Shown: piece after piece, positions 1 to 64,000 of the stretch
Position numbering within the stretch: the first letter of the stretch is position 1
How the letters are laid out: each line of letters begins with the position of its first letter
NCBI RefSeq assembly: GCF_008935075.1
Contig: NZ_CP044545.1
Location: forward strand, 833,501 to 897,500
DNA length: 64,000 nucleotides
Source of the DNA: Pradoshia sp. D12
Lineage (GTDB): Bacteria; Bacillota; Bacilli; Bacillales; Pradoshiaceae
Reading direction: 5' to 3'
Position numbers and translations under genes: made by a program
The notes under the pieces: generated by a model
Databases searched by the model: none
What the model was told of the DNA's origin: nothing
The model's input: the letters and a program-made list of their open reading frames with translations, nothing else

Positions 1-1117
1 AGTCGGTTGGTTTGATAAAGGTGATACAACAATTGGGATAGTGGAAAAGTCAGGTGATTTTTACTCTGCACTAGAAAAGCAGCTTGACAGCAGTGGAAGC
101 GAATTAAGCCTGAAAACATATAAATCGGAAAGTGAAGCAAAGAAAGCTGAAGAAGAGGGAGATTTGGAAGGATATTTATTGCTTGAAGAGCAAGACGGTA
201 TTCCAATAGGTGTCTATAAGGCCCAATCCATCGCCAATTCAAATGAGAGTACAGAAATTCAAAATGCTCTGCAGCAAATACAAACAAGTATTTTAACAAA
301 GCAGGTTAATATAACGGATGAACAGTTGGCAGCTATCTACAAGCCTGTCTCCTTTGAGGTTGTTCCATTAAATAATCGGGCGAAATCAGAGGAAGAGCTT
401 AATCAGGCTCGCGGCCTAGTCTATGTGATGATCTTTGTAATTTATTTCTCTGTTGTTGTGTATGCCGGTATGATTGCTAACGAAGTGGCCATTGAAAAAT
501 CATCTCGTGTGATGGAGATTTTAATTTCAAGTGTGTCACCAATTCAGCAAATGTTCGCGAAAATCACTGGAATTGCTCTGCTGACATTGACACAGCTTGC
601 CATATTTGTGCTGGTTGGATATTTATCATTTAAAAGCAGCAGTGGGATGGGAGAAATTTTCGAGGCTTTTGGCTTTGACAATATGAAAGCGAAGACGATT
701 GTTTATGCGGTTATATTTACCTTCTTAGGTTATTTATTATATGCCACAATGGCAGCGTTCCTTGGTTCTTTAGTAAGTAAGATTGAAGATTTGCAACAAA
801 TGATCATGCCAATGACCATGCTGGTTGTCCTGGCTTTCATGCTTGCCATGACTGGGCTTGGCAATCCGGAAGCAACATTTATAAAGGTCTCTTCCTATAT
901 TCCGTTCTTCACACCTATGCTTATGTTTATGCGTATAGGAATGCTTGAAATATCCAATATCGAAATTGCGATAAGCATTGGTATTCTGCTTGTGACGATT
1001 GGATTATTAGCCTATTTTGGAGCTAAAGTCTATAAAGGCGGAGTTTTAATGTATGGAAATTCAAGCTCATTTAAAGATATTAAAAAAGCACTTGATTTAA
1101 CAAACAGCAATAAGTAA
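1..1117 (+). CDS. yhaP: ABC-2 type transporter permease (YhaP/NatB-like), 5' partial
   Basis: The reading frame is open from base 2, so the start lies left of the window; the first visible ATG/GTG codons are internal. What is visible is the end of a large extracytoplasmic domain (charged, K/E-rich) followed by about five or six membrane segments, beginning with a hydrophobic stretch that contains VYVMIFVIYFSVVVYAG. The E-SSRVMEILISSVSP motif is typical of ABC-2 permeases of the NatB/YhaP group, which export Na+ or other substrates with an ATPase partner; that partner (YhaQ) should be just upstream. A rho-independent terminator follows directly. The family call is good; the substrate is unknown. 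Confidence 0.85.
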   Translation, partial: VGWFDKGDTTIGIVEKSGDFYSALEKQLDSSGSELSLKTYKSESEAKKAEEEGDLEGYLLLEEQDGIPIGVYKAQSIANSNESTEIQNALQQIQTSILTKQVNITDEQLAAIYKPVSFEVVPLNNRAKSEEELNQARGLVYVMIFVIYFSVVVYAGMIANEVAIEKSSRVMEILISSVSPIQQMFAKITGIALLTLTQLAIFVLVGYLSFKSSSGMGEIFEAFGFDNMKAKTIVYAVIFTFLGYLLYATMAAFLGSLVSKIEDLQQMIMPMTMLVVLAFMLAMTGLGNPEATFIKVSSYIPFFTPMLMFMRIGMLEISNIEIAISIGILLVTIGLLAYFGAKVYKGGVLMYGNSSSFKDIKKALDLTNSNK

Positions 1118-1123
1118 ACAAGG

Positions 1124-1153
1124 ACTCACTTCCAAATGGGAAGTGAGTTTTTT
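1124..1153 (+). terminator. Terminator after yhaP
   Basis: The stem ACTCACTTCC pairs with GGAAGTGAGT around an AAAT loop and is followed by six T. It lies 7 bases after the yhaP stop codon. Confidence 0.9.
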
Positions 1154-1279
1154 ATGGTTCTTAGTAGGATATTTGATTTGCTTAAATAAAGGCATCCTTT
1201 GCAATCACCTGGCTGATTACGGGGAGGTAACAATTATCTAATAATATTTGTATATGAGATAATTAAATTTACGTTTTTT

Positions 1280-1308
1280 TTGATTAAAAGAACAATCGTT
1301 TGTAGTAA
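1280..1308 (+). promoter_or_regulatory. Candidate promoter for yhaO-yhaN
   Basis: TTGATT and TAGTAA are 17 bases apart and would start transcription just before the yhaO ribosome-binding site at 1319. The -10 match is weak. Confidence 0.35.
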
Positions 1309-1333
1309 AATGGCATGGAAGGAGTGTGGTACA

Positions 1334-2557
1334 GTGCGAGGCGTAAAATTTATACATGCAGCTGATTTGCATTTGGGCAGCGTTTTTTCAGGATTTCAGC
1401 ATATGCATAGTGCCATTTATGAAAAAATAAAAAACAGCGGATATTCAGCATTAACAAGGCTCGTGGACACGGCAATTCAGGAAAGAATTGATTTTGTTAT
1501 TTTTGCTGGAGATATTTATGATAATGAAGAACGAAACTTGAAAGCACAATTGAAATTTAAGGCTGAAATGGAAAGATTGGAAACCTATTCGATTCCTGTC
1601 TATTTAATTCATGGAAATCATGATTACATGAATGGGAATTACTTTGATATAAGCTTACCAGCGAATGTTCATCTGTTTGGACGCGAAGTAGAAGTTAAAC
1701 AATTTATTAAAGAAAATGATGCAACTACCGTAAATCTTTATGGATTCAGTTATGATAAGCGCCATATACATGATCGGGTTATTCAGGAGTATAAAAAGGC
1801 AGACGATGCTGATTATCATATTGGTATATTACACGGTAATTTAGATGGAGAGAGTGCTCATGGAAACTATGCTCCTTTTACCAGAAGTGAGCTGCTTAGT
1901 AAGCAATTTGATTACTGGGCTCTCGGGCATATCCATAAACGAATGGAAATTCTGCAGGAACCACCAGCCATTTATCCAGGCTGCTTGCAGGGGAGAAATA
2001 AAAAAGAGACAGGTGAAAAAGGCTTCTATCTAGTCTCCATGTCAGGGTCAGATACTTCTTTAGAATTTGTACCTGTATCGACAGTTGAATGGAAAACGGA
2101 AACCATTCAGGCAGATCATATTTCATCTGTAAACGAACTTATTGCTGAACTGGATAAAATAAAAGAGGGTGCGTATGAGCCGGATAAGTCTATTCTGCTG
2201 AATATCATGATCGATGCATCTGATTGCAAAATGAATCCTGAATGGCTGTTTGTGGATATGGATCATTTACTTGAAGGTCTACAGGATGAGGAGATGGATG
2301 AGATTTCTGTATGGATTCATTCCTGTACACTGATTCCACCCCGCTATGCAAGCGGAGGCGGAGAGCTGTCTGATACATTTATAGATGAACTTTTGAGGAC
2401 AACTGTCAATATGAATTCTGAACAGTATCTGAAATACGGGGAAGCTCTCTTTACTCATTCTGCGGCAAGGAAATATATAGAGCCATGGGAGGAAAACGAG
2501 TGGCAGCAAATCTTGGACGAGGCAACGCTTGAATTAGTAAAGCGCCTGAATCGTTAA
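1334..2557 (+). CDS. yhaO: Metallophosphoesterase, SbcD-like DNA exonuclease subunit YhaO
   Basis: A calcineurin-like phosphoesterase of 407 residues, close to the usual YhaO length. Visible metal-site motifs are HAADLH (residues 8-13), AGDIYD near 58-63, GNHD near 94-97 and a later GHIHKR. Start choice: GTG at 1334 has AAGGAG nine bases upstream, while the in-frame TTG at 1280 has no ribosome-binding site. It is followed 18 bases later by the SMC-like yhaN, so the pair probably forms an SbcCD/Mre11-Rad50-like DNA repair nuclease. The family is known; the exact substrate in the cell is not shown by sequence. Confidence 0.9.
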   Translation: MRGVKFIHAADLHLGSVFSGFQHMHSAIYEKIKNSGYSALTRLVDTAIQERIDFVIFAGDIYDNEERNLKAQLKFKAEMERLETYSIPVYLIHGNHDYMNGNYFDISLPANVHLFGREVEVKQFIKENDATTVNLYGFSYDKRHIHDRVIQEYKKADDADYHIGILHGNLDGESAHGNYAPFTRSELLSKQFDYWALGHIHKRMEILQEPPAIYPGCLQGRNKKETGEKGFYLVSMSGSDTSLEFVPVSTVEWKTETIQADHISSVNELIAELDKIKEGAYEPDKSILLNIMIDASDCKMNPEWLFVDMDHLLEGLQDEEMDEISVWIHSCTLIPPRYASGGGELSDTFIDELLRTTVNMNSEQYLKYGEALFTHSAARKYIEPWEENEWQQILDEATLELVKRLNR

Positions 2558-2575
2558 AAATGAGGAGAAAATGCT

Positions 2576-5554
2576 TTGATTATAAAGAAAATACATATAT
2601 ATGGATTTGGTAAATTTGTAGACTACAAACAAGAATTAACATCAGATATAAATGTATTCTACGGAGAAAATGAGGCTGGTAAATCAACGATTTTTTCCTT
2701 TATCCATGCCATGTTATTTGGATTCCCTGCTAAGAACCAAACAACAGCCTCCTACGAACCGTCGGGGAGCGGCCGGTATGGTGGAAAACTGGTCATTGAG
2801 CTCCCTGAAATAGGTGAAATAACGATTGAAAGAGTTAAAGGGCACCAGGGTACAGAATGTGGAGTTTATAACAGGTTTGGGAGAATAGGGGGGGAGGAGA
2901 AAATAAAAGAATGGTTGAAGGGAGTCGACCGAAACTTCTATGAATCTATATACTCCTTTAATCTAGACGGCTTGCAGGATATCTATCGTCTGGAAGAAGA
3001 TCAATTGGGCAAATATCTCTTTTTTGCTGGCATGAGTGGCAGTGAAAGGCTTTGGGAGATGGAAGCAGGCTTGCAAAAGCAAATGGACAGTCTATTTAAG
3101 CCAGGTGGAAAGAAGCCTATTCTGAATCAAAAGCTGGCTGAATTAAAGCAAAGCTCCCAGGCAATTCAAAAAGCAAGGGAGAAAGAGAAAAGCTATAATA
3201 CCTTTTTGAGCGAAGAAAGGGAACTAAGTAAAGAAATTTCGCTCACTCAAGAACAAATAGAGCGAATAAAAACGAACTTAATTCATTTAAAGGACTGGAA
3301 GAGACTGTTGCCATCCATTCAGGAGCTTGCTTCCATTGAAGTGCGCCTGTCAGAATTAGAAGAATCTCCTTTTCCGGTAAATGGGATGGGGCGCATGGGA
3401 AAGATAGAGGCTGAAAGGTCGGCAAAGGAAACATTTCTGCAAACTCAGTTAAATAAATTGAAAGTACTCCAAAATGAAAAGGATTCCCTCCAAGTCAATG
3501 AACAGTGGCTGGCAAGTGGGGAGAGGGTATGTCAAGCCGAGCTTTATAGTGATAAATTGATCATCCTACTCGAAGAAATTAGGACTCAATCGATCGAATT
3601 AAAGCATATAGAGGATAAAATCATTAAGCTTCAGGGAGAATTACATACACAATTTGATCCTGTTATGGTTGAAAGTTTTGATACAAGTATCTTTCGGAAA
3701 GAAGAAATTAAACAGATAGAATTAGAGAAGCATACACTTGCCAAGAAGAAGATGGAGCTTGATGCTCAGCTTGAAAAAGAACGAGTCAAATTGGAACAAA
3801 TCGAGCAAATCACTGAAATTTATGAGAGAAAATTGCTGCCTGAAAATGAAAGAGAAAGGCTTAAAAGAATAGTAGAGCAGTATGAACATGCTGACAAGGC
3901 AGCACAGGAAGAGAAGTCAGCCAAGGAAGTCATCCAGCGATTAAAGCAACGAAGGAATCAAGCGTTGGAATCAGAGAAAAAGGGTAAGAAAAAACAGAAA
4001 GTTATTCTGGGCTCGGTCTTACTGGCTTCCATTTTGGCGGTTCTTTTATTAATCTTAGGCGGACAGCTTGGCGTTGCATTGATTGTGGCGGTTGTTGGTA
4101 TCGTACTCGTTATATATATAAATTCGATGAATGGCAATCAATTGCAATCTGAGGAATTAGCGAAAGAAATTAACTACTATGAGGAAATTGTAAAAAAATC
4201 ATCTTCGATTTCAATTGATGAACAAAGCTACAGAATGCAAAAAAGTATGCTTGAAGAGGATACGGCAAATCGAGAAAAATACAAGCTGGAATCACTGCGC
4301 AAAGAACAACAGGAAGCAATATTTGACAGTTTAATTGATTCCTTTGAAGAATGGGAAAAAGAGTTGGCGCTTTGTAAACATAAATTGATTACGCTCGGAA
4401 ATGAATGGTCATTGCCTAATGAGGTGTCATGTACGATGCTTTCAGATGCTTTTGAGCGAATTGAACAAATTAAAAACCTTATGTTGGAGAAGAGCAAACT
4501 CATTTCATTGCTTGCTTATACAGAGGAGAAAAAGGATGAGTATATCCGCTATATAGGGAAGCTTTCAGAGGAATTTGGTGTTACGGGCACTCAAAGTATC
4601 GAGCAAATAAACTACTCTATTGTTCAGAAGTACAAAGAGAATGAATTGGTCAATAGGCAAAAAAATAATATGCTCGAAAAAATACAGGAGCTCGAGGAAG
4701 AAATTATACCTTTAAAGGACTTGTGCAGACAGCTAAATCAAGAAAAGCAGCAATTGCTTCAGGAAGCAGATTGTCATGAAGTGGAAGGGTTCTATCAGCG
4801 CGGTAGAGATGCCGAAGAAAGAAGTCAGCTCAGCATAGCAAAGAGACAATTGATTGGGCAGCTGGGACGTTATGCAAATCTCGATCAGTACCATTCTGTT
4901 ACAGACTTGGTTTTAAAGGATAGAATTGAGGAACAAGAGGCTGAGCAGTCTTCCTATGAATCAACATTAAATCGGTTACGAAAAAGACTTGCAGAGGTAA
5001 AGTACGAGATAAATAGGCTTGAGGAGGATGGAACAGTAGAGGCGTTGCTTCATAACCATCAGCTTTTAAAACAGGAATTTCAAGTGTTGGCTAAGAAGTG
5101 GACAACGCTCAGCCTCATGAAGGGGACTCTGGCTGAGTCTATAACGACGTATAAAGAAGAAAAACTGCCTGCAATTATTGAACAAGCTAATGGGTATCTA
5201 CGTAACCTTACGAATGGAAGATATGAAAAAATCCTATTCTCAGAAAATGGTGAGGGACTCTCTTTATTGGACCATAGGGGATTAGAGGTTCATTCGAAAA
5301 ATTTGAGCAGAGGGACGGCAGAACTTACTTATGTATCTATAAGGCTTGCTTTAGCGGGTACGATTGATGGAAGAAAAGAATGGCCGCTGATCATGGATGA
5401 TACGTTTGTCAATTTTGATGATAAGCGAACGGAAAGAATGATTTCTCTATTAAAGCATATTAGTAAAGAGGGGAATCAGGTTCTCTTTTTTACCTGCCAT
5501 GATCATATTGCTGCGATGTTTAATGGGCAGAATATCATCCAATTAACAAGATGA
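2576..5554 (+). CDS. yhaN: SbcC/Rad50-like ATPase YhaN with central membrane-type hairpin
   Basis: A 992-residue SMC-like ATPase. The Walker A motif GENEAGKST is at residues 30-38. Two long coiled-coil arms follow, then a signature-like [18 protein letters not shown] and Walker [13 protein letters not shown] near the end. Where Rad50 has its zinc hook there is instead a strongly hydrophobic segment (about residues 478-517) that looks like one or two membrane helices, a known feature of the YhaN group; it suggests a membrane-tethered complex. The TTG start at 2576 has GAGGAG eight bases before; the ATG at 2571 hits a stop at once. Partner of yhaO. The stop codon region carries the promoter of yhaM. 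Confidence 0.9.
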
Positions 5555-5579
5555 TTTTTAATATTAATTTGCCTTCGCA

Positions 5580-5588
5580 TGATATAAT
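5580..5588 (+). promoter_or_regulatory. Extended -10 promoter for yhaM
   Basis: TGATATAAT is a perfect extended -10 element 32 bases before the yhaM start. No good -35 box is seen. It suggests yhaM can be transcribed apart from yhaON. Confidence 0.55.
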
Positions 5589-5619
5589 AAATATTGGAAT
5601 GGACCGGGGAGGGATATAC

Positions 5620-6558
5620 ATGAAGGGAATTGCCCATCATGAAGTTGGAGATACGATAGATCTTCATCTATTCATAAAGAATGCTATAAAAGGAACAGCA
5701 AGTAATGGAAAACCTTTTTTATCTTTAATTTTCCAGGATAAAAGCGGAGAAATAGAAGCAAAGCTTTGGGATGTAAAACCTGAGGATGAACAGCTGTATA
5801 TGCCGGAAGCAATCGTACGGGTAACAGGAGATATACAAAATTATAAAGGTAAGCTTCAGCTTCGGATTCGATCAATTCGCCTAAAGTACGATAATGAGAC
5901 GGTTAATATTGCTGATTTATTGCCGACTGCTCCTCTTGGAAAAAATGAAATGTCTGAAACGATTACAAAATATATATTCGAGATGACGAATCCTAATATA
6001 CAGCGGATTACTAGACATTTGGTTAAAAAATATTTTAATGAGTTTTTGGAATATCCTGCTGCCACGAAAAATCACCATGAATTTTTCTCTGGTCTGGCAT
6101 ATCATGTTGTATCGATGTTAAACTTAGCAAAATCAATTGCTGAGCTATACCCATCATTAAATAAAGATTTATTATATGCGGGAGTCATCCTTCATGATCT
6201 CGGAAAAGTGAAGGAACTATCAGGACCAATTGCGACTACTTACACAGTGGAGGGCAACTTGCTTGGCCATATTTCCATTATGGTGAATGAAATCGGTAAA
6301 GCTGCTGATGAATTAAATATTCAGGGGGAAGAAGTTCTTATTCTTCAGCATATCGTTTTAAGCCATCATGGAAAAGCGGAATGGGGAAGTCCGAAACCGC
6401 CATTGGTTAAAGAGGCAGAGGTTCTGCATTATATTGATAATTTGGATGCGAAAATGAATATGATGGATCGTGCGCTTGATCGGGTAAAACCGGGAGAATT
6501 TACAGAGCGAATCTTCCCTCTCGATAATCGCAGCCTTTATAAACCGAATATCAAATAG
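5620..6558 (+). CDS. yhaM: 3'-5' exoribonuclease YhaM
   Basis: 312 residues: an N-terminal OB-fold nucleic-acid-binding domain (about 15-90), then an HD-type metal phosphohydrolase domain with HDLGK at about 192-196 and further His residues (HISIM, SHHGK). YhaM-family enzymes are Mn/Co-dependent exonucleases acting on single-stranded RNA ends. Start: ATG at 5620 with GGGGAGGG upstream; the frame is open to an ATG at 5551 that overlaps the yhaN stop but lacks a ribosome-binding site. It is followed by a strong terminator. Confidence 0.92.
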
Positions 6559-6572
6559 ATTATCGATTTTAA

Positions 6573-6614
6573 AAATATGCTTTCCTTTAAGTGGAAAGCA
6601 TATTTTTTTTTTTT
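6573..6614 (+). terminator. Terminator after yhaM
   Basis: The arms AAATATGCTTTCC and GGAAAGCATATTT are complementary, with a run of about twelve T. Confidence 0.92.
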
Positions 6615-6667
6615 AAGCATATAGTTTTAAAAAGGATGCTTAATCCTTAAGGAGGGGGAGGACAAGC

Positions 6668-6838
6668 TTGTCAATTTTTATTGGAGTAATCATAGCTGGT
6701 ATCTTCTTTAGTGCCTTTATGACCATAAAATCAATCAGGGAAGAGCAAAAAGTTGATGAATCGTGGATTGAACAGGAGGGGAATGTTTATATAGAAAGAA
6801 TGGAAGAAGAAAAAAGAAAAAGAGCAATGGCACAATAA
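6668..6838 (+). CDS. yhaL: Small membrane-anchored protein YhaL (sporulation)
   Basis: 56 residues from a TTG start preceded by AAGGAGGGGGAGG. One N-terminal membrane helix (about residues 3-19) is followed by a charged, E/K/R-rich tail with an ERMEEEKRKR stretch. Size, layout and position between yhaM and prsA match the YhaL sporulation protein family. Its function is not known from sequence. Confidence 0.8.
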   Translation: MSIFIGVIIAGIFFSAFMTIKSIREEQKVDESWIEQEGNVYIERMEEEKRKRAMAQ

Positions 6839-6866
6839 AAACTCGACCAAACCGGTCGAGTTTTCT
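6839..6866. terminator. Bidirectional terminator between yhaL and prsA
   Basis: CTCGACC pairs with GGTCGAG, flanked by A-rich sequence on the left and T-rich on the right, so it can stop convergent transcripts from both sides. Confidence 0.88.
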
Positions 6867-6876
6867 GTTTCACCTA

Positions 6877-7725
6877 TTAGAATGCATCTTTTAAATCTTT
6901 ATCTTTTACTTCAACATCAGCATCATCAATCACTTTTTGAATAGCTTCTTGAGCTTTTGCGGAATCTAGCTTGGTCATTTTAACGTTTCTAGTTACTTCA
7001 TCTTTGGATTCTTCAAAAGAAGGATTGTCATTTTCTTTCTTCTCTGTTACTTGAATGATATGGAATCCATGCTCAGTTTGTACAGGATCAGAAATTTTGT
7101 TGACTTCAAGGCCGTATGCAGCATCTTCAAATGCAGTTACCATTTGTCCAACCCCAAACCAACCAAGGTCTCCACCTTTATCTTTATTGGCTGTATCTGT
7201 TGAATATTCTTTTGCCAAATCCTCGAATTTTTCACCTTTATCAAGCTTAGCCTTTACTTCTTTCGCTGTTTCCTCATCTGCTACAAGAATATGGCGAGCT
7301 TTTAAGTCGATTTTATATTTGTTATTATAGTAATCCTTAAGTTCTTTATCTGTTACTTTGATTGTATCAAGAGCGGCTTTTTCCTGTAAAAGATTGAATT
7401 TCACAGATTCTTTAAAAGCTTCTTCATCTTTAAAGCCAGACTGTGCCAAAGCTGCTTCAAAATTTTCGCCAAGATTTTCTTTGGCTTCTTCAACCTGTTT
7501 ATTCACTTCTTTATCTGTTACTTTATATTTATCAGAGAGAACTTTTTTATATACGAGTTCTTTTACTGCTTGATCCCCGTATTGATCTTTTAGTTGTTGA
7601 TAAAGCTCCTCTTTAGTAACATTTCCTGCTTTCGTTTCTACCACTGCTTCATCAGATTCATTATTGCAGGCTGCAAGACTGACAAGTAAAGCTGCTGATG
7701 CCAACGTAATTAACCATTTCTTCAT
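6877..7725 (-). CDS. prsA: Foldase lipoprotein PrsA (PpiC-type prolyl isomerase)
   Basis: 282 residues. The N-terminal signal peptide ends in the lipobox LAAC, with the lipidated Cys at residue 20. A SurA-like N domain is followed by a parvulin (PpiC) domain at about 133-225 (starts ARHILV, includes GGDLGWFG and HGFHIIQV), then a K/E-rich tail. It assists folding of secreted proteins on the outer face of the membrane. ATG start with AAAGGAG. Slightly shorter than the B. subtilis protein. Confidence 0.95.
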
Positions 7726-7779
7726 CCATTACACTCCTTTTAGCGTGTTGCCAAGTAAAAGTATTTCATAACAAGCCTA

Positions 7780-7788
7780 ACTATAACA
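7780..7788 (-). promoter_or_regulatory. Candidate extended -10 promoter for prsA
   Basis: On the minus strand TGTTATAGT lies about 55 bases before the prsA start. The -35 region is only T-rich. Confidence 0.35.
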
Positions 7789-8007
7789 CAAAAATTCTGT
7801 TAAAAAAAGGATAAGCACAAATGTTATTTGATAATTATAATAATTGGAACAATCTTACTTAAATTCTAATCAGCGTTTTCATGGAATCTCATGTGTTTTT
7901 AAGTCTGTTTAGGGTCTTCATTAAAAATCATTTATTTAAGCAAAAGGCCCATTCCTTTTTGTGGAAATTGAATATGATACGGTAGCAGCTCAAAAGGAGG
8001 TGTGATC

Positions 8008-8094
8008 ATGAGTCAAGGATTTGGTGGAGGATTTGCTTTCATCGTAGTTCTGTTTATTCTACTCGTGATTGTTGGTGCGTCATATGTGTACTAA
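8008..8094 (+). CDS. YjcZ-family 28-residue hydrophobic peptide, copy 1
   Basis: ATG with AAAGGAGG at ideal spacing encodes 28 residues: MSQGFGGGFAF, then a single hydrophobic helix ending ASYVY. The Gly-rich start plus one membrane helix is the pattern of the YjcZ sporulation peptide family. The gene is too short for usual ORF cut-offs. It is paired with a near-identical second copy 34 bases downstream. Confidence 0.85.
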   Translation: MSQGFGGGFAFIVVLFILLVIVGASYVY

Positions 8095-8128
8095 CTAAGT
8101 AAGTATGTAACTGAAGGGAGGATACAAC

Positions 8129-8215
8129 ATGTCTGGTGGATACGGCGGAGGTTTCGCTTTATTAGTAGTTTTATTTATCTTGTTGGTTATCATTGGAGCA
8201 TCTTGGATTAACTAA
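8129..8215 (+). CDS. YjcZ-family 28-residue hydrophobic peptide, copy 2
   Basis: ATG preceded by GAAGGGAGGA encodes 28 residues beginning MSGGYGGGFAL and ending ASWIN. It has the same length and layout as the copy at 8008, differing at about ten positions, so it is a tandem duplication. It probably shares one transcript with copy 1, ending at the hairpin 8271-8298. Confidence 0.85.
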   Translation: MSGGYGGGFALLVVLFILLVIIGASWIN

Positions 8216-8270
8216 TTCAAGATTTGCAAAATCCTCATAAAGGTCACCTATGATCTATAGGTTGAACGAA

Positions 8271-8298
8271 AGACGAGTGTGAGTAACACTCGTCTTTT
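8271..8298. terminator. Terminator between YjcZ pair and small membrane gene
   Basis: A perfect 10-bp stem, AGACGAGTGT with ACACTCGTCT, is followed by TTTT. It serves the plus-strand peptides; its right flank holds the stop of the minus-strand gene. Confidence 0.88.
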
Positions 8299-8485
8299 AT
8301 ATGGTGTAGAATATTTCAATATAAGTAGAGATTAACAGGATGGTAATAAGGATATTGATTGTTCGAAAAAATTTGGCCTGTTTAGCTTCTGGCAATTCCT
8401 TTTTAGTACAGAAGCTGTCTGATAATTTATTGATATAATACAAAATAAAAAGTGCAAATAATGAAAACCAAATGAGAGGTATCAT
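8297..8485 (-). CDS. Small two-helix membrane protein, function unknown
   Basis: 62 residues, ATG with a full AAGGAGG site nine bases upstream, which is why I accept it despite its size. Two membrane helices (about residues 2-18 and 42-60) flank a charged loop (SDSFCTKKELPEAKQAKF). I do not recognise the family. It lies between prsA and hpr, where B. subtilis also has small uncharacterised genes. Confidence 0.65.
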   Translation of the reverse strand: MIPLIWFSLFALFILYYINKLSDSFCTKKELPEAKQAKFFRTINILITILLISTYIEIFYTI

Positions 8486-8637
8486 CCTGTTATCCTCCTT
8501 GACGCTAGTATCTCTCTAACATTATCAAAAAAGTATCAATTCTGTAAAGAATATGAATCGTTAGAACATTAATTACTCAGGAAATTAAGAGGGGGAAGAA
8601 AACGAGGGATATATAAAACATTGTGATTAAATACACA

Positions 8638-8708
8638 AGCCCATTCAAGATAAAAGCGGAGGTATGATAGATTAGTGTCCGCTTTTATCTATTATTATTG
8701 AATGGGCT
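8638..8708 (-). other. Long two-part hairpin over the hpr stop codon
   Basis: Outer arms AGCCCATTCAA / TTGAATGGGCT (11 bp) and inner arms GATAAAAGCGGA / TCCGCTTTTATC (12 bp) enclose a 17-base loop; an 8-base bulge on one side contains the hpr stop codon. No long T-run follows, so it is either an atypical terminator or an mRNA-stability element. Confidence 0.7.
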
Positions 8709-9270
8709 CTTTTTGATTTTCAATTTTTTCGAGAATTCCATTTTCGTCTGTGAATTCATTCTCAAGATTTGCAAATGATTTTTCGAATATATTCATAAAG
8801 TCGTCACCATAGATATTTTTAACAATCGCCATCATTTCCATCATATCAGGGAATTTTCCGTATAAGTCTTTTAAGGGTTGAGCACCTAAATAGACGGAGT
8901 TCTTGGATGAATCGAATACGCTTACGATTTCAAGCAATAGTTCGTTCCCTTCATCTGTAAGCTCAATATAGGTGTTACGTTTGTCATTTTCCTTTTTTGA
9001 AAATCTGAGAAGACCACGTTCTTCCAGCTTTTTTGAAAAGTTAAAGGCTGTAGATACATGCATAACACCGAACTTGGCCACATCAGATATGGATGCTCCC
9101 TTAAGATGATAAGCAATCCATAGAATATGATGTTCATTGATATTTAAATTATAGGGTTTAATCCACTGCTGCCAGTCTTTTTCAATTGCTTTCCAGAGAG
9201 CTTTGCTAAGCTGAGCAACCCGCTGGGTAAATAGCATGGCTTCTTTGATGGAATTTAAATTTTCAGTCAT
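8695..9270 (-). CDS. hpr: MarR-family transition-state regulator Hpr (ScoC)
   Basis: 191 residues. A winged-helix MarR domain covers about residues 25-135 ([20 protein letters not shown], then [17 protein letters not shown] as recognition region and [13 protein letters not shown] as wing). Hpr/ScoC represses protease and sporulation genes in B. subtilis. Start: ATG at 9270 preceded by AGGTGAG; the TTG at 9294 is in frame but has no site. Position between prsA and yhaH matches the B. subtilis order. Confidence 0.92.
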
Positions 9271-9393
9271 AATACGCTCACCTACTTTTCTCAATTTATC
9301 TTACTGATTTATTATCCTTATAAAATATTAAATAACAAAAATGGTAATTTGCCAAATTTTTAGTTTTTTTACCGAGATTTTCTTGGCGCTGAG

Positions 9394-9759
9394 TTATTTT
9401 GTAGTGAGCGGAGATATAGCTGTTTCAAGCTCCTGGATGGCTGTTTCAACATCATTAATTTGGACTTGAATAGCACTTGTGTGTGCCTGGCTGTCTTGTT
9501 TCCATTCTTCCAATGCTTCTTTTACACCTTTTACGAACACTTGAATCTGTGTCTTGCTGACCGCGGTTGCAGATACGGATTCGTTCTTTAACTGGACGAT
9601 ACTTCTTTTTACATCCTGAAGAAGGTCCATAGTCTCATCTTTCGATTGTTTAAGCTTCAATCTGAGCTCTTGTCCGGATGAAGGAGTGCTTAACAATACT
9701 GAGACTCCAGCTACTGTAAACCCGGAAATAAAACCAATTAATAATGATTTTCCTTTCAT
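9394..9759 (-). CDS. yhaH: YtxH-like membrane-anchored coiled-coil protein YhaH
   Basis: 121 residues. An N-terminal Gly-rich membrane helix (about 5-24, KGKSLLIGFISGFTVAGVSV) is followed by a soluble helical, coiled-coil-prone region. This is the layout of the YtxH/YhaH general-stress family. ATG with GAGGTGA. A weak hairpin (GCCAA/TTGGC, near 9350-9386) follows on this strand. Confidence 0.85.
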   Translation of the reverse strand: MKGKSLLIGFISGFTVAGVSVLLSTPSSGQELRLKLKQSKDETMDLLQDVKRSIVQLKNESVSATAVSKTQIQVFVKGVKEALEEWKQDSQAHTSAIQVQINDVETAIQELETAISPLTTK

Positions 9760-10017
9760 TGCTATTCACCTCAATTTTATCTTTCCATAACAGATTTCTA
9801 CATAAAGTTAAAATACCCTTTAAAATTATTCCTTATATTTAACAATTCCTTTTTTTATATTATTTTAAACGTAAAAAGCTATTTTCGGAAACTATTTTTG
9901 GAAAAAAATTCATTTGTTTTTAGGTTATACCTTATTTTTCATCCAGTATTATGTTATTTCATATAAATATTGAATGTGCATACAATTAGATATGTAGATG
10001 AAAAGGAGGAGGAGGAA

Positions 10018-10203
10018 GTGTCATTATTTTTACTCATATTAATTCTCTTCAGTGGGTTTATAAGTATATTGTTTTACTCAATCATTTCTCTGGGAAAAGG
10101 AGGCGTATATCCAGCTAGACGTGTACTAAAGAAGAGGATTCATATGAGTGGAATATGGGCTTCAGTTCTTCTTTTGGTATTAATCTTAATATGGAAGTTG
10201 TAG
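10018..10203 (+). CDS. Small two-helix membrane protein, function unknown
   Basis: 61 residues from GTG at 10018, chosen because AAGGAGGAGGAGG lies directly before it; an in-frame TTG at 9970 has no site. Two membrane helices (residues about 2-24 and 43-60) are joined by a basic loop with PARRVLKKR. No family recognised. It has its own terminator at 10221-10257. Confidence 0.6.
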   Translation: MSLFLLILILFSGFISILFYSIISLGKGGVYPARRVLKKRIHMSGIWASVLLLVLILIWKL

Positions 10204-10220
10204 ATAGTAGAGGAACGTAA

Positions 10221-10257
10221 AAAGAGGATGTTAACCTTTTATGGTTTGCATCCTCTT
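10221..10257. terminator. Bidirectional terminator before trpP 3' end
   Basis: AAGAGGATG pairs with CATCCTCTT. The flanks are T-rich on both strands, so it can end both the small plus-strand gene and trpP. Confidence 0.8.
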
Positions 10258-10263
10258 GTTCTA

Positions 10264-10779
10264 TTAGTTAACTGCTATATTCGAGCGTTTTAAAATGCCG
10301 CTGGCAATGGGGTGTATAAGGGCCATTACGACAGTATTAACAACTGTTGCAGGTAAGACTACGCCAGCTGCCAAAGCTAGAAATGGTCCAGGTAATCCAA
10401 CGATCAGATAGGCCGATCCAAGAAATAGCATGCCGGATACCAGTGTACCTATAAAAGTCAGTACAAGTGAAAAGGCAAAGGTTTTGCCTAACTTTTGAAC
10501 GATACTAAAAATAGCATATATAAGTAAAGCAGTGAAAAATTTATCAATCAGATTTGGAATTAATCCTCCAGGGAAAGTAGTGGTCAATCCGGATATGACC
10601 CCGGTTACGCTGCCTAACAGTACCGTGCTTTTCAAATCAGGGAATAAAAATATCCCTAGGAACATCATAATCAGCATAAGGTCTGGCTTCATCCCAAACA
10701 CAATTCCCGGCATGACAGTGTGCAATACAGTACCAATTCCAACTAGCAGTGATAAAGTCACCAAATTCTTCGTATTCAC
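10264..10779 (-). CDS. trpP: Tryptophan transporter TrpP
   Basis: 171 residues with five or six membrane helices, starting MNTKNLVTLSLLVGIGTVLH and including KPDLMLIMMFLGI. This is the ECF-type small tryptophan transporter family (TrpP, formerly YhaG). The GTG start at 10779 is overlapped by a set of GAG/TAG triplets that also cover the ribosome-binding site (see 10782-10833), pointing to TRAP-mediated translational control as known for B. subtilis trpP. The neighbour serC is on the same strand upstream, but trpP has its own promoter. Confidence 0.92.
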   Translation of the reverse strand: MNTKNLVTLSLLVGIGTVLHTVMPGIVFGMKPDLMLIMMFLGIFLFPDLKSTVLLGSVTGVISGLTTTFPGGLIPNLIDKFFTALLIYAIFSIVQKLGKTFAFSLVLTFIGTLVSGMLFLGSAYLIVGLPGPFLALAAGVVLPATVVNTVVMALIHPIASGILKRSNIAVN

Positions 10780-10781
10780 TT

Positions 10782-10833
10782 CTCATCTCTCCTATTCTAA
10801 GCTTATCTCATTTTCTTCTCCGATTGTGCACTC
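10782..10833 (-). promoter_or_regulatory. Putative TRAP-binding (G/U)AG repeat over the trpP ribosome-binding site
   Basis: Reading the minus strand towards the GTG start there are seven GAG/TAG triplets. The last four (TAG, TAG, GAG, GAG) are separated by exactly two bases and overlap the GGAGAG ribosome-binding site; three more GAG lie 7-10 bases apart upstream. TRAP with tryptophan binds (G/U)AG repeats with 2-3 base spacers. No mtrB gene is in the window. Confidence 0.75.
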
Positions 10834-10851
10834 GTTGCCAACCGCGAAAAG

Positions 10852-10880
10852 GTTATATAGAGTATATCACCCATTAGCAA
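10852..10880 (-). promoter_or_regulatory. Promoter of trpP
   Basis: TTGCTA and TATAAC, 17 bases apart on the minus strand, give a leader of about 65 bases that contains the triplet repeats. A 14-bp palindrome, TTAACACATGTTAA (10884-10897), lies just upstream of the -35 and overlaps the serC stop. Confidence 0.6.
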
Positions 10881-10893
10881 TATTTAACACATG

Positions 10894-11973
10894 TTAATGC
10901 TTATTTTTAAAATTATTCATGAAGTCGGCCAGCTTTTGGCAGTGCTCAATCGGAACTGCATTATAGATAGATGCCCTGCATCCTCCAATGGAACGGTGGC
11001 CCGCCAAACCGACGAAGCCAGCATTCTTGGACTCTTGAATGAATAGGTCGGATAATTCTTTAGTAGGAAGAGTAAAGGTGATGTTCATGGTTGAGCGGCT
11101 ATCTTTCTCGGCATGGCCACTGTAAAATCCGTTACTCTCGTCTATTGTCTGATAAATGATCTGGGCTTTTTGTGAATTTATTTTTTCTATTTCGTCAACA
11201 CCGCCTTTATCTTTTGTCCACTCAAGGACTAAGGCCAATAAATAGATGGCCAAAGTCGGCGGTGTGTTATATAAAGACTTTGAAGCCGCATAAGTATCAT
11301 AAGAGAGCATGGTTGGTAATTGCTGATGTTCTTTAATTAAGTCATCCCGGATAATCACGACTGTGACGCCAGATGGACCTAGGTTTTTTTGAGCACCTGC
11401 ATAAATCAGTCCAAAATCAGTTATGTTAATTCGCCTGCTTAAAATGTCGCTGGACATATCTGCAATCAGAGGAACTGTATTTGTTTTGGGGAATTCCTGC
11501 CACTGAGTGCCGTAAATGGTATTATTACTGGTGATATGCAGATAGGCAGCATCAGGTTTCAAAGAAATATTGTTATGTTCAGGAATACGCTTATAATTTA
11601 TATCCTTAGTGGAAGCGGCAATTTCTGTGTGTCCAATTTTACGAGCCTCTTTTAAAGCTTTTTCAGACCAGGATCCAGTCAAAATATAGCTTGCGCATTT
11701 ATCGGGTGAAAGAAGATTCATAGGTACCATAGAAAATTGAAGACTAGCTCCGCCTTGTAAAAATAGTACTTCATAATTATCAGGAATATCTAATAGCTCT
11801 TTCAATAAATGGGTAGCTTTTGAATGCACTTTGTCATATTCTTTGCTGCGATGGCTCAATTCCATAACAGACATATGGCTGCCTTCAAAGTTCATCCACT
11901 CCTGTTTAGCCTTCAATAATACTTCTTCCGGTAATGCAGCAGGACCGGCATTAAAATTGTAAGCACGTGTCAT
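10894..11973 (-). CDS. serC: Phosphoserine aminotransferase SerC
   Basis: 359 residues, full length. Class V aminotransferase of serine biosynthesis: 3-phosphohydroxypyruvate plus glutamate gives phosphoserine. Starts MTRAYNFNAGPAALPEEVL. The PLP-binding lysine is in YAGAQKNLGPSGVT near residue 195, and the C-terminal part has FVGLAGHRSIGGCRAS, typical of SerC. ATG with GGAAGGGG. Candidate promoter at 12017-12046. Confidence 0.96.
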   Translation of the reverse strand: MTRAYNFNAGPAALPEEVLLKAKQEWMNFEGSHMSVMELSHRSKEYDKVHSKATHLLKELLDIPDNYEVLFLQGGASLQFSMVPMNLLSPDKCASYILTGSWSEKALKEARKIGHTEIAASTKDINYKRIPEHNNISLKPDAAYLHITSNNTIYGTQWQEFPKTNTVPLIADMSSDILSRRINITDFGLIYAGAQKNLGPSGVTVVIIRDDLIKEHQQLPTMLSYDTYAASKSLYNTPPTLAIYLLALVLEWTKDKGGVDEIEKINSQKAQIIYQTIDESNGFYSGHAEKDSRSTMNITFTLPTKELSDLFIQESKNAGFVGLAGHRSIGGCRASIYNAVPIEHCQKLADFMNNFKNKH

Positions 11974-12016
11974 GATTATTCCCCTTCCGATATCGCGATT
12001 CTTTACTTAATTCCCT

Positions 12017-12046
12017 ATAATACTTTTCAGTACTAAAGTGAGTGAA
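12017..12046 (-). promoter_or_regulatory. Candidate promoter of serC
   Basis: TTCACT and TATTAT, 18 bases apart on the minus strand, about 45 bases before the serC start. Confidence 0.4.
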
Positions 12047-12322
12047 TTCCACCATATTCTACAACAAAAGGAGATAAAAATAAATAAATAATCAGACTAT
12101 TAGGTTAATTGCAGGGGGCGTGGAGATAACTTGTTAGGATCAACACAGGTTAATGGAATAAATTAAAACTCTAATATGGGAGATTCTATCTTGAGGGTTT
12201 TATGAAATTAGATGTAGAGTTTTATAAGGCTTAAGACTTATCTTAAAATACTTCTGAGGCTCATTTCTATTATCTTGTTGCTAACTTATGATAGATAAAA
12301 AGAAAGTGGGTCATAAAAAGTA
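12047..12322. other. Intergenic stretch between divergent serC and hydrolase
   Basis: AT-rich. I see no gene, RNA or clear promoter here. It presumably holds the promoter of the plus-strand hydrolase. Confidence 0.5.
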
Positions 12323-13309
12323 ATGAAGAAAACTAAAAAAAGATATCGAATTTGGATAGTTTTAAGAAATATTTTATTCTCCATTCTAGCAGCGTTTGTT
12401 ATTTGGATTACCTTTAGTAATATTATGACAGTATATGAACAAACAAAATACCAACCCATAGGGGAAGTAGTTGAAGTGGATGGTGAAAATATACACATTT
12501 ATACAAAGGGTGAGGGCGCTGACACAATCGTTTTATTAAGCGGGCTCGGAACAGCAGCACCAGCATTGGATTTTGACCCTTTAATAAATGAAATCTCAAA
12601 AAATAATAAAGTAGTAGTGGTAGAGCCGTTTGGATACGGATGGAGTGATATAACCAAAAAAGAACGGACAGTTGAAAACATTGTAGAGGAAATAAGAGTA
12701 GCCTTAAAAAAATCAAACATACAAGGCCCGTATATTCTGATGCCTCATTCAGTTTCAGGAATTTACAGTATGTATTTTGCTAATACATACCCAGGGGAAG
12801 TTAAAGGTATCATAGGAATCGACCCGACATTACCACATGCTTTAGAATATTTTAGTGAGGATGCACCTAAAATGCCTAAGTTTTTAAAATATCTGGCACC
12901 AACCGGAATCGCTAGATTAGCATTGTATATTAATTCTCAAGTTTTTTTACCTATTGCAGATGACGGCACCTATTCCGAAAAAAAATTAAAAATGACCAAG
13001 GCACTTTCCGCATGGAAGGGTTACAACAAAAACGTTGTTGCTGAAGCCAATGAAATAAAAGAAAATATTGATAAAACCGTTGATATGAAGTTACCATCTA
13101 CTATTCCAGTCTTATTCTTTACAACGAAAGAAGAAAAGGGATTAGAGGATGGCAAGAATAACGTGTCTTTTTATCAGACACAATTAACTAATCATCCTGC
13201 TAGTAAAGTTGTAGTCTTACAGGGTCATCACTATCTTCATTGGACACGTTCTAAGGAAATGAACAAAGAAATTAATGAATTCACAAGTTCATTTTCTGTT
13301 GAGCAATAA
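12323..13309 (+). CDS. Membrane-anchored alpha/beta hydrolase
   Basis: 328 residues. One N-terminal membrane helix (about 12-32), then an alpha/beta-hydrolase domain: VLLSGLG (oxyanion region), VVVEPFGYGWSD, nucleophile elbow PHSVSG, and a late His in GHHYLHW. It is probably an esterase or lipase acting at the outer face of the membrane. The ribosome-binding site is weak (GAAAGTGGG). It sits between backbone genes serC and hit, so it and the next gene are likely insertions relative to B. subtilis. Substrate unknown. Confidence 0.8.
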   Translation: MKKTKKRYRIWIVLRNILFSILAAFVIWITFSNIMTVYEQTKYQPIGEVVEVDGENIHIYTKGEGADTIVLLSGLGTAAPALDFDPLINEISKNNKVVVVEPFGYGWSDITKKERTVENIVEEIRVALKKSNIQGPYILMPHSVSGIYSMYFANTYPGEVKGIIGIDPTLPHALEYFSEDAPKMPKFLKYLAPTGIARLALYINSQVFLPIADDGTYSEKKLKMTKALSAWKGYNKNVVAEANEIKENIDKTVDMKLPSTIPVLFFTTKEEKGLEDGKNNVSFYQTQLTNHPASKVVVLQGHHYLHWTRSKEMNKEINEFTSSFSVEQ

Positions 13310-13491
13310 CAACATGCGAAGGCCATTGAAGGGGCTTTAACTGAATAAGGAATACAGTCGTTCTATATAGGGGTGGCTGTTTTTATACCTCGCGTAGGAA
13401 ATTGATAGTAATGTTTGAATTTAGACAAGCAATGAGGAGCATTTGATTTCTTGTCCTTAAACTATCTGGGCATTTTAGTTCAATAACAAGT

Positions 13492-13523
13492 ACAGCCACT
13501 TCCTGTATGGAGGTGGCTGTTTT
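13492..13523 (+). terminator. Terminator-like hairpin, second of two related copies
   Basis: ACAGCCAC pairs with GTGGCTGT, then TTTC. A diverged copy (ACAGTCG ... GGTGGCTGTTTTTA) lies at about 13353-13385, so the hairpin seems to have been duplicated after the hydrolase gene. Confidence 0.65.
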
Positions 13524-13588
13524 CACACTCAGAAAAAATATTAAACAATAGCAACAATTCTTACGAAACAGCCTTTTAAATAACAGCC

Positions 13589-14455
13589 TTATATTGGCTT
13601 ACTCCTTAGAGAAGGCTGCATGATTTCTTGACCAATAGCGTATGCTCCACGAAATGCCATTTTATCATAGTGTTTATATAAAGCATGGAATCTACCGTTG
13701 TAGTTTTGTTTCCATGGCTTTTTCTTTCCGCAAAAGTGGAGAAACACGGTGTGATGGATTACATAATCCATATCCATCTTATGATTGGACATTAATTTAT
13801 AATAATTGTAGTATCTGGCGTCATAGTTATAAATCGTTTCTTCTAAATTTTTAATATATTTGGAGTAAAGTGCGTTTAATATATCCTGATCAGGCAAAAT
13901 TAATTTTTTCTTATTTTCTTCTACAAATTTAAAAATCTCATCCTCGTTTATTACTTTTCGCTGTTCTTTTAAATTCATTAACAATACACCTGAATTGTAA
14001 TAAGCATCTATTTCATAAGGGGATAAACGGATTTGATTAATTCCTTTTACTGATATTTTATTATGACAGGCAGCAGCAAATAAATTATTGCCTAGGTCCA
14101 TCTCATAAAGGTCATCAACAGAGTTTAGAACAAGAATATCCGGATCCAGGTACAGGATTCGGTCCAAATTTTTCGGTAGGAACTTGAAGGCCAATAATCG
14201 ATAGTACATTTCTTTTGTATAATGCATTAAAACCGGTGCATCTTGAAAATGTCCATCATCCACCTGAACACTTATAAGCTCACTTCCATTTCTATGGACA
14301 AATTGTTCTAAGGAATGAATCTCTTCTGTTTTAATATCCGTATGCATAATAAAAATTTTAAAGGTTTTATGTGAGTTATTTAGGAACAAGGACTGAAGCA
14401 TTACTTTAAGTGGTTTTAAATAAGTGGAATTTAGCGTTACCAGTATATTAATCAC
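13589..14455 (-). CDS. Glycosyltransferase family 8 protein
   Basis: 288 residues. GT-A fold with the metal-binding DxD motif in LYLDPDILVLNS and a C-terminal HFCGKKKPWK, both typical of GT8 (LPS glucosyl/galactosyltransferase or glycogenin-like). Begins MINILVTLNSTYLKPLKVML. The GTG start at 14455 has GGAAGG upstream; the nearby ATG runs into a stop. It transfers a sugar from a nucleotide sugar; the acceptor is unknown, possibly a cell-surface glycan. Single gene, not in an operon. Confidence 0.85.
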   Translation of the reverse strand: MINILVTLNSTYLKPLKVMLQSLFLNNSHKTFKIFIMHTDIKTEEIHSLEQFVHRNGSELISVQVDDGHFQDAPVLMHYTKEMYYRLLAFKFLPKNLDRILYLDPDILVLNSVDDLYEMDLGNNLFAAACHNKISVKGINQIRLSPYEIDAYYNSGVLLMNLKEQRKVINEDEIFKFVEENKKKLILPDQDILNALYSKYIKNLEETIYNYDARYYNYYKLMSNHKMDMDYVIHHTVFLHFCGKKKPWKQNYNGRFHALYKHYDKMAFRGAYAIGQEIMQPSLRSKPI

Positions 14456-14742
14456 TGTAAATCATCCTTCCAATTGCATTTATATAGGCTTGTAAGAAAT
14501 ACACCTTTTTTATCTGAACGATTATGTAACATCTACATCTAATAATAAATAAATAATATAAAAATAGTATAGTATATTTTTAAAATATTTCTCAAATCAT
14601 TATTTCGACTTACTATACCGTTTTATTGTAATTCTAACAATTGAGTTAACAGTTATTTTCAAAAAACACCTGTATCTTAAAATGAACATTGGTTGTTTGA
14701 ATGTATACTAATAAGACAGACAGCCTTCTTAGCTGTAAAATT
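14456..14742. other. AT-rich intergenic stretch
   Basis: Upstream region of the minus-strand glycosyltransferase. No gene or clear promoter seen; a minus-strand ORF here is an overlap shadow of hit. Confidence 0.5.
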
Positions 14743-14779
14743 AAAAAATGGCTCCCCTATTGAAAGGAAGCCATTTTTC
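14743..14779 (-). terminator. Terminator of hit
   Basis: AAAAATGGCT pairs with AGCCATTTTT. On the minus strand the second arm is followed by a T-rich tail. Confidence 0.88.
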
Positions 14780-14782
14780 TTA

Positions 14783-15205
14783 TTATTGTATATGCTGATT
14801 GATTGATGCAGCAATATTAGCGAGGTCTTCGCCCGTATATTCACTTGTATGTGTTTTCCAAACAGCGCCAAACCCATCGTTTTGTCCATAGCGTGGAATC
14901 AAGTGGATGTGGAAGTGGAATACGGATTGTCCAGCATGTTCACCATTATTATTTAGAACATTCATTCCGATCGGTTGATATTCCTGCTTCAAGGCACGAG
15001 TTATTTTTGGAACTACCTGGAACACATGGCTTGCTATTTCAGGAGTTAATTCATAAACATTTTCTTTATGTACTTTTGGGATGACGAGAGTATGTCCCTT
15101 AGTGACCTGGCTTATATCTAAAAATGCCATCACATGCTCATCTTCGTATACTTTTGCAGAGGGGATATCACCTTTAATAATTTTACAAAATATACAATCT
15201 TCCAT
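14783..15205 (-). CDS. hit: HIT-family nucleotide hydrolase Hit
   Basis: 140 residues from MEDCIFCKII; a start three codons upstream is possible but would overlap the GAAAGG site. The CxxC near the N-terminus and the histidine triad HFHIHLIP are intact, so this is an HINT/Fhit-like hydrolase of nucleoside phosphoramidates or dinucleoside polyphosphates. It lies divergent from ecsABC as in B. subtilis. Confidence 0.93.
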   Translation of the reverse strand: MEDCIFCKIIKGDIPSAKVYEDEHVMAFLDISQVTKGHTLVIPKVHKENVYELTPEIASHVFQVVPKITRALKQEYQPIGMNVLNNNGEHAGQSVFHFHIHLIPRYGQNDGFGAVWKTHTSEYTGEDLANIAASINQHIQ

Positions 15206-15279
15206 GGTTAACATCCTTTCTATTTATTGATTCATTATGTATTAGTGTAGCACAGACAAAAACGGGAAAAAAGGAAAGG

Positions 15280-15577
15280 GACGCAACATATAATGTTACG
15301 CCCCTAAGTCCTCGAGGGGAAGCTTAATTCCTGGATATTCTTACAGAATCTTCTCTGACAATTACTCCAATCGTTTAGATGAAGCAATTTTGTCGTTTTC
15401 CCATGTTATGTCCAATGCAACCATCCCCTTAACACTTGGAATTATTGATCCCAATTTCAGGTTCTAGGCCTTTAGCGAACACCCCATTTTCGAAAGAAGT
15501 ACACTGATCAAACCCTAGGTTAAAGCCTTACGTTATCGCGAACCAACACCCCATTTATCAATGAAGTAAAGTGAATG
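15280..15577. repeat. Non-coding repeat region between hit and ecsA
   Basis: Holds an imperfect direct repeat: GCGAAC then CACCCCATTT then GAAGTA, once at about 15462-15505 and again at about 15513-15572. A 25-base near-perfect inverted repeat (GGGACGCAACAT with ATGTTACGCCCC) lies at 15279-15304 and on the minus strand is followed by TTTCCTTTTTT, like a terminator. Minus-strand frames have short coding-like stretches broken by stops. It reads as a decayed mobile repeat or a minus-strand RNA; I cannot decide which. Confidence 0.5.
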
Positions 15578-15664
15578 TTGTTCCCCTCTGATTATAGATT
15601 GCCCATGTTTTTTCCTAATATACATATTAAATGTCCAAAAAAGTTCCACATTTACTTTTAGCGT

Positions 15665-15693
15665 TTTCCGTTTTAGGAACCGTTTGTTACAAT
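15665..15693 (+). promoter_or_regulatory. Promoter of ecsABC
   Basis: TTTCCG and TACAAT are 17 bases apart, with an extended -10 TGTTACAAT, 33 bases before the ecsA start. Confidence 0.6.
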
Positions 15694-15725
15694 GATAGGG
15701 AGAAAAAGAAAAGGAGACTGTCTCT

Positions 15726-16466
15726 ATGTCATTGCTTGAAATTAATCATATAACAGGCGGTTACACAAAAACACCTGTATTAAAAGACGTGAGTTTTGAA
15801 GTGAAACCCAATGAACTTGTCGCATTGATTGGATTAAATGGGGCAGGGAAATCAACGATCATCAAACATATTATTGGTTTAATGACACCGAAAAATGGCG
15901 AAATCAAGATAAATGGAAGCCAGTTTAAGGATGATAAAGACAACTATCGCAAACAATTTTCATTTGTGCCTGAAACCCCTATCTTATATGAAGAACTGAC
16001 TTTGGAAGAGCATTTAAAATTGACTGCTATGGCCTATGGTATAGAAGAGTCTGTTTATCAAGAAAGAGTCGAAAAGCTATTAAAGGAATATCGAATGGAA
16101 AAAAGGCTGAAATGGTTTCCAGCTCACTTTTCCAAAGGGATGAAGCAAAAAGTAATGATCATGTGTGCATTTCTTGCTGAGCCTTCTTTATATATTGTTG
16201 ACGAACCATTTGTTGGGCTTGATCCGATTGCCATCCAATCCTTATTGGATATGATGAAGGATATGAAAAATCAGGGGGCAGGAATCTTAATGTCTACCCA
16301 CATCTTGGCTACGGCTGAAAAATATTGTGACTCCTTTATCATTCTTCATGAAGGTGAGGTACGGGCTAAAGGAAATATTGAAGATTTACGCAATCAATTT
16401 AACATGCCTGGAGCTTCCCTGGATGATATTTATCTGCAATTGACAAAGGAAGATCGCCATGAATAG
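15726..16466 (+). CDS. ecsA: ABC transporter ATP-binding protein EcsA
   Basis: 246 residues. Walker A GLNGAGKST (about 36-44), Q-loop region FVPETP, signature FSKGMKQKVM and Walker B LYIVDEPFVGLDP. It energises the Ecs transporter; in B. subtilis loss of Ecs lowers secretion, competence and intramembrane proteolysis. ATG with AAGGAG. It overlaps ecsB by 8 bases. Confidence 0.95.
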   Translation: MSLLEINHITGGYTKTPVLKDVSFEVKPNELVALIGLNGAGKSTIIKHIIGLMTPKNGEIKINGSQFKDDKDNYRKQFSFVPETPILYEELTLEEHLKLTAMAYGIEESVYQERVEKLLKEYRMEKRLKWFPAHFSKGMKQKVMIMCAFLAEPSLYIVDEPFVGLDPIAIQSLLDMMKDMKNQGAGILMSTHILATAEKYCDSFIILHEGEVRAKGNIEDLRNQFNMPGASLDDIYLQLTKEDRHE

Positions 16467-17658
16467 GGAAACATTGTGGAAGGACCGTTTTAATAATTAT
16501 CTGAAGGAGACAACTAAATACTTGCGGTTCATATTTAATGGACATCTGGTCTTTGTAATGATTATTCTGCTGGGAGGAGCGGGGTTCTATTACAGTGAAT
16601 GGCTTAAAACATTAAGTCCTGATTTTCCAACCGTATGGATTATGGCGATTCTCTTAGGATTAGTTACAACAATTAGCCCGGTTTCAACGTTTTTCCGCGA
16701 TCCGGACATAGTGTTCTTACTGCCAATCGAGTCAAAATTATCATCCTATATAAAAAAATCGATCATATTTAGCTTAGTCATGCAGGGCTATATTCTTATC
16801 ATGGTTCTGGCTGTATTAATGCCAATGTATATGCAAACAATGCAAGAACAAACGGTATCCTTCTTGTGGATGCTCCTATCTTTGTTGATTGTAAAGGGGA
16901 TTAATCTTTGTTCGCGCTGGTTCGTTTTGTACTATAGGGAAAAAAGTGCATCTTTCGTTGATGGATTAGTCCGTTTCGTCCTAAATGCGGCTTTTGTGTA
17001 TTTTCTTGTTAAGAATGAGTCTTTTCTTTTTATGGGAATTGTCCTCCTTCTTTTAGGAGGGCTTTGCTTCTATTATTGGAAAAGCACAAGAGAGGAAAGT
17101 TTACATTGGGAAAAGCTGATTGAGCTAGAGAATGGAAGAATGGCTGCTTTTTATCGAGTAGCAAATTTGTTTACGGATGTTCCAAAATTACGTGAAAAAA
17201 TCTCAGAGAGAAGATGGCTTGGTGGTGTTATGACTCTTCTTTCGGGTAAGTCTAACAATCCATTCAGCTATTTATATGCCAGAACATTTGTAAGAGCGAA
17301 TGACTATCTAGGTTTATTTGTGAGGTTAACTTTCATTGCGGCTGTTTTATTCCTGTTTACAGATCTGGGATGGGGAACATTATTTATTGCGATTCTCTTT
17401 TTATATATAACAGGTTTACAGCTCCTGCCAATCTGGCATCATCATGATCAAAAAATGGTGATGGATCTTTATCCATTGCATACAGATTATAGAAGGAAGG
17501 CTGTTCTTAGACTGCTCATTACCGTTCTAGTTATTCAAAATTTAATTTTCTTTATGACGGTTCTGATTGGTGCAGGAGTTAAATTGGCAATTGTAACATT
17601 AGTGAGTGGTTTTGCGTTCATTTTCATTTTCAGACCGTATGCAATGAAAAAAATGTGA
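16459..17658 (+). CDS. ecsB: ABC transporter permease EcsB
   Basis: 399 residues, mostly hydrophobic with several membrane helices in two blocks and a soluble loop around residues 205-265. Family and order (ecsA-B-C) fit EcsB, the membrane partner of EcsA. The start overlaps the ecsA stop, indicating translational coupling. Confidence 0.94.
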   Translation: MNRETLWKDRFNNYLKETTKYLRFIFNGHLVFVMIILLGGAGFYYSEWLKTLSPDFPTVWIMAILLGLVTTISPVSTFFRDPDIVFLLPIESKLSSYIKKSIIFSLVMQGYILIMVLAVLMPMYMQTMQEQTVSFLWMLLSLLIVKGINLCSRWFVLYYREKSASFVDGLVRFVLNAAFVYFLVKNESFLFMGIVLLLLGGLCFYYWKSTREESLHWEKLIELENGRMAAFYRVANLFTDVPKLREKISERRWLGGVMTLLSGKSNNPFSYLYARTFVRANDYLGLFVRLTFIAAVLFLFTDLGWGTLFIAILFLYITGLQLLPIWHHHDQKMVMDLYPLHTDYRRKAVLRLLITVLVIQNLIFFMTVLIGAGVKLAIVTLVSGFAFIFIFRPYAMKKM

Positions 17659-17677
17659 GTGGCATTGGAGGTTTTGT

Positions 17678-18403
17678 ATGTCATCTGAACGGTACGAGGA
17701 AAGAGCCAAGCAGGATTTGATGTTATGGAAGAAGAAAATCAGCGCTAAGCCAAGTATGGCAATGCGTATCTCCAAACAGGCCCAAACGGCAATTAATCAA
17801 AAGATACCTCAAAAAGTACATGATATAATTAGCTCTTCTATTAAAACAATGGTGGACGGCGTATTATACGGTTCAACCTATTTTAAGAAAGTAGACCATG
17901 TTGGGAATACGCTCGAGGAAAAGGAAGAGCTGGCTCAATCTATGCTGAATATATATAGAAGAACAGCAGTCATTGAAGGAGCGGGAACAGGGGCAGGAGG
18001 AATATTGCTTGGTCTATCGGACTTTCCACTGCTTCTATCTATAAAAATAAAGTATCTATTTAGTATCTCTCAGCTTTATGGTTTTGACCCAAGAAAATGG
18101 GAGGAAAGAGTATTTATCCTGTTAGTATTCCAGCTTGCTTTTTCTTCTTTAGAAAAAAGGAAAGAGCTTCTCCCAGTGATTGAAGACTGGGAAAACAAAA
18201 AAGGATTGTACCAGGAAATTGATTGGCAAAGCTTTCAGCAGGAGTACCGGGATTCGATTGACTTTATAAAAATGATGCAGTTGGTGCCGGGAATCGGCGC
18301 AATTGTAGGAGCCTGGGCCAATCATCAGCTGCTTGAACAATTGGGTGAAACGGCAAAACACGCTTATCAAATGAGATGGTTTACTGAAGAGGAAATGGGC
18401 TGA
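17678..18403 (+). CDS. ecsC: EcsC family protein
   Basis: 241 residues with the EcsC core: GAGTGAGGILLGLSDFPLLL followed by IKIKYLFSISQLYGFD. It is peripheral or weakly membrane-associated; its role in the Ecs system is not defined. TTG-rich upstream but ATG at 17678 has GGAGG nearby. It ends the operon before a strong terminator. Confidence 0.92.
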   Translation: MSSERYEERAKQDLMLWKKKISAKPSMAMRISKQAQTAINQKIPQKVHDIISSSIKTMVDGVLYGSTYFKKVDHVGNTLEEKEELAQSMLNIYRRTAVIEGAGTGAGGILLGLSDFPLLLSIKIKYLFSISQLYGFDPRKWEERVFILLVFQLAFSSLEKRKELLPVIEDWENKKGLYQEIDWQSFQQEYRDSIDFIKMMQLVPGIGAIVGAWANHQLLEQLGETAKHAYQMRWFTEEEMG

Positions 18404-18422
18404 AAATAAAATTATTAGGCTT

Positions 18423-18458
18423 AAAAACTGGCATCGATTAAAGATATGCCAGTTTTTT
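18423..18458 (+). terminator. Terminator of ecsABC
   Basis: AAAAACTGGCAT pairs with ATGCCAGTTTTT and ends in T6. Confidence 0.92.
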
Positions 18459-18512
18459 CTGTTTTTCATATTAAAATGTCGAAGATAAAATTTGCTGGTG
18501 GAAGTAAGGGGA

Positions 18513-19697
18513 TTAGAAATAGCGCCATTCCTGAAAACCGATGGCTGCACTGCCCAAGGTCTTTGCGGCAATTAACATGGCTTTCTCATTAAAATCGAAT
18601 AAAGGATGGTGGTGTGGATAAGGGTGATCTGTGTTCTCGGGAGCAGCGCCTGTAAAAAACATAGATCCTCTGACCTGTTGAAGATAGTACGAGAAATCCT
18701 CTCCTACCAACAGGGGTGTAAGTTTTTTTATGTTTTCGCATCCGACGATTTCGGTTGCCTTATATTCAATATAGTCAGTCTCTGATGGATGATTAATGGT
18801 TGGAGGATATCCTCTGAAGTATCTCAGTTCATATTGGCAGTTATTTGCCAGGCAGACACCTTGAACAATTCGTTCAATTTCCTCAATAATTTGTTCTTGA
18901 ACTTCTGATTCAAAGGTTCGGACAGTACCTTCTAAAAAGGCTTTATCAGGTATGATATTAAATGCTTCCCCAGCTTTAAATTTCCCGATTGTTAAAACGG
19001 CTGCTTCCATTGGATCAATTCTTCTGCTCGTTATAGTTTGCAGGAGAGATACGATTTCTGACGCAATGACCAATGAGTCTTTTGAAGTATGAGGCTCTGC
19101 CCCATGACCACCCTGACCGTATATGGTCACTTTAAACCGATCGGCAGTGGCGGTTATTGGGCCAGGGCTTATATAAATAGATCCAGTAGGGAATGGAGAC
19201 CAAAGATGTGTTCCAAAAATGGCATCTACACCATCAAGGCAGCCATCTTCAATCATAAATTTTGCCCCACCGGGAGCAAGTTCTTCTGCATGCTGATGTA
19301 TAAAGACATATGTTCCTTCCAACAGATGCTGCATTTCTTTAATCGCTTTGGCCAATATTAGCAATAAAGCTGTGTGTCCGTCATGGCCACAGGCATGCAT
19401 GACTCCAGGGACTGTTGAGCGGTAAGAGACATTTTTTCCATCCTGGATGGGGAGGGCATCAAAATCTGCACGCAGGGCAACTGTTCTGCCAGGGGATTTA
19501 CCATGTATGGTCGCCACAATCCCGCCACCTCCAACATTGCTTCGGATAGGGACATTTAATTCTTTATAAAAATTTTTTATGAATTGTACTGTTTTCTTTT
19601 CATGAAAGGAAAGCTCAGGGTGCTTATGCAAATAACGGCGAATGGCCACCATTTCTTTGAAATCATCTTCTAATCTTTGAAATAGCTCCTTTTCCAT
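18513..19697 (-). CDS. yhaA: M20-family amidohydrolase YhaA
   Basis: 394 residues. Metal-dependent amidohydrolase of the M20D (hippurate/N-acyl-amino-acid hydrolase) group: RRYLHKHPELSFHE near the start, ACGHDGHTALLL with metal ligands, and HQHAEELAPGGA with the catalytic Glu pair. It hydrolyses N-acyl amino acids in the cytoplasm; the physiological substrate is not fixed. ATG with AGGGGG. Confidence 0.9.
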   Translation of the reverse strand: MEKELFQRLEDDFKEMVAIRRYLHKHPELSFHEKKTVQFIKNFYKELNVPIRSNVGGGGIVATIHGKSPGRTVALRADFDALPIQDGKNVSYRSTVPGVMHACGHDGHTALLLILAKAIKEMQHLLEGTYVFIHQHAEELAPGGAKFMIEDGCLDGVDAIFGTHLWSPFPTGSIYISPGPITATADRFKVTIYGQGGHGAEPHTSKDSLVIASEIVSLLQTITSRRIDPMEAAVLTIGKFKAGEAFNIIPDKAFLEGTVRTFESEVQEQIIEEIERIVQGVCLANNCQYELRYFRGYPPTINHPSETDYIEYKATEIVGCENIKKLTPLLVGEDFSYYLQQVRGSMFFTGAAPENTDHPYPHHHPLFDFNEKAMLIAAKTLGSAAIGFQEWRYF

Positions 19698-19762
19698 ATA
19701 ATCCCCCTAATTAAATGACATGGTTTCCTAGTATCCTTATTTACATAATTAACCATTATTAA

Positions 19763-19791
19763 ACTAAATTTAGTAAAACTTCTATAAGTTT
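19763..19791. promoter_or_regulatory. Adjacent palindromes upstream of yhaA
   Basis: ACTAAATTTAGT (perfect 12-bp palindrome) is followed one base later by AAACTTCTATAAGTTT (6-bp arms, 4-base loop). TTTAGTA recurs twice. It may be an operator for yhaA; no regulator is identified. Confidence 0.4.
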
Positions 19792-19902
19792 AGTAGATTG
19801 ACATTTTAAAAAAAGGATAAACAATGATTAAGGAGCCAAATAGATGATATGTCAGTATGGTTATCATTGTAGACGGTTTTCAAATATGATAATTGCCTTC
19901 CC

Positions 19903-20397
19903 CTACTTGTTTTCTTCTTTGTAAGCATGAAAGGTGACAGTGTAAGGACTGCCTGTAAACAATACCTGTGTGTTAAAAAGGCTGGACTTATTTGGGACTA
20001 GTGCACTTGTATCCCCTTTTGCATAGGCCTGTTCGTTCTTCCAGTTTGTCAAAACAACATAGGTATCAGATTTGATAGGGCTAAGTATACGCATCGCATG
20101 GATCCCAGTTTCATTTTTGATAGACACTAATTTATTTTTAAGGTCAAATTCAAATGCAGGCCGATCTTCAATAGAAACAGGTATATTATGTAGAGCATAA
20201 AATCCTTCTTGTTTAAGTGGACCGAATCCATCCAAAACTTCGAACTTTCTTGCTGAAGAAAAGATTGTTTTCTGATCCGTTTCATGAATCAGAGCGGCAG
20301 TTTTAGGATTGTTCAATAAAATAAGAGGTAAATTTGCTCGTTTATCTTGTATCCTTTTTAAAAAGCTGAAGGTTCCTGTCGTTATATAGAAGTTCAT
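19903..20397 (-). CDS. hmoB: Haem-degrading monooxygenase HmoB
   Basis: 164 residues. The C-terminal half is an ABM/antibiotic-biosynthesis-monooxygenase fold (about 85-160, with SDTYVVLTNWKNEQAYAKG), preceded by an HmoB-type N-terminal domain. HmoB (YhgC) opens the haem ring and releases iron. Its place next to the haem synthesis operon matches B. subtilis. ATG with AGGGGGC. The usual start and length are kept. Confidence 0.87.
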   Translation of the reverse strand: MNFYITTGTFSFLKRIQDKRANLPLILLNNPKTAALIHETDQKTIFSSARKFEVLDGFGPLKQEGFYALHNIPVSIEDRPAFEFDLKNKLVSIKNETGIHAMRILSPIKSDTYVVLTNWKNEQAYAKGDTSALVPNKSSLFNTQVLFTGSPYTVTFHAYKEENK

Positions 20398-20559
20398 TAT
20401 TTGCCCCCTGATTAGATATTTTAGTATAATGGAGTCGTTAGTTAATAGTAATTATTCTAATTTGTAACATTTTATTTACCCATTATTAGTTAAGTCATAA
20501 CCTACATTGCTGTTAGGTAAGGAGCATTTAACTATAATGGTTTAAATTAAGTCTATTTT

Positions 20560-20588
20560 TTGACAATTTTTTCACGATTATATACAAG
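20560..20588 (+). promoter_or_regulatory. Promoter of hemEHY
   Basis: A perfect -35 TTGACA and TACAAG at 17 bases (or TATACA at 15), about 97 bases before hemE. Confidence 0.55.
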
Positions 20589-20684
20589 GAAAGGCTGAAA
20601 GGATATAGTTGTTATTGATGCCTAAACGATGTAATTCAGGAAAAAAATATAAAATATATAGTAAAAAAGAGGGGCGGAGCGGCT

Positions 20685-21746
20685 TTGAGACAAAAATTCA
20701 ATGATACCTTCCTAAAAGCAATTAATAAAGAGAAGGTAAATCACACTCCAGTATGGTATATGAGACAGGCGGGAAGATCTCAGCCTGAATACCGAAAAAT
20801 TAAAGAAAAATATTCCTTATTTGAAATTACTCATCAACCTGAATTAGCAGCCTATGTAACTCGACTACCGGTTGAACAATACGATGTAGATGCAGCTATT
20901 CTATATAAAGATATTATGTCTCCGCTGCCTGGAATTGGTGTACAGGTTGACATTAAATCAGGAATTGGTCCGGTTATCGACAATCCAATTCAATCATTAG
21001 CCGATGTCGAAAAGCTTGGTGAATTAAATCCAGAAGAAGATGTTCCTTATATTCTCGATACGATTAAACTGTTGACTGAAGAACAATTATCCGTCCCGTT
21101 AATCGGATTTTCAGGAGCTCCTTTCACAATCGCAAGTTACATGATTGAAGGCGGTCCTTCTAAGAATTATACAAAAACAAAAGCATTTATGTATACCGAA
21201 CCAAAGGCATGGTTTGCATTAATGGATAAGCTGGCAGATACCATTATTATCTATGTGAAAGCTCAAGTAAAAGCAGGCGCAAAAGCAATCCAAATATTTG
21301 ATTCATGGGTCGGTGCCTTAAATGTTCAAGACTACCAATACTATATTAAACCAATTATGAATCGGATATTCACAGAACTTAGGGAAGTGCGAGTTCCTTT
21401 GATTATGTTCGGTGTGGGAGCAAGCCATTTGGCTAAGGAATGGAATAGCCTTCCACTTGATGTTGTCGGTCTTGACTGGAGGCTGTCCATTACTGAAGCA
21501 AGAAATATCGGAATAAACAAAACAGTAATGGGAAATCTTGATCCGGCATTGCTTACCTCATCCTGGGATGCCATTGAGAAGAAAGCAAAAGAGATTATTG
21601 AACAGGGATTACAGGAACCGGGTCATGTATTTAACCTTGGACATGGGGTCTTCCCAGAGGTGAATCCTGAAGTTCTAAAACGCCTGACTGCATTTATACA
21701 TGAGTATTCTGCAACTATCATCACATCAAAAGGAGAGGCTGAATAA
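20685..21746 (+). CDS. hemE: Uroporphyrinogen decarboxylase HemE
   Basis: 353 residues. Removes four carboxyl groups from uroporphyrinogen III to give coproporphyrinogen III. The N-terminal signature [17 protein letters not shown] and the later [17 protein letters not shown] are intact. The TTG start has GAGGGGCGGAG upstream. Stop and the next start overlap as TAATG, so hemE and hemH are coupled. Confidence 0.96.
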
Positions 21747-22684
21747 TGGCACATACAAAGAAAAAAATCGGTTTATTAGTAATGGCATACGGTACACCTT
21801 ATAAGGAAGAAGATATTGAGCGTTATTATACACATATTCGTCACGGAAGAAAGCCGTCTGAAGAAATGCTTGAAGACTTGACTTCAAGATATCGTGCGAT
21901 TGGCGGGATTTCACCGCTTGGAAAGACAACGGAAGATCAGGCAGCTCATTTGGAAGCAGCGCTAAATAAAGTACAGGATCAATATGAATTTGTAGCTTAT
22001 CTAGGTTTGAAACATATTGAGCCATTTATTGAAGATACTGTTGAAAAAATGCATGCTGACGGAATCACGGAGGCAGTTAGCATTGTGCTTGCACCTCATT
22101 ATTCCACTTTCAGCATTAAATCATACAATGGACGTGCAAAAGATGTTGCTGATAAATATGGCATGAAAATTACTTCAGTTGAAAGCTGGTACAAAGAACC
22201 AAACTTCATTAAATATTGGGTTGACCATGTAAAAGAAGCATTTAATCAAATGACTCCGGAGGAAAGATCAGCAGCGGTATTAATCGTATCTGCACATAGC
22301 TTACCTGAAAAAATTAAACAGCTAGGCGATCCATATGAACAGCAATTAGAAGAAACAGCAAAACTGGTTGCTGAAGGAGCAGGCGTTGAAAACTATGCGG
22401 TTGGTTGGCAAAGTGCCGGAAATACACCTGATCCATGGCTTGGACCGGATGTTCAGGATTTGACAAGAGATCTTTATGAACAACATGGATATAAAGCGTT
22501 TGTCTATACACCGGTTGGCTTTGTGGCTGAGCATTTGGAAGTTCTTTATGACAATGATTATGAATGTAAGGTGGTTACGGATGAGATAGGCGCAACATAC
22601 TATCGCCCTGCCATGCCGAATACGCATCCTGATTTCATCAATGCCATGGTTGATGCAGTTATGAAAAAAATGGAGCTTAACTGA
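21746..22684 (+). CDS. hemH: Coproporphyrin/protoporphyrin ferrochelatase HemH (CpfC)
   Basis: 312 residues. Inserts Fe(II) into the porphyrin; in Gram-positive bacteria the substrate is coproporphyrin III. Active-site His in [16 protein letters not shown] and the Glu in [13 protein letters not shown] are present. Coupled to hemE by a 1-base overlap. Confidence 0.96.
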
Positions 22685-22713
22685 TAACCAACAATGAAAA
22701 GAAGGCGATAAAA

Positions 22714-24147
22714 TTGGATTCAACGAAACAAAATATTGCAATCATTGGTGGTGGAATCGCGGGTCTGACGGCAGCCTATTACCTTGATAAAAAAGTAAAG
22801 GAAGACAATCTTCCATATAATGTAATTCTAATAGAGTCTACAACTAGGCTTGGCGGTAAAATGCAAACGGTAGAACGTGACGGTTTTGTCATTGAAAGAG
22901 GCCCAGATTCATTCTTGGCTCGAAAGAAGAGCATGACAGAATTGGCGAAAGAAGTGGGTCTTGAAAGCACGATTGTTCCAAATTCAACAGGGAAATCTTA
23001 TATTCTCGTAAAGGATAACCTTCATCCAATTCCGGGTGGATCGGTTATGGGGATTCCTACGGAGATAGGGCCGTTTATTACAACGGGGCTGTTTTCTCTA
23101 TCAGGTAAAATGAGAGCAGCTATGGATTTTATCCTGCCGCGTTCTAAAGAGCCAGGCGATCAGCCATTAGGGAAATTTTTAAGGCGCCGTCTTGGGGATG
23201 AGATAGTGGAGAATCTGGTTGAGCCTCTTCTTTCAGGAATTTATGCAGGCGATCTCGACAAGTTAAGCACAATGTCCACGTTTCCTGATATGCTAAAATT
23301 GGAGAAGAAATACAGAAGCATTGTATTGGGTACAAAAAAGAACCGTCCTAAAAAACCAGTATCACAAGACAATAAATCAGCAGGAGATAGCAAAATTGGT
23401 ATGTTCCGAACCTTTAATAAAGGGCTGCAATCATTGACGGATGCCATTGAAGCAAAGCTTCCAGCAAATCAAATCCTTAAAGGGACGAGAGTTGATGGGA
23501 TTATTAAAACAGGTGAAGGATATATGCTGACATTAAATAATGGGGATCGGTTACCTGTCATTTCAGCTATATTGGCTACTCCCCATCAGGCTGTTCCGCA
23601 AATGCTGCCGGATTATGGGATGTTTGAGCCGTTTAAGGTAATACCTTCCACATCGGTTGCAACGGTATCAATGGCATTTGATGCAAGCGCGATTAAAGAG
23701 GATATTGATGGAACAGGATTCCTTGTATCAAGAAACAGTGATTATACGATTACGGCTTGTACATGGACTCATAAAAAATGGCCGCATACTACGCCTCATG
23801 GCAAGGTTTTACTGCGCTGTTATGTAGGAAGAGCCGGTGATGAGGTAGTCGTAGACTTATCAGACGGTGAAATTGAACAAATTGTATTGGATGATTTAAA
23901 CAGAATCATGCAAATTACTGAAAAACCGGATTTCACCATCGTCACTCGTTGGAATGAAGGGATGCCTCAGTACGAAGTCGGTCATTTAGATCGTTTAAAA
24001 ATGATTAAAGAAAGAATGGACAAGGAGCTTCCGGGAATTTATCTGGCCGGAGCATCCTATCATGGTATTGGAATGCCTGACTGTATTGATCAGGGGATTG
24101 CTGCCATGAATCAGGTCCTTACATTTATTAAAGAAAAAAATCTATAA
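22714..24147 (+). CDS. hemY: Coproporphyrinogen III oxidase HemY (CgoX)
   Basis: 477 residues. FAD-binding Rossmann motif IIGGGIAGLTAAYYL at the N-terminus; the substrate-binding domain follows and the FAD C-terminal motif IYLAGASYHGIGMPDCI is kept. Oxidises coproporphyrinogen III to coproporphyrin III in the Gram-positive haem route. TTG start with AGAAGGCG. Last gene of the operon, with a strong terminator. Confidence 0.95.
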   Translation: MDSTKQNIAIIGGGIAGLTAAYYLDKKVKEDNLPYNVILIESTTRLGGKMQTVERDGFVIERGPDSFLARKKSMTELAKEVGLESTIVPNSTGKSYILVKDNLHPIPGGSVMGIPTEIGPFITTGLFSLSGKMRAAMDFILPRSKEPGDQPLGKFLRRRLGDEIVENLVEPLLSGIYAGDLDKLSTMSTFPDMLKLEKKYRSIVLGTKKNRPKKPVSQDNKSAGDSKIGMFRTFNKGLQSLTDAIEAKLPANQILKGTRVDGIIKTGEGYMLTLNNGDRLPVISAILATPHQAVPQMLPDYGMFEPFKVIPSTSVATVSMAFDASAIKEDIDGTGFLVSRNSDYTITACTWTHKKWPHTTPHGKVLLRCYVGRAGDEVVVDLSDGEIEQIVLDDLNRIMQITEKPDFTIVTRWNEGMPQYEVGHLDRLKMIKERMDKELPGIYLAGASYHGIGMPDCIDQGIAAMNQVLTFIKEKNL

Positions 24148-24162
24148 CTTTACAAAATAAAC

Positions 24163-24211
24163 AAATCCGATTAATTCCTCTTATTATGGAGAAGAATTAA
24201 TCGGATTTTTT
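24163..24211 (+). terminator. Terminator of hemEHY
   Basis: A 15-bp stem, AAATCCGATTAATTC with GAATTAATCGGATTT, ends in T6. Confidence 0.93.
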
Positions 24212-24375
24212 ATATCTTTTTATTGGGCTCTGTTCGTAGATATTGTTTGCCAATTAAACTTACTTCTTATTTAACTATCGGGGGAAGGATTAGCTGGATA
24301 GCTAGCTAATTGCAGGAATTTGCCTATAAGGAAACGAATTACCTATCTATTATAAATAATAAGTGAGGAATATTT

Positions 24376-24905
24376 ATGCTGTTTCAAAATGGTAATCTAA
24401 AGGTTCGAAGATTAGAAAAAAAGGATAAATATCTATTGGTAAAATGGCTATCACACCCAACGGTTCTCGAATTTTATGAGGGTAGAGACAACCCATTTAA
24501 TTTAGAAAAAGTTGAAAAAGCTTTTTATCCACCTGAAGATAGTGAAGTGAGATGTATTGTGGAAATCGAGATACCGAAATTGGATATATTCAATTTTACC
24601 AATTGGATGATGACACAAAAAATGACTATGGATTTTTTCAAGAAAATGTTTTTGGTACTGACCAATTTATTGGGGAAATAGATTATTGGAATAAAGGGAT
24701 TGGAACATTACTTGTATCATCTATGGTTTATTTTTTAACTGAAGAAAAAGGAGCTGAAAGAGTAGTGATGGCCCCTCAATTAAGAAATACAAGGGCTATC
24801 AGATGCTATGAAAAATGTGGATTTAAAAAGGTTAAAATACTGACTAAGAATGAATTGCACGAAGGGGAATTTCAGGACTGTTGGTTAATGGAGTACCATA
24901 AATAA
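24376..24905 (+). pseudogene. Frameshifted GNAT / AAC(6')-like acetyltransferase
   Basis: Two overlapping frames together spell one GNAT protein of about 175 residues. The first (from 24376) gives LKVRRLEKKDKYLLVKWLSH to RCIVE. The second frame continues with TEIGYIQFYQLDDD, then FIGEIDYWNKGIGT, RAIRCYEKCGFKK and a DCWLMEYHK end. The switch lies at about 24555-24580, consistent with loss of one base or gain of two. The continuation resembles aminoglycoside 6'-N-acetyltransferases. It should not give a full product unless frameshifting occurs. Confidence 0.85.
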
Positions 24906-24925
24906 TTTTCCCCTTCAACTATGTG

Positions 24926-24959
24926 GGGTATTAACCCAAGACGGATTAACGCCCTTTTT
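24926..24959 (+). terminator. Terminator after the acetyltransferase remnant
   Basis: GGGTATTAA pairs with TTAACGCCC apart from one mismatch, and TTTTT follows. Confidence 0.55.
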
Positions 24960-25207
24960 ATAATACGAAGGACAGTTTAGTTCAAAGGGGATTTTATTAA
25001 TATCAGTGAATACATTAGATAATTCTATAGTGGTTAATTAAAATAGAGATAACGCAGGCGATTGCAAATAAGGTGTCGCACCCTAGGAGTTAGTTTTACT
25101 CTAACTTTTCGGATATGGCACCAAAATAGTCTCTTTTTATTAAGCTATTAGTAATAACCTCTACGAACAGCATTTTGTTTTATAAAAAAGAATCAGCTGA
25201 AAAATAT
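24960..25207. other. Non-coding stretch
   Basis: No gene seen. Around 25078-25125 a GAGTTAG/CTAACTTT inverted repeat sits between GGTGTCGCACC and ATGGCACC, resembling a small mobile-element end or folded RNA remnant. Confidence 0.35.
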
Positions 25208-25342
25208 TTAATTCTCTTTCAATGCTGCATCCTCAAGATCATGTGAAGATTGTATTAATTTTGTTAAATAGATATTACCTGCCGTTTCACCGATTATTAA
25301 TAGTATGATAAAAAATATAAAGGCCAGCATCCAGGTTATCAT
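25208..25342 (-). CDS. 44-residue membrane peptide, function unknown
   Basis: ATG on the minus strand at 25342, preceded by AAGGAGTGATTGA, encodes 44 residues: MITWMLAFIFFIILLIIG as a membrane helix, then a polar tail ending DLEDAALKEN. The ribosome-binding site and clean helix-plus-tail layout argue for a real gene. No family recognised. Confidence 0.5.
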   Translation of the reverse strand: MITWMLAFIFFIILLIIGETAGNIYLTKLIQSSHDLEDAALKEN

Positions 25343-25425
25343 ATTCAATCACTCCTTAGCTTCTGAAGTACTATATATGAGTCCTATTACAGCTTTATAC
25401 CCACATTCAGAAGGAGGCAATCACC

Positions 25426-25491
25426 TTGAATAATAAAATTGGAGATATGACGATGATTCAATCCCTAGCGGCAACGGGGGAGAACAGATAG
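25426..25491 (+). CDS. Possible 21-residue peptide
   Basis: TTG with AAGGAGG at eight bases' distance encodes MNNKIGDMTMIQSLAATGEN plus Arg before a stop. It may be a leader peptide or the intact start of a decayed gene. The ribosome-binding site is the only support. Confidence 0.25.
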   Translation: MNNKIGDMTMIQSLAATGENR

Positions 25492-25573
25492 CTGTGTAAA
25501 AACATAGGCTATCTATTATTTAGAAGGGATTGCATTTTAGAACCTAGTTATTTCTTATCTAAATACAATGAAG

Positions 25574-25642
25574 ACAGTCTAATAACGAAGAAACGCTCAA
25601 ATGATGTGAACCACCGTTTGAGCGTTTCTTTATAAAGACTGT
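25574..25642 (+). terminator. Strong nested hairpin
   Basis: The inner stem is AAGAAACGCTCAAA with TTTGAGCGTTTCTT (14 bp); the outer stem is ACAGTCT with AGACTGT. It is followed by TTTTC. It lies after the 21-residue frame and looks like the surviving terminator of a lost gene. Confidence 0.7.
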
Positions 25643-25749
25643 TTTCATAGAGATTGCTGTTATTGTTACTATTAATCTGAGATGTAAAGGAAGGGCTATA
25701 CTTGTTATCAACAAACGCTACATCCATGATAGGAATAAAAGATATAGAA

Positions 25750-25926
25750 TTATTTCATTAATGTTTCCCCTGTTAAAATTTTATATAGGTCTGTTGAATC
25801 TTGCTTTGATAATTTTATATATTTATCGCTATCGGTAACTATCTCTATATTTTCATTATTAGAGCTAATCCATAGTAGATAGGATGCTAATTTTTCGGAG
25901 CTATCTTTATTATTCTTGGAGCGTTT
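25750..25926 (-). pseudogene. 3' remnant of an unknown gene, minus strand
   Basis: An open minus-strand frame without a start ends with a coding-like stretch (LASYLLWISSNNENIEIV, then DKYIKLSKQDSTDLYKIL and GETLMK) and a stop at 25750. Its amino-acid make-up is protein-like. It is cut off upstream around 25895-25926, where a different gene's remnant begins on the other strand. Family unknown. Confidence 0.45.
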
Positions 25927-26016
25927 TTAGGACTTATTACAATAGCAAATGGAATTCTTATAGTGTTGATTGGAATTATAAGATGGATTATTGTCTTTTT
26001 TCAAAGGGGAGATTAA
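25891..26016 (+). pseudogene. 3' remnant of a membrane-protein gene, plus strand
   Basis: An in-frame plus-strand stretch of about 40 codons with no start gives GAIFIILGAFLGLITIANG followed by a second hydrophobic run and a QRGD end, then TAA. It looks like the last two helices of a membrane protein. It abuts and overlaps the minus-strand remnant, marking a deletion or inversion junction. Confidence 0.5.
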
Positions 26017-26201
26017 CAATTCTTTCTTCTATAGAACCGAAATTCGAATTGATAAAGGGTTTAAAGTAGAAGCAGACCATTGTTTAGCTATATGTTGAAA
26101 AGTTAACATCAATAAAGGATTTCTTACTATAGGAACTCTTATCAAGTGAATTTATAAATGAATGATTTATTTATGTTTTCTTTAAAAATAACCTAAAAAA
26201 T

Positions 26202-26231
26202 AACCAGCCATATATAATTGGCTGGTTTTTT
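26202..26231 (+). terminator. Terminator
   Basis: AACCAGCCA pairs with TGGCTGGTT, with T6. No intact plus-strand gene precedes it; it probably belonged to the membrane-protein remnant. Confidence 0.85.
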
Positions 26232-26336
26232 GCAAATCGCAAAATAGAGGGAATTTAAAAAATCAGGGACTGTATGAATACAGTCGATATGAGCACCCCA
26301 GGATTAAAGGGGATTGCTGCTAACATTATTTAAAGA

Positions 26337-26471
26337 CTATTCAGATACATGACGCAGGCATTTATCACAGACGATTCCGTAGCATTCGTGCTGTTCTTCA
26401 ATGTTTTCACCGCATTCTGAACATTTCTTAGGGGGCAAATTTCTGAAGAATTCCATAACGTTTCGTACCAT
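26337..26471 (-). CDS. yhfH: YhfH-family small zinc-ribbon-like protein
   Basis: 44 residues, ATG with CGGAGG. It has NLPPKKCSECGENIEEQHEC and then CDKCLRH, i.e. two CxxC pairs able to bind a metal, probably zinc. Sequence and place directly before yhfI match the YhfH family. Function unknown. Its promoter is overlapped by three copies of a 10-bp motif (26501-26580). Confidence 0.85.
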   Translation of the reverse strand: MVRNVMEFFRNLPPKKCSECGENIEEQHECYGIVCDKCLRHVSE

Positions 26472-26500
26472 GTTTAAAACCTCCGTTTTTTTAATTGATT

Positions 26501-26580
26501 TATAACAGATAGTCCATTTTCGAATCTGTTATATAACTGCTTGATAATGTCATTGTATTATAACAGATATGGAAAGTCAA
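26501..26580 (-). promoter_or_regulatory. yhfH promoter with three operator-like repeats
   Basis: Minus-strand promoter TTGACT (26575-26580) and TACAAT (26552-26557), 17-base spacer. TATAACAGAT occurs at 26501-26510 and 26559-26568 and inverted (ATCTGTTATA) at 26524-26533. One copy lies inside the promoter spacer and the other two form a downstream dyad, as expected for a repressor site. Confidence 0.65.
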
Positions 26581-26820
26581 CGCTGTTTTAAGACAATTTT
26601 GAAAAAGATGAAAAAATAGGCTAATTGTTATATATTGAGTGTGAAGCTATATTAGATTTTGCGAAGTCATAACCATGAAATTGGTTATAATTGCATGCAA
26701 TTAATGGAAAAGGACAGATTATGAGAAAGAACGATAGGAATTTTATAGCTTATAGATTTCGTTACAGCCATTTGCCAACAAACAATATAAAGTTAGATTG
26801 ATTTTTAATGGGGGGATAAA

Positions 26821-27558
26821 ATGCGTTTAACAGTTATCGGGTTTTGGGGCGGCTATCCTGGGAAGAAAGAAGCCAGTTCGGGTTATCTGATTGAGCATGA
26901 AGGATTTAAATTGCTGCTTGATTGTGGAAGCGGAGTATTATCTCAGTTACAGGAATACATAAGACCAGGCGATTTGGACGCCGTTCTTTTATCACATTTT
27001 CATACAGATCATATTGCAGATATAGGGGTCCTGCAGCATGCATTATTAATCGATCAAATGGTAGGAATTGAAAAAGAGCCATTGCCTATATATGCTCATA
27101 CGGAAGATAAAGCTACAGCTGTTACTCTGACATATAAAAGCCAGACTGTATGGGAACCTATTGTGGAAGGGAAATCTGTTCAAATTGGTCCTTTCCATGT
27201 TAAGGCACTTAAGACGAAGCATTCCGTTCCATGCTATGCTTATGTTATTGAAGCAGGGGGCAAAAGATTGGCTTATACGGCAGATACAGCCTATTTTCCT
27301 GAACTCGTGTCTTTTTTCAGGGATGCGAATGTTTTACTATGCGAGTGCAATTTTTATGAGGGCATGGATATGGCTGAAAGGGCCGGTCATTTAACCAGCA
27401 TTCAAGCCGGAGAAATAGCCAGGGATGCAGCAGTTCAAACCTTAATCTTGACCCATTTGCCGCACTTCGGGAATCAGAATGATCTGGTAAAGCAAGCCGC
27501 AAAAGTCTATAAGGGTGAGATTGATTTAGCCAAGACTGGTTTACAAATTTATATTTAA
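26821..27558 (+). CDS. yhfI: MBL-fold metallo-hydrolase YhfI
   Basis: 245 residues of the metallo-beta-lactamase superfamily: metal-binding HFHTDHIAD, later TADTAYFP and LTHLPHF. Related to RNase Z/phosphodiesterase-like MBL proteins; substrate unknown. ATG with GGGGGG. Followed 18 bases later by lplJ, as in B. subtilis, so probably one operon. Confidence 0.88.
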   Translation: MRLTVIGFWGGYPGKKEASSGYLIEHEGFKLLLDCGSGVLSQLQEYIRPGDLDAVLLSHFHTDHIADIGVLQHALLIDQMVGIEKEPLPIYAHTEDKATAVTLTYKSQTVWEPIVEGKSVQIGPFHVKALKTKHSVPCYAYVIEAGGKRLAYTADTAYFPELVSFFRDANVLLCECNFYEGMDMAERAGHLTSIQAGEIARDAAVQTLILTHLPHFGNQNDLVKQAAKVYKGEIDLAKTGLQIYI

Positions 27559-27576
27559 TTTTAGGGGGATTGAGTA

Positions 27577-28566
27577 ATGCTATTTTTAGATAATAGAGGA
27601 ATAACAGATCCACGTATTAATTTGGCAATTGAGGAGTATGCATTAAAACATTTGGATATTGATGAATCATATTTATTATTTTATATTAATCAGCCATCCA
27701 TTATTATTGGAAAGAACCAAAATACAATTGAGGAAATCAACAGTGATTATGTAGAAGAGAACGATATTATTGTTGTCCGCAGACTTTCCGGCGGCGGTGC
27801 GGTTTACCATGATCTCGGTAATTTGAACTATAGCTTTATCACTAAAGATGATGGTGAAAGCTTCCATAATTATAAGAAGTTCACTGAACCTGTGGTGGAA
27901 GCATTGAAGGAACTAGGCGTAAATGCTGAATTAAGTGGTCGTAATGATTTAGTAGTTGGAGAACGCAAAATTTCAGGAAATGCTCAATTTGCCACTAAGG
28001 GAAGAATGTTCAGCCATGGAACATTAATGCTTTCCAGTGAAATTGAAAATGTGGTTTCGGCCTTAAAGGTGAAAGAAGATAAAATTAAATCAAAAGGAAT
28101 AAAATCCATTCGCTCAAGAGTTGCCAATATTTCCGAGTTCCTGTCTGAACCATTGACTATGGAAGAATTCCGCCAAAAGCTACTTGAACATATTTTTGGT
28201 GGAATGGAGAATGTACAAGAATATCAATGGACTGATGAAGACTGGAAAAAAATTATGGAAATCTCTGAAGAACGTTATCAACAATGGGATTGGAATTATG
28301 GAAAATCACCTAAGTTTAATATTCAGCATTCTCATCGTTTCCCAGTTGGACAAATAGATGTTCGCTTAGAGGTAGCTAAAGGTAAAATTGAGGAATGCAA
28401 AATATTTGGTGACTTCTTTGGAGTGGGTGATGTAGAAGAAATCCAAAAACGATTAGTTGGTGTTAGATTTTCAAAATCTGAACTAGAAAATGCATTGAAA
28501 GATGTGAATATCAGTCATTATTTTGGAAATATCACAAAAGAGGATTTTGTTAATCTTTTATATTAA
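27577..28566 (+). CDS. lplJ: Lipoate-protein ligase LplJ
   Basis: 329 residues. Activates lipoate with ATP and attaches it to lipoyl domains. Seen: IIIGKNQNTIEEIN, RRLSGGGAVYHDLGN (lipoate-binding loop), the conserved lysine in GERKISGNAQ, and a C-terminal accessory domain. ATG with AGGGGGA. A terminator follows. Confidence 0.94.
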   Translation: MLFLDNRGITDPRINLAIEEYALKHLDIDESYLLFYINQPSIIIGKNQNTIEEINSDYVEENDIIVVRRLSGGGAVYHDLGNLNYSFITKDDGESFHNYKKFTEPVVEALKELGVNAELSGRNDLVVGERKISGNAQFATKGRMFSHGTLMLSSEIENVVSALKVKEDKIKSKGIKSIRSRVANISEFLSEPLTMEEFRQKLLEHIFGGMENVQEYQWTDEDWKKIMEISEERYQQWDWNYGKSPKFNIQHSHRFPVGQIDVRLEVAKGKIEECKIFGDFFGVGDVEEIQKRLVGVRFSKSELENALKDVNISHYFGNITKEDFVNLLY

Positions 28567-28591
28567 ATAAAAAGTGAAAATACTTTCTATC

Positions 28592-28632
28592 AAAAAGCTT
28601 CTAATGGGTTAAATCCGTTTGAAGCTTTTTAT
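28592..28632 (+). terminator. Terminator of yhfI-lplJ
   Basis: AAAAAGCTTC pairs with GAAGCTTTTT. Confidence 0.88.
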
Positions 28633-28759
28633 TTATACAAATAACTATATCAATAAAAATACGATATTTTTGTGAAAACATAAAGGTTATAGGTAAATTA
28701 TCCTGTTTATGAATATTGTGAATGTAGGGATTGCTTAATCTATGATTTCGATTAAATAG

Positions 28760-28788
28760 TTGCTTATACCTAGTTCTTTTTCTATAAT
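28760..28788 (+). promoter_or_regulatory. Promoter of lcfB
   Basis: TTGCTT and TATAAT with a 17-base spacer, 65 bases before the gene. Confidence 0.7.
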
Positions 28789-28853
28789 AAAAATTGGGTG
28801 TATTTAGAATATTTTAACAAAACTTACACCTTTCTAACAGGGGAGGGAATAAT

Positions 28854-30407
28854 ATGAATTTATCAACCCAACTTCTAGAAACGGCAGAAAAGTTTAAAAC
28901 AAAACCAGCTTATATTTTTATGGATCAGGAAACGAGTTATGCTGAATTGAATGCAGCTGTTACACGGTTTGCTGATGGTCTTCAGAGTTTAGGGGTAAAC
29001 AAAGGAGATAATGTTGCTCTATTATTGGGTAATTCACCGCATTTCATAATTGGTTTATATGGATTAATGAGATTGGGTGCAACGGCTATCCCGATTAATC
29101 CAACGTATACACCAGATGAAATAGCCTACATATTGAAAAATGGTGATGTAAAAGCAGTAATCACATTGGATTTGCTGATTCCTATGTTTGATAAGATGAG
29201 AAAGATACTGCCAGATATTAATCATGTGATTGTTTGTCCGTCCGGTACAGGACCAGATGAATTGCCTCAGAACCTATCTATCAGCGACAAAATGAAACCG
29301 TTTACAGATATACTCAAAATTGCTACCGGACAATTTTCTGCCCCGAAAGTGGAGGAAGATGACACCGCCCTTATTTTGTACACCTCAGGGACGACCGGTA
29401 AACCAAAGGGTGCTATGCTTACGCATAAAAATCTCTATAGTAATGCCCGGGATGTAGCAGATTACTTACAGATCAATGAAGATGACCGTGTTATTACGGT
29501 GCTGCCAATGTTCCATGTATTTTGTTTAACGGTTTCTTTAAATGCGCCACTAATAAATGGAGGTACATTAATCATCCTGCCTAAATTCAGTCCACAAGAA
29601 GTGTTCAGAGTGGCCGAGAAATATGAAGTAACCCTTTTCGCAGGTGTGCCTACTATGTTCAATTATCTATTGCAATATCCCGAGGCTAATCAAGATAGCT
29701 TTAAAACTCTCAGGTTCTGTATTTCCGGAGGTTCAGCTATGCCGGTTGCGTTATTAACAAATTTCGAGAAGAAATTTAATGTTATTGTGTCAGAGGGATA
29801 TGGTCTTTCAGAAGCATCTCCAGTTACCTGTTTTAACCCAATTGATCGCCCTAGAAAGCCTGGCTCTATTGGAAAATCCATCATTCATGTTGAGAATAAA
29901 GTCGTAAATGAATTGGGTGAAGAGGTTCCAGCGGGTGAAGTTGGGGAATTGATTGTTAAAGGTCCAAATGTCATGAAGGGCTATTATAAAATGCCAGAAG
30001 AAACTGCAGCTACCATTAAGGATGGTTGGTTATATACTGGTGACTTAGCTCGTGCAGATGATGAAGAATATTTTTATATTGTTGATCGGAAAAAAGACAT
30101 GGTTATTGTCGGTGGCTTTAATGTTTATCCTAGGGAAGTTGAAGAAGTTTTATTTGCACACCCCGAAGTATCGGAGGTAGCTGTAATAGGGGCTCCGGAT
30201 CCGAATCTTGGAGAAGTCATCCGATGTTTTGTAGTATCCAAAAGCCTAGATTTAACGGAAGAGCAATTAATCAACTATTGCCATGAGCATTTAGCAAAAT
30301 ATAAAGTACCTACATCGATTGAATTTATGGAGGAGCTTCCTAAAAATACGACAGGTAAGATTTTACGCAGAGCTTTAAGAAATACTGTGCTGCAGCAAAC
30401 AAAATAG
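28854..30407 (+). CDS. lcfB: Long-chain fatty-acid-CoA ligase LcfB (YhfL)
   Basis: 517 residues, full length. Adenylate-forming enzyme: P-loop ILYTSGTTGKPKGAM, core GYGLSEASPVTCFNP, YTGDLARADDE and the late catalytic lysine in PKNTTGKILRRAL. Converts fatty acid, ATP and CoA to acyl-CoA. It lies after lplJ as in B. subtilis. ATG with GGGGAGGG. Confidence 0.93.
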   Translation: MNLSTQLLETAEKFKTKPAYIFMDQETSYAELNAAVTRFADGLQSLGVNKGDNVALLLGNSPHFIIGLYGLMRLGATAIPINPTYTPDEIAYILKNGDVKAVITLDLLIPMFDKMRKILPDINHVIVCPSGTGPDELPQNLSISDKMKPFTDILKIATGQFSAPKVEEDDTALILYTSGTTGKPKGAMLTHKNLYSNARDVADYLQINEDDRVITVLPMFHVFCLTVSLNAPLINGGTLIILPKFSPQEVFRVAEKYEVTLFAGVPTMFNYLLQYPEANQDSFKTLRFCISGGSAMPVALLTNFEKKFNVIVSEGYGLSEASPVTCFNPIDRPRKPGSIGKSIIHVENKVVNELGEEVPAGEVGELIVKGPNVMKGYYKMPEETAATIKDGWLYTGDLARADDEEYFYIVDRKKDMVIVGGFNVYPREVEEVLFAHPEVSEVAVIGAPDPNLGEVIRCFVVSKSLDLTEEQLINYCHEHLAKYKVPTSIEFMEELPKNTTGKILRRALRNTVLQQTK

Positions 30408-30423
30408 AAAAACGAACTTTGGA

Positions 30424-30449
30424 CCCGCAGTGATGCGGGAATTTTTTTT
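30424..30449 (+). terminator. Terminator of lcfB
   Basis: CCCGC pairs with GCGGG, followed by AA and T8. Confidence 0.88.
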
Positions 30450-30602
30450 GCTTAATCCGTATTTATCTATCATTTTTATGGGTCTTATCCTGCTAAAACT
30501 AATCAACCTACTCACCCAGCTAAAAAACAGCATATTATAGTTTAAGTTTCAATTTTTACAGATATGCCACTGCTTTGTTGTCTGAATATTCTATATTATT
30601 TA

Positions 30603-30631
30603 TTGCAATTCTAAAATTTTCAGGCTATAAT
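30603..30631 (+). promoter_or_regulatory. Promoter of the TrpXYZ-type ABC operon
   Basis: TTGCAA and TATAAT with a 17-base spacer. No T-box or (G/U)AG repeat is seen between it and the gene. Confidence 0.75.
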
Positions 30632-30677
30632 TTAACGAATAAAAGCATAAAAGCGATAAAGGGTGGGGGAGCATATC

Positions 30678-31667
30678 ATGAAATGGAAAAGTTTATTGGC
30701 AAGTATAGCTGTAATATCAACCATTGCACTTGCAGGCTGTGGTTCGGATGAAAAATCGTCCGGCGAAGGTGAGAAAAATGGAGAAGGAAAACAGTATACA
30801 GTAGGGATTTCTCAATTTGTTGAACATCCATCGCTTGATGAGGCCACAAAGGGCTTTAAAAAGGCTCTTGAGGATTCTGGGTTGTCCATTAAATATGATG
30901 AACAGAATGCTCAGGGGGAGTTAAATAATAATCAAACGATTGCTACTAATTTAGTGAGTGAAAAAGTCGATTTAATCTTTGCTAATGCTACTCCAAGTGC
31001 TCAAACTGCAGCCAATGTTACAAAGGATATACCGATTGTATTTACATCTGTTACAGATCCAGTAGGGGCAAAATTGGTATCCAGCATGGAAGCACCGGAT
31101 AAAAATGTGACGGGAACAACAGATACTCACCCTGAAGCGATCCCTAATACAGTGAAGTTGATAAAAGAAATGGGCTATACGAAAATAGGAACGATTTATA
31201 ATGCCGGTGAGCAAAATTCGGAGGTTCAGGTCAAAACTGTTGAAGATGAAGCAAAGAAAAATGGAGTGTCTGTTGAAAAGGTTTCTGTTGCAAACACTTC
31301 TGAAGTAAAGCAAGCTGCAGATTCTTTGGTGGGTAGAGTAGATGCTATTTATATCATTACAGATAATACAGTTGTATCCGCACTCGAGTCTGTGATCCAG
31401 GTTGCAGAAAAAGAAAGTATTCCTTTATTTGTTGGAGAATTGGATTCAGTCAAAAGAGGTGGCTTTGCAGCATATGGCTTCAATTATTATGATATCGGCT
31501 ATCAGGCGGGGGAACAAGCTGTGCAATTACTGAAGGGTGAAAAAGAGGTGAAGGACTTGCCTGTTGAAGCACCGAATGATTTGAAATTAGTTATTAATAA
31601 ATCAGCCGCTGAAAAAATGAAGATAGATCTTACTAAAATTAAAGAGGAAGCTGAATTTCTGGAATAA
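30678..31667 (+). CDS. ABC transporter substrate-binding lipoprotein (ABC_sub_bind / TrpX type)
   Basis: 329 residues. Signal peptide with lipobox LAGC (Cys at 21), then a periplasmic-binding fold beginning YTVGISQFVEHPSLDEA, with TNLVSEKVDLIFANATPSAQ and PIVFTSVTDPVGAKLV, the hallmark of the family that includes TrpX-like tryptophan/tyrosine binding proteins. Start is ATG 30678 with GGGGGAG; the GTG at 30663 overlaps that site. First gene of a three-gene importer. Substrate not proven; an aromatic amino acid is likely. Confidence 0.88.
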   Translation: MKWKSLLASIAVISTIALAGCGSDEKSSGEGEKNGEGKQYTVGISQFVEHPSLDEATKGFKKALEDSGLSIKYDEQNAQGELNNNQTIATNLVSEKVDLIFANATPSAQTAANVTKDIPIVFTSVTDPVGAKLVSSMEAPDKNVTGTTDTHPEAIPNTVKLIKEMGYTKIGTIYNAGEQNSEVQVKTVEDEAKKNGVSVEKVSVANTSEVKQAADSLVGRVDAIYIITDNTVVSALESVIQVAEKESIPLFVGELDSVKRGGFAAYGFNYYDIGYQAGEQAVQLLKGEKEVKDLPVEAPNDLKLVINKSAAEKMKIDLTKIKEEAEFLE

Positions 31668-31712
31668 GGTTCTTCAGCCGTAATTAATCCAAACAGAAAG
31701 GAAGGTTAATAC

Positions 31713-32759
31713 GTGTTTGCATCTGTTTTTGGTTCGGTGGAAGCCGGCATTATTTATAGCATTATGGCCTTAGGTGTTTACTTATCATTTCGAATTCTTA
31801 ACTTTCCTGATATGACAGTGGACGGAAGCTTTGTAACAGGGGCGGCCGTCGCTTCCATTTTAATTACAGGCGGAACAAGTCCTATCCTTGCTACATTTTC
31901 GGCGATATTTGTAGGGTTCTTTGTAGGAATAATTACGGGGTTACTGCACACAAAAGGGAAGATTAATCCACTGTTATCGGGAATTTTAATGATGATTGCC
32001 TTATATTCTATTAATCTAAGAATTCTAGGTAAGCCAAATGTATCCTTATTATCAGAGGATACAATTTTTACTCAGCTTGGTACATGGTGGGCGAGTCTTG
32101 GAATTGATAACTGGATTGCATCACTTTTCACAAACATTGGATTAGAAGGCTATATTCCGCATACATGGTCCATTGTATTGCCGATGATTTTATTTGTTAT
32201 CGTAGGCAAGATGTTACTGGATGCATTTTTGAAAACAGAAATAGGCCTTGCCATTCGAGGAACTGGAGATAATGAGCAAATGGTGCGCAGCTTTTCGGTT
32301 CATACAGATATGACGAAAATGCTGGGACTTGGAATCGCCAATGCGCTGGTCGCTTTATCAGGAGCTTTTGTCGCACAGTATATTGGGTCTGCTGATGTCG
32401 GAATGGGGATTGGAATGATCGTCATTGGGCTTGCATCCGTTATTATCGGGGAAGCAGTCTTCGGTTCTAAATCCATTGCCAGAGCGACCTTAGCGGTTAT
32501 TGGCGGAGCGATTTTATATCGATTGGTTGTAGCCTTTGCGCTTAAAGTGGAGTTTCTTGAAGCGGGAGATATGAAACTAATTACGGCTGTAATTGTTATT
32601 ATTGCTTTGCTTATTCCAAAATGGATAGACAGTACGAAAAAATCCCGGAAAAGACGCAATCGAATGAAAGAATTGAATGCAGAAACGGTTAAACCTAGTA
32701 TAAATGAGAATGGAGGAGAGCAGCTTGCTGCAACTAAGTCAGATATTAAAAGTGTTTAA
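31713..32759 (+). CDS. ABC transporter permease (TrpY type)
   Basis: 348 residues of the branched-chain-amino-acid-type permease family with about eight membrane helices (SFRILNFPDMTVDGSF near the start, GTGDNEQMVRSF loop). GTG start with AAAGGAAGG. The basic C-terminal tail (KKSRKRRNRMKEL) is coded by DNA that also carries the ribosome-binding site and start of the ATPase gene. Confidence 0.9.
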   Translation: MFASVFGSVEAGIIYSIMALGVYLSFRILNFPDMTVDGSFVTGAAVASILITGGTSPILATFSAIFVGFFVGIITGLLHTKGKINPLLSGILMMIALYSINLRILGKPNVSLLSEDTIFTQLGTWWASLGIDNWIASLFTNIGLEGYIPHTWSIVLPMILFVIVGKMLLDAFLKTEIGLAIRGTGDNEQMVRSFSVHTDMTKMLGLGIANALVALSGAFVAQYIGSADVGMGIGMIVIGLASVIIGEAVFGSKSIARATLAVIGGAILYRLVVAFALKVEFLEAGDMKLITAVIVIIALLIPKWIDSTKKSRKRRNRMKELNAETVKPSINENGGEQLAATKSDIKSV

Positions 32760-33519
32760 TGAAGGCTCTCCTGATGAAAAAATGGCATTAAATCAGATTA
32801 ATCTTGAATTGAAGCAAGGGGATTTTGTGACGGTAATTGGAAGTAATGGAGCGGGTAAATCCACACTTATGAATTTAATTTCAGGGAAAATCCTGCCCGA
32901 TTCAGGAAAAATCATCCTTAACGGAACCGATTTGACGTATGCGGGGGAACACCGCCGTGCCCGAAAAATAGGAAGGGTCTTTCAGGATCCGCTGGCAGGT
33001 ACTGCTCCGACGATGACAATCGAAGAAAACCTGGCCATTGCCTATGCAAGAACAAAAAGAGCAGGGCTCAGTTTCGGAGTTACAAATAAGCGCAGACTGT
33101 TTTTTAAAGAAAAACTAGAGGAGCTTCATTTAGGTTTGGAGAACCGATTATCTGCGAAGGTCGGCTTGTTATCAGGAGGGGAAAGACAGGCGCTATCCTT
33201 ATTAATGGCTACTTTTACAGAGCCGGATATACTCCTCCTTGATGAGCATACTGCAGCACTCGATCCATCACGGGCTCAGCTTATAACCGAGCTTACGAAA
33301 AAAATCGTAAAAGAACATAAATTGACAACCTTAATGGTAACCCACAATATGCAGCAGGCCCTTGATTTGGGCAATCGATTAATCATGATGGATAGCGGTG
33401 AAATTATTTATGAAGCAGATCAAAACTCTAAACAAACGTTAACCATTGATCAGTTATTGAATGAATTCCAAAAACTAAAACGGAATACGCAAATTTCTGA
33501 TAGGAGCTTGTTGGGATAA
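32725..33519 (+). CDS. ABC transporter ATP-binding protein (TrpZ type)
   Basis: 264 residues: Walker A IGSNGAGKST, signature LLSGGERQALS, Walker B DILLLDEHTAALDP. The His at DEH in place of a more usual DEP is typical of this transporter group. Start chosen as TTG 32725 (GGAGGAG seven bases upstream; homologous start MLQLSQILKVF); this overlaps the permease end by 35 bases. An ATG at 32704 is also in frame. Confidence 0.88.
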   Translation: MLQLSQILKVFNEGSPDEKMALNQINLELKQGDFVTVIGSNGAGKSTLMNLISGKILPDSGKIILNGTDLTYAGEHRRARKIGRVFQDPLAGTAPTMTIEENLAIAYARTKRAGLSFGVTNKRRLFFKEKLEELHLGLENRLSAKVGLLSGGERQALSLLMATFTEPDILLLDEHTAALDPSRAQLITELTKKIVKEHKLTTLMVTHNMQQALDLGNRLIMMDSGEIIYEADQNSKQTLTIDQLLNEFQKLKRNTQISDRSLLG

Positions 33520-33543
33520 TAGATGTATAGGAGTAAACAAACA

Positions 33544-33572
33544 GAAACAGCAAGCATTATGCTTGCTGTTTC
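33544..33572. terminator. Hairpin between convergent genes
   Basis: A 12-bp perfect stem, GAAACAGCAAGC with GCTTGCTGTTTC, loop ATTAT. T-runs are short on both sides. Confidence 0.75.
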
Positions 33573-33580
33573 CATCTATT

Positions 33581-33988
33581 TTAGCCAACCTTTCTTGTTG
33601 GAACAAATGTTTCTTTGTATGTATCTTCCCACAAATCAATTCGGCTCTGGATATGGATTTCATCGCGCATGCTTTCATGATGCTTTTCGATTTTTTTGGT
33701 GATTCTCTCTCTCCAGAAGCTTTTGAAATTTGGTTGAATCGTCATAGAATGCTCTACACATACATGGTTATTGTTTTCGTGGAATACGACTAAAACCTGG
33801 CAATCTTTATAGGAATGGCCCATTTTAGAGAAAACTTCATCTAAGTGATTAACTGAAATTATTTTTTGTAAACGTTCTTGTTCGTCTGGATCAGGATGAT
33901 GCAGAGTGTTTGGACAAATATGTGCTACTTTGCCAACTTCATCAATAACTACTCGTACATATCCTAATGTTTTTTCATTACCTTGCAT
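33581..33988 (-). CDS. Conserved-looking cytoplasmic protein, function unknown
   Basis: 135 residues if started at ATG 33988 (MQGNEKTLGYVRVVIDEVG); nine more codons are open to ATG 34015. I prefer 33988 because a TATAAT at 34022-34027 would start the RNA at about 34015, and TAGGG lies before 33988. Mixed alpha/beta composition, His-rich (HHPDPDEQ, FHENNNHVCVEHS), no signal or membrane segment. Not recognised. Confidence 0.65.
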   Translation of the reverse strand: MQGNEKTLGYVRVVIDEVGKVAHICPNTLHHPDPDEQERLQKIISVNHLDEVFSKMGHSYKDCQVLVVFHENNNHVCVEHSMTIQPNFKSFWRERITKKIEKHHESMRDEIHIQSRIDLWEDTYKETFVPTRKVG

Positions 33989-34021
33989 AAGTATCCCTAC
34001 TTTCATCTTCATCATAAATCC

Positions 34022-34051
34022 ATTATATGAGGGATGAATGTAATTCTACAA
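34022..34051 (-). promoter_or_regulatory. Promoter of the 33581-33988 gene
   Basis: TTGTAG and TATAAT with an 18-base spacer on the minus strand. Confidence 0.55.
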
Positions 34052-34233
34052 TATTCAAAAAATTCCAATACAAAAGATAAGTTCGATAAGACAGACTTTT
34101 GGTATAACCATTAAAAGAATAAGTAAAATACGTAAATCTCTTACAGAAGCTTGGTAGATAAGAGTAAAAACCCTTGAATTATTAGGAATAGCTTATTTTA
34201 TCTTGACGTAAGAGACTAAGAAAGGAGTATGTC

Positions 34234-34956
34234 ATGGAGGTGCAGGTTGCCGAGCGCAGTGTATCGGATTTTAAGGAGGGGATTCAGGCAGGAATCAGTA
34301 TTGCGATAGGATATTTTCCAATCGCGCTAACATTTGGTCTGCTTGCCAAATCATCGGGACTAACATTTGGGGAAGCCTTAGCTATGAGTATATTGGTATA
34401 TGCAGGTGCTTCTCAGTACACAGCATTAAATTTGCTGTCACTCGGTACAGGTGTAATTGGTATTATTGTCGCTACATTTATTTTAAATATACGGCATTTA
34501 TTAATGGCGACATCCATTCAGTTAAAATCTGTGAATGATCCTTTATGGAAAAAGATTATTTATTCATTTGGTATTACAGATGAAACGTTTTCGGTCGCAT
34601 CCTTTAAAAAGGGGAAAATAACAGCGGGCTATATGTTCGGCCTTGGAGGAATTGCTTATGTAAGCTGGGTTCTCTGTACGGGAGTTGGTTATTTGTTCGG
34701 AGCCAGTTTGCCCCATGCCTTACAGGAAAGTATGAGTATTGCCCTCTATGCGATGTTTATTGCTCTGTTAATGCCAGCATTGGCGAAAAGCCGTAAAATC
34801 CTCCTCCTTGCTGGTATGGGAGCAATCTTTAACACAATATTATCTGTAACGGGTCTTTTATCCACCGGCTGGTCAATTATTGTGGCAACGCTTTTATCAG
34901 CCTTTCTGGTTGAATGGATGTATACGTTGATTGGCAAAAGGAGGACAAGTGAATGA
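34234..34956 (+). CDS. azlC: Branched-chain amino acid exporter large subunit AzlC
   Basis: 240 residues, several membrane helices. Seen: FKEGIQAGISIAIGYFPIAL and SILVYAGASQYTALNLL, the AzlC signature. With AzlD it exports branched-chain amino acids and gives azaleucine resistance. ATG with AAAGGAG. No azlB regulator is adjacent, unlike B. subtilis azlBCD. Confidence 0.92.
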   Translation: MEVQVAERSVSDFKEGIQAGISIAIGYFPIALTFGLLAKSSGLTFGEALAMSILVYAGASQYTALNLLSLGTGVIGIIVATFILNIRHLLMATSIQLKSVNDPLWKKIIYSFGITDETFSVASFKKGKITAGYMFGLGGIAYVSWVLCTGVGYLFGASLPHALQESMSIALYAMFIALLMPALAKSRKILLLAGMGAIFNTILSVTGLLSTGWSIIVATLLSAFLVEWMYTLIGKRRTSE

Positions 34957-35258
34957 CGGCATCTAGTTTTATACTTATATTAGGGATGGCCCTCGTTACA
35001 TACATACCAAGAATGCTGCCTTTTGTTTTGTTTAAAGAAATGAAGCTCTCTCCATTTTGGGAAGGTTTTTTACAAAACATCCCCTATGCAACGCTGGGTG
35101 CATTGATTTTTCCTGGTGTGCTTTTTATACAGGAAAACATTTGGATAGGATTAATCGGTGGGATGTCAGCTATCATTCTTTCTTTGCTTGGAGCCAATGT
35201 CATGCTTGTAGTGGTGGGATCGATTAGTATTTTAACAGTCTTGTCTATCTTTTTATAA
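34953..35258 (+). CDS. azlD: Branched-chain amino acid exporter small subunit AzlD
   Basis: 101 residues, three or four membrane helices, with MALVTYIPRMLPFVLF typical of AzlD. It starts inside the azlC stop (ATGA overlap), so translation is coupled. Confidence 0.92.
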   Translation: MTASSFILILGMALVTYIPRMLPFVLFKEMKLSPFWEGFLQNIPYATLGALIFPGVLFIQENIWIGLIGGMSAIILSLLGANVMLVVVGSISILTVLSIFL

Positions 35259-35274
35259 TTTTATTCGCGTACCT

Positions 35275-35303
35275 AAAAGGGGGACTCTCTCTCCCCTTTT
35301 TTT
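35275..35303 (+). terminator. Terminator of azlCD
   Basis: AAAAGGGG pairs with CCCCTTTT and ends in T7. Confidence 0.88.
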
Positions 35304-35450
35304 CTTTATTTTCAATTATTAGTTTGTCAGATTAAGATTTATTCCAGTATATGTATGGTTGGGTTTTTATTGTTAAATTATGGGTTTTTAATTATGATTA
35401 ATCACAATACCTAGTATAAATATCAAATTGCTTTAGGGAAGGGAAAATAC

Positions 35451-36206
35451 ATGACTTTTTTGCATGGGAAAATAGCTTTAGTAACAGGTGCGAGTGGTTC
35501 AAGGGATATTGGGACGGCCATTTGCAGAAAACTAGCTTCACAGGGAGCTGATATATTTTTTACATACTGGAAAGCAGAACAAGAATGGCCTGAAATCTTT
35601 TTTAATGAAATACAAACTAACGGAGTCCGTTGCAAAAGCATGGAAATTGACCTGTCAGATGCAAATGCAGCCTCCGAAACAATTAAGCGTATTTCAGAGG
35701 AATTAGGTGTACCTTCCATATTGATTAATAATGCAGCCCATTCAACAAGAGATGGGTATCTAAATCTGGACGCTAAAACTTTGGATGACCATTATGCCGT
35801 TAATATGAGGACTACTTTTCTGTTATGTACAGAATTTGCTCGATGTTTTAAGAATGCTGGATATAAATCAGGCAGAATTATTAATATGACATCAGGTCAG
35901 GACTTGGGTGCGATGCCTGACGAATTAGCTTATGCAGCCACAAAAGGAGCTATTTCAGCGTTCACTCGGTCATTGTCCGCTGAACTGGCATCATTAGGAA
36001 TTACAGTCAATGCTGTAAACCCTGGTCCTACTGATTCAACATGGATGACAGATGAGATTCGGGAACATCTTTTACCTAAGTTTCCAATGGGACGTATAGG
36101 TGTACCTGAAGATGTAGCCCGTATGATTGGCTTCCTTGCTTCTCAAGAAGGAGAGTGGATAACCGGTCAGATTATACATTCAGAGGGAGGATTTATACGA
36201 GGTTGA
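35451..36206 (+). CDS. Short-chain dehydrogenase/reductase
   Basis: 251 residues. NAD(P)-binding TGASGSRDIGTAI (an atypical loop with extra residues, as in some FabG-like and rhamnose/antibiotic-type reductases), NNAAHS, the catalytic YAATK and a C-terminal GQIIHSEGGF. Oxidoreductase of unknown substrate. ATG with AAGGGA. Marks the left end of the accessory region. Confidence 0.88.
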   Translation: MTFLHGKIALVTGASGSRDIGTAICRKLASQGADIFFTYWKAEQEWPEIFFNEIQTNGVRCKSMEIDLSDANAASETIKRISEELGVPSILINNAAHSTRDGYLNLDAKTLDDHYAVNMRTTFLLCTEFARCFKNAGYKSGRIINMTSGQDLGAMPDELAYAATKGAISAFTRSLSAELASLGITVNAVNPGPTDSTWMTDEIREHLLPKFPMGRIGVPEDVARMIGFLASQEGEWITGQIIHSEGGFIRG

Positions 36207-36320
36207 AAAGAAATAGTAGATTCATATTGGAGATATAGATGAAAATAAATAAACAGGAATACCATTCAAATAGCTTAATCTTATTAAGTTTTAAAAAGAG
36301 AAAGGGGCTCAATTATACAT

Positions 36321-36857
36321 ATGTATAAGAATCATGAGTTAATTATTCGGCCAATCAGAGAAGAAGATTTATATTCTTTATGGGAATTAGTTTATAAAGA
36401 AGAATCTCCTGAATGGAAAAAGTGGGATGCCCCCTATTTTGAACATAAGTCTATATCCTATGATGATTACTTGAAGAAAAGGGATAAGATTATCAATCAA
36501 GATTACTACTGGGGAATAGAAGTAGATGGAAAAATAATTGGTACAGTCAGTTATTACTGGGAGCATGAGCCGTCAAAGTGGCTAGAAATGGGCATTGGTA
36601 TATATAATCCTCAATATTGGAATGGGGGATATGGTACGAGAGCTTTAAAATTATGGATTGACCATTTATTTAAAACGATGCCTTTAGTTCGTGTAGGGTA
36701 CACAACCTGGTCTGGTAATCAGCGAATGATCAAAGTTGGAGAAAAATTAGGTATGCAAATGGAAGCAAGGTTAAGAAAATGCCGTTTCTATGATAACGAA
36801 TATTACGATTCAATTAGAATGGGCTTATTGCGAGAAGAATGGGAAACTATTAAATAA
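36321..36857 (+). CDS. GNAT acetyltransferase (RimJ/RimL type)
   Basis: 178 residues; the acetyl-CoA loop is YWNGGYGTRAL and the family pattern ELIIRPIREEDL is at the start. Related to ribosomal-protein and small-molecule acetyltransferases. ATG with AAAGGGG. First of seven intact GNAT genes in this region. Substrate unknown. Confidence 0.88.
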   Translation: MYKNHELIIRPIREEDLYSLWELVYKEESPEWKKWDAPYFEHKSISYDDYLKKRDKIINQDYYWGIEVDGKIIGTVSYYWEHEPSKWLEMGIGIYNPQYWNGGYGTRALKLWIDHLFKTMPLVRVGYTTWSGNQRMIKVGEKLGMQMEARLRKCRFYDNEYYDSIRMGLLREEWETIK

Positions 36858-36977
36858 AATCAAGAGCTGTCAACCAGTTCTTTTTTGTTTTCGATAAAGC
36901 TTTGGTTTTTGGAAGGTATTTCATATCTCAATGTAGAATCAAATAATTGAGAAATTTGTCGAATCAGAGGTGAGTCA

Positions 36978-37697
36978 ATGGGTGGATTTAATAAAATAAG
37001 TCCAATTGAAGCCGGGCAACGGTTTATTAAAATTTATTTTCCAAACTGTCAGGGTGCTCTATTGGCAGGGAGCGTTGTTCGGGGTGAAGCAACTGAAACA
37101 TCTGACTTGGATATCGTTATTTTCGATAAAAATATCAGTTCATCCTATCGAGAGTCATTAGTTGAATTTGGATGGCCTATTGAAATGTTCGTATATAATT
37201 TAACCTCTTATAAACTGTTTGTTGAAAGTGACTGTGAAAGGGCAAGACCTTCACTGTCAAGAATGATTTCTGAAGGGATAATCTTAAAAGATTGCGGAAT
37301 AATCGATTCGATTAAAAAAGAGGCTAAAGAAATACTGGCTAAAGGTCCAGAAGAATGGACAGCCGAAATAATCAATACGAAGCGTTATTTTATTACGGAT
37401 GCACTCGATGATTTCAAAGGCTGTACGAATCGGGCAGAGGAACTCTTTATAGCCAATACACTTGCTGAATTGGTAAGTGAATTTATCTTAAGAGCAAACC
37501 GTCAATGGATTGGCACATCAAAATGGGTAGTTCGTTCTCTCAAGCAATATGATGAATTATTTGCAAACCAATTTGTAGAAGCATTTGATTGTTTTTATAA
37601 GACAGGAGAAAAGGATCAAGTAATCCATTTAGTTGAAAATATATTAGAACCTTTTGGAGGGGAGTTATTCCATGGCTTTTTACTGGGGGAAAAATAA
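36978..37697 (+). CDS. Nucleotidyltransferase-domain protein
   Basis: 239 residues. Pol-beta-type nucleotidyltransferase motif GSVVRGEATETSDLDIVIFD (GS plus DxD) in the first 60 residues, then an all-helical C-terminal domain, as in kanamycin/streptomycin adenylyltransferase-like proteins. Could adenylylate a small molecule; a resistance role is only possible. ATG with GAGGTGA. Confidence 0.85.
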   Translation: MGGFNKISPIEAGQRFIKIYFPNCQGALLAGSVVRGEATETSDLDIVIFDKNISSSYRESLVEFGWPIEMFVYNLTSYKLFVESDCERARPSLSRMISEGIILKDCGIIDSIKKEAKEILAKGPEEWTAEIINTKRYFITDALDDFKGCTNRAEELFIANTLAELVSEFILRANRQWIGTSKWVVRSLKQYDELFANQFVEAFDCFYKTGEKDQVIHLVENILEPFGGELFHGFLLGEK

Positions 37698-37782
37698 AGG
37701 AAGTCGGAATTACTAAAGAATAGAGTAGAACAGGCAAATTGCAAGATAAAATGACTAAATATTCAGAAATAAGAGGTGGATT

Positions 37783-38220
37783 ATGGATCCGTTCACGATT
37801 AAAGAAATTAAATCAGTAAATGAAATAGTTGAAGCATTCCCTGTGATGAAGCAGCTGCGTATTCATCTCGATGAAAACTCCTATCTTGAACTCGTCTTGG
37901 ATGCACAAGAAAGCGATAGATACAAAATGTTTGCTTTGGTTGATGCGGGTGAAATAGTTGCGGTAATTGGTTTTAAAACGATGATCACTCTTTATTATGG
38001 ACGATTTGTTTGGGTATGTGATTTGGTTACGGATATAAATAAACGTTCCAAAGGATATGGTGAACAATTACTTACATATGTTCATCAATGGGCTAAGGAA
38101 AACAATTATGAAACGATATCCTTATCATCAGGATTGCAGCGTAAAGATACCCATCGTTTTTATGAAGAGCGGATGAACTATGACAAAGTAAGTTATGTAT
38201 TTAAGAAGTCTTTAAATTAG
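37783..38220 (+). CDS. GNAT acetyltransferase
   Basis: 145 residues; acetyl-CoA loop RSKGYGEQLL, C-terminal HRFYEERMNYDKVSYVF. ATG with AGAGGTGG. Single-gene unit. Substrate unknown. Confidence 0.87.
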   Translation: MDPFTIKEIKSVNEIVEAFPVMKQLRIHLDENSYLELVLDAQESDRYKMFALVDAGEIVAVIGFKTMITLYYGRFVWVCDLVTDINKRSKGYGEQLLTYVHQWAKENNYETISLSSGLQRKDTHRFYEERMNYDKVSYVFKKSLN

Positions 38221-38265
38221 AGATGTTCTATATATCTAGACCAGTATTAAGGGGAGGTGGTAATC

Positions 38266-38802
38266 ATGATAGAACTAAAGTATTTTGAACGCTCTGATTT
38301 TAAACAGCTTATCAATTGGATTGATTCGCCTGCATTTTTACTTCAATGGGGTGGCCCTGGGTTTAACTATCCCTTGAATGATACTCAATTAGAAAAGTAC
38401 ATGGAGAATGCCAATCATGCTAACTCAGAAGCTCTGATTTATAAAGTGGTTGATCAAGAAACAGGCAACGTTATTGGACATATCTCTTTGGGGAGAATTG
38501 ATAGAAAAAACGAATCTGCAAGAGTTGGAAAAGTCCTAATCGGTGATAAAAACACAAGAGGTAAAGGGATCGGTCAGCAAATGATTAAAGAAATACTTAA
38601 AATCGCATTTGAAGAACTTCACTTACATAGGGTTAGTCTTGGAGTATTTGACTTTAATGACTCTGCCATTGATTGTTACGAAAAGGCAGGATTTGTAAAA
38701 GAGGGTTTACATAGAGATGCAAGTAAAAATGGCGATGAATACTGGAGTTTATGGGAAATGAGTATTTTAGAAAATGAATGGCTGGAGATTAAAAACGTAT
38801 AG
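38266..38802 (+). CDS. GNAT acetyltransferase (RimJ/RimL type)
   Basis: 178 residues from ATG 38266 (AAGGGGAGGTGG upstream; the in-frame GTG at 38257 is inside that site). Acetyl-CoA loop NTRGKGIGQQMI, then AIDCYEKAGFVKEG. Substrate unknown. Confidence 0.87.
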   Translation: MIELKYFERSDFKQLINWIDSPAFLLQWGGPGFNYPLNDTQLEKYMENANHANSEALIYKVVDQETGNVIGHISLGRIDRKNESARVGKVLIGDKNTRGKGIGQQMIKEILKIAFEELHLHRVSLGVFDFNDSAIDCYEKAGFVKEGLHRDASKNGDEYWSLWEMSILENEWLEIKNV

Positions 38803-38894
38803 TAGAAGAGATAGTTTATACTTTAGATGAATACAAAATGGCAATTTGTGGTGTAATCGGTAATGAGATTGTAATTAAATCTATTAGAAAATGA
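38802..38894 (+). pseudogene. Short 3' coding remnant
   Basis: An in-frame stretch without a start, VEEIVYTLDEYKMAICGVIG then NEIVIKSIRK and a stop. It reads like the tail of a lost protein placed directly after the GNAT stop. Family unknown. Confidence 0.35.
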
Positions 38895-39008
38895 CCAACC
38901 AGCTGTTCATTCATAAGTTGAGGAATGAACAGTCAAAAAAGTCATACCTCGTCTTAGCTGAAGATGATTTTTAATAATCCTATTTTTGTAGACGGAGGTA
39001 TTTTCAAA

Positions 39009-39902
39009 ATGAAACAAAGTTTACTCGGAGCTGTTTGTTTATCCTTGGCCGCCAGTTTGTGGGGCGGTATGTACGTAGTGAGCAAATATGTTTTGGATTT
39101 TATTCCGCCATTGACGCTAGTATGGCTAAGGTATGTAGTTGCATTTGTTGTTTTGTACGCTATTTTAAAGACCATTCAAGTCAAAAGTAAAACTCGTGAA
39201 ACGATACAGATGAAAGATTGGCTGCTGCTGGGGTGGATTGGGTTTATAGGTTACTTTGTATCAATTGCTTTTCAATTCATTGGTACTAAATTATCCGATG
39301 CCCATACGGGATCTTTAATAACATCAGCTACACCAGCTTTTATGGTTGTTTTTGCAACGCTTATTCTGAAGGAAAAGCTAACGGGCAGAAAAGTTATCTC
39401 GGTCATACTCGCATCAATCGGAGTCACCATTGTTATTGGATGGGATACAAAGGCTGGAGATTATTTTTTAGGTAGCATGATATTAGTGGGAGCTGCCATT
39501 ACCTGGGCTTTATTATCCGTCTATGTAAAAATTGCCTCTGCGCGTTTTACGTCATTAACAATCACTACCTATGCGGTCATGTTTGCGCTTGTGTTTACAA
39601 CACCTGTAATGATATGGGAACTTCAATCAAATGCTGCTGACTATGATAGTGCTTTAGTTATCATGGGGGTTATCTATCTGGGGGTAGTTTCAACTGCGGG
39701 AGCGTTTTTCCTTTGGAACAAAGGATTAGAAATGATGGATGCAGGAATCGGCTCATTATTTTTCTTTTTTCAGCCACTGGTTGGTTCTTTCTTAGGGTGG
39801 CTCATACTAAATGAAAAGTTGGGCATTAATTTCTTTGTAGGTGCCATTTTAATTATTGCTGGTGTTGTAATAGTTACTTTTCAAAAGGAAAAACAGGTGT
39901 AA
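39009..39902 (+). CDS. DMT/EamA-family transporter
   Basis: 297 residues, ten membrane helices in two EamA repeats (AASLWGGMYVVSKYVLDFIP at the start, FFFFQPLVGSFLGWL near the end). Likely exporter of metabolites or amino acids. Start ATG 39009 with GGAGGT; the ATG at 38964 is upstream of that site. Confidence 0.9.
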   Translation: MKQSLLGAVCLSLAASLWGGMYVVSKYVLDFIPPLTLVWLRYVVAFVVLYAILKTIQVKSKTRETIQMKDWLLLGWIGFIGYFVSIAFQFIGTKLSDAHTGSLITSATPAFMVVFATLILKEKLTGRKVISVILASIGVTIVIGWDTKAGDYFLGSMILVGAAITWALLSVYVKIASARFTSLTITTYAVMFALVFTTPVMIWELQSNAADYDSALVIMGVIYLGVVSTAGAFFLWNKGLEMMDAGIGSLFFFFQPLVGSFLGWLILNEKLGINFFVGAILIIAGVVIVTFQKEKQV

Positions 39903-39981
39903 ATTCTTTCAAGAGGGCAAGTTATCTTGCTTTCTTTTTTACAGCTAAGGTGAATAAAAATAATGAGGAGTGAAAGATAGA

Positions 39982-40446
39982 ATGTCATTTGAAATATATA
40001 GTATGGCACAAGAACAAGCAGAAACAATTGCTTTCACCTGGCATTATGATAGTGAATATTCTTTTTATGATTTGGAAGCGGATAAAGATGATTTAGAGGA
40101 ATTTTTAGATGTTGATAAACGAGGTAACTCTATGTTCGCTGTATCAAAAGATGAAGAATTAATAGCTTTCTTGAGTATTCACAGAATTGACGATAACACG
40201 GTTGATATCGGTTTAGGGATGAGGCCTGATTTAACTGGAAAAGGGATGGGATTAGAATTTTTAAAGGAAGGTATGGAGTTTATTAAATTTGAAGCGAACC
40301 CTCAAAAAATCACCTTATCAGTTGCTACATTTAATCAAAGAGCAATTAATGTATATAGAAAAGTTGGATTTAAAGATGTTGAGATTTTTATGCAAGATAC
40401 AAATGGCAGCACTTTCGAGTTTTTAAAGATGGAATACATATGTTAA
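39982..40446 (+). CDS. GNAT acetyltransferase
   Basis: 154 residues from ATG 39982 (GAGGAG upstream; GTG 39970 is in frame but too close to it). Acetyl-CoA loop LTGKGMGLEFLK, then RAINVYRKVGFK. Substrate unknown. Confidence 0.86.
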   Translation: MSFEIYSMAQEQAETIAFTWHYDSEYSFYDLEADKDDLEEFLDVDKRGNSMFAVSKDEELIAFLSIHRIDDNTVDIGLGMRPDLTGKGMGLEFLKEGMEFIKFEANPQKITLSVATFNQRAINVYRKVGFKDVEIFMQDTNGSTFEFLKMEYIC

Positions 40447-40538
40447 ATTTTGTTGTTTTATATTGAGAAACGAGTATCGTAAAGAGCGTTGTCTTTGAGC
40501 TTTCAGATAGAGTTAAGGTCGAGGGGGAGGAGATTTTT

Positions 40539-41423
40539 ATTATAAAACGTATCATTGAACATTTTGGATTGCAGGTAATATCAATGAATGAAGTTGAAGA
40601 CTCCTTTAGTTCAAATGTCTATAAATGTAAGTTGCTTAGGGGTGCAACGGTTTTTATTAAAATTCCGTATACAAAATTAAAGTTTCAGCGGGAATTGGAA
40701 GCTTATGAGCTTTTAAAAGGAAGAATTGCGATTCCTGATATGCTAAATTGTTGGTTTGGAGATGAGAAGTATCCCGGTGCTTTTTTGCTTTCCGAATTAA
40801 AAGGTCAAACGCTAACAGCTGAGGCTTCAGCGGGAGCTATGTATGAAGTTGGAGCTATTCATGCTTCGATACATTCTATTCAGCTATCTCCCAAGAAAGA
40901 GTTGACTGCCATACAAAATGAATTCCCGAATTGGTCCGACTTTCTTGAATCAAAATTCTATAGTTTTGCTGTGGATGTAAGAGATGTATTGGATGAACAT
41001 TTATATGAACAGGCTATAGAAAAGTTTGAAATCATGAAACGGCAACTCCCTGCCCCAGACGGACCAAGCTTAGTACATATGGATTTTCGCCCCGCCAATA
41101 TTATAGTGGACGACAATCAAGTCTCAGGAATCATCGATTTTGAATCCGTACGATTTGGTTCAACAGAAATCGATTTCACTAAAATTTATCGTGATATTTT
41201 AAGCTGCGATCATACCCTCTACCAGGCATATAAAGAGGGCTATAAAAGTATCCGACCTTTAATTGATTTAGATATTGTATTGCCCTTTTATCGATTTACA
41301 GATGCCTTCAATAGCATTGGGTGGTGTAAGAAGCGTGGAATGGAAAAAAACGCTGCATTTCTTGTAGAAAATTTAGCGATTTTGAAAAAACTTTTACCAT
41401 CAAATAGAAGTGAAGGTAAGTAA
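40539..41423 (+). CDS. APH-family phosphotransferase, probable non-ATG start
   Basis: Aminoglycoside phosphotransferase/choline-kinase fold with the catalytic HMDFRPANI and IDFESVRFG. About 294 residues if started at ATT 40539 (IIKRIIEHFGLQV), where GGGGGAGGAG lies six bases upstream; ATA 40542 is the alternative. The first usual start codon, TTG 40569, has no ribosome-binding site and would cut the N-terminal helix. Kinase of an unknown small molecule; resistance is possible but not shown. Confidence 0.82.
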   Translation: MIKRIIEHFGLQVISMNEVEDSFSSNVYKCKLLRGATVFIKIPYTKLKFQRELEAYELLKGRIAIPDMLNCWFGDEKYPGAFLLSELKGQTLTAEASAGAMYEVGAIHASIHSIQLSPKKELTAIQNEFPNWSDFLESKFYSFAVDVRDVLDEHLYEQAIEKFEIMKRQLPAPDGPSLVHMDFRPANIIVDDNQVSGIIDFESVRFGSTEIDFTKIYRDILSCDHTLYQAYKEGYKSIRPLIDLDIVLPFYRFTDAFNSIGWCKKRGMEKNAAFLVENLAILKKLLPSNRSEGK

Positions 41424-41455
41424 TAAAAAGCTGCCCTATGGACAGCTTTGCTTTT
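41424..41455. terminator. Terminator between convergent genes
   Basis: AAAAGCTG and CAGCTTTG pair with a small loop (CCCTATGGA); A- and T-rich flanks on both sides. Confidence 0.65.
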
Positions 41456-41735
41456 ACCGAAGTACATCTCCCTCATTATTAAAAAACGTAGAGCCAGTAG
41501 AGGTATGTCCATTAATCCATTCCTGTGAGATTTTAGATACATTAGCCCAATTAGGGATTTTTGCATTATGCTCTGCGATCCAGCTTAAGCAATATTGGGG
41601 ATCGATATTTTCTTCATAGCATTGGGTTAAAAAAGTCTGGATATTGGTTTCTGTACAATTTTCAAAGGAGCCGCAGGTATGAGATAAAATTTGCTCCATT
41701 TTTATTTGAATAGAATCCTTGCTAGAGTTAGTCAT
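41454..41735 (-). CDS. Hypothetical protein, 93 residues
   Basis: ATG with AAAGGAG at good spacing. Soluble, with three Cys in the first 40 residues (HTCGSFENC, QCYEE) and AHNAKIPNWANVSKISQEW. No family recognised. The next minus-strand gene upstream is another small protein, so the two may share a transcript. Confidence 0.65.
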   Translation of the reverse strand: MTNSSKDSIQIKMEQILSHTCGSFENCTETNIQTFLTQCYEENIDPQYCLSWIAEHNAKIPNWANVSKISQEWINGHTSTGSTFFNNEGDVLR

Positions 41736-41770
41736 CCAATTGCTCCTTTCATTTGGCTGATATCATTAGA

Positions 41771-41908
41771 TCACTCATCATTCGTCTTGATATTTGAACC
41801 GTGACGGCTATTTACAGTGGGTATATGTTTTAAGGGAGTATCACCGTTTTTTGATGTCGTTTCCTGATTTCGTACCCGGAATTTAGATTGATCTTGATTA
41901 TTCTTCAT
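41771..41908 (-). CDS. Hypothetical 45-residue polar protein
   Basis: ATG with GGAGGTGAG eight bases before. 45 residues: MKNNQDQSKFRVRNQETTSK, then a polar, basic remainder ending NIKTNDE. Such small hydrophilic proteins are common among Bacillus spore or late-sporulation proteins, but I cannot assign it. Confidence 0.6.
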   Translation of the reverse strand: MKNNQDQSKFRVRNQETTSKNGDTPLKHIPTVNSRHGSNIKTNDE

Positions 41909-42114
41909 TTACTCTCACCTCCATTGTCTAACATTTGAAGAAATACAGAAAAATATTCAATTTCAAGCGCAAAATGTTAAGATACCTCACCAGAAATGAG
42001 AATGCTACACCTAATTTGAAAATAAATATTAGATAGTAAAAACACAATTAGTAGATAAAGGGCTATAAAATAAGCGGATTAAAATAATAATGCGTTAGTA
42101 AAGGGACTGATTAA

Positions 42115-42501
42115 ATGGATGTGAAATTAAAGGAACAATTAAAGGAATTAGAAGAAAGCCATATTGGATTTGAAGTTCGTAAAAGTCGGGACAAGCTGGA
42201 TAACATACTGGCAGACGATTTCTTTGAGATTGGCAGTTCAGGGTTTATGTTTGATAAAAAAGCCTGTCTGGAAGATGGAGTGGTTTTAACTGAGATGTCA
42301 CTCTATAACTATAATATTTATCCGTTAGCGCAAGATGTTGTTTTATCTACTTATTTCATTGTTGATAGCACTCGTAATCGTAATACCTATCGAAGTTCAA
42401 TATGGAAATTGATTGGTGGCAGATGGCAATTATATTTTCATCAAGGAACTATCTCTCCTTTACAATTAAGTGAGGTTCTTAAAAACCCTAATCCGAATTA
42501 G
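42115..42501 (+). CDS. DUF4440 / SnoaL-like (NTF2-fold) protein
   Basis: 128 residues. ELEESHIGFEVRKSRDKLDN and DDFFEIGSSG match the DUF4440 group of NTF2-fold proteins; the later RSSIWKLIGGRWQLYFHQGT strand pair fits too. Role unknown. Start ATG 42115 with AAAGGGA. Confidence 0.8.
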   Translation: MDVKLKEQLKELEESHIGFEVRKSRDKLDNILADDFFEIGSSGFMFDKKACLEDGVVLTEMSLYNYNIYPLAQDVVLSTYFIVDSTRNRNTYRSSIWKLIGGRWQLYFHQGTISPLQLSEVLKNPNPN

Positions 42502-42696
42502 GATAGTTGCTTCTCAATAGAATAACTTAGTTTTCTCTTTAAACCTAAAAGGATTTTTAAAAACTTGATTGGAGGTAAATTGTGAGGTACTGTAATAAGC
42601 CGTTTCATTAACACTGTATTCTATGCTTCTCTACAAGAGCTCCTCCTTATATAGGTAGTAGATAATCTAATCATTGAATATAAGGAGGATAACTAA

Positions 42697-43599
42697 ATGG
42701 AGAATGGACAATTAATTGATATTAAAGGGAAAAAGATATATGTGGAAATCAGCCATAAAAAATGTGATAAAGCGATTTTATATTTACACGGAGGCCCCGG
42801 AGAAGGCTGCTTCGATTTCACCTATCACCAAAAGACTCGTTTAGGAGATAAATTCAAACTAATAGCATCTGATCAAAGAGGGGTATGCAGGTCTGAAGGC
42901 ATAAGTATTGGAGAAACATTTTGTCTTGATGACTTGGTTGACGATTGTGAGGGGCTTCGGCAATTACTTAGAATAAAGAAATGGTCTATAATAGGGCATT
43001 CTTTTGGAGGTTACCTGGCAGTACTTTATGCATCACGGTATCCTAACTCCGTAGAAAAAGTAATTTTTGAAGGACCAACATTTGATTTTAGACTAACAGC
43101 TAAAGCACTTCTTAAAAAAACGGCTAGTTTATTTGAAAAATATAAGATGGTCGAGCATGAATTGAAGTGTATAAAACTTTATAATGACGCCACTCTTTCA
43201 GCACGAGAACTGGTAGAGGGGTATATGGAGATTGGTGAACTTCTAGAAGAAAATAGGATGGAAATATATACTCATAATTTTAATAATCCAACTGATACAG
43301 GCGTATATTCAGATGGTCAGTGGGATAACTTCTATAATAAATCAGCAATCCATTTCGACCGCTTAAGAGATGAAGGAAAGATATTTGAGTCAGTTTTTCC
43401 TTTGTTGAAAAAAATCAATATCCCCTGTCTCTTAATTTTAGGAGAGCATGATGCTGTGACCTGCCCGATTCAAGTTCAAACGTATATAACCGAGGTTAAA
43501 CAAGGTGAAATATATACGGTGAAATATAGCGGGCATACACCTCATTATGAAGCTGCAGATGAATTCTGTGATGTGGTAACAGACTATCTAACAAAATAA
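42697..43599 (+). CDS. Alpha/beta hydrolase (prolyl iminopeptidase-like)
   Basis: 300 residues. Oxyanion motif HGGPGEG, nucleophile elbow GHSFGG, acid in GEHDAVTC and late His in SGHTPHYE. The HGGPG motif is typical of the proline iminopeptidase family, so a peptidase or esterase is likely. ATG with AAGGAGG. Followed by a large terminator-like hairpin. Confidence 0.87.
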   Translation: MENGQLIDIKGKKIYVEISHKKCDKAILYLHGGPGEGCFDFTYHQKTRLGDKFKLIASDQRGVCRSEGISIGETFCLDDLVDDCEGLRQLLRIKKWSIIGHSFGGYLAVLYASRYPNSVEKVIFEGPTFDFRLTAKALLKKTASLFEKYKMVEHELKCIKLYNDATLSARELVEGYMEIGELLEENRMEIYTHNFNNPTDTGVYSDGQWDNFYNKSAIHFDRLRDEGKIFESVFPLLKKINIPCLLILGEHDAVTCPIQVQTYITEVKQGEIYTVKYSGHTPHYEAADEFCDVVTDYLTK

Positions 43600-43610
43600 G
43601 ATGTAATGAA

Positions 43611-43691
43611 AAGGCTGCTAAATTGAAGGTGAACCCAAAAGTTGACTTTTGACTCTAACTTTTAGGGCGTACATCAATTGCAGTCTTTTTA
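43611..43691 (+). terminator. Branched terminator-like structure
   Basis: Outer arms AAGGCTGCTAAATTGA and TCAATTGCAGTCTT (small bulge), inner AAAGTT/AACTTT hairpin, then TTTTT. The interior resembles the folded remnant at about 25078-25125. Confidence 0.6.
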
Positions 43692-43698
43692 TCATGCG

Positions 43699-43731
43699 TT
43701 TTGTTGCATATACAACAAAATATACTATAAT
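43699..43731 (+). promoter_or_regulatory. Promoter and palindromic operator of the MarR gene
   Basis: A perfect 8-bp inverted repeat, TTTTGTTG-N6-CAACAAAA (43699-43720), overlaps the -35 (TTGCAT, 43704-43709); TATAAT follows at 43726-43731. This is the layout of MarR autorepression. Confidence 0.75.
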
Positions 43732-43778
43732 AAAAGTAATAGCATAATTTAAGTGCTTAAAGTAATGGAGATGTATTT

Positions 43779-44231
43779 ATGAAGGAAATTCTACGGGAAA
43801 TAGGCATGATTGCCAGGGTTTTAGATTCGATTAGTAATATAGAATTTAAGGAATATGACCTTACTAAAGGGCAATATTTGTACCTGGTCCGCATTTGTGA
43901 GAATCCTGGTATCATTCAAGAGAAGTTAGCTGAGATGATAAAAGTGGATCGAACCACGGCTGCACGAGCTATAAAAAAACTTGAACTGAATGGTTTTATT
44001 GAAAAGAAAGCTGATCATCAAAACAAAAAAATAAAAAAGCTCTTTCCAACGGAAAAAGGGGCAAAGGTTTACCCATTTATAAAACGAGAGAATGATTATT
44101 CTAATAAAGTAGCATTAGCTGGATTATCTGAAACAGAGATAGATATTATTTTTGATCTCCTTCAAAGAGTTAGAAAAAATATTGAAGTAGATTGGGAATT
44201 TGTGAAAAAAGGAAATAAGAGAACGTATTGA
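43779..44231 (+). CDS. MarR-family transcriptional regulator
   Basis: 150 residues. Winged helix with LAEMIKVDRTTAARAIKKLE as recognition region and DHQNKKIKKLFPTEKG as wing. Probably controls itself through the palindrome at 43699-43720 and perhaps the GNAT gene 25 bases downstream. ATG with a GGAG site. Ligand unknown. Confidence 0.88.
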   Translation: MKEILREIGMIARVLDSISNIEFKEYDLTKGQYLYLVRICENPGIIQEKLAEMIKVDRTTAARAIKKLELNGFIEKKADHQNKKIKKLFPTEKGAKVYPFIKRENDYSNKVALAGLSETEIDIIFDLLQRVRKNIEVDWEFVKKGNKRTY

Positions 44232-44774
<543 letters not shown>

Positions 44775-44825
44775 CTATTTATAGATCCTTTCATGATTAA
44801 AAACGATGAAGTGGAGTGTTGTGTG

Positions 44826-45536
44826 ATGGTGAAATTTATTGTCGATACTGAATTTTGGGATGTTTTCCCGGATGCTCAAATTAATATGTTAATTGTTAGA
44901 AATATTAATAATCGAGGTTCGGAAGAAAACCATGATGATTTCTCTGAACTACTTAACAGAGCGGCTAAGGAGGCTACTCAGTTTCTGACAGAAGATACAT
45001 TTAGCCAAAATCAAGTTGTTGATGAATGGCGTAAAGCATTTGGTAAATTTAAAACGAAAAAGGGTACTCGTTCATCGATTGAAGCATTGCTAAAGAGAGC
45101 CAATCAAGGTAGAGAGTTTACACCAATTAATCCTTTGGTGGACATCTATAATAGTGTTTCTCTAAAATATGCTGTTCCCTGTGGCGGAGAAGATTTAAAT
45201 TGTATCACTGGGGACTTACGTCTTGGGAAAGCAAAAGGAGGAGAACCATTCTTGCCACTTGGTGCTGATCAAGATTCCCCTGCTTTACCGGAGGAAATCA
45301 TCTATTATGATCAGGACGGAGCTATTTGCAGATGCTTAAACTGGAGAGAAGCTCAAAGAACGATGCTAACTGATGACACAACGGATGCTGTCCTATTCAT
45401 TGAATCCATTAACAAAGAACAAGCTGAACGTGCTAATCTAGCCATGAATGAATTGAAGCAATTGATTGATTCGTATTTCAACACTATAAGTACGGATATG
45501 ATATTGACGGCAAAAGATTCAGCTTTTGAATTTTAA
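44826..45536 (+). CDS. B3/B4 domain protein (PheT-editing-domain-like)
   Basis: 236 residues from ATG 44826; an in-frame ATG at 44793 lacks a site. The B3/B4 fold of the phenylalanyl-tRNA synthetase beta chain: SRNQ-like core region NPLVDIYNSVSLKYAVPCGG and ITGDLRLGKAKGGEPFLPLG. Stand-alone B3/B4 proteins may edit or bind amino acids or tRNAs; function unproven. Confidence 0.85.
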   Translation: MVKFIVDTEFWDVFPDAQINMLIVRNINNRGSEENHDDFSELLNRAAKEATQFLTEDTFSQNQVVDEWRKAFGKFKTKKGTRSSIEALLKRANQGREFTPINPLVDIYNSVSLKYAVPCGGEDLNCITGDLRLGKAKGGEPFLPLGADQDSPALPEEIIYYDQDGAICRCLNWREAQRTMLTDDTTDAVLFIESINKEQAERANLAMNELKQLIDSYFNTISTDMILTAKDSAFEF

Positions 45537-45615
45537 TATTTTTACATATCTTGAATCATATCTTTTTAACTCTTCTTTGTTCTTTTCATAGACGAACTTA
45601 AGGAGGAATATCACG

Positions 45616-46230
45616 ATGTTCATACCTGAGTGCTTTACTATCGATGACAAAGAAACCATTTATGATTTTATTGAAAAATACAGCTTCGCTACTCTTTTTT
45701 CACAGCATAACGGCGAACCATATGCTACGCATTTACCCCTAATATTAGATAAAGATCAATTTGCCTTATATGGCCATATGGCGCGTGCAAACAAACAGTG
45801 GGAAGAAGCAGGAAAACAGCAGGTCCTTGCTGTTTTCCATGGCCCTCATTGTTATATTTCTCCTATTTATTATGAAACTATTAAATCAGTACCTACTTGG
45901 GATTATGTTTCTATTCATGTATATGGCAGAATGGAGATTGTGAGTGAAAAGAATGTCATCCATCACACCTTAAATAGCCTGGTTAATAAGTATGAAAAGG
46001 CAGATAGCTCATACCATTATCTAGACTTAGATTCCAGTATAATCGAAGGTATGATAAGAGAGCTTGTCGCCTTTAAGATTATTATTACCAAAATAGAAGC
46101 ACAGGCAAAGCTGAGTCAAAATCATCCTGTGGAGAGACAAGAGTTAATTATTAAACATTTGGAAAACAATCCGGATCAAAATGATAAACAAATCGCAGCT
46201 TTAATAAAGAGAAATTTAATTAACAATTGA
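45616..46230 (+). CDS. PaiB-like FMN-binding protein
   Basis: 204 residues. FMN-binding split-barrel fold with LFSQHNGEPYATHLPLIL, GHMARANKQWEE, VFHGPHCYISPIYYE and PTWDYVSIHVYG, all typical of PaiB, a protease-production/transcription regulator paired with PaiA. ATG with AAGGAGG. The nearby PaiA-like GNAT supports a related pair, interrupted by the B3/B4 gene. Confidence 0.88.
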   Translation: MFIPECFTIDDKETIYDFIEKYSFATLFSQHNGEPYATHLPLILDKDQFALYGHMARANKQWEEAGKQQVLAVFHGPHCYISPIYYETIKSVPTWDYVSIHVYGRMEIVSEKNVIHHTLNSLVNKYEKADSSYHYLDLDSSIIEGMIRELVAFKIIITKIEAQAKLSQNHPVERQELIIKHLENNPDQNDKQIAALIKRNLINN

Positions 46231-46344
46231 CTGAAGGTAATAGTGGGAAAATTTGATTTTCTTAGAGAGCATTTGTCCATATGGATTAATGCTTTTTATT
46301 TGGACAAAAGATTTCTCTTATTAATAATGGATTTGATAGGATCT

Positions 46345-46620
46345 TTAATTTTTGGTTCTAATATAAGCTACAATAATTGCTGATAGGAACAAGGAAATAC
46401 TAGGAAATATGATGTTCCATTCTGAAAATGAAATATCAGGATATTGATAATAGTATTTAGAATGCCAAACTTCAAAGATCAGGTTGGCTATTAAAGTCAC
46501 TAGCGGGCCAATAAAAATTTTATTGGTTATGGCTGAGACTAATACGCCTAATCCAATCACAATGGTTGGGACAATAACTAGCTGCAATAAAAAAGGATCC
46601 ATAGTGTCAAGAAAACTCAT
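46345..46620 (-). CDS. DUF2651-like small membrane protein
   Basis: 91 residues with three membrane helices (about 10-30, 34-50, 68-86); DPFLLQLVIVPTIVIGLGVL and WHSKYYYQYP resemble the DUF2651 group of Bacillus membrane proteins. ATG with GAGGAG. Function unknown. Confidence 0.7.
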   Translation of the reverse strand: MSFLDTMDPFLLQLVIVPTIVIGLGVLVSAITNKIFIGPLVTLIANLIFEVWHSKYYYQYPDISFSEWNIIFPSISLFLSAIIVAYIRTKN

Positions 46621-46713
46621 ATTTATATTCTCCTCAAGACAACGGTGTATATGAATCTCATAAACGCTAAGAATAGATTGTATTAGGTAAAGAGATACAA
46701 ATATACAATAGAA

Positions 46714-47022
46714 TTATAAATAAATGAAAATCGTTACAATAAGTGAGGTTAAAAAGTATGCAAGAGAGCCAAAGAAAACATAGGAAGGATTAAACTTACT
46801 TTGAGTTCCTTCTGGTCGTAGGCCAGTACTGCCTTGAATTTGAACATCAAGACTGCGACTTGTGTAGCCGCCAGTTGAAGTAAAAAAATAAATAATTATT
46901 GTAGAAAAGAAGCCAACAAACACACTGTAATCAAAGAAAGAAGCATCAAGCGATGAGGTTAATGCAAAGTTAATAATTCCAATGATTAAAAAGGTACCTA
47001 TAAAAATAATATATTTTCTGAT
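46714..47022 (-). CDS. Small membrane protein, probable AUC start
   Basis: 102 residues if started at ATC 47022 (N-terminus RKYIIFIGTFLIIGIINF). The only good ribosome-binding site, GGAGGTGA, lies inside the codons of the upstream in-frame ATG (47037) and eight bases before the ATC. Three membrane helices; a polar loop (TGGYTSRSLDVQIQGSTGLR) between helices 2 and 3. No firm family. If the ATG were used the protein gains MEVNI. Confidence 0.65.
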   Translation of the reverse strand: MRKYIIFIGTFLIIGIINFALTSSLDASFFDYSVFVGFFSTIIIYFFTSTGGYTSRSLDVQIQGSTGLRPEGTQSKFNPSYVFFGSLAYFLTSLIVTIFIYL

Positions 47023-47178
47023 TATATTCACCTCCATAATTTAATTATATATTATTTGGGAAATTATGTTACTTCATACTTTCTACAGTATGTAAACAAA
47101 TAGTAATAATATGAAGTTTAAGGCTGAATGATTCAATTTTGTTGCTTGAGGTTAATATAGGTTCAAATAGATGGCTAG

Positions 47179-47224
47179 AGACACTAATTCAACACTTAGG
47201 AGTGTGTTGAGTTAGTGTCTTTTT
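47179..47224 (+). terminator. Orphan terminator
   Basis: A 17-bp stem with one mismatch, AGACACTAATTCAACAC with GTGTTGAGTTAGTGTCT, then TTTTG. No plus-strand gene precedes it, so it is likely a relic of a lost gene or ends a small RNA. Confidence 0.75.
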
Positions 47225-47344
47225 GTTTGTTTGCAGGAAGGATTTTTATGTGATTTATATATCTAATGGTCCAGGTTAATACAAGAAGGATATTGCGTGT
47301 AATTGAAGAATTATTTAATCATCACACATTTGAAGGATAATGAT

Positions 47345-47758
47345 ATGAAAGAAATTAATACCGAAAAAATCCATCCATTAATACGGAATCTTCTTTCCTA
47401 TGCGACATCAGAATTTAGGATTGACGAGGAATACAATAAATATTTAAAATCTCCAAATCGAAAATTATTTGGTTTAGAATGCAATGGGAAATATGTTGGG
47501 TGCATAGGATTTGAAATGATTAGTCCAAAAGAATGTGTCATTTCACATATTGCTGTATTTCCGGAACAAAGAGAAAAAGGGATTGGCAGAAAAATGATAA
47601 ATTTCCTGTCCAATCAATTCTGTCTTATCTCTGCTGAAACGGATAAGGATGGGGTGGATTTTTATCGTAAATATGGCTTCATGATAACAAGTTTAGGAGA
47701 AAAATATCCGGGTGTGGAACGATTTCAATGTGAATTTAGAAATGAAAGTATTTGTTAA
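47345..47758 (+). CDS. GNAT acetyltransferase
   Basis: 137 residues from ATG 47345 (AAGGA seven bases upstream); a TTG at 47303 is also open and gives 151. Acetyl-CoA loop QREKGIGRKMI, C-terminal DFYRKYGFMITSLGEKYPG. Substrate unknown. Confidence 0.84.
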   Translation: MKEINTEKIHPLIRNLLSYATSEFRIDEEYNKYLKSPNRKLFGLECNGKYVGCIGFEMISPKECVISHIAVFPEQREKGIGRKMINFLSNQFCLISAETDKDGVDFYRKYGFMITSLGEKYPGVERFQCEFRNESIC

Positions 47759-47855
47759 ACTTGCTTGGTATGAATCTAAGAGAGATTGATAATTTTTTTG
47801 AAATGAACGAAAAGGAACCGCAATGTTCCCATAAGTTACAATTGAAGAGGAGTTT

Positions 47856-48359
47856 ATGATGGAAACACTATCAGACCGTTTATTGCTGAGACCATATAAT
47901 AATCATGATTTAGATTTTCTTGAATCACTTTTAACGAATCCTAATATTGTGCGATATATAGGAAACGGACAAATAAGAGATCAAGAAGGAATTCAAAAAT
48001 TTTTGAATTGGATTATTGATACATATGCCATTAATCCTAATTATGGATTGAAGCTCATTTTAGAAAAAGAAAGCAACAACAGAATAGGTCATGCAGGATT
48101 GGTACCCCAATTGATAGATGGAAAAAAAGAGATTGAAATTGGTTACTGGATTTCACAGGAATATTGGGGTAGGGGATTTGCAACTGAAGCAGCCAGAGGG
48201 GTAATGGAATATGGGAAGAATAAGCTGAAGCTTGAAAAAATGATTGCCCTTATTCAAAAAGACAACACTGCCTCTCAAAAAGTTGCTCAAAAGATTGGTA
48301 TGCGAATAGAAAAAGAACTACTATTAAATGGAAAAGATGTTTTTGTGTACTATTGCTAA
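47856..48359 (+). CDS. GNAT acetyltransferase (RimJ/RimL type)
   Basis: 167 residues: SDRLLLRPYNNHDLDFLESL at the start, EIGYWISQEYWGRGFATEAA loop (Ala for the last Gly, common in this subfamily), ASQKVAQKIGM. ATG with GAGGAG. Its 3' end runs into a short coding remnant. Confidence 0.87.
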   Translation: MMETLSDRLLLRPYNNHDLDFLESLLTNPNIVRYIGNGQIRDQEGIQKFLNWIIDTYAINPNYGLKLILEKESNNRIGHAGLVPQLIDGKKEIEIGYWISQEYWGRGFATEAARGVMEYGKNKLKLEKMIALIQKDNTASQKVAQKIGMRIEKELLLNGKDVFVYYC

Positions 48360-48360
48360 T

Positions 48361-48456
48361 TTTCTTTTTTGGTCTGAAGCCGATGCAGATTTTATTGTGG
48401 ATGATTTATCTGAAATTCCTGTGATTATTAAAAAGATGAACAATGTGTATTGTTGA
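48361..48456 (+). pseudogene. 3' remnant, HAD-hydrolase-tail-like
   Basis: A start-less frame reads WSEADADFIVDDLSEIPVII then KKMNNVYC and a stop. The ADFIVDDLSEI pattern resembles the C-terminal end of HAD-family phosphatases. The rest of the gene is absent. Confidence 0.4.
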
Positions 48457-48644
48457 TTCAACATGAATTTAGTGCATAGGTTAATAAATGAAGATATATT
48501 AGTTTAACGATATGTAGTTAACTACTATCAGGTTCTGATTAAAGATAGAGAACAATGGTGAGACACGCTATATTGATACCAGACTAAATCAGGCGCTCAC
48601 TGTGCTAAAACTTTATACATAAGCGAATAATGGAGGACTGCTTT

Positions 48645-49832
48645 TTGCGGAAGATAATTTTTATATTTATCATCTATGCCACTTATATTAGTTTAGGGTT
48701 ACCCGATCCCCTTTTAGGGATAGCTTGGCCTGAGATGGTGGGAGAATTTAATGTAGCACATAGTGCGGCAGGCTTAATCTCAATGACTATTGCAATTTGT
48801 ACTGTTATTTCTAGCTTGTCGACTATGCGAATTAATAAAAAAATCGGAACGGGAAGACTAGTTCTAGGTAGTGTATTGCTTACTGTGATTGGATTGATAG
48901 GGTTTGCGTTTACACAAAATTTCTTATTATTAATTGTCTGTGCATTACCTTTAGGTTTTGGAGCTGGCGCTATTGACACCTCTGTAAATGACTACGTGGC
49001 TGCTAACTTCAAAGCACATCATATGAATTGGTTACATGCTTTTTGGGGAGTAGGAGCAACTCTCGGCCCAGTTATTATGGGTGTCGTTTTAAATAATCAA
49101 TTTTCCTGGAGAAACGGTTATTTTATTATTGGCGGTATTCAAATTGTATTAGCTATTATTCTCTTCCTATCTATTCCTCTCTGGAAGACAAATCAACAAA
49201 AGGGATCCGAAAAGTCTGAAGAGAGTCCCGTGTCCAATGGCTCGGTTTTGAAAGAAAAGGGAGTTGTTTTTGCGCTATTATCTTTTGTATTTTATGTTGG
49301 TTTAGAAGGTACAATATTTTTGTGGGGAAGTAGTTATTTAATAGAAATGAAGTCATTATCAGTAGCTACTGCTAGTTTCATAATATCAGTATTCTTTGCA
49401 AGTTTAACCATGGGAAGGTTTATTTCTGGTTTTATTACGTTTTGGCTATCTAATCAGAAATTGTTACTGTTTAGCGAAATTGCACTACTCATAGGAATTA
49501 TTACGGTTGCTTTTGGAACAGGCAGCGTTTTGTACGGTGGATTCATATTAATTGGTCTTGGATGTGCGGCAATTTTTCCAACCATGATACATGAAACTCC
49601 AAGAAGGTTTGGGAAAAGGAGTGCAAGTGCAATTATTGGGCTTCAAGTAGCTTTTGGCTCTGTTGGGGTAACCATTTTACCTCCGTTAGTAGGAATCCTG
49701 TTTCAGAATTATACAATGAATCTATTTCCGGTCGTTTTAGTAATTTTTGCTCTTACGTTACTTGGGGCAACCATTATTATTGAAAAGAGGAAAAGAGCAA
49801 CTGAGTTTGATACTTTATCTAAACAGTTGTAA
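48645..49832 (+). CDS. MFS transporter
   Basis: 395 residues, twelve membrane helices, starting RKIIFIFIIYATYISLGLPD; the D-PLLGIAWP and GFGAGAIDTSVNDY stretches resemble the fucose/glucose-type and YfkF-like MFS permeases. TTG 48645 is preferred because the GGAGG eight bases upstream sits inside the in-frame ATG 48630 codons. Substrate unknown. A remnant of another gene follows. Confidence 0.85.
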   Translation: MRKIIFIFIIYATYISLGLPDPLLGIAWPEMVGEFNVAHSAAGLISMTIAICTVISSLSTMRINKKIGTGRLVLGSVLLTVIGLIGFAFTQNFLLLIVCALPLGFGAGAIDTSVNDYVAANFKAHHMNWLHAFWGVGATLGPVIMGVVLNNQFSWRNGYFIIGGIQIVLAIILFLSIPLWKTNQQKGSEKSEESPVSNGSVLKEKGVVFALLSFVFYVGLEGTIFLWGSSYLIEMKSLSVATASFIISVFFASLTMGRFISGFITFWLSNQKLLLFSEIALLIGIITVAFGTGSVLYGGFILIGLGCAAIFPTMIHETPRRFGKRSASAIIGLQVAFGSVGVTILPPLVGILFQNYTMNLFPVVLVIFALTLLGATIIIEKRKRATEFDTLSKQL

Positions 49833-49874
49833 AAAACTCTGGGGTGTATGAGTGCTTACTGATCTGAACATTAA

Positions 49875-50063
49875 GGAGAATCTTTACAACCTTGCGGGGT
49901 TATCATTTCTTTTGATTTACTTACAGAAAGTCCAAGCAACTTTTACCTTTTAAAGAATTATAAAGAAACAGGATTAATCATCATGACAAACACAGATATA
50001 GGTGTCCGCCAGCTGAAAGGAATTATTGGAGAAGTATTTCATTCATTCAATTTCAAGCTCTGA
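49875..50063 (+). pseudogene. Start-less coding remnant of unknown family
   Basis: About 62 codons open without a start: PCGVIISFDLLTESPSNFYL, then KNYKETGLIIMTNTDIGVRQ and KGIIGEVFHSFNF, stop at 50061. Composition is clearly protein-like. Its own terminator follows at 50077-50125. Family not recognised. Confidence 0.45.
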
Positions 50064-50076
50064 AGGAGATACCCAA

Positions 50077-50125
50077 AATAGGCACAGATTTCATCTTTAA
50101 ATGAATGAAATCCGTGCCTATTTTT
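50077..50125 (+). terminator. Terminator after the remnant
   Basis: An 18-bp stem with one mismatch, AATAGGCACAGATTTCAT with ATGAAATCCGTGCCTATT, then T5. Confidence 0.88.
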
Positions 50126-50240
50126 ATTGCCGGGCCAATTTCTAGTTAGTAAAATGAGCCAGTTTAGCGAAAGAAGGATTACTTCTTATCGTTATAGAAT
50201 AAAGGACATAGAGAAAATAATACTAAACGAGGTGTTTGGC

Positions 50241-51119
50241 TTGGTAGGAGTTTTAGAATTGGTTCTAGATGTAAAAGCGACACTGGGAGAAGGTCCATGC
50301 TGGGATAGGCAAAGACAATTGTTATATTGGATTGATATTTTAGAAAAAAAGATATACATCTTTAATCCAAATACAAATGAAAACCACGGAATTCAGTTAG
50401 AACAATATATTGGGGCAATAGTACCTCGAAATATAGACGAAGCAGTAGTGGCATTAGAAAATGGTTTTTATTTTTTGAATTACTCCACGGAAAAAGTAAC
50501 CCTGATAAATGAACCGGAGAGTCACTTGATTAATAATCGGTTTAATGATGGAAAATGTGATGCTTATGGACGCTTTTGGGCAGGTACAATGGACAAATCT
50601 TATATTAGAGAACAAGGTTCCCTTTATTGCTTAGATACAAATAGAAAAGTAGAGAAGAAGCTGAGTAAGATTGGCTTATCCAATGGCATGGCATGGTCAC
50701 CTGATAATAAATTTATGTATCACATAGATACTCTATCTAAAAAGGTTAGTTGTTTTAATTTTAATCTTGTTACGGGTGATATTGAAAATCCCGTGGAAAT
50801 TATCAGTTTCAAAGAAGAAGAAGGAATGCCTGATGGTATGACTATAGATGAAGAAGGAATGTTGTGGATTGCCCATTGGGGTGGTTCAAAAGTATCTAGG
50901 TGGAACCCTAAAACAGGTGAACAGATAGGCTCCATAGAGGTCCCAGCACTAAATGTTACATCTTGTACTTTCGGAGGGAAAGATTTAAATGAATTATATA
51001 TAACTACAGCAAAATCGGGACTTAGTGAAGAACAACTTAAGAATTACCCATTATCAGGAGGACTTTTCAGGATCAAAATGGATGTAAAGGGAAGTCCATC
51101 TTATTCGTTTAAAGGGTAA
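50241..51119 (+). CDS. SMP-30/gluconolactonase-family protein
   Basis: 292 residues, the usual family length, from TTG 50241 with GAGGTG upstream; the frame is open back to 50127 but without a site. Six-bladed propeller with metal ligands in GEGPCWD, NRFNDGKCDAYGRFWAGTM and LSNGMAWSPD plus EGMPDGMTIDEEGMLWIAHW. Probably hydrolyses a sugar lactone. Confidence 0.88.
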   Translation: MVGVLELVLDVKATLGEGPCWDRQRQLLYWIDILEKKIYIFNPNTNENHGIQLEQYIGAIVPRNIDEAVVALENGFYFLNYSTEKVTLINEPESHLINNRFNDGKCDAYGRFWAGTMDKSYIREQGSLYCLDTNRKVEKKLSKIGLSNGMAWSPDNKFMYHIDTLSKKVSCFNFNLVTGDIENPVEIISFKEEEGMPDGMTIDEEGMLWIAHWGGSKVSRWNPKTGEQIGSIEVPALNVTSCTFGGKDLNELYITTAKSGLSEEQLKNYPLSGGLFRIKMDVKGSPSYSFKG

Positions 51120-51168
51120 TAAACCTGATTGTTGAAAGAACATCTCTAGGCTGTTTTTTTATAAATAT

Positions 51169-51209
51169 AAAAAGGGTGAGAATCGATGATAGGATTCTAA
51201 CCCTTTTTA
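51169..51209 (+). terminator. Terminator after the SMP-30 gene
   Basis: AAAAGGGTGAGAATC pairs with GATTCTAACCCTTTT with one mismatch, then TTAA. Confidence 0.85.
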
Positions 51210-51249
51210 ATTTGCATAATAATATTTATCCTTTGTATAAGTTTACTTT

Positions 51250-51263
51250 ACTTTTATAAAAGT
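51250..51263. promoter_or_regulatory. Palindrome upstream of the XRE regulator
   Basis: ACTTTTATAAAAGT, a perfect 14-bp palindrome about 45 bases before the start, just upstream of an AT-rich -10-like TTTATTATAT. Likely operator for the regulator itself. Confidence 0.5.
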
Positions 51264-51307
51264 GTAGTTTATTATATATTTATGGTAAAAAAAGGAAGGT
51301 GTTGACC

Positions 51308-51547
51308 TTGAAAGAAAAAATGGAGGATTACGTTGAAAATAAAGTATATGAGCATCGAGTTTTAAAAAGATTGTCCCAAAAAGAGCTGGCTGACGCTGTG
51401 GGAGTATCCAAACAAACCATATATGTGATGGAGAAGAATAATTACTCTCCTTCCCTTGTTTTAGCTTTTCGAATTGCTGAGTTCTTTAACGTAGATATTA
51501 ACCATATTTTTACTTATGTGAAAGGGTGCGATCAAAATGAAAAGTGA
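51308..51547 (+). CDS. XRE-family helix-turn-helix regulator
   Basis: 79 residues from TTG 51308 (AAGGAAGG upstream; GTG 51299 is an alternative). HTH: LSQKELADAVGVSKQTIYVM. Short YgzD/YozG-type regulator commonly paired with a small membrane protein. Its stop overlaps the start of that partner by 11 bases. Confidence 0.87.
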   Translation: MKEKMEDYVENKVYEHRVLKRLSQKELADAVGVSKQTIYVMEKNNYSPSLVLAFRIAEFFNVDINHIFTYVKGCDQNEK

Positions 51548-51881
51548 GGAAATATCAAATACAACTTTTTATCCATTAAAAACTTGGGCGGAAGCATCAA
51601 CTGGTAATTGGAATATGCTTATTGGCATCGGTATTTTATTGCTTATAGTCGGAGTAATTCTGTTGTACGTATTTTATAGAAAAATAGGTAAGGCTGACGA
51701 AAGAACAAATCAAATACACTTAAAAAGTACCTTCATTATGTTAAGCGTAGTAATTTTATGTGACGTAATTTTCCCGAAAGAATATATGTGGCAAATTTTC
51801 TTCTTATTTAAATATTCTCTTGCATTCATTGCTTCAGGAATATTTCTAGCTGTTCAATATAAAAAGGATTTTTTAAACTAA
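51537..51881 (+). CDS. Three-helix membrane protein paired with XRE regulator
   Basis: 114 residues with membrane helices at about 28-49, 65-82 and 86-107; a KADERTNQIHLKST loop lies between helices 1 and 2. Overlaps the XRE gene, so the two are coupled. This layout matches DUF2178-like partners of small XRE regulators. Function unknown. Confidence 0.75.
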   Translation: MKSEEISNTTFYPLKTWAEASTGNWNMLIGIGILLLIVGVILLYVFYRKIGKADERTNQIHLKSTFIMLSVVILCDVIFPKEYMWQIFFLFKYSLAFIASGIFLAVQYKKDFLN

Positions 51882-52075
51882 GTAGGAAACAGAAGATCAT
51901 TTAATTCATACAAATTTAAAAAACGGGATATTACAATACTATCCAGAGCTGTGAACAGCTCTATTTTTTATGCAGCAAAAAGGGGATGTTTTGTAATAAT
52001 ATGTATATAACAGATATAATCATAGTATTGTATATTTGCAAGCTTCATTTATAAAGTTGAAATGGGGATTAACTA

Positions 52076-52426
52076 ATGATTTGGAAACAAAATAGAAATT
52101 GCAACCATACTTCATATAAATTTGAAGCTGATTTTATGAGTGACCCAATTTGGTGTAATGATTGTGGAGTAAATTTGGAGATAGATAATTTCCCTATATC
52201 AGATAAATTACAGGAAGAACTATTGGAATGGATATCGGAATATGGCAATTGGATTGAGTTAGAAACCGACCTATTAAAGGAAAATGGAGTAAAGCTAGAG
52301 GAATGGCACAATGAAAAAGGATTGCGGCTGTTCCAGGAAGTGAAGAAACAATTACGCGGAAAATATCCAATCGTATTTGTCCCATCTAGTTCAGCACAAC
52401 AATATAACGAGTTAGAAAATGGTTGA
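52076..52426 (+). CDS. Hypothetical protein with possible zinc site
   Basis: 116 residues. The N-terminus has NCNHTSYKFE and later WCNDCG, giving Cys/His pairs that could bind zinc, followed by helical, acidic segments (LQEELLEWISEYGNWIE). ATG with GGGGA. No family named. Confidence 0.65.
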   Translation: MIWKQNRNCNHTSYKFEADFMSDPIWCNDCGVNLEIDNFPISDKLQEELLEWISEYGNWIELETDLLKENGVKLEEWHNEKGLRLFQEVKKQLRGKYPIVFVPSSSAQQYNELENG

Positions 52427-52563
52427 AGCAGTTAAAAGTTGAAGACCAAGACTGCTACTGAGTAGTAATTATGGAGGCTAATGGGACAGATTCTCTATTA
52501 GCGAAATAATAAGTTTTTATGGATAAAAGTATTTAAACAAATGAAGTCTTTCTAGAAATAACA

Positions 52564-52600
52564 AAGGACATAATCTATTATCCTAATAGGTTATGTCCTT
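52564..52600 (+). terminator. Terminator
   Basis: AAGGACATAA pairs with TTATGTCCTT; inner CTATTA/TAATAG extends it. T-tail short. Confidence 0.75.
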
Positions 52601-52723
52601 AATTTATATATCTATTTTAAATTTGGTGATGATAAATTAAAGCTAACTGTAAGGACAGTAGATATTTTAAGGTTTAACAGATTTTACTTTCTTTGGCAAT
52701 GATATAAATGAATATGAACTTCA

Positions 52724-52758
52724 TTGATAACCATTATCATTTATGATAATATTATTCA
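52724..52758 (+). promoter_or_regulatory. Promoter with Fur box, hydrogenase-like/ABC operon
   Basis: TGATAACCATTATCA (52725-52739) matches the Bacillus 7-1-7 Fur box TGATAATnATTATCA at 13 of 14 defined positions. It overlaps TTGATA (-35) of a promoter with TAATAT at 17 bases. A second TGATAAT half-site (52744-52750) makes an overlapping ATTATCAT/ATGATAAT dyad. PerR and Zur boxes are similar, so Fur is the best but not the only reading. Confidence 0.75.
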
Positions 52759-52807
52759 GAAATAATTTTGTTAATCTTTATCACTTCTAATTAGAAAGGA
52801 GAAGGAA

Positions 52808-53431
52808 GTGAAAAAATATATTTGGCTAAATCCTGTTGTTTTAAAAATGTATGAACAGGAAGAATTATATTCTACCTTAGAATGCTTAGATTTTCAGGTT
52901 GTTACTTGTGAGGAAAATCACTTGATGACTGTGAAAAATAAATACAAAGAGCGATACGAAGGATGTAATCAGCTCCTTTGTGATAATAGATGTCCTAAAG
53001 CAATTTCCTATGTAAAAACTCATTATGATCAAATTGGCCAGGAGTACGCTACTATCCAACCAATCTTAATTCATTGTGCTGAAGAACTGGCTAATAGATA
53101 TAAAGATGATGATGCAGAACTATATATCATCACTCCTTGTACAGATTTAAAAGACCTAGGAACTAGCTTGGCATTGAAAAATACGATATTTCAAACATGG
53201 ACTGAATTTTGCAGAGATCACCAAATCAAGCTTAATAGTAAACCAACTGAAAACAGTCCGATTCCACCAGGCTTTTTTGATAATATCCCTAATGTAGTCA
53301 GCCTTGCATCGAAGGATGATATTGATTGCTTTTTCCAGAGTACTCCTAAGCAAGAAAAACAATTAATAGAAATGTTATATTGCCAAGGTGGCTGCCATAA
53401 TGGAGATGGAGTTAGGATAACAAATGAATAA
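52808..53431 (+). CDS. Stand-alone [FeFe]-hydrogenase-like iron-sulfur protein
   Basis: 207 residues. The four H-cluster-cubane cysteines are visible: L1-like DNRCPKAISYVKTHY (C62), L2-like ITPCTDLKDLG (C111), L3-like IEMLYCQGGCHNGDG (C192, C196). The proton-relay Cys before C62 is replaced by Arg, and the L2-L3 segment is much shorter than in true hydrogenases. It has eleven Cys in all and no signal peptide. GTG start with AAAGGAGAAGGA. The stop overlaps the permease start by 8 bases, tying it to the importer. No HydE/F/G maturase nearby, so H2 activity is unlikely; an Fe-S role in iron or substrate handling is inferred. Confidence 0.72.
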   Translation: MKKYIWLNPVVLKMYEQEELYSTLECLDFQVVTCEENHLMTVKNKYKERYEGCNQLLCDNRCPKAISYVKTHYDQIGQEYATIQPILIHCAEELANRYKDDDAELYIITPCTDLKDLGTSLALKNTIFQTWTEFCRDHQIKLNSKPTENSPIPPGFFDNIPNVVSLASKDDIDCFFQSTPKQEKQLIEMLYCQGGCHNGDGVRITNE

Positions 53432-54185
53432 TCTTATAAAAAGATTGATACCGATTGCTTGTATTTTAATCGCATGGTATTTATGCAGCTATTTCGAAGT
53501 TTGGAGTGCCTATATTCTGCCTAGTCCAATGCAAGTATGGAATACCTTTGTATCAATGGTACAAAACGGAGAATTATTTATTCATATCTTTGCAAGTTTA
53601 TATAGAGTACTAGTCGGCTTTTCGATTGCCTTTGTATTCGCCTTTTTTCTAGGCATCATTGCTGGTTTAAAGCCTGCCCTTTCTCCTTATTACAATCATA
53701 TTGTGGAGTTCTTCAGAAATGTACCTCCACTTAGCCTGATTCCCTTGCTAATTTTATGGGTTGGTATCGGAGAAGAATCCAAAACAATCATAATCATTTT
53801 AGCTTCCTTTTTTCCAATGTTTTTAAATATAAAAAAGGGCTTTGGTTCTTGTGATTATAAGCTTTTGGAGGTCGGAAAAGTTTTAGGATTAAATCCAAGG
53901 CAACGTTTTCTGAAAATAATTCTTCCGTCTGCTGTCCCAGATATTCTTTTAGGAATGAAGGTTGGCCTGGGATATAGCTGGAGAGCTATTATTGGTGCTG
54001 AAATGATTGCCGCTGCAAGCGGTTTGGGGTACTTCATATTGGATGCGCAGACGATGTCTCGCTCTGATAAAGTGATTGTGGGAATTCTGGTGATCGGCCT
54101 CCTGGGAGTCATCTGCGATAAAATTTTCTCGTTCTTTAGCAAGAAATTCACTCGTATTGGAGGTATAGACAATAGCTGGGATTAA
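53424..54185 (+). CDS. ABC transporter permease (SsuC/TauC type)
   Basis: 253 residues, about six membrane helices. ABC-import signature EMIAAASGLGYFILDAQ with the family's EAA-like loop (EVGKVLGLNPRQRFLKIILP). Of the nitrate/sulfonate/taurine-type permease family. ATG overlaps the hydrogenase-like gene. Substrate unknown; the Fur box suggests an iron-linked ligand. Confidence 0.9.
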   Translation: MNNLIKRLIPIACILIAWYLCSYFEVWSAYILPSPMQVWNTFVSMVQNGELFIHIFASLYRVLVGFSIAFVFAFFLGIIAGLKPALSPYYNHIVEFFRNVPPLSLIPLLILWVGIGEESKTIIIILASFFPMFLNIKKGFGSCDYKLLEVGKVLGLNPRQRFLKIILPSAVPDILLGMKVGLGYSWRAIIGAEMIAAASGLGYFILDAQTMSRSDKVIVGILVIGLLGVICDKIFSFFSKKFTRIGGIDNSWD

Positions 54186-54879
54186 AATAAATCAACTTTA
54201 TAAAAGTTTTATGGTAGATGGAAAAAAGCATGATGTTTTAAAAAATGTTAATGTCGAATTCCCTCAGAATAGCATCAGTGTCATTCTCGGAAAAAGCGGA
54301 TGTGGGAAGACGACACTCCTGCGCATATTAGCCAATCTGGAGCAATGCGATGCAGGAGAAGTGTCCATTAATAGCAATGAAAAAATTAGCTTTGTATTTC
54401 AAGAACCCCGTTTGATGCCATGGTTACCCGTATCTAAGAACATTACATTCGGTTTAGAAAAACAAAAGATTAATGATGTGGAAATAGAAGAGTTAATGAA
54501 TTTGATAGGATTAAAAAAGTTTGAAAAAGCCTATCCACACCAATTATCCGGAGGCATGCAACAAAGAGTCGCATTAGCAAGAGCATTAGCCTATGACCCA
54601 TCCTTTATCTTAATGGATGAACCATTTGCTGCACTCGATTATTTCACACGTGAGGCAATGCAGAAAGAATTAATAAGAATTAACCAACTAAAAAAGAAAA
54701 GTATAATCTTTGTTACCCATAGTATCGAAGAAGCCATAGCAATAGGACAAAATATCTTTGTAGTTAATGAAGGAAGGATTCATGCTCAATTTAACTTAGA
54801 GCAATATGAATATCCAAGAGATGTATTATCGCCTTCTCTAATAGAAATAAAGAAAAACATCATAGAAAAACTAGCGTGA
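54172..54879 (+). CDS. ABC transporter ATP-binding protein (SsuB type), probable AUA start
   Basis: 235 residues if started at ATA 54172, eight bases after GGAGG; this gives AGIKINQLYKSF, the expected first strand. The first ordinary codon, ATG 54211, would delete that strand and has no ribosome-binding site. Walker A LGKSGCGKTT, Q-loop QEPRLMPWL, signature LSGGMQQRVALARA, Walker B ILMDEPFAALD. The gene would overlap the permease by 14 bases. Confidence 0.85.
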   Translation: MAGIKINQLYKSFMVDGKKHDVLKNVNVEFPQNSISVILGKSGCGKTTLLRILANLEQCDAGEVSINSNEKISFVFQEPRLMPWLPVSKNITFGLEKQKINDVEIEELMNLIGLKKFEKAYPHQLSGGMQQRVALARALAYDPSFILMDEPFAALDYFTREAMQKELIRINQLKKKSIIFVTHSIEEAIAIGQNIFVVNEGRIHAQFNLEQYEYPRDVLSPSLIEIKKNIIEKLA

Positions 54880-54893
54880 GAGTGGGACATAAA

Positions 54894-55880
54894 ATGAAAA
54901 AATGGTTATTATCTTTACTTGCTTTACTGAGCATATCAGTTATCGTTGCTTGTGGAAAAGATACCGATTCTGATAAGAACAGTACAAAAAATAACGAGGA
55001 GAACACGTATACTGTTGATAAGGTGCAGACAACTTATGTGCAATCTCCTTTAAATATTCCTTCTATTGTAGAAAAGGAAAAAGGATTGTTGGCCAATTCT
55101 TTTGCGGAAGAAGGGATTGAATTCGGCTATTCCAATTTAACAACCGGCCCTGAACAAACTCAGGCTTTGGCTTCAGGTGATATCCAATTCCTGAATGCAG
55201 TCGGTGCCACATCTGTCATTTTATCTGCATCGAATGGAGCGGATATCAAAATTATGAGCATGTATAGCCGTTCTCCTGAGGCTTTCATGTTATTTACAAA
55301 CCTGAAAGATATTAAATCACCTGAAGATCTAGCAGGGAAAAAAGTTGCTGGTCCAAAGGGAACAATTTTACATGAACTGCTTATCAATTATTTAGCAACT
55401 GAAGGCTTAACAGAAAAGGATATTGAATTTGTTCAAATGGATATACCTTCTGCACAAGCAGCGTTAGTAGCAGAGGAAGTCGACTTTGCGTTACTAGCTG
55501 GCCCTACCGCATATAATATGATTCAAGATGGGTACCAGGTGGTTACAAATGGTGAAGGGCTGGTCGATGGAACAATTGTAGTTGCAACTAGTGAAGATTT
55601 CTACTCGAAGAATCCTGGCTTAGTAAAGAAATTTTTACAAGTACAAGAAGAGACACTGCAATATATCGATGAAAATTATGAGGAAGTCATGGAAATTACA
55701 GCAAAGGAAACCGAACTACCTCTAGATGGTGTAAAAGAAATGTATGAAATGTATGACTTCAATATGGAAATCAAACCATCAGATATCGAGAGTATGGAAA
55801 AAACAGTGAAATTCATGAAAGAGAATAATATGATCGAAAATGATATAGATATTGAGTCCTTAATTTTAGATGTAGAATAA
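54894..55880 (+). CDS. ABC substrate-binding lipoprotein (SsuA/NMT1 type)
   Basis: 328 residues. Signal peptide with lipobox VIVAC, then a type-2 binding fold: LTTGPEQTQALASGDIQFLN, KIMSMYSRSPEAFMLF, EDLAGKKVAGPKGTILHELL. Such proteins bind sulfonates, thiamine precursors, riboflavin or similar ligands. GTG 54876 overlaps the ATPase stop; ATG 54894 gives the normal signal peptide. Last gene before a terminator. Confidence 0.88.
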   Translation: MKKWLLSLLALLSISVIVACGKDTDSDKNSTKNNEENTYTVDKVQTTYVQSPLNIPSIVEKEKGLLANSFAEEGIEFGYSNLTTGPEQTQALASGDIQFLNAVGATSVILSASNGADIKIMSMYSRSPEAFMLFTNLKDIKSPEDLAGKKVAGPKGTILHELLINYLATEGLTEKDIEFVQMDIPSAQAALVAEEVDFALLAGPTAYNMIQDGYQVVTNGEGLVDGTIVVATSEDFYSKNPGLVKKFLQVQEETLQYIDENYEEVMEITAKETELPLDGVKEMYEMYDFNMEIKPSDIESMEKTVKFMKENNMIENDIDIESLILDVE

Positions 55881-55884
55881 TAGT

Positions 55885-55922
55885 AAAAAGCATGTTTCTG
55901 TATCAAGAAGCATGCTTTTTTT
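55885..55922 (+). terminator. Terminator of the hydrogenase-like/ABC operon
   Basis: AAAAAGCATG pairs with CATGCTTTTT, with T7. Confidence 0.9.
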
Positions 55923-56000
55923 GATTAAAAGATATGGCAATACTAAACGGCCTCAATTTGATAGTGTAGAGGTGTTTTATTGTAAAATATAAAGGTAAAA

Positions 56001-56429
56001 TCAAAAAAGATTCTTTTTTAAAGAACTATTTGCAAGATCATTAATAGAATATTGGCTCAAGACATCTTTTATTTTATGTTGTGCTTCTAGTAGAATATCT
56101 AAAATATTTTTGTCCATTTCATCGATTTCTTTATCCATTTTAGTCGGATGTGCGTCTTTCACAATGGCAACATACACATCATAAAGAGTTGTCTTTTCGG
56201 GATTAACAACCAGCTTATAACCACCGTAGCGCCCTTCAAAACCTTCAACCATTTTTTCCTGCATTAATTTAGCTAATACCTTCCTAATAAAGCTCGATTC
56301 AACATTTAGTTTTTCAGTTAAAGTGCTGCTAGTTACAAGCTTTTTTTCGTTTGCAAGTATTGCTAAGGACTTAATGGCAACGATGAAGTTCGTTTTACCT
56401 AAGTAGCTTAATTGTAAGAGGTCTTCCAT
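56001..56429 (-). CDS. Rrf2-family regulator without cysteines
   Basis: 142 residues. Rrf2 winged helix: VAIKSLAILANEKKLVTSS, LNVESSFIRKVLAKLMQ, GRYGGYKLV wing. No Cys at all, so it cannot carry an IscR/NsrR-type Fe-S cluster; YwnA/Cys-less Rrf2 proteins exist. ATG with GGACGTGA. Divergent from an SDR gene; a 17-bp palindrome lies between them. Confidence 0.87.
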   Translation of the reverse strand: MEDLLQLSYLGKTNFIVAIKSLAILANEKKLVTSSTLTEKLNVESSFIRKVLAKLMQEKMVEGFEGRYGGYKLVVNPEKTTLYDVYVAIVKDAHPTKMDKEIDEMDKNILDILLEAQHKIKDVLSQYSINDLANSSLKKNLF

Positions 56430-56525
56430 ACATTCACGTCCAATCTGTTACTATTTTAGCAATGAATTGTTTGAAATTAAAGATAAAATGATTGACCTTA
56501 AATGGATGGATTGTTAAGTTTTAAG

Positions 56526-56542
56526 TGTGATAAAAAATCACA
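56526..56542. promoter_or_regulatory. Palindrome between Rrf2 regulator and SDR gene
   Basis: TGTGAT-AAAAA-ATCACA, perfect arms, 24 bases before the SDR start. Good candidate operator for the divergent Rrf2 regulator. Confidence 0.6.
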
Positions 56543-56565
56543 TTTAATCGAATGGAGGGATTTTG

Positions 56566-57324
56566 ATGGGACGTTTAGATAATAAAGTAGCAATTATCAC
56601 GGGTGCTGCGTCAGGTATGGGGTTAACTGCAGTTCAATTATTCATAAGTGAAGGCGCAAAGGTTGTAGCAACAGATATCGCATTTGATAAGTTAGAAGAA
56701 GTAACTGCTGTAATAGAAGGCGATATACTATGTGCTCGTTTAGATGTCACTTCTGATGAAGATTGGAAAACTGTAATGGAACAAACAAAAGAGGCATTTG
56801 GTAAAATTGATATTTTAATTAATAATGCCGGTGTATCGTTTCATAAAACACTTTTGGAAGAAACATTAGATGGATGGAATCGTACTATTAACTTAAATTT
56901 AACCTCCGTGTTCCTAGGAATGCAATCCGTTATTCCTTATATGCAGGAAAATAGCGGTGGATCAATCGTCAATTGTGTATCTTTAGCAGCGATTATTGGA
57001 AGCGCTGACAATGGTGCAGCTGCGTATGCTGCAGCAAAAGGTGGTGTCCGTGCCCTATCAAAACATGCAGCTATCAACTTTGCTAAAGATAATATCCGAG
57101 TAAATTCTATTTATCCAGGAGCCATTTTAACAGGTGCTGCCGAGCGTCATGGTGTGACATCCCGAGAAGTATTGGGGAAAGCATTTGAAGGTACAATACC
57201 ATTACCACCATTCGCAGGTGAAGCGATTGATATTGCTAACGGTTATTTATATTTAGCCTCTGATGAATCCAAATTTGTTACTGGTGAAGAATTAATCATT
57301 GATGGTGGATGGAGTTCTAAATAG
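56566..57324 (+). CDS. Short-chain dehydrogenase/reductase (glucose-1-dehydrogenase-like)
   Basis: 252 residues. Cofactor motif TGAASGMGLTAVQ, NNAGVS, catalytic YAAAKGG, C-terminal VTGEELIIDGGWSS. Classical NAD(P)-dependent SDR. ATG 56566 with GGAGGG; a TTG one codon earlier is possible. Probably controlled by the divergent Rrf2 gene, as in several Rrf2-SDR pairs. Confidence 0.9.
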   Translation: MGRLDNKVAIITGAASGMGLTAVQLFISEGAKVVATDIAFDKLEEVTAVIEGDILCARLDVTSDEDWKTVMEQTKEAFGKIDILINNAGVSFHKTLLEETLDGWNRTINLNLTSVFLGMQSVIPYMQENSGGSIVNCVSLAAIIGSADNGAAAYAAAKGGVRALSKHAAINFAKDNIRVNSIYPGAILTGAAERHGVTSREVLGKAFEGTIPLPPFAGEAIDIANGYLYLASDESKFVTGEELIIDGGWSSK

Positions 57325-57428
57325 TTTTATTTACCTTACTGAATTTACGGGGTAAAAACGGTAAATAAAAAGAGATATTTTACATTACTGGTGCTTTGAC
57401 TTTGAATATGTATAATGAACCAAATGTT

Positions 57429-57458
57429 GCGTTGATTCAAAAGGATTAACGCTTTTTT
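57429..57458 (+). terminator. Terminator after the SDR gene
   Basis: GCGTT pairs with AACGC, loop of 14, then T6. A short stem, so moderate confidence. Confidence 0.6.
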
Positions 57459-57580
57459 CTGTTGAACCTCTTATGTGGTGTAGAAACAGTTAGCTGAAGA
57501 AGGATTTCTTAAACCTAATAGAGAATTTACTTGTTTAGAGTGACTTTTTGGAAGAGTATGCTCGTGATAAAGGGGGAAAT

Positions 57581-57973
57581 ATGATGCGTTTCACTGTCAC
57601 AGGTCATGAGTTGAATACGGTACATGATATGAAAAAAATAACTTTATTATTAACTCAAGCAACCTTAGATGAGCTACATAAAGAAGAAAATAAAAAAATC
57701 CAAATAACGACTTCTCATTGTTTAATCATTGCCGACAAAATCAATACAAAAGAACCTATTATGGGTGAGATGTCTTTATTGGAACAATCAATCCTTGAAG
57801 CAGAAGATGATATACACAGCATTATTAATGAAGGCAATACTACCAATTTATCTGGAATGATATTGCTTAGAAATGTAAAAATAATTCCATTTTCAGCACC
57901 TGATAACTTCATTGAATTAGAATCCTATGCACTTTATACGGATCATATTATGGGCTTTAGTCTTACTGATTGA
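57581..57973 (+). CDS. Hypothetical protein, 130 residues
   Basis: Start ATG 57581 (AAAGGGGG upstream) gives MMRFTVTGHELNTVHDMKKI; the frame is open further up without a site. Mixed alpha/beta, acidic, no membrane or signal segment: ITTSHCLIIADKINTKEPIM, LEAEDDIHSIINEG. Not recognised. Confidence 0.65.
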   Translation: MMRFTVTGHELNTVHDMKKITLLLTQATLDELHKEENKKIQITTSHCLIIADKINTKEPIMGEMSLLEQSILEAEDDIHSIINEGNTTNLSGMILLRNVKIIPFSAPDNFIELESYALYTDHIMGFSLTD

Positions 57974-57998
57974 TATGTATAGGTGAGAGTGATACTCC

Positions 57999-58037
57999 GA
58001 GCAGTCCGCTTCATATGATGTGACCAGCTCTTTTTTT
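57999..58037 (+). terminator. Terminator
   Basis: GAGC(A)GTC pairs with GACCAGCTC imperfectly, then T7. Confidence 0.6.
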
Positions 58038-58127
58038 CTAATTCTATAAACTGGGCAAGAAGGCCATGGAACGAATTATAGAGAATATTGAATGTAGGAT
58101 TTACTGCTTAGAAATGAGGTTAATAGG

Positions 58128-58940
58128 ATGCCATATTGCAAAGTCTGCCAGGCAGAAATATATTATGAAGACATAGGTGAAGGTAAACCCATTTTAATGT
58201 TACACGGGTATTCCCTCGATCATCGATTAATGAAAGGGTGTATGGAACCCATATTTACTGATAGAAATGGGTATCGCCGTATTTATTTTGACCTTCCTGG
58301 CATGGGTTTGACGAAAAACTATGATGACATTACAAATGCTGATGATATGCTGAATACCGTTCAAGATTTTATTCAAGCCATCCTGCCTGACCAAGAATAT
58401 ATCATTGCAGGTGAGTCCTATGGGGGATATATAGCAAGAGGAGTTATTCAAAATCAATATGATAGTTTATTAGGTGCTGCTTTTATCTGTCCGGTTATCT
58501 TCCCCTATTTAGAAAACAGAAGAGTGGAGAAACATCAAATATTTAAGACGGATGAAGAATTTTTAGCCACATTAACAACGGAAGATGTAGAGAATTTCAG
58601 CAAAAATAATGTCATACTTGATGAATACACATGGTTGAGGTATAAACGAGAGATTGTAAGCGGCAGTAAACTAGGTGATGAAAAATTTTTGATGGCGTAC
58701 ATAGACCAATATGGATTTTCCTTCGAGATTGACCAAACAAATTTTATTAAGCCAAGCGTTTTCCTGCTGAGCAGACAAGATTCGTCTGTTGGCTATCAGG
58801 ACGCACTCGAATTAATTAAAAAGTATCCTAGAGCAACTTTCGCTATTTTGGATAAAGCAGGCCATAATTTACAAATTGAACAGCCCGAAATTTTTAACGT
58901 TCTAATAAATGAATGGTTGGATCGAATTGAAGGATTATGA
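58128..58940 (+). CDS. Alpha/beta hydrolase
   Basis: 270 residues. MLHGYSLDHR (oxyanion region), FDLPGMGLT, nucleophile elbow GESYGG, late acid near DSSV and His in DKAGHNLQ. Cytoplasmic esterase or hydrolase; substrate unknown. ATG with GAGGT. Starts CKVCQAEIYYE, an unusual CxxC for this family but seen in some. Confidence 0.85.
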   Translation: MPYCKVCQAEIYYEDIGEGKPILMLHGYSLDHRLMKGCMEPIFTDRNGYRRIYFDLPGMGLTKNYDDITNADDMLNTVQDFIQAILPDQEYIIAGESYGGYIARGVIQNQYDSLLGAAFICPVIFPYLENRRVEKHQIFKTDEEFLATLTTEDVENFSKNNVILDEYTWLRYKREIVSGSKLGDEKFLMAYIDQYGFSFEIDQTNFIKPSVFLLSRQDSSVGYQDALELIKKYPRATFAILDKAGHNLQIEQPEIFNVLINEWLDRIEGL

Positions 58941-58963
58941 TAGATTATTAAATAATACAAAAA

Positions 58964-58996
58964 ACAGGTACTTTCTCTTTTCTAGAAAGTACCTGT
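58964..58996. terminator. Bidirectional terminator between convergent genes
   Basis: A 13-bp perfect stem, ACAGGTACTTTCT with AGAAAGTACCTGT. Confidence 0.88.
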
Positions 58997-59010
58997 ATTA
59001 TTATTGTTTT

Positions 59011-60216
59011 TTATACTTGAATATAATAACTTCTTTTCGAATGATCAGATATAACAAAATTAATGACCAGCCCCAACAGGAAAAAAATAAAGGAACCCAT
59101 GATATAAACAGGGCGAATATCAAATAGTTCGGCAGATAATCCAATTAAGGCTGTACATATGATGATTAAAACTGCCTCTAGCATCCCTAAGACACTGGAG
59201 AATCTGCCCATAATATCTACAGGCACATTGTTTTGGTAGAAGGTTAAAAAGCCTGTATTTGCAAATGATAAAGAAAATGTTAAAACGAAAAATCCTATTG
59301 AAGCCCATATAAAATCGTTTGAAAAGGCAAAGATTAGATAACCAATCGGAGTGAAGAACGCTCCAAGTCCCATTAGTACATTTATTTTCAATTGATTCGC
59401 AAAGATTGTATTTACTAGTGAACCCCCAATGATTCCTGCACCGGCAATACTAACAAGAAATCCATAGGTACTTTCGGATAAAAAGAGAACTTTGGTTGCA
59501 AATGCAGCCTCTAATGAATCTAAGGCAGACATACATACAGACATTCCGCTAAACAGAATATATATTAATGTTATATGTTTATTTGTTTTATTGAATTGAA
59601 GGATGATTCTCCAATCATTCACCATTAATGAAGGTTTAATTTTTTCATATATACGATCTTCACTCCCAAATTCTACATTTGGAAGAAACAAAATAATGAT
59701 TACTGAAAAGAACAAAGCGAAAGAATTTATTTGGATTGCTAAATTAGGAGAACCAATGATAAAAAGGAAGCCCGCTATGGAAGGCCCTAGTATAAAACCA
59801 CAGGAATTAATAAAATTTCGCATGGCATTAAATCGTTGTCGATTTGTTTTTGGAATTAATTTTGTCATGTAGACCATTGAGGTTGGTTCAAAAATAGACC
59901 TGGCAATATTGATGATAAATACAATGAAGTAAATAAATGGAAGTGAATCTAAAAACGGTAAGATAAAAATAAAAATGGCTCTTATAATATCTAGATAAAT
60001 CATGAGCTTTCTTTTATTGAACCGATCAATTAAAGTCCCAGACCAGAAATTTGTACATAAGGATGCAATAGGCAATAGGATATATAGGATAGAAACGGCT
60101 AAGGGTGATTCTGTCTTATCCAAAATAATTAAATTTAATGCAATCAAATAAATCCATGCACCAACATTCGATACTCCAATTCCAAGTAAGAGTAAAAGGG
60201 GGTATTTCCACTTCAT
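59011..60216 (-). CDS. MFS transporter under T-box control
   Basis: 401 residues, twelve membrane helices, starting MKWKYPLLLLLGIGVSNVGA; the first half has DRFNKRKLMIYLDIIRAIFI, typical of the enterobactin/macrolide-efflux (MFS_3-like) branch. ATG with GGGAGTGG. The leader 60252-60560 is a T-box with terminator, so expression should rise when a specific tRNA is uncharged; that argues for an amino-acid-linked substrate rather than a drug. Confidence 0.86.
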   Translation of the reverse strand: MKWKYPLLLLLGIGVSNVGAWIYLIALNLIILDKTESPLAVSILYILLPIASLCTNFWSGTLIDRFNKRKLMIYLDIIRAIFIFILPFLDSLPFIYFIVFIINIARSIFEPTSMVYMTKLIPKTNRQRFNAMRNFINSCGFILGPSIAGFLFIIGSPNLAIQINSFALFFSVIIILFLPNVEFGSEDRIYEKIKPSLMVNDWRIILQFNKTNKHITLIYILFSGMSVCMSALDSLEAAFATKVLFLSESTYGFLVSIAGAGIIGGSLVNTIFANQLKINVLMGLGAFFTPIGYLIFAFSNDFIWASIGFFVLTFSLSFANTGFLTFYQNNVPVDIMGRFSSVLGMLEAVLIIICTALIGLSAELFDIRPVYIMGSFIFFLLGLVINFVISDHSKRSYYIQV

Positions 60217-60251
60217 TTAATCCACTCCCAGACATTGATTTTTAGGCCAAT

Positions 60252-60560
60252 AAAAAAGTCTCACCTCCAAGGTTAACAACCTTGGGGACGAGACTTTTGG
60301 AATTTAGTAGTTCGCGGTGCCACCCCAGTTTATTCCTGTGTCGCCACAGAAATCTTTTCGAGTACGCAGGACAAGGCCTGGTTATACTCTATCTCTTTAA
60401 CGGGAGAAACCGACGCATAATCAATATCAGATGAAATATCCTATACGAAGCTCCGAGACTTGGTTCGGCGGGCTATTACATCCTCCATTCTCAGCTACTG
60501 GAGTTCTCTGTTATGCTTAAGCGCGCTTACTCTTCTTTTCATCGCTTTTTCCTTATTATG
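60252..60560 (-). ncRNA. T-box riboswitch leader
   Basis: On the minus strand: an AGAGAAC box and stem I region, the T-box GGGGTGGCACCGCG (60311-60326 on plus), and a terminator (AAAAGTCTC ... GAGACTTTT T) at 60252-60298. The specifier loop reads CCGAACCAAG, so the codon is AAC, ACC or CCA depending on register. The UGGC bulge would pair with a tRNA having G at position 73, which favours Asn (AAC). Confidence 0.9.
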
Positions 60561-60570
60561 GATTTATAAC

Positions 60571-60599
60571 ATTATATATTGTTTTGGATAATATGGAAA
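60571..60599 (-). promoter_or_regulatory. Promoter of the T-box/MFS transcript
   Basis: TTTCCA and TATAAT with 17 bases on the minus strand, just before stem I. Confidence 0.55.
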
Positions 60600-60903
60600 T
60601 ACTAAAATAAAAATAAAAATGGGGATGTACTTCCTGATTTATAATTTTGTATTTACTAAGATTGAAATAGTATTTTTTTCAGTCACCACTTTGGCAGTCA
60701 TTACAGTTAGAAAAATATATATTATTTGCCTTATAATAAATGTAAAGGGTCATAGCATAACTTCCTTGTTGAGGATTAGTTGTTCAACTTATTTAGTGGT
60801 ATCAATAGATATATCAACAACGTCCTTGTATTATGGTGTTATGTGACCGGATTGTAGTGGAAGAATAAGTTTATTACTATCCTACCATTTAAATAGAATG
60901 TAA

Positions 60904-60957
60904 GAGCTGTCCTCTTATTAGCCATACTTCCCTGGCTTTCGGGACAGCTCCTTTTTA
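60904..60957 (+). terminator. Orphan terminator
   Basis: GAGCTGTCC pairs with GGACAGCTC, an inner AGCCA/TGGCT stem, then T5. The 300 bases before it hold no supported gene; a 75-codon frame there lacks a ribosome-binding site. Confidence 0.75.
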
Positions 60958-61093
60958 CTAGGAAAAATAGTATAGATTAACCAGCGTTATAGAAGTTTTG
61001 ATACGTTACAATTGATTGTGGATGAAGAGAGGCTTATGGCTTAAACAACATCTATAAACATCTATAATGAGCATGAATAAAGGAGACTTTTTG

Positions 61094-61996
61094 ATGATTC
61101 CTATCAATATAAAAAATACGAGCTTGATCTTAGAGGGCGGAACATTCCGCATGGTATATACAGCGGGTGTCTTAGACGGTTTTTTAGAGAAAGAGATGAT
61201 GTTTCCTTACATATTGGGAATCTCTGCGGGCGCTATTAGTGCTTGTTCCTATATTTCTGAGCAAAAAAACAGGACGATTCGCTTTATATCTACTTACCGG
61301 AATGATAAGCGCTATGTCGGAGTGCGCAATTTTCTAACGGAGCGAAGTCTGTTTGGGCTGACGTTTGCCTATGATACGGTTCCTAATCAGTTGGATTTCT
61401 TTGATTGGGAGACATATCAAAACTATCAAGGTCAAGTTTTGTTTGGCGTGACAAATGCCTATACCGGACAGGTAGAATACATGGATGGTAAAACAATGGA
61501 CAAAGGGGCTACAATTTTGCGGGCCACATGTGCTATTCCAGTCCTGTTTCCTGAAATTAAAATAAATAATGTTCCTTATTATGATGGAGGATTAGCTGAT
61601 TCGGTACCAATCCAAAAGGCGATAGCAGATGGCTATGAAAAGCATGTCATCATCTTGACCAGGCCGCGGGGCTACAGGAAGAAGCTCGACAGTCAGACAA
61701 AATGGGCAGTGAAGCTATTGCGTAAGAAATATCCGCAACTGGTTCAAGCCATGGAGAACCGTGCACATCATTATAATCAAACCATGGATTTGATAGAAAA
61801 GCTGGAGCAAGAAGGGAAAGCATTCGTTTATCGACCGCCGTTTGAACTTAAGAGTTTTGAAAAAAACACAGAGATTATGTGGAAATCACATAATAAAGGG
61901 TTAGAACAATTTCATGACCGAAATCAGGAATTACTAGATTTTCTTGGAGCTGATTATGCAGGCTGCAAAGCTGAAGCTTCTCTCTTGGAAATATAG
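61094..61996 (+). CDS. Patatin-like phospholipase
   Basis: 300 residues from ATG 61094 with AAAGGAG; ATG 61067 is upstream of that site. Oxyanion loop LEGGTFRMVYTAG, nucleophile GISAGA, catalytic Asp in YDGGLADSVP. Ser-Asp dyad lipid acyl hydrolase of the YjjU group. Single gene. Confidence 0.9.
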   Translation: MIPINIKNTSLILEGGTFRMVYTAGVLDGFLEKEMMFPYILGISAGAISACSYISEQKNRTIRFISTYRNDKRYVGVRNFLTERSLFGLTFAYDTVPNQLDFFDWETYQNYQGQVLFGVTNAYTGQVEYMDGKTMDKGATILRATCAIPVLFPEIKINNVPYYDGGLADSVPIQKAIADGYEKHVIILTRPRGYRKKLDSQTKWAVKLLRKKYPQLVQAMENRAHHYNQTMDLIEKLEQEGKAFVYRPPFELKSFEKNTEIMWKSHNKGLEQFHDRNQELLDFLGADYAGCKAEASLLEI

Positions 61997-62038
61997 GTTT
62001 CTCTAATTGTGCGAGGGATAGTATTTCCGCATAAGAAC

Positions 62039-62063
62039 AAGACTGTCAATGGACAGTCTTTTC
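62039..62063 (+). terminator. Terminator of the patatin gene
   Basis: AAGACTGTC pairs with GACAGTCTT, then TTC. Confidence 0.85.
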
Positions 62064-62162
62064 TTATACTCTTAGAGTGGATGGAGAAGGTTGATTGGTT
62101 TGATAATTAAAAAAGCTGTCTTTTTTTGCCTACACCTTTATATACAAATCTTCTGGAATCAG

Positions 62163-62756
62163 CTACATCTTTTCAGCATTCTTAACAATTTTCTTGTAAA
62201 CTTCTTCTCGGTCAAAATCCTTTTCTCCCATTCCAAATACTTCAATGACACGGTTTTTTTCATTAATAAGATAAGTGGCATTTGTGTGGATTAGGAATCC
62301 TGAACCGGGGTCTTTATATTGGAAACGGAATGCATCTGCGAGCTTTCTTGTATCCTCTGCATCTCCACGCAATACATACCATCCGTCTGCAGCAGTTGTT
62401 TTAAAGGTCTCACCGTACTCTTTCATAATCGGGAGTGTATCCCGAGCTGGATCAATTGTGACTGTCAGGAATTCGACTTTATCGCCAAACAGACCGTCTT
62501 TCACAAGCCGATCGCGTATATCGACCATTTGATAGGTTGTATTTGGACAGACATCAGGACAGTTTGTATACATAAATTCCAATAGGCGTATTTTTTGTGG
62601 AATTTCCTTGAATGAATAATCCGTACCGGTAGTGGATTCCATTGTAACTTCATTAGGAAACTCCATTTGTGACTGCCTATAACCAGTGAAGTAGTATATA
62701 CCAGCACCGATACTTAAAATTAATAAGATAGTAAAACCTATATATAACTTTTTCAT
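62163..62756 (-). CDS. SCO1/SenC copper chaperone for cytochrome c oxidase
   Basis: 197 residues. N-terminal membrane anchor (about 5-24), then a thioredoxin-like domain with copper ligands in TNCPDVCP and His in LIHTNATYLI. Delivers Cu to the CuA site of oxidase outside the membrane. Unlike several Bacillus Sco proteins it shows no lipobox Cys. It is on the backbone edge, before yhfN. Confidence 0.9.
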   Translation of the reverse strand: MKKLYIGFTILLILSIGAGIYYFTGYRQSQMEFPNEVTMESTTGTDYSFKEIPQKIRLLEFMYTNCPDVCPNTTYQMVDIRDRLVKDGLFGDKVEFLTVTIDPARDTLPIMKEYGETFKTTAADGWYVLRGDAEDTRKLADAFRFQYKDPGSGFLIHTNATYLINEKNRVIEVFGMGEKDFDREEVYKKIVKNAEKM

Positions 62757-62953
62757 ATCGTTTAACAGTTCCCCTCTGTTTGTTATTCCTCCCCTATTTT
62801 ACCATTATATAGATAGTGGTTATGGTAAAGTTGTTGGAAACTTGTGAGAAATGAGTGTCTATTTTGTGTCGTATGGAGAAAGAATGAATTAAGGTTCTAA
62901 CTTGTACAAATGCCGGTAAACTATATAGATGGAATGTTTGAGGAGGGGTATAT

Positions 62954-64000
62954 TTGCGGAGAAAATGGATTTTAATCATATTAGGCCTTTTTCTAATTTA
63001 TGCATTGGCGATATATGTTTATCTTTTTCATGGTGCCAATACAGCTATTCCTGAATCGATGAGGGGAACCAATGCAGATCCCTCTACGTTTATGAATAAG
63101 GAATTGTTAGAAAAGAGTGAAACGTATTCTAAAATACGAAACTTTTTCTTTTTTATCAGTACACCGCTTGAGTGGCTATTCTATGCGATTGTTCTGATAT
63201 CTGGATTGTCCAAAGGGCTAGAGAAATGGGGGAAGCAATCCTGGAAAAGACGTTCCGTTCAAATTAGCGCCTATGTCTTTTGGCTTTCACTCCTTTTATT
63301 TATTGTCTTCCTGCCGCTTTCATACATTCGATATAAAATATCGCTTGCCTATGGCATATCCTCTCAGGTTTTTTCCTCCTGGATGAAGGATAATTTTATT
63401 GAGTTTTGGGTGGATCTAGGAATGACTTTAATTGTTGTTCTTGTCTTGTATTGGCTCATTCGGAAAAGTCCCGCTCGCTGGTGGCTGTATAGCTGGCTTT
63501 TATGCATTCCATTCACGATATTCGTCATGTTTATTCAGCCGGTTGTCATCGATCCGCTTTACAATGATTTTTACCCGCTGAAAGATAAAGTATTGGAAGA
63601 ACAAATCCTTGATTTGGCAGCAAAAGCCAATATTCCGGCTGAGCATGTGTATGAAGTAAATATGTCAGAGAAAACCAATTCTTTAAATGCTTATGTAACA
63701 GGGGTTGGCTCAAATTCCAGAATTGTACTCTGGGACACCACATTGAACAGCCTAGAGGATGATGAGATTTTATTTATCATGGCTCATGAAATGGCTCATT
63801 ATGTGGAAAAACATATATACCTCGGTATTGCCGGGTATTTGGTTCTCATGTTGGTTGGTTTATGGCTGACAGATAAATGGATGAAAAGAGCCATACGGAA
63901 CAGAGGGGAATTGTATCACTTAGAATCCATGAGTGATATTCGGTCATTGCCGCTCTTTTTACTGATTACGTCCATTCTGTTGTTCGCAGCAAGTCCCGTT
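62954..64000 (+). CDS. yhfN: M48-family membrane metalloprotease YhfN, 3' partial
   Basis: 349 codons to the window end, no stop. TTG start with GAGGAGGGG. Several N-terminal membrane helices, then the zinc motif HEMAH with preceding NSRIVLWDTTL. Ste24/CAAX-protease-like family, matching YhfN in B. subtilis (about 425 residues), so roughly 75 residues are missing on the right. Confidence 0.88.
   Translation, partial: MRRKWILIILGLFLIYALAIYVYLFHGANTAIPESMRGTNADPSTFMNKELLEKSETYSKIRNFFFFISTPLEWLFYAIVLISGLSKGLEKWGKQSWKRRSVQISAYVFWLSLLLFIVFLPLSYIRYKISLAYGISSQVFSSWMKDNFIEFWVDLGMTLIVVLVLYWLIRKSPARWWLYSWLLCIPFTIFVMFIQPVVIDPLYNDFYPLKDKVLEEQILDLAAKANIPAEHVYEVNMSEKTNSLNAYVTGVGSNSRIVLWDTTLNSLEDDEILFIMAHEMAHYVEKHIYLGIAGYLVLMLVGLWLTDKWMKRAIRNRGELYHLESMSDIRSLPLFLLITSILLFAASPV

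Follow-up and report, generated by a model that had tools for sequence, protein, structure and literature searches.

Within contig NZ_CP044545.1 of Pradoshia sp. D12, the 64,000-nucleotide stretch that was analysed (positions 833,501 to 897,500; hereafter the window) contains four overlapping plus-strand genes at 52808-55880 that encode a hydrogenase-like protein, a permease, an ATPase, and a lipoprotein binding protein. We read them, with a rough probability of 0.45, as an iron-starvation uptake operon whose imported ligand would be taken over or processed by a hydrogenase domain that lacks its cofactor. The observation made at 52724-55922 by an earlier sequence-only reading is real. Its description of the hydrogenase-like gene as fused by overlap to the importer agrees with the ORF coordinates at the level of the genes, as the hydrogenase-like ORF and the permease ATG share 8 bases (53424-53431) and the permease/ATPase and ATPase/binding-protein pairs also overlap, but the proteins are not fused. 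The ATPase probably starts at the ATA at 54172, judged from GGAGGT at 54159-54164 ahead of it and from the relative L012, and the true start of the binding lipoprotein is likely the ATG at 54894, the lipobox cysteine being residue 26 in the numbering of the long form. Rfam families were absent near the operon when the window and 20 relative loci were scanned, and a weak search for an upstream riboswitch returned a single sub-threshold match.

Table 1. Features of the operon and its flanks, in window coordinates.
Feature	Position	Strand	Basis
Sigma-A-type promoter TTGATA-17-TAATAT, TG preceding second hexamer	52724..52752	+	Consensus match only
Fur box TGATAACCATTATCA, 1 mismatch, covering first promoter hexamer	52725..52739	+	Pattern match; position class kept in relatives
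Second Fur-like site TGATAATATTATTCA, 3 mismatches, covering second promoter hexamer	52744..52758	+	Pattern match
Third Fur-like site TGTTAATCTTTATCA, 2 mismatches	52769..52783	+	Pattern match
Hydrogenase-like protein, 207 aa, GTG start, four Cys, without H-cluster pocket residues	52808..53431	+	PF02906, hhalign, 20-member family
ABC permease, SsuC/TauC/SaoP class	53424..54185	+	PF00528; NCBIfam SsuC below cut-off
ABC ATPase, probable ATA start 54172	54172..54879	+	PF00005
Substrate-binding lipoprotein, SsuA/TauA/NMT1 class	54876..55880	+	PF09084; nearest solved structures
Intrinsic terminator, hairpin and T-run	55885..55920	+	-19 kcal/mol, z -6.4

Residues 20-115 of the first protein match Pfam PF02906 (Fe_hyd_lg_C) with 28.1 bits against a curated cut-off of 22.1 (E 1.9e-6). 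When its family was aligned by hhalign to the H-domains of 18 [FeFe]-hydrogenases, the probability was 98 over 211 columns, with the cluster cysteines in register; the script's pattern reads motif 1 as CSP rather than CCP in two of these comparison domains (L049 and L052). The four cysteines, C62, C111, C192, and C196, have equivalents in all 20 full-length family proteins, which upholds the original assignment; homologues lacking them, which would have spoken against it, were not found among the 20. The residues of the diiron pocket have been replaced. At the proton-relay position, which we take to correspond to C299 of CpI, an arginine (Arg61) is found in 20/20 proteins, as had been noted for the window protein, and this position is also variable among the 18 comparison domains. 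The lysine of the diiron-site PCTxK motif, presumably K358 of CpI, is a leucine (Leu114) throughout the family (20/20), whereas the true H-domains have lysine in 16 cases and arginine in 2. The window protein further differs from hydrogenases such as CpI and HydA in being about 207 residues long without ferredoxin domains. No protein in the whole host genome (G000) scored over the cut-off for the maturation GTPase HydF, in agreement with the earlier statement that no maturase is present as far as HydF is concerned, and no further PF02906 domain was registered there at E<=0.001, a threshold at which the window copy likewise goes unregistered. With neither a second hydrogenase domain at that threshold nor HydF over its cut-off in the host genome, a normal hydrogenase is excluded, as had been proposed.

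An AlphaFold model built from two input sequences only reached a pLDDT of 56. Its top six VIA-align rows are [FeFe]-hydrogenases with Z of 7.0-6.5, all below 8, and unrelated proteins follow from 6.3; none of the Foldseek matches reached E<=0.001, and the best 50 listed contain no hydrogenase. Support for the hydrogenase fold is weak and ambiguous, and we draw the family relation from the sequence profiles. The invariant surface of the family clusters around the cluster motifs, and the 207-residue protein would bind one [4Fe-4S] cluster. A works-like analogy may be drawn to Nar1/CIAO3/IOP1, a eukaryotic Fe-S trafficking factor that is also hydrogenase-derived and without the diiron cofactor (PMC12621388). 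Compared by description, Nar1 carries two [4Fe-4S] sites, one of them N-terminal, and serves the assembly of cytosolic Fe-S proteins, whereas the window protein has one predicted site and lies in an importer operon.

All three importer subunits fall in the class of SsuABC/TauABC/NMT1-type importers, so that the proposed SsuABC-type importer stands as a member of the SsuA/TauA class by Pfam, NCBIfam, and nearest structures, yet they miss every NCBIfam equivalog cut-off and are preceded by a hydrogenase-like gene. The best family for the binding protein is SsuA (144.2 bits, cut-off 163.5), and among solved structures SsuA and TauA come nearest to it in both sequence and fold. The permease scores 158.5 bits with SsuC (cut-off 347) and, second best, 157.7 bits with SaoP (cut-off 295). 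The ATPase scores best with SaoA (183.7 bits, cut-off 360). The likeness to the Sao importer (SaoA, SaoP, SaoX) accordingly stays below the cut-offs, and selenoprotein partners were not seen in the window operon. The fold of the binding protein also matches ThiY/Thi5; import of a thiamine precursor was set aside, on weak evidence, because a TPP riboswitch is absent.

The promoter of the operon is overlapped by TGATAACCATTATCA at 52725-52739, one mismatch from the 7-1-7 Fur consensus TGATAATNATTATCA, as the sequence-only reading had described. Sites with up to two mismatches number 4 in the window against 1.66 expected, and 7/100 shuffles reach 4, a count that is not remarkable. Across the whole 3.93 Mb genome, 18 places lie within one mismatch of the pattern, against 2 for a reversed-pattern control, and the genome has three Fur-family genes. 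Thirteen of the 18 places were read with their flanks. Apart from this operon, Pfam identifies next to them an ABC ATPase, an imelysin/M75 protein (presumably EfeO-type), a pyridine-nucleotide reductase, and a siderophore-type binding protein (Peripla_BP_2) lying opposite an esterase. Other places adjoin genes without an obvious link to iron (PTS-like, LtaS-like, old yellow enzyme, AhpC). Promoter-like sites in the region number 21 against 14.6 expected; it is therefore position, not count, that argues for the promoter.

The neighbourhood search recovered 21 loci, 19 of which keep the order hydrogenase-like protein, permease, ATPase, binding protein; the two exceptions are a fragment without importer genes (L048, excluded from the counts of 20 proteins) and a lone gene between rRNA genes (L015). 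The module is present in anaerobes, Clostridioides difficile among them. In 16 of the 20 loci examined a Fur-box-like site stands ahead of the genes, where chance would give 0.23; six of the 16 are near-identical loci (L035-L040). Such a site is absent at L046, the nearest relative, and at L015, and at L014 and L034 it is present at three mismatches only. Beyond the four genes, the diverse loci have no further neighbour in common; a fifth operon gene of 177-181 residues, without a Pfam match, is seen in 2/19 loci. No relatives were found in viral contigs. A match was found in none of the other 298 of the 299 genomes of the host's order, including two of the same genus, and base composition gives no sign of recent transfer (G+C 0.359 for the operon and 0.360 for the window); the case for horizontal transfer comes from the distribution only.

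The importer also occurs without the hydrogenase-like gene, in 13 of the 28 genomes that have the binding-protein subclass, and the protein is therefore dispensable for transport as such. We fetched 16 of the 22 gene-less binding-protein copies. At the ends of contigs lie L093 and L097, for which local absence of the gene is unproven and a genome-wide search found no hydrogenase-like gene. A search confined to the region upstream of the permease found a Fur box at 0/15 of these sister importers, although at L088 and L089 the permease sits inside a longer gene row whose promoter this search misses. Three of the 16 sister importers lie within HydE/HydG/HydF/TM1266 clusters and two adjoin FeoB, neighbours that link the importer class to iron and hydrogenase maturation. 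The link to HydE/HydG/HydF may reflect a single event, as L088, L089, and L090 sit side by side in the tree. That no Fur box was found at the sister importers searched, and that some lie in HydE/HydG/HydF clusters or beside FeoB, is new in this analysis.

The pairing of the genes, for which the earlier reading could name no precedent, is already in print as rows of a C. difficile table (PMC6311696). There, CD630_29920-29890 are listed as an iron hydrogenase-like protein, ssuC2, ssuB2, and ssuA2, with log2 changes across the four genes of 2.60-3.53 in low iron and 4.38-6.10 in a fur mutant (Table 1 of that paper). The operon in C. difficile thus responds to both iron and Fur, in line with the predicted iron response. 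The authors of PMC6311696 call the Fur effect indirect because they detected no Fur site, name the system a sulfonate transporter, and propose sulfur-iron co-regulation; a second group suggested cysteine, from unpublished RNA-seq (PMC5767170). We tied our locus L040 to CD2989 by an exact match to a 40-base promoter string printed in PMC7438776. L040 is a full member of the hydrogenase-like family and has all four genes in the order of the window, as expected for a CD2992-2989 type operon; its protein is about 33% identical to the window protein. Its Fur-like site has two mismatches to the 7-1-7 consensus, against one in the window, and fits the consensus given in PMC6311696 itself. In the C. 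difficile operon the candidate site stands at -37. HydF is present in the genome of L040 (G1000), whereas the window genome has neither other hydrogenase domains nor HydF.

The C. difficile papers (PMC6311696, PMC5767170) favour an ordinary importer of sulfonate, taurine, or cysteine-type sulfur, whose iron response would be a side effect of sulfur-iron coupling and whose hydrogenase-like protein would be a minor accessory. The SsuA score and the nearest structures agree with this, but none of the loci read has a gene for desulfonation, such as SsuD or TauD, beside the operon, Fur-like sites stand at the operon itself in most loci, including L040, and gene-less sisters lie beside HydE/HydG/HydF and FeoB; we hold it unlikely, if the least so of the alternatives. 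Somewhat more doubtful is a role for the hydrogenase-like protein as a sensor of iron status that gates the importer. The protein might inhibit the permease and ATPase as long as it carries its [4Fe-4S] cluster and release them once iron starvation strips the cluster away, with first position and translational overlap setting the stoichiometry. The gene is always first and overlaps or abuts the permease in many loci, the protein is cytosolic without enzyme-like extra domains, and Fur-like sites go with the gene (16/20) and not with the gene-less importers (0/15). On the other side, an invariant surface around the cluster motifs would be expected equally of an active or binding site, and iron is already sensed at the promoter by Fur.

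A working minimal [FeFe]-hydrogenase would account for the PF02906 score, but the loss of the diiron lysine and of the proton-relay cysteine throughout the family, in a host lacking HydF, makes it very improbable. Chance resemblance, with four cysteines and a Fur-like site turning up in an AT-rich genome, would fit the unremarkable number of Fur-like sites in the window; the conservation seen in all 20 proteins and at 16 of the 20 promoters refutes it, and we give it practically no credence. Counted against the uptake reading are the proximity of the binding protein to sulfonate and taurine binders, whose ligands are without iron, the occurrence of the importer without the hydrogenase-like gene, the weak support for the fold, the "indirect" verdict on Fur in C. 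difficile (PMC6311696), and the gaps in Fur sites at L046 and L015, with three mismatches at L014 and L034.

On the reading that we prefer, uptake under iron starvation, Fur would keep the promoter shut in ample iron, and low iron would bring on all four genes as a single message with overlapping reading frames. Outside the cell, the lipoprotein would capture a small ligand, and the SsuABC/TauABC-type permease and ATPase would carry it inward. In the cytosol, the [FeFe]-hydrogenase-derived protein, having kept one [4Fe-4S] site and lost the diiron pocket, would receive or process it. The hydrogenase-like protein would thereby act on the imported ligand, which we infer to concern iron or its thiolate ligands. 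A bolder extension, which we think improbable, is that what this class of importers transports belongs to the chemistry of the hydrogenase cofactor: an iron-thiolate, a diiron/dithiolate fragment, or a building block of such a ligand. One branch would feed HydE/HydG/HydF; in the Fur branch, the emptied hydrogenase domain would dock the ligand in place of the diiron site and free its iron or sulfur, an organometallic iron salvage during starvation.

The operon would then represent a hydrogenase domain that evolution has retained, in a hydrogenase-free genome, as the partner of an iron-starvation importer. The analysis places an operon ranked as iron-responsive in three C. difficile transcriptomes within a family that can be tested, and offers a candidate direct Fur site where that literature detected none. 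The gene context, with HydE/HydG/HydF and FeoB as neighbours, points to a ligand tied to iron or hydrogenase maturation, and its identity, once found, would reveal a new source of iron or else a new input to H-cluster synthesis.

The frame of the hydrogenase-like protein carries the four cysteines that the sequence-only reading had placed there, matches PF02906 (Fe_hyd_lg_C) above the cut-off and, also as claimed, runs past the start of the permease gene, the two sharing 8 bases. The ATPase and then the substrate-binding lipoprotein (SBP) lie downstream of the permease with gene ends overlapping in turn, and the operon ends in a hairpin terminator. The proposed SsuABC-type importer was recognized as such, its subunits belonging to the SsuABC/TauABC/NMT1 class by family matches; none reached an equivalog cut-off in NCBIfam. 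None of the codons ATG, GTG and TTG is present at the conserved start of the ATPase gene, and GGAGGT together with homology to a relative's locus (L012) points to a putative ATA start codon within the permease end. Elsewhere in the window, a T-box leader (94.1 bits against a cut-off of 93) precedes an MFS-type frame.

The four cysteines are invariant in all 20 full-length family members, together with D59, R61, P63, P110, L114, G195, N198, G199 and G201. When the family was aligned by hhalign with 18 true H-domains (18 of the 37 PF02906 matches, from five of the genomes), the match was full-length over 211 columns, with a probability of 98 and the cysteines in register; the hhalign E-value applies to a single pair. 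Motif 1 of the H-domains in L049 and L052 reads TSCSP, not TSCCP, with Ser at an expected cluster Cys. Where hydrogenases have the diiron-binding lysine (K358 of CpI), 20/20 family proteins have Leu, and the proton-relay position (C299 of CpI) is likewise Arg in 20/20, as had been noted for the window's protein. Judged by the alignment and these residues, the hydrogenase-like protein appears to be a hydrogenase domain minus its active site. Eukaryotic Nar1, according to PMC12621388, is hydrogenase-like, has no diiron cofactor and can house other clusters in that cavity; its likeness to the window's protein is one of analogy.

No further PF02906 domain was found in the window's genome at E ≤ 0.001, and the claimed absence of a maturase was borne out for HydF, with none over the cut-off. 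HydF was found in eight of ten genomes tested, the exceptions being this one and G618, a genome in which true hydrogenase domains are present but HydF likewise does not reach the cut-off.

The four-gene operon is a conserved module: its gene order is kept in 19/21 loci, and neighbors outside it are common to close relatives only, except for one small gene in two loci (177–181 aa, no Pfam match), directly 3′ of the SBP gene. The nearest relative (L046) shows 45, 67, 52 and 63% identity across the four proteins. In L015, from a contig of 7.8 kb, the hydrogenase-like gene stands alone with rRNA genes to either side, probably an assembly oddity. Among 299 genomes of the window's order, only its own gave a match, and the GTDB contigs yielded one named relative; whole-genome searches of clostridial groups gave matches in 5/391, 2/249 and 16/297 genomes (overlapping sets, each including its center genome).

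Related importers also occur without the hydrogenase-like gene. An SBP family query found copies above 400 bits in 28/297 genomes, the next group falling below 160 bits; the hydrogenase-like gene is also present in 15 of the 28 and absent in 13, and nine genomes carry a second SBP copy. None of the 16 gene-less copies examined, out of 22, had a member of the hydrogenase-like protein family nearby. In L088, L089 and L090 the importer genes cluster with HydF and a TM1266-type regulator, whose gene lies between those for the ATPase and SBP in L088 and L089; HydG occurs in two of these clusters and HydE in two, the L088 HydE frame being truncated by the locus end and scoring below the cut-off. FeoB adjoins the importer in L083 and L098, from C. 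difficile-type genomes, where the FeoB gene is followed by a 239-aa gene and then the paralogous importer. A hybrid cluster protein adjoins the operon in L012 and a gene-less importer in L094. The tree built from SBP and permease places importers with the hydrogenase-like gene to either side of its midpoint root, a pattern more simply explained by repeated loss.

Coordinates of features in the window and in related loci
Feature	Locus	Coordinates	Strand
Four-gene operon	Window	52808-55880	
Hydrogenase-like frame	Window	52808-53431	
Conserved ATPase start region	Window	54159-54185	
Putative ATA start codon	Window	54172	
MFS-type frame	Window	59011-60216	-
T-box leader	Window	60281-60551	-
Importer in HydE/HydG/HydF cluster	L088	70-6211	
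Importer in HydE/HydG/HydF cluster	L089	230-5745	
Importer in HydE/HydG/HydF cluster	L090	3783-9027	
FeoB, 239-aa gene, paralogous importer	L083	285-6402	
FeoB, 239-aa gene, paralogous importer	L098		
Small gene 3′ of SBP	L045	9267-9812	
Small gene 3′ of SBP	L047	2916-3449	
Lone hydrogenase-like gene	L015	3974-4624	
Hybrid cluster protein	L012	1506-2792	
Hybrid cluster protein	L094	1046-2692	

In 16/20 loci (six of the 16 being near-identical) the 150 bases preceding the start contain a 7-1-7 Fur-like site at ≤2 mismatches, versus 0.23 expected from shuffles; upstream of the permease of gene-less importers, such a site was found in 0/15. The window's site is among 18 places in its genome at ≤1 mismatch (two for the reversed pattern); of the 13 whose flanks were read, several adjoin siderophore-type, imelysin and ABC genes and others genes with no evident tie to iron. 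For C. difficile the gene pairing has already been published, in the rows of a table: PMC6311696 lists the four genes as up in low iron (log2 2.60–3.53) and in a fur mutant (log2 4.38–6.10), the first entered as 'Uncharacterized protein, iron hydrogenase-like', and terms the Fur effect indirect because no Fur site was seen. L040 contains the exact 40-base SigH promoter of CD2989 as printed in PMC7438776, and is therefore C. difficile or a very near relative. Since its site at -37, TGATAATAATATTCA, agrees at every position with the consensus TGATAATVAWHWTCA given in PMC6311696, a direct Fur effect on the C. difficile-type operon is plausible. Our search of the open-access literature found no paper in which the family is defined, or its Fur boxes or the link to HydEGF described.

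Where an SsuABC-type importer operon includes a cytosolic protein, this is usually an enzyme that acts on the compound brought in (SsuD, TauD). The hydrogenase-like protein could instead act as a gate that senses iron, or the system could be a plain sulfur importer. Given the SsuD/TauD analogy, and because the Fur box accompanies the hydrogenase-like gene, the most likely role is that this protein would receive or process the imported ligand, which would be tied to iron or its thiolate chemistry.
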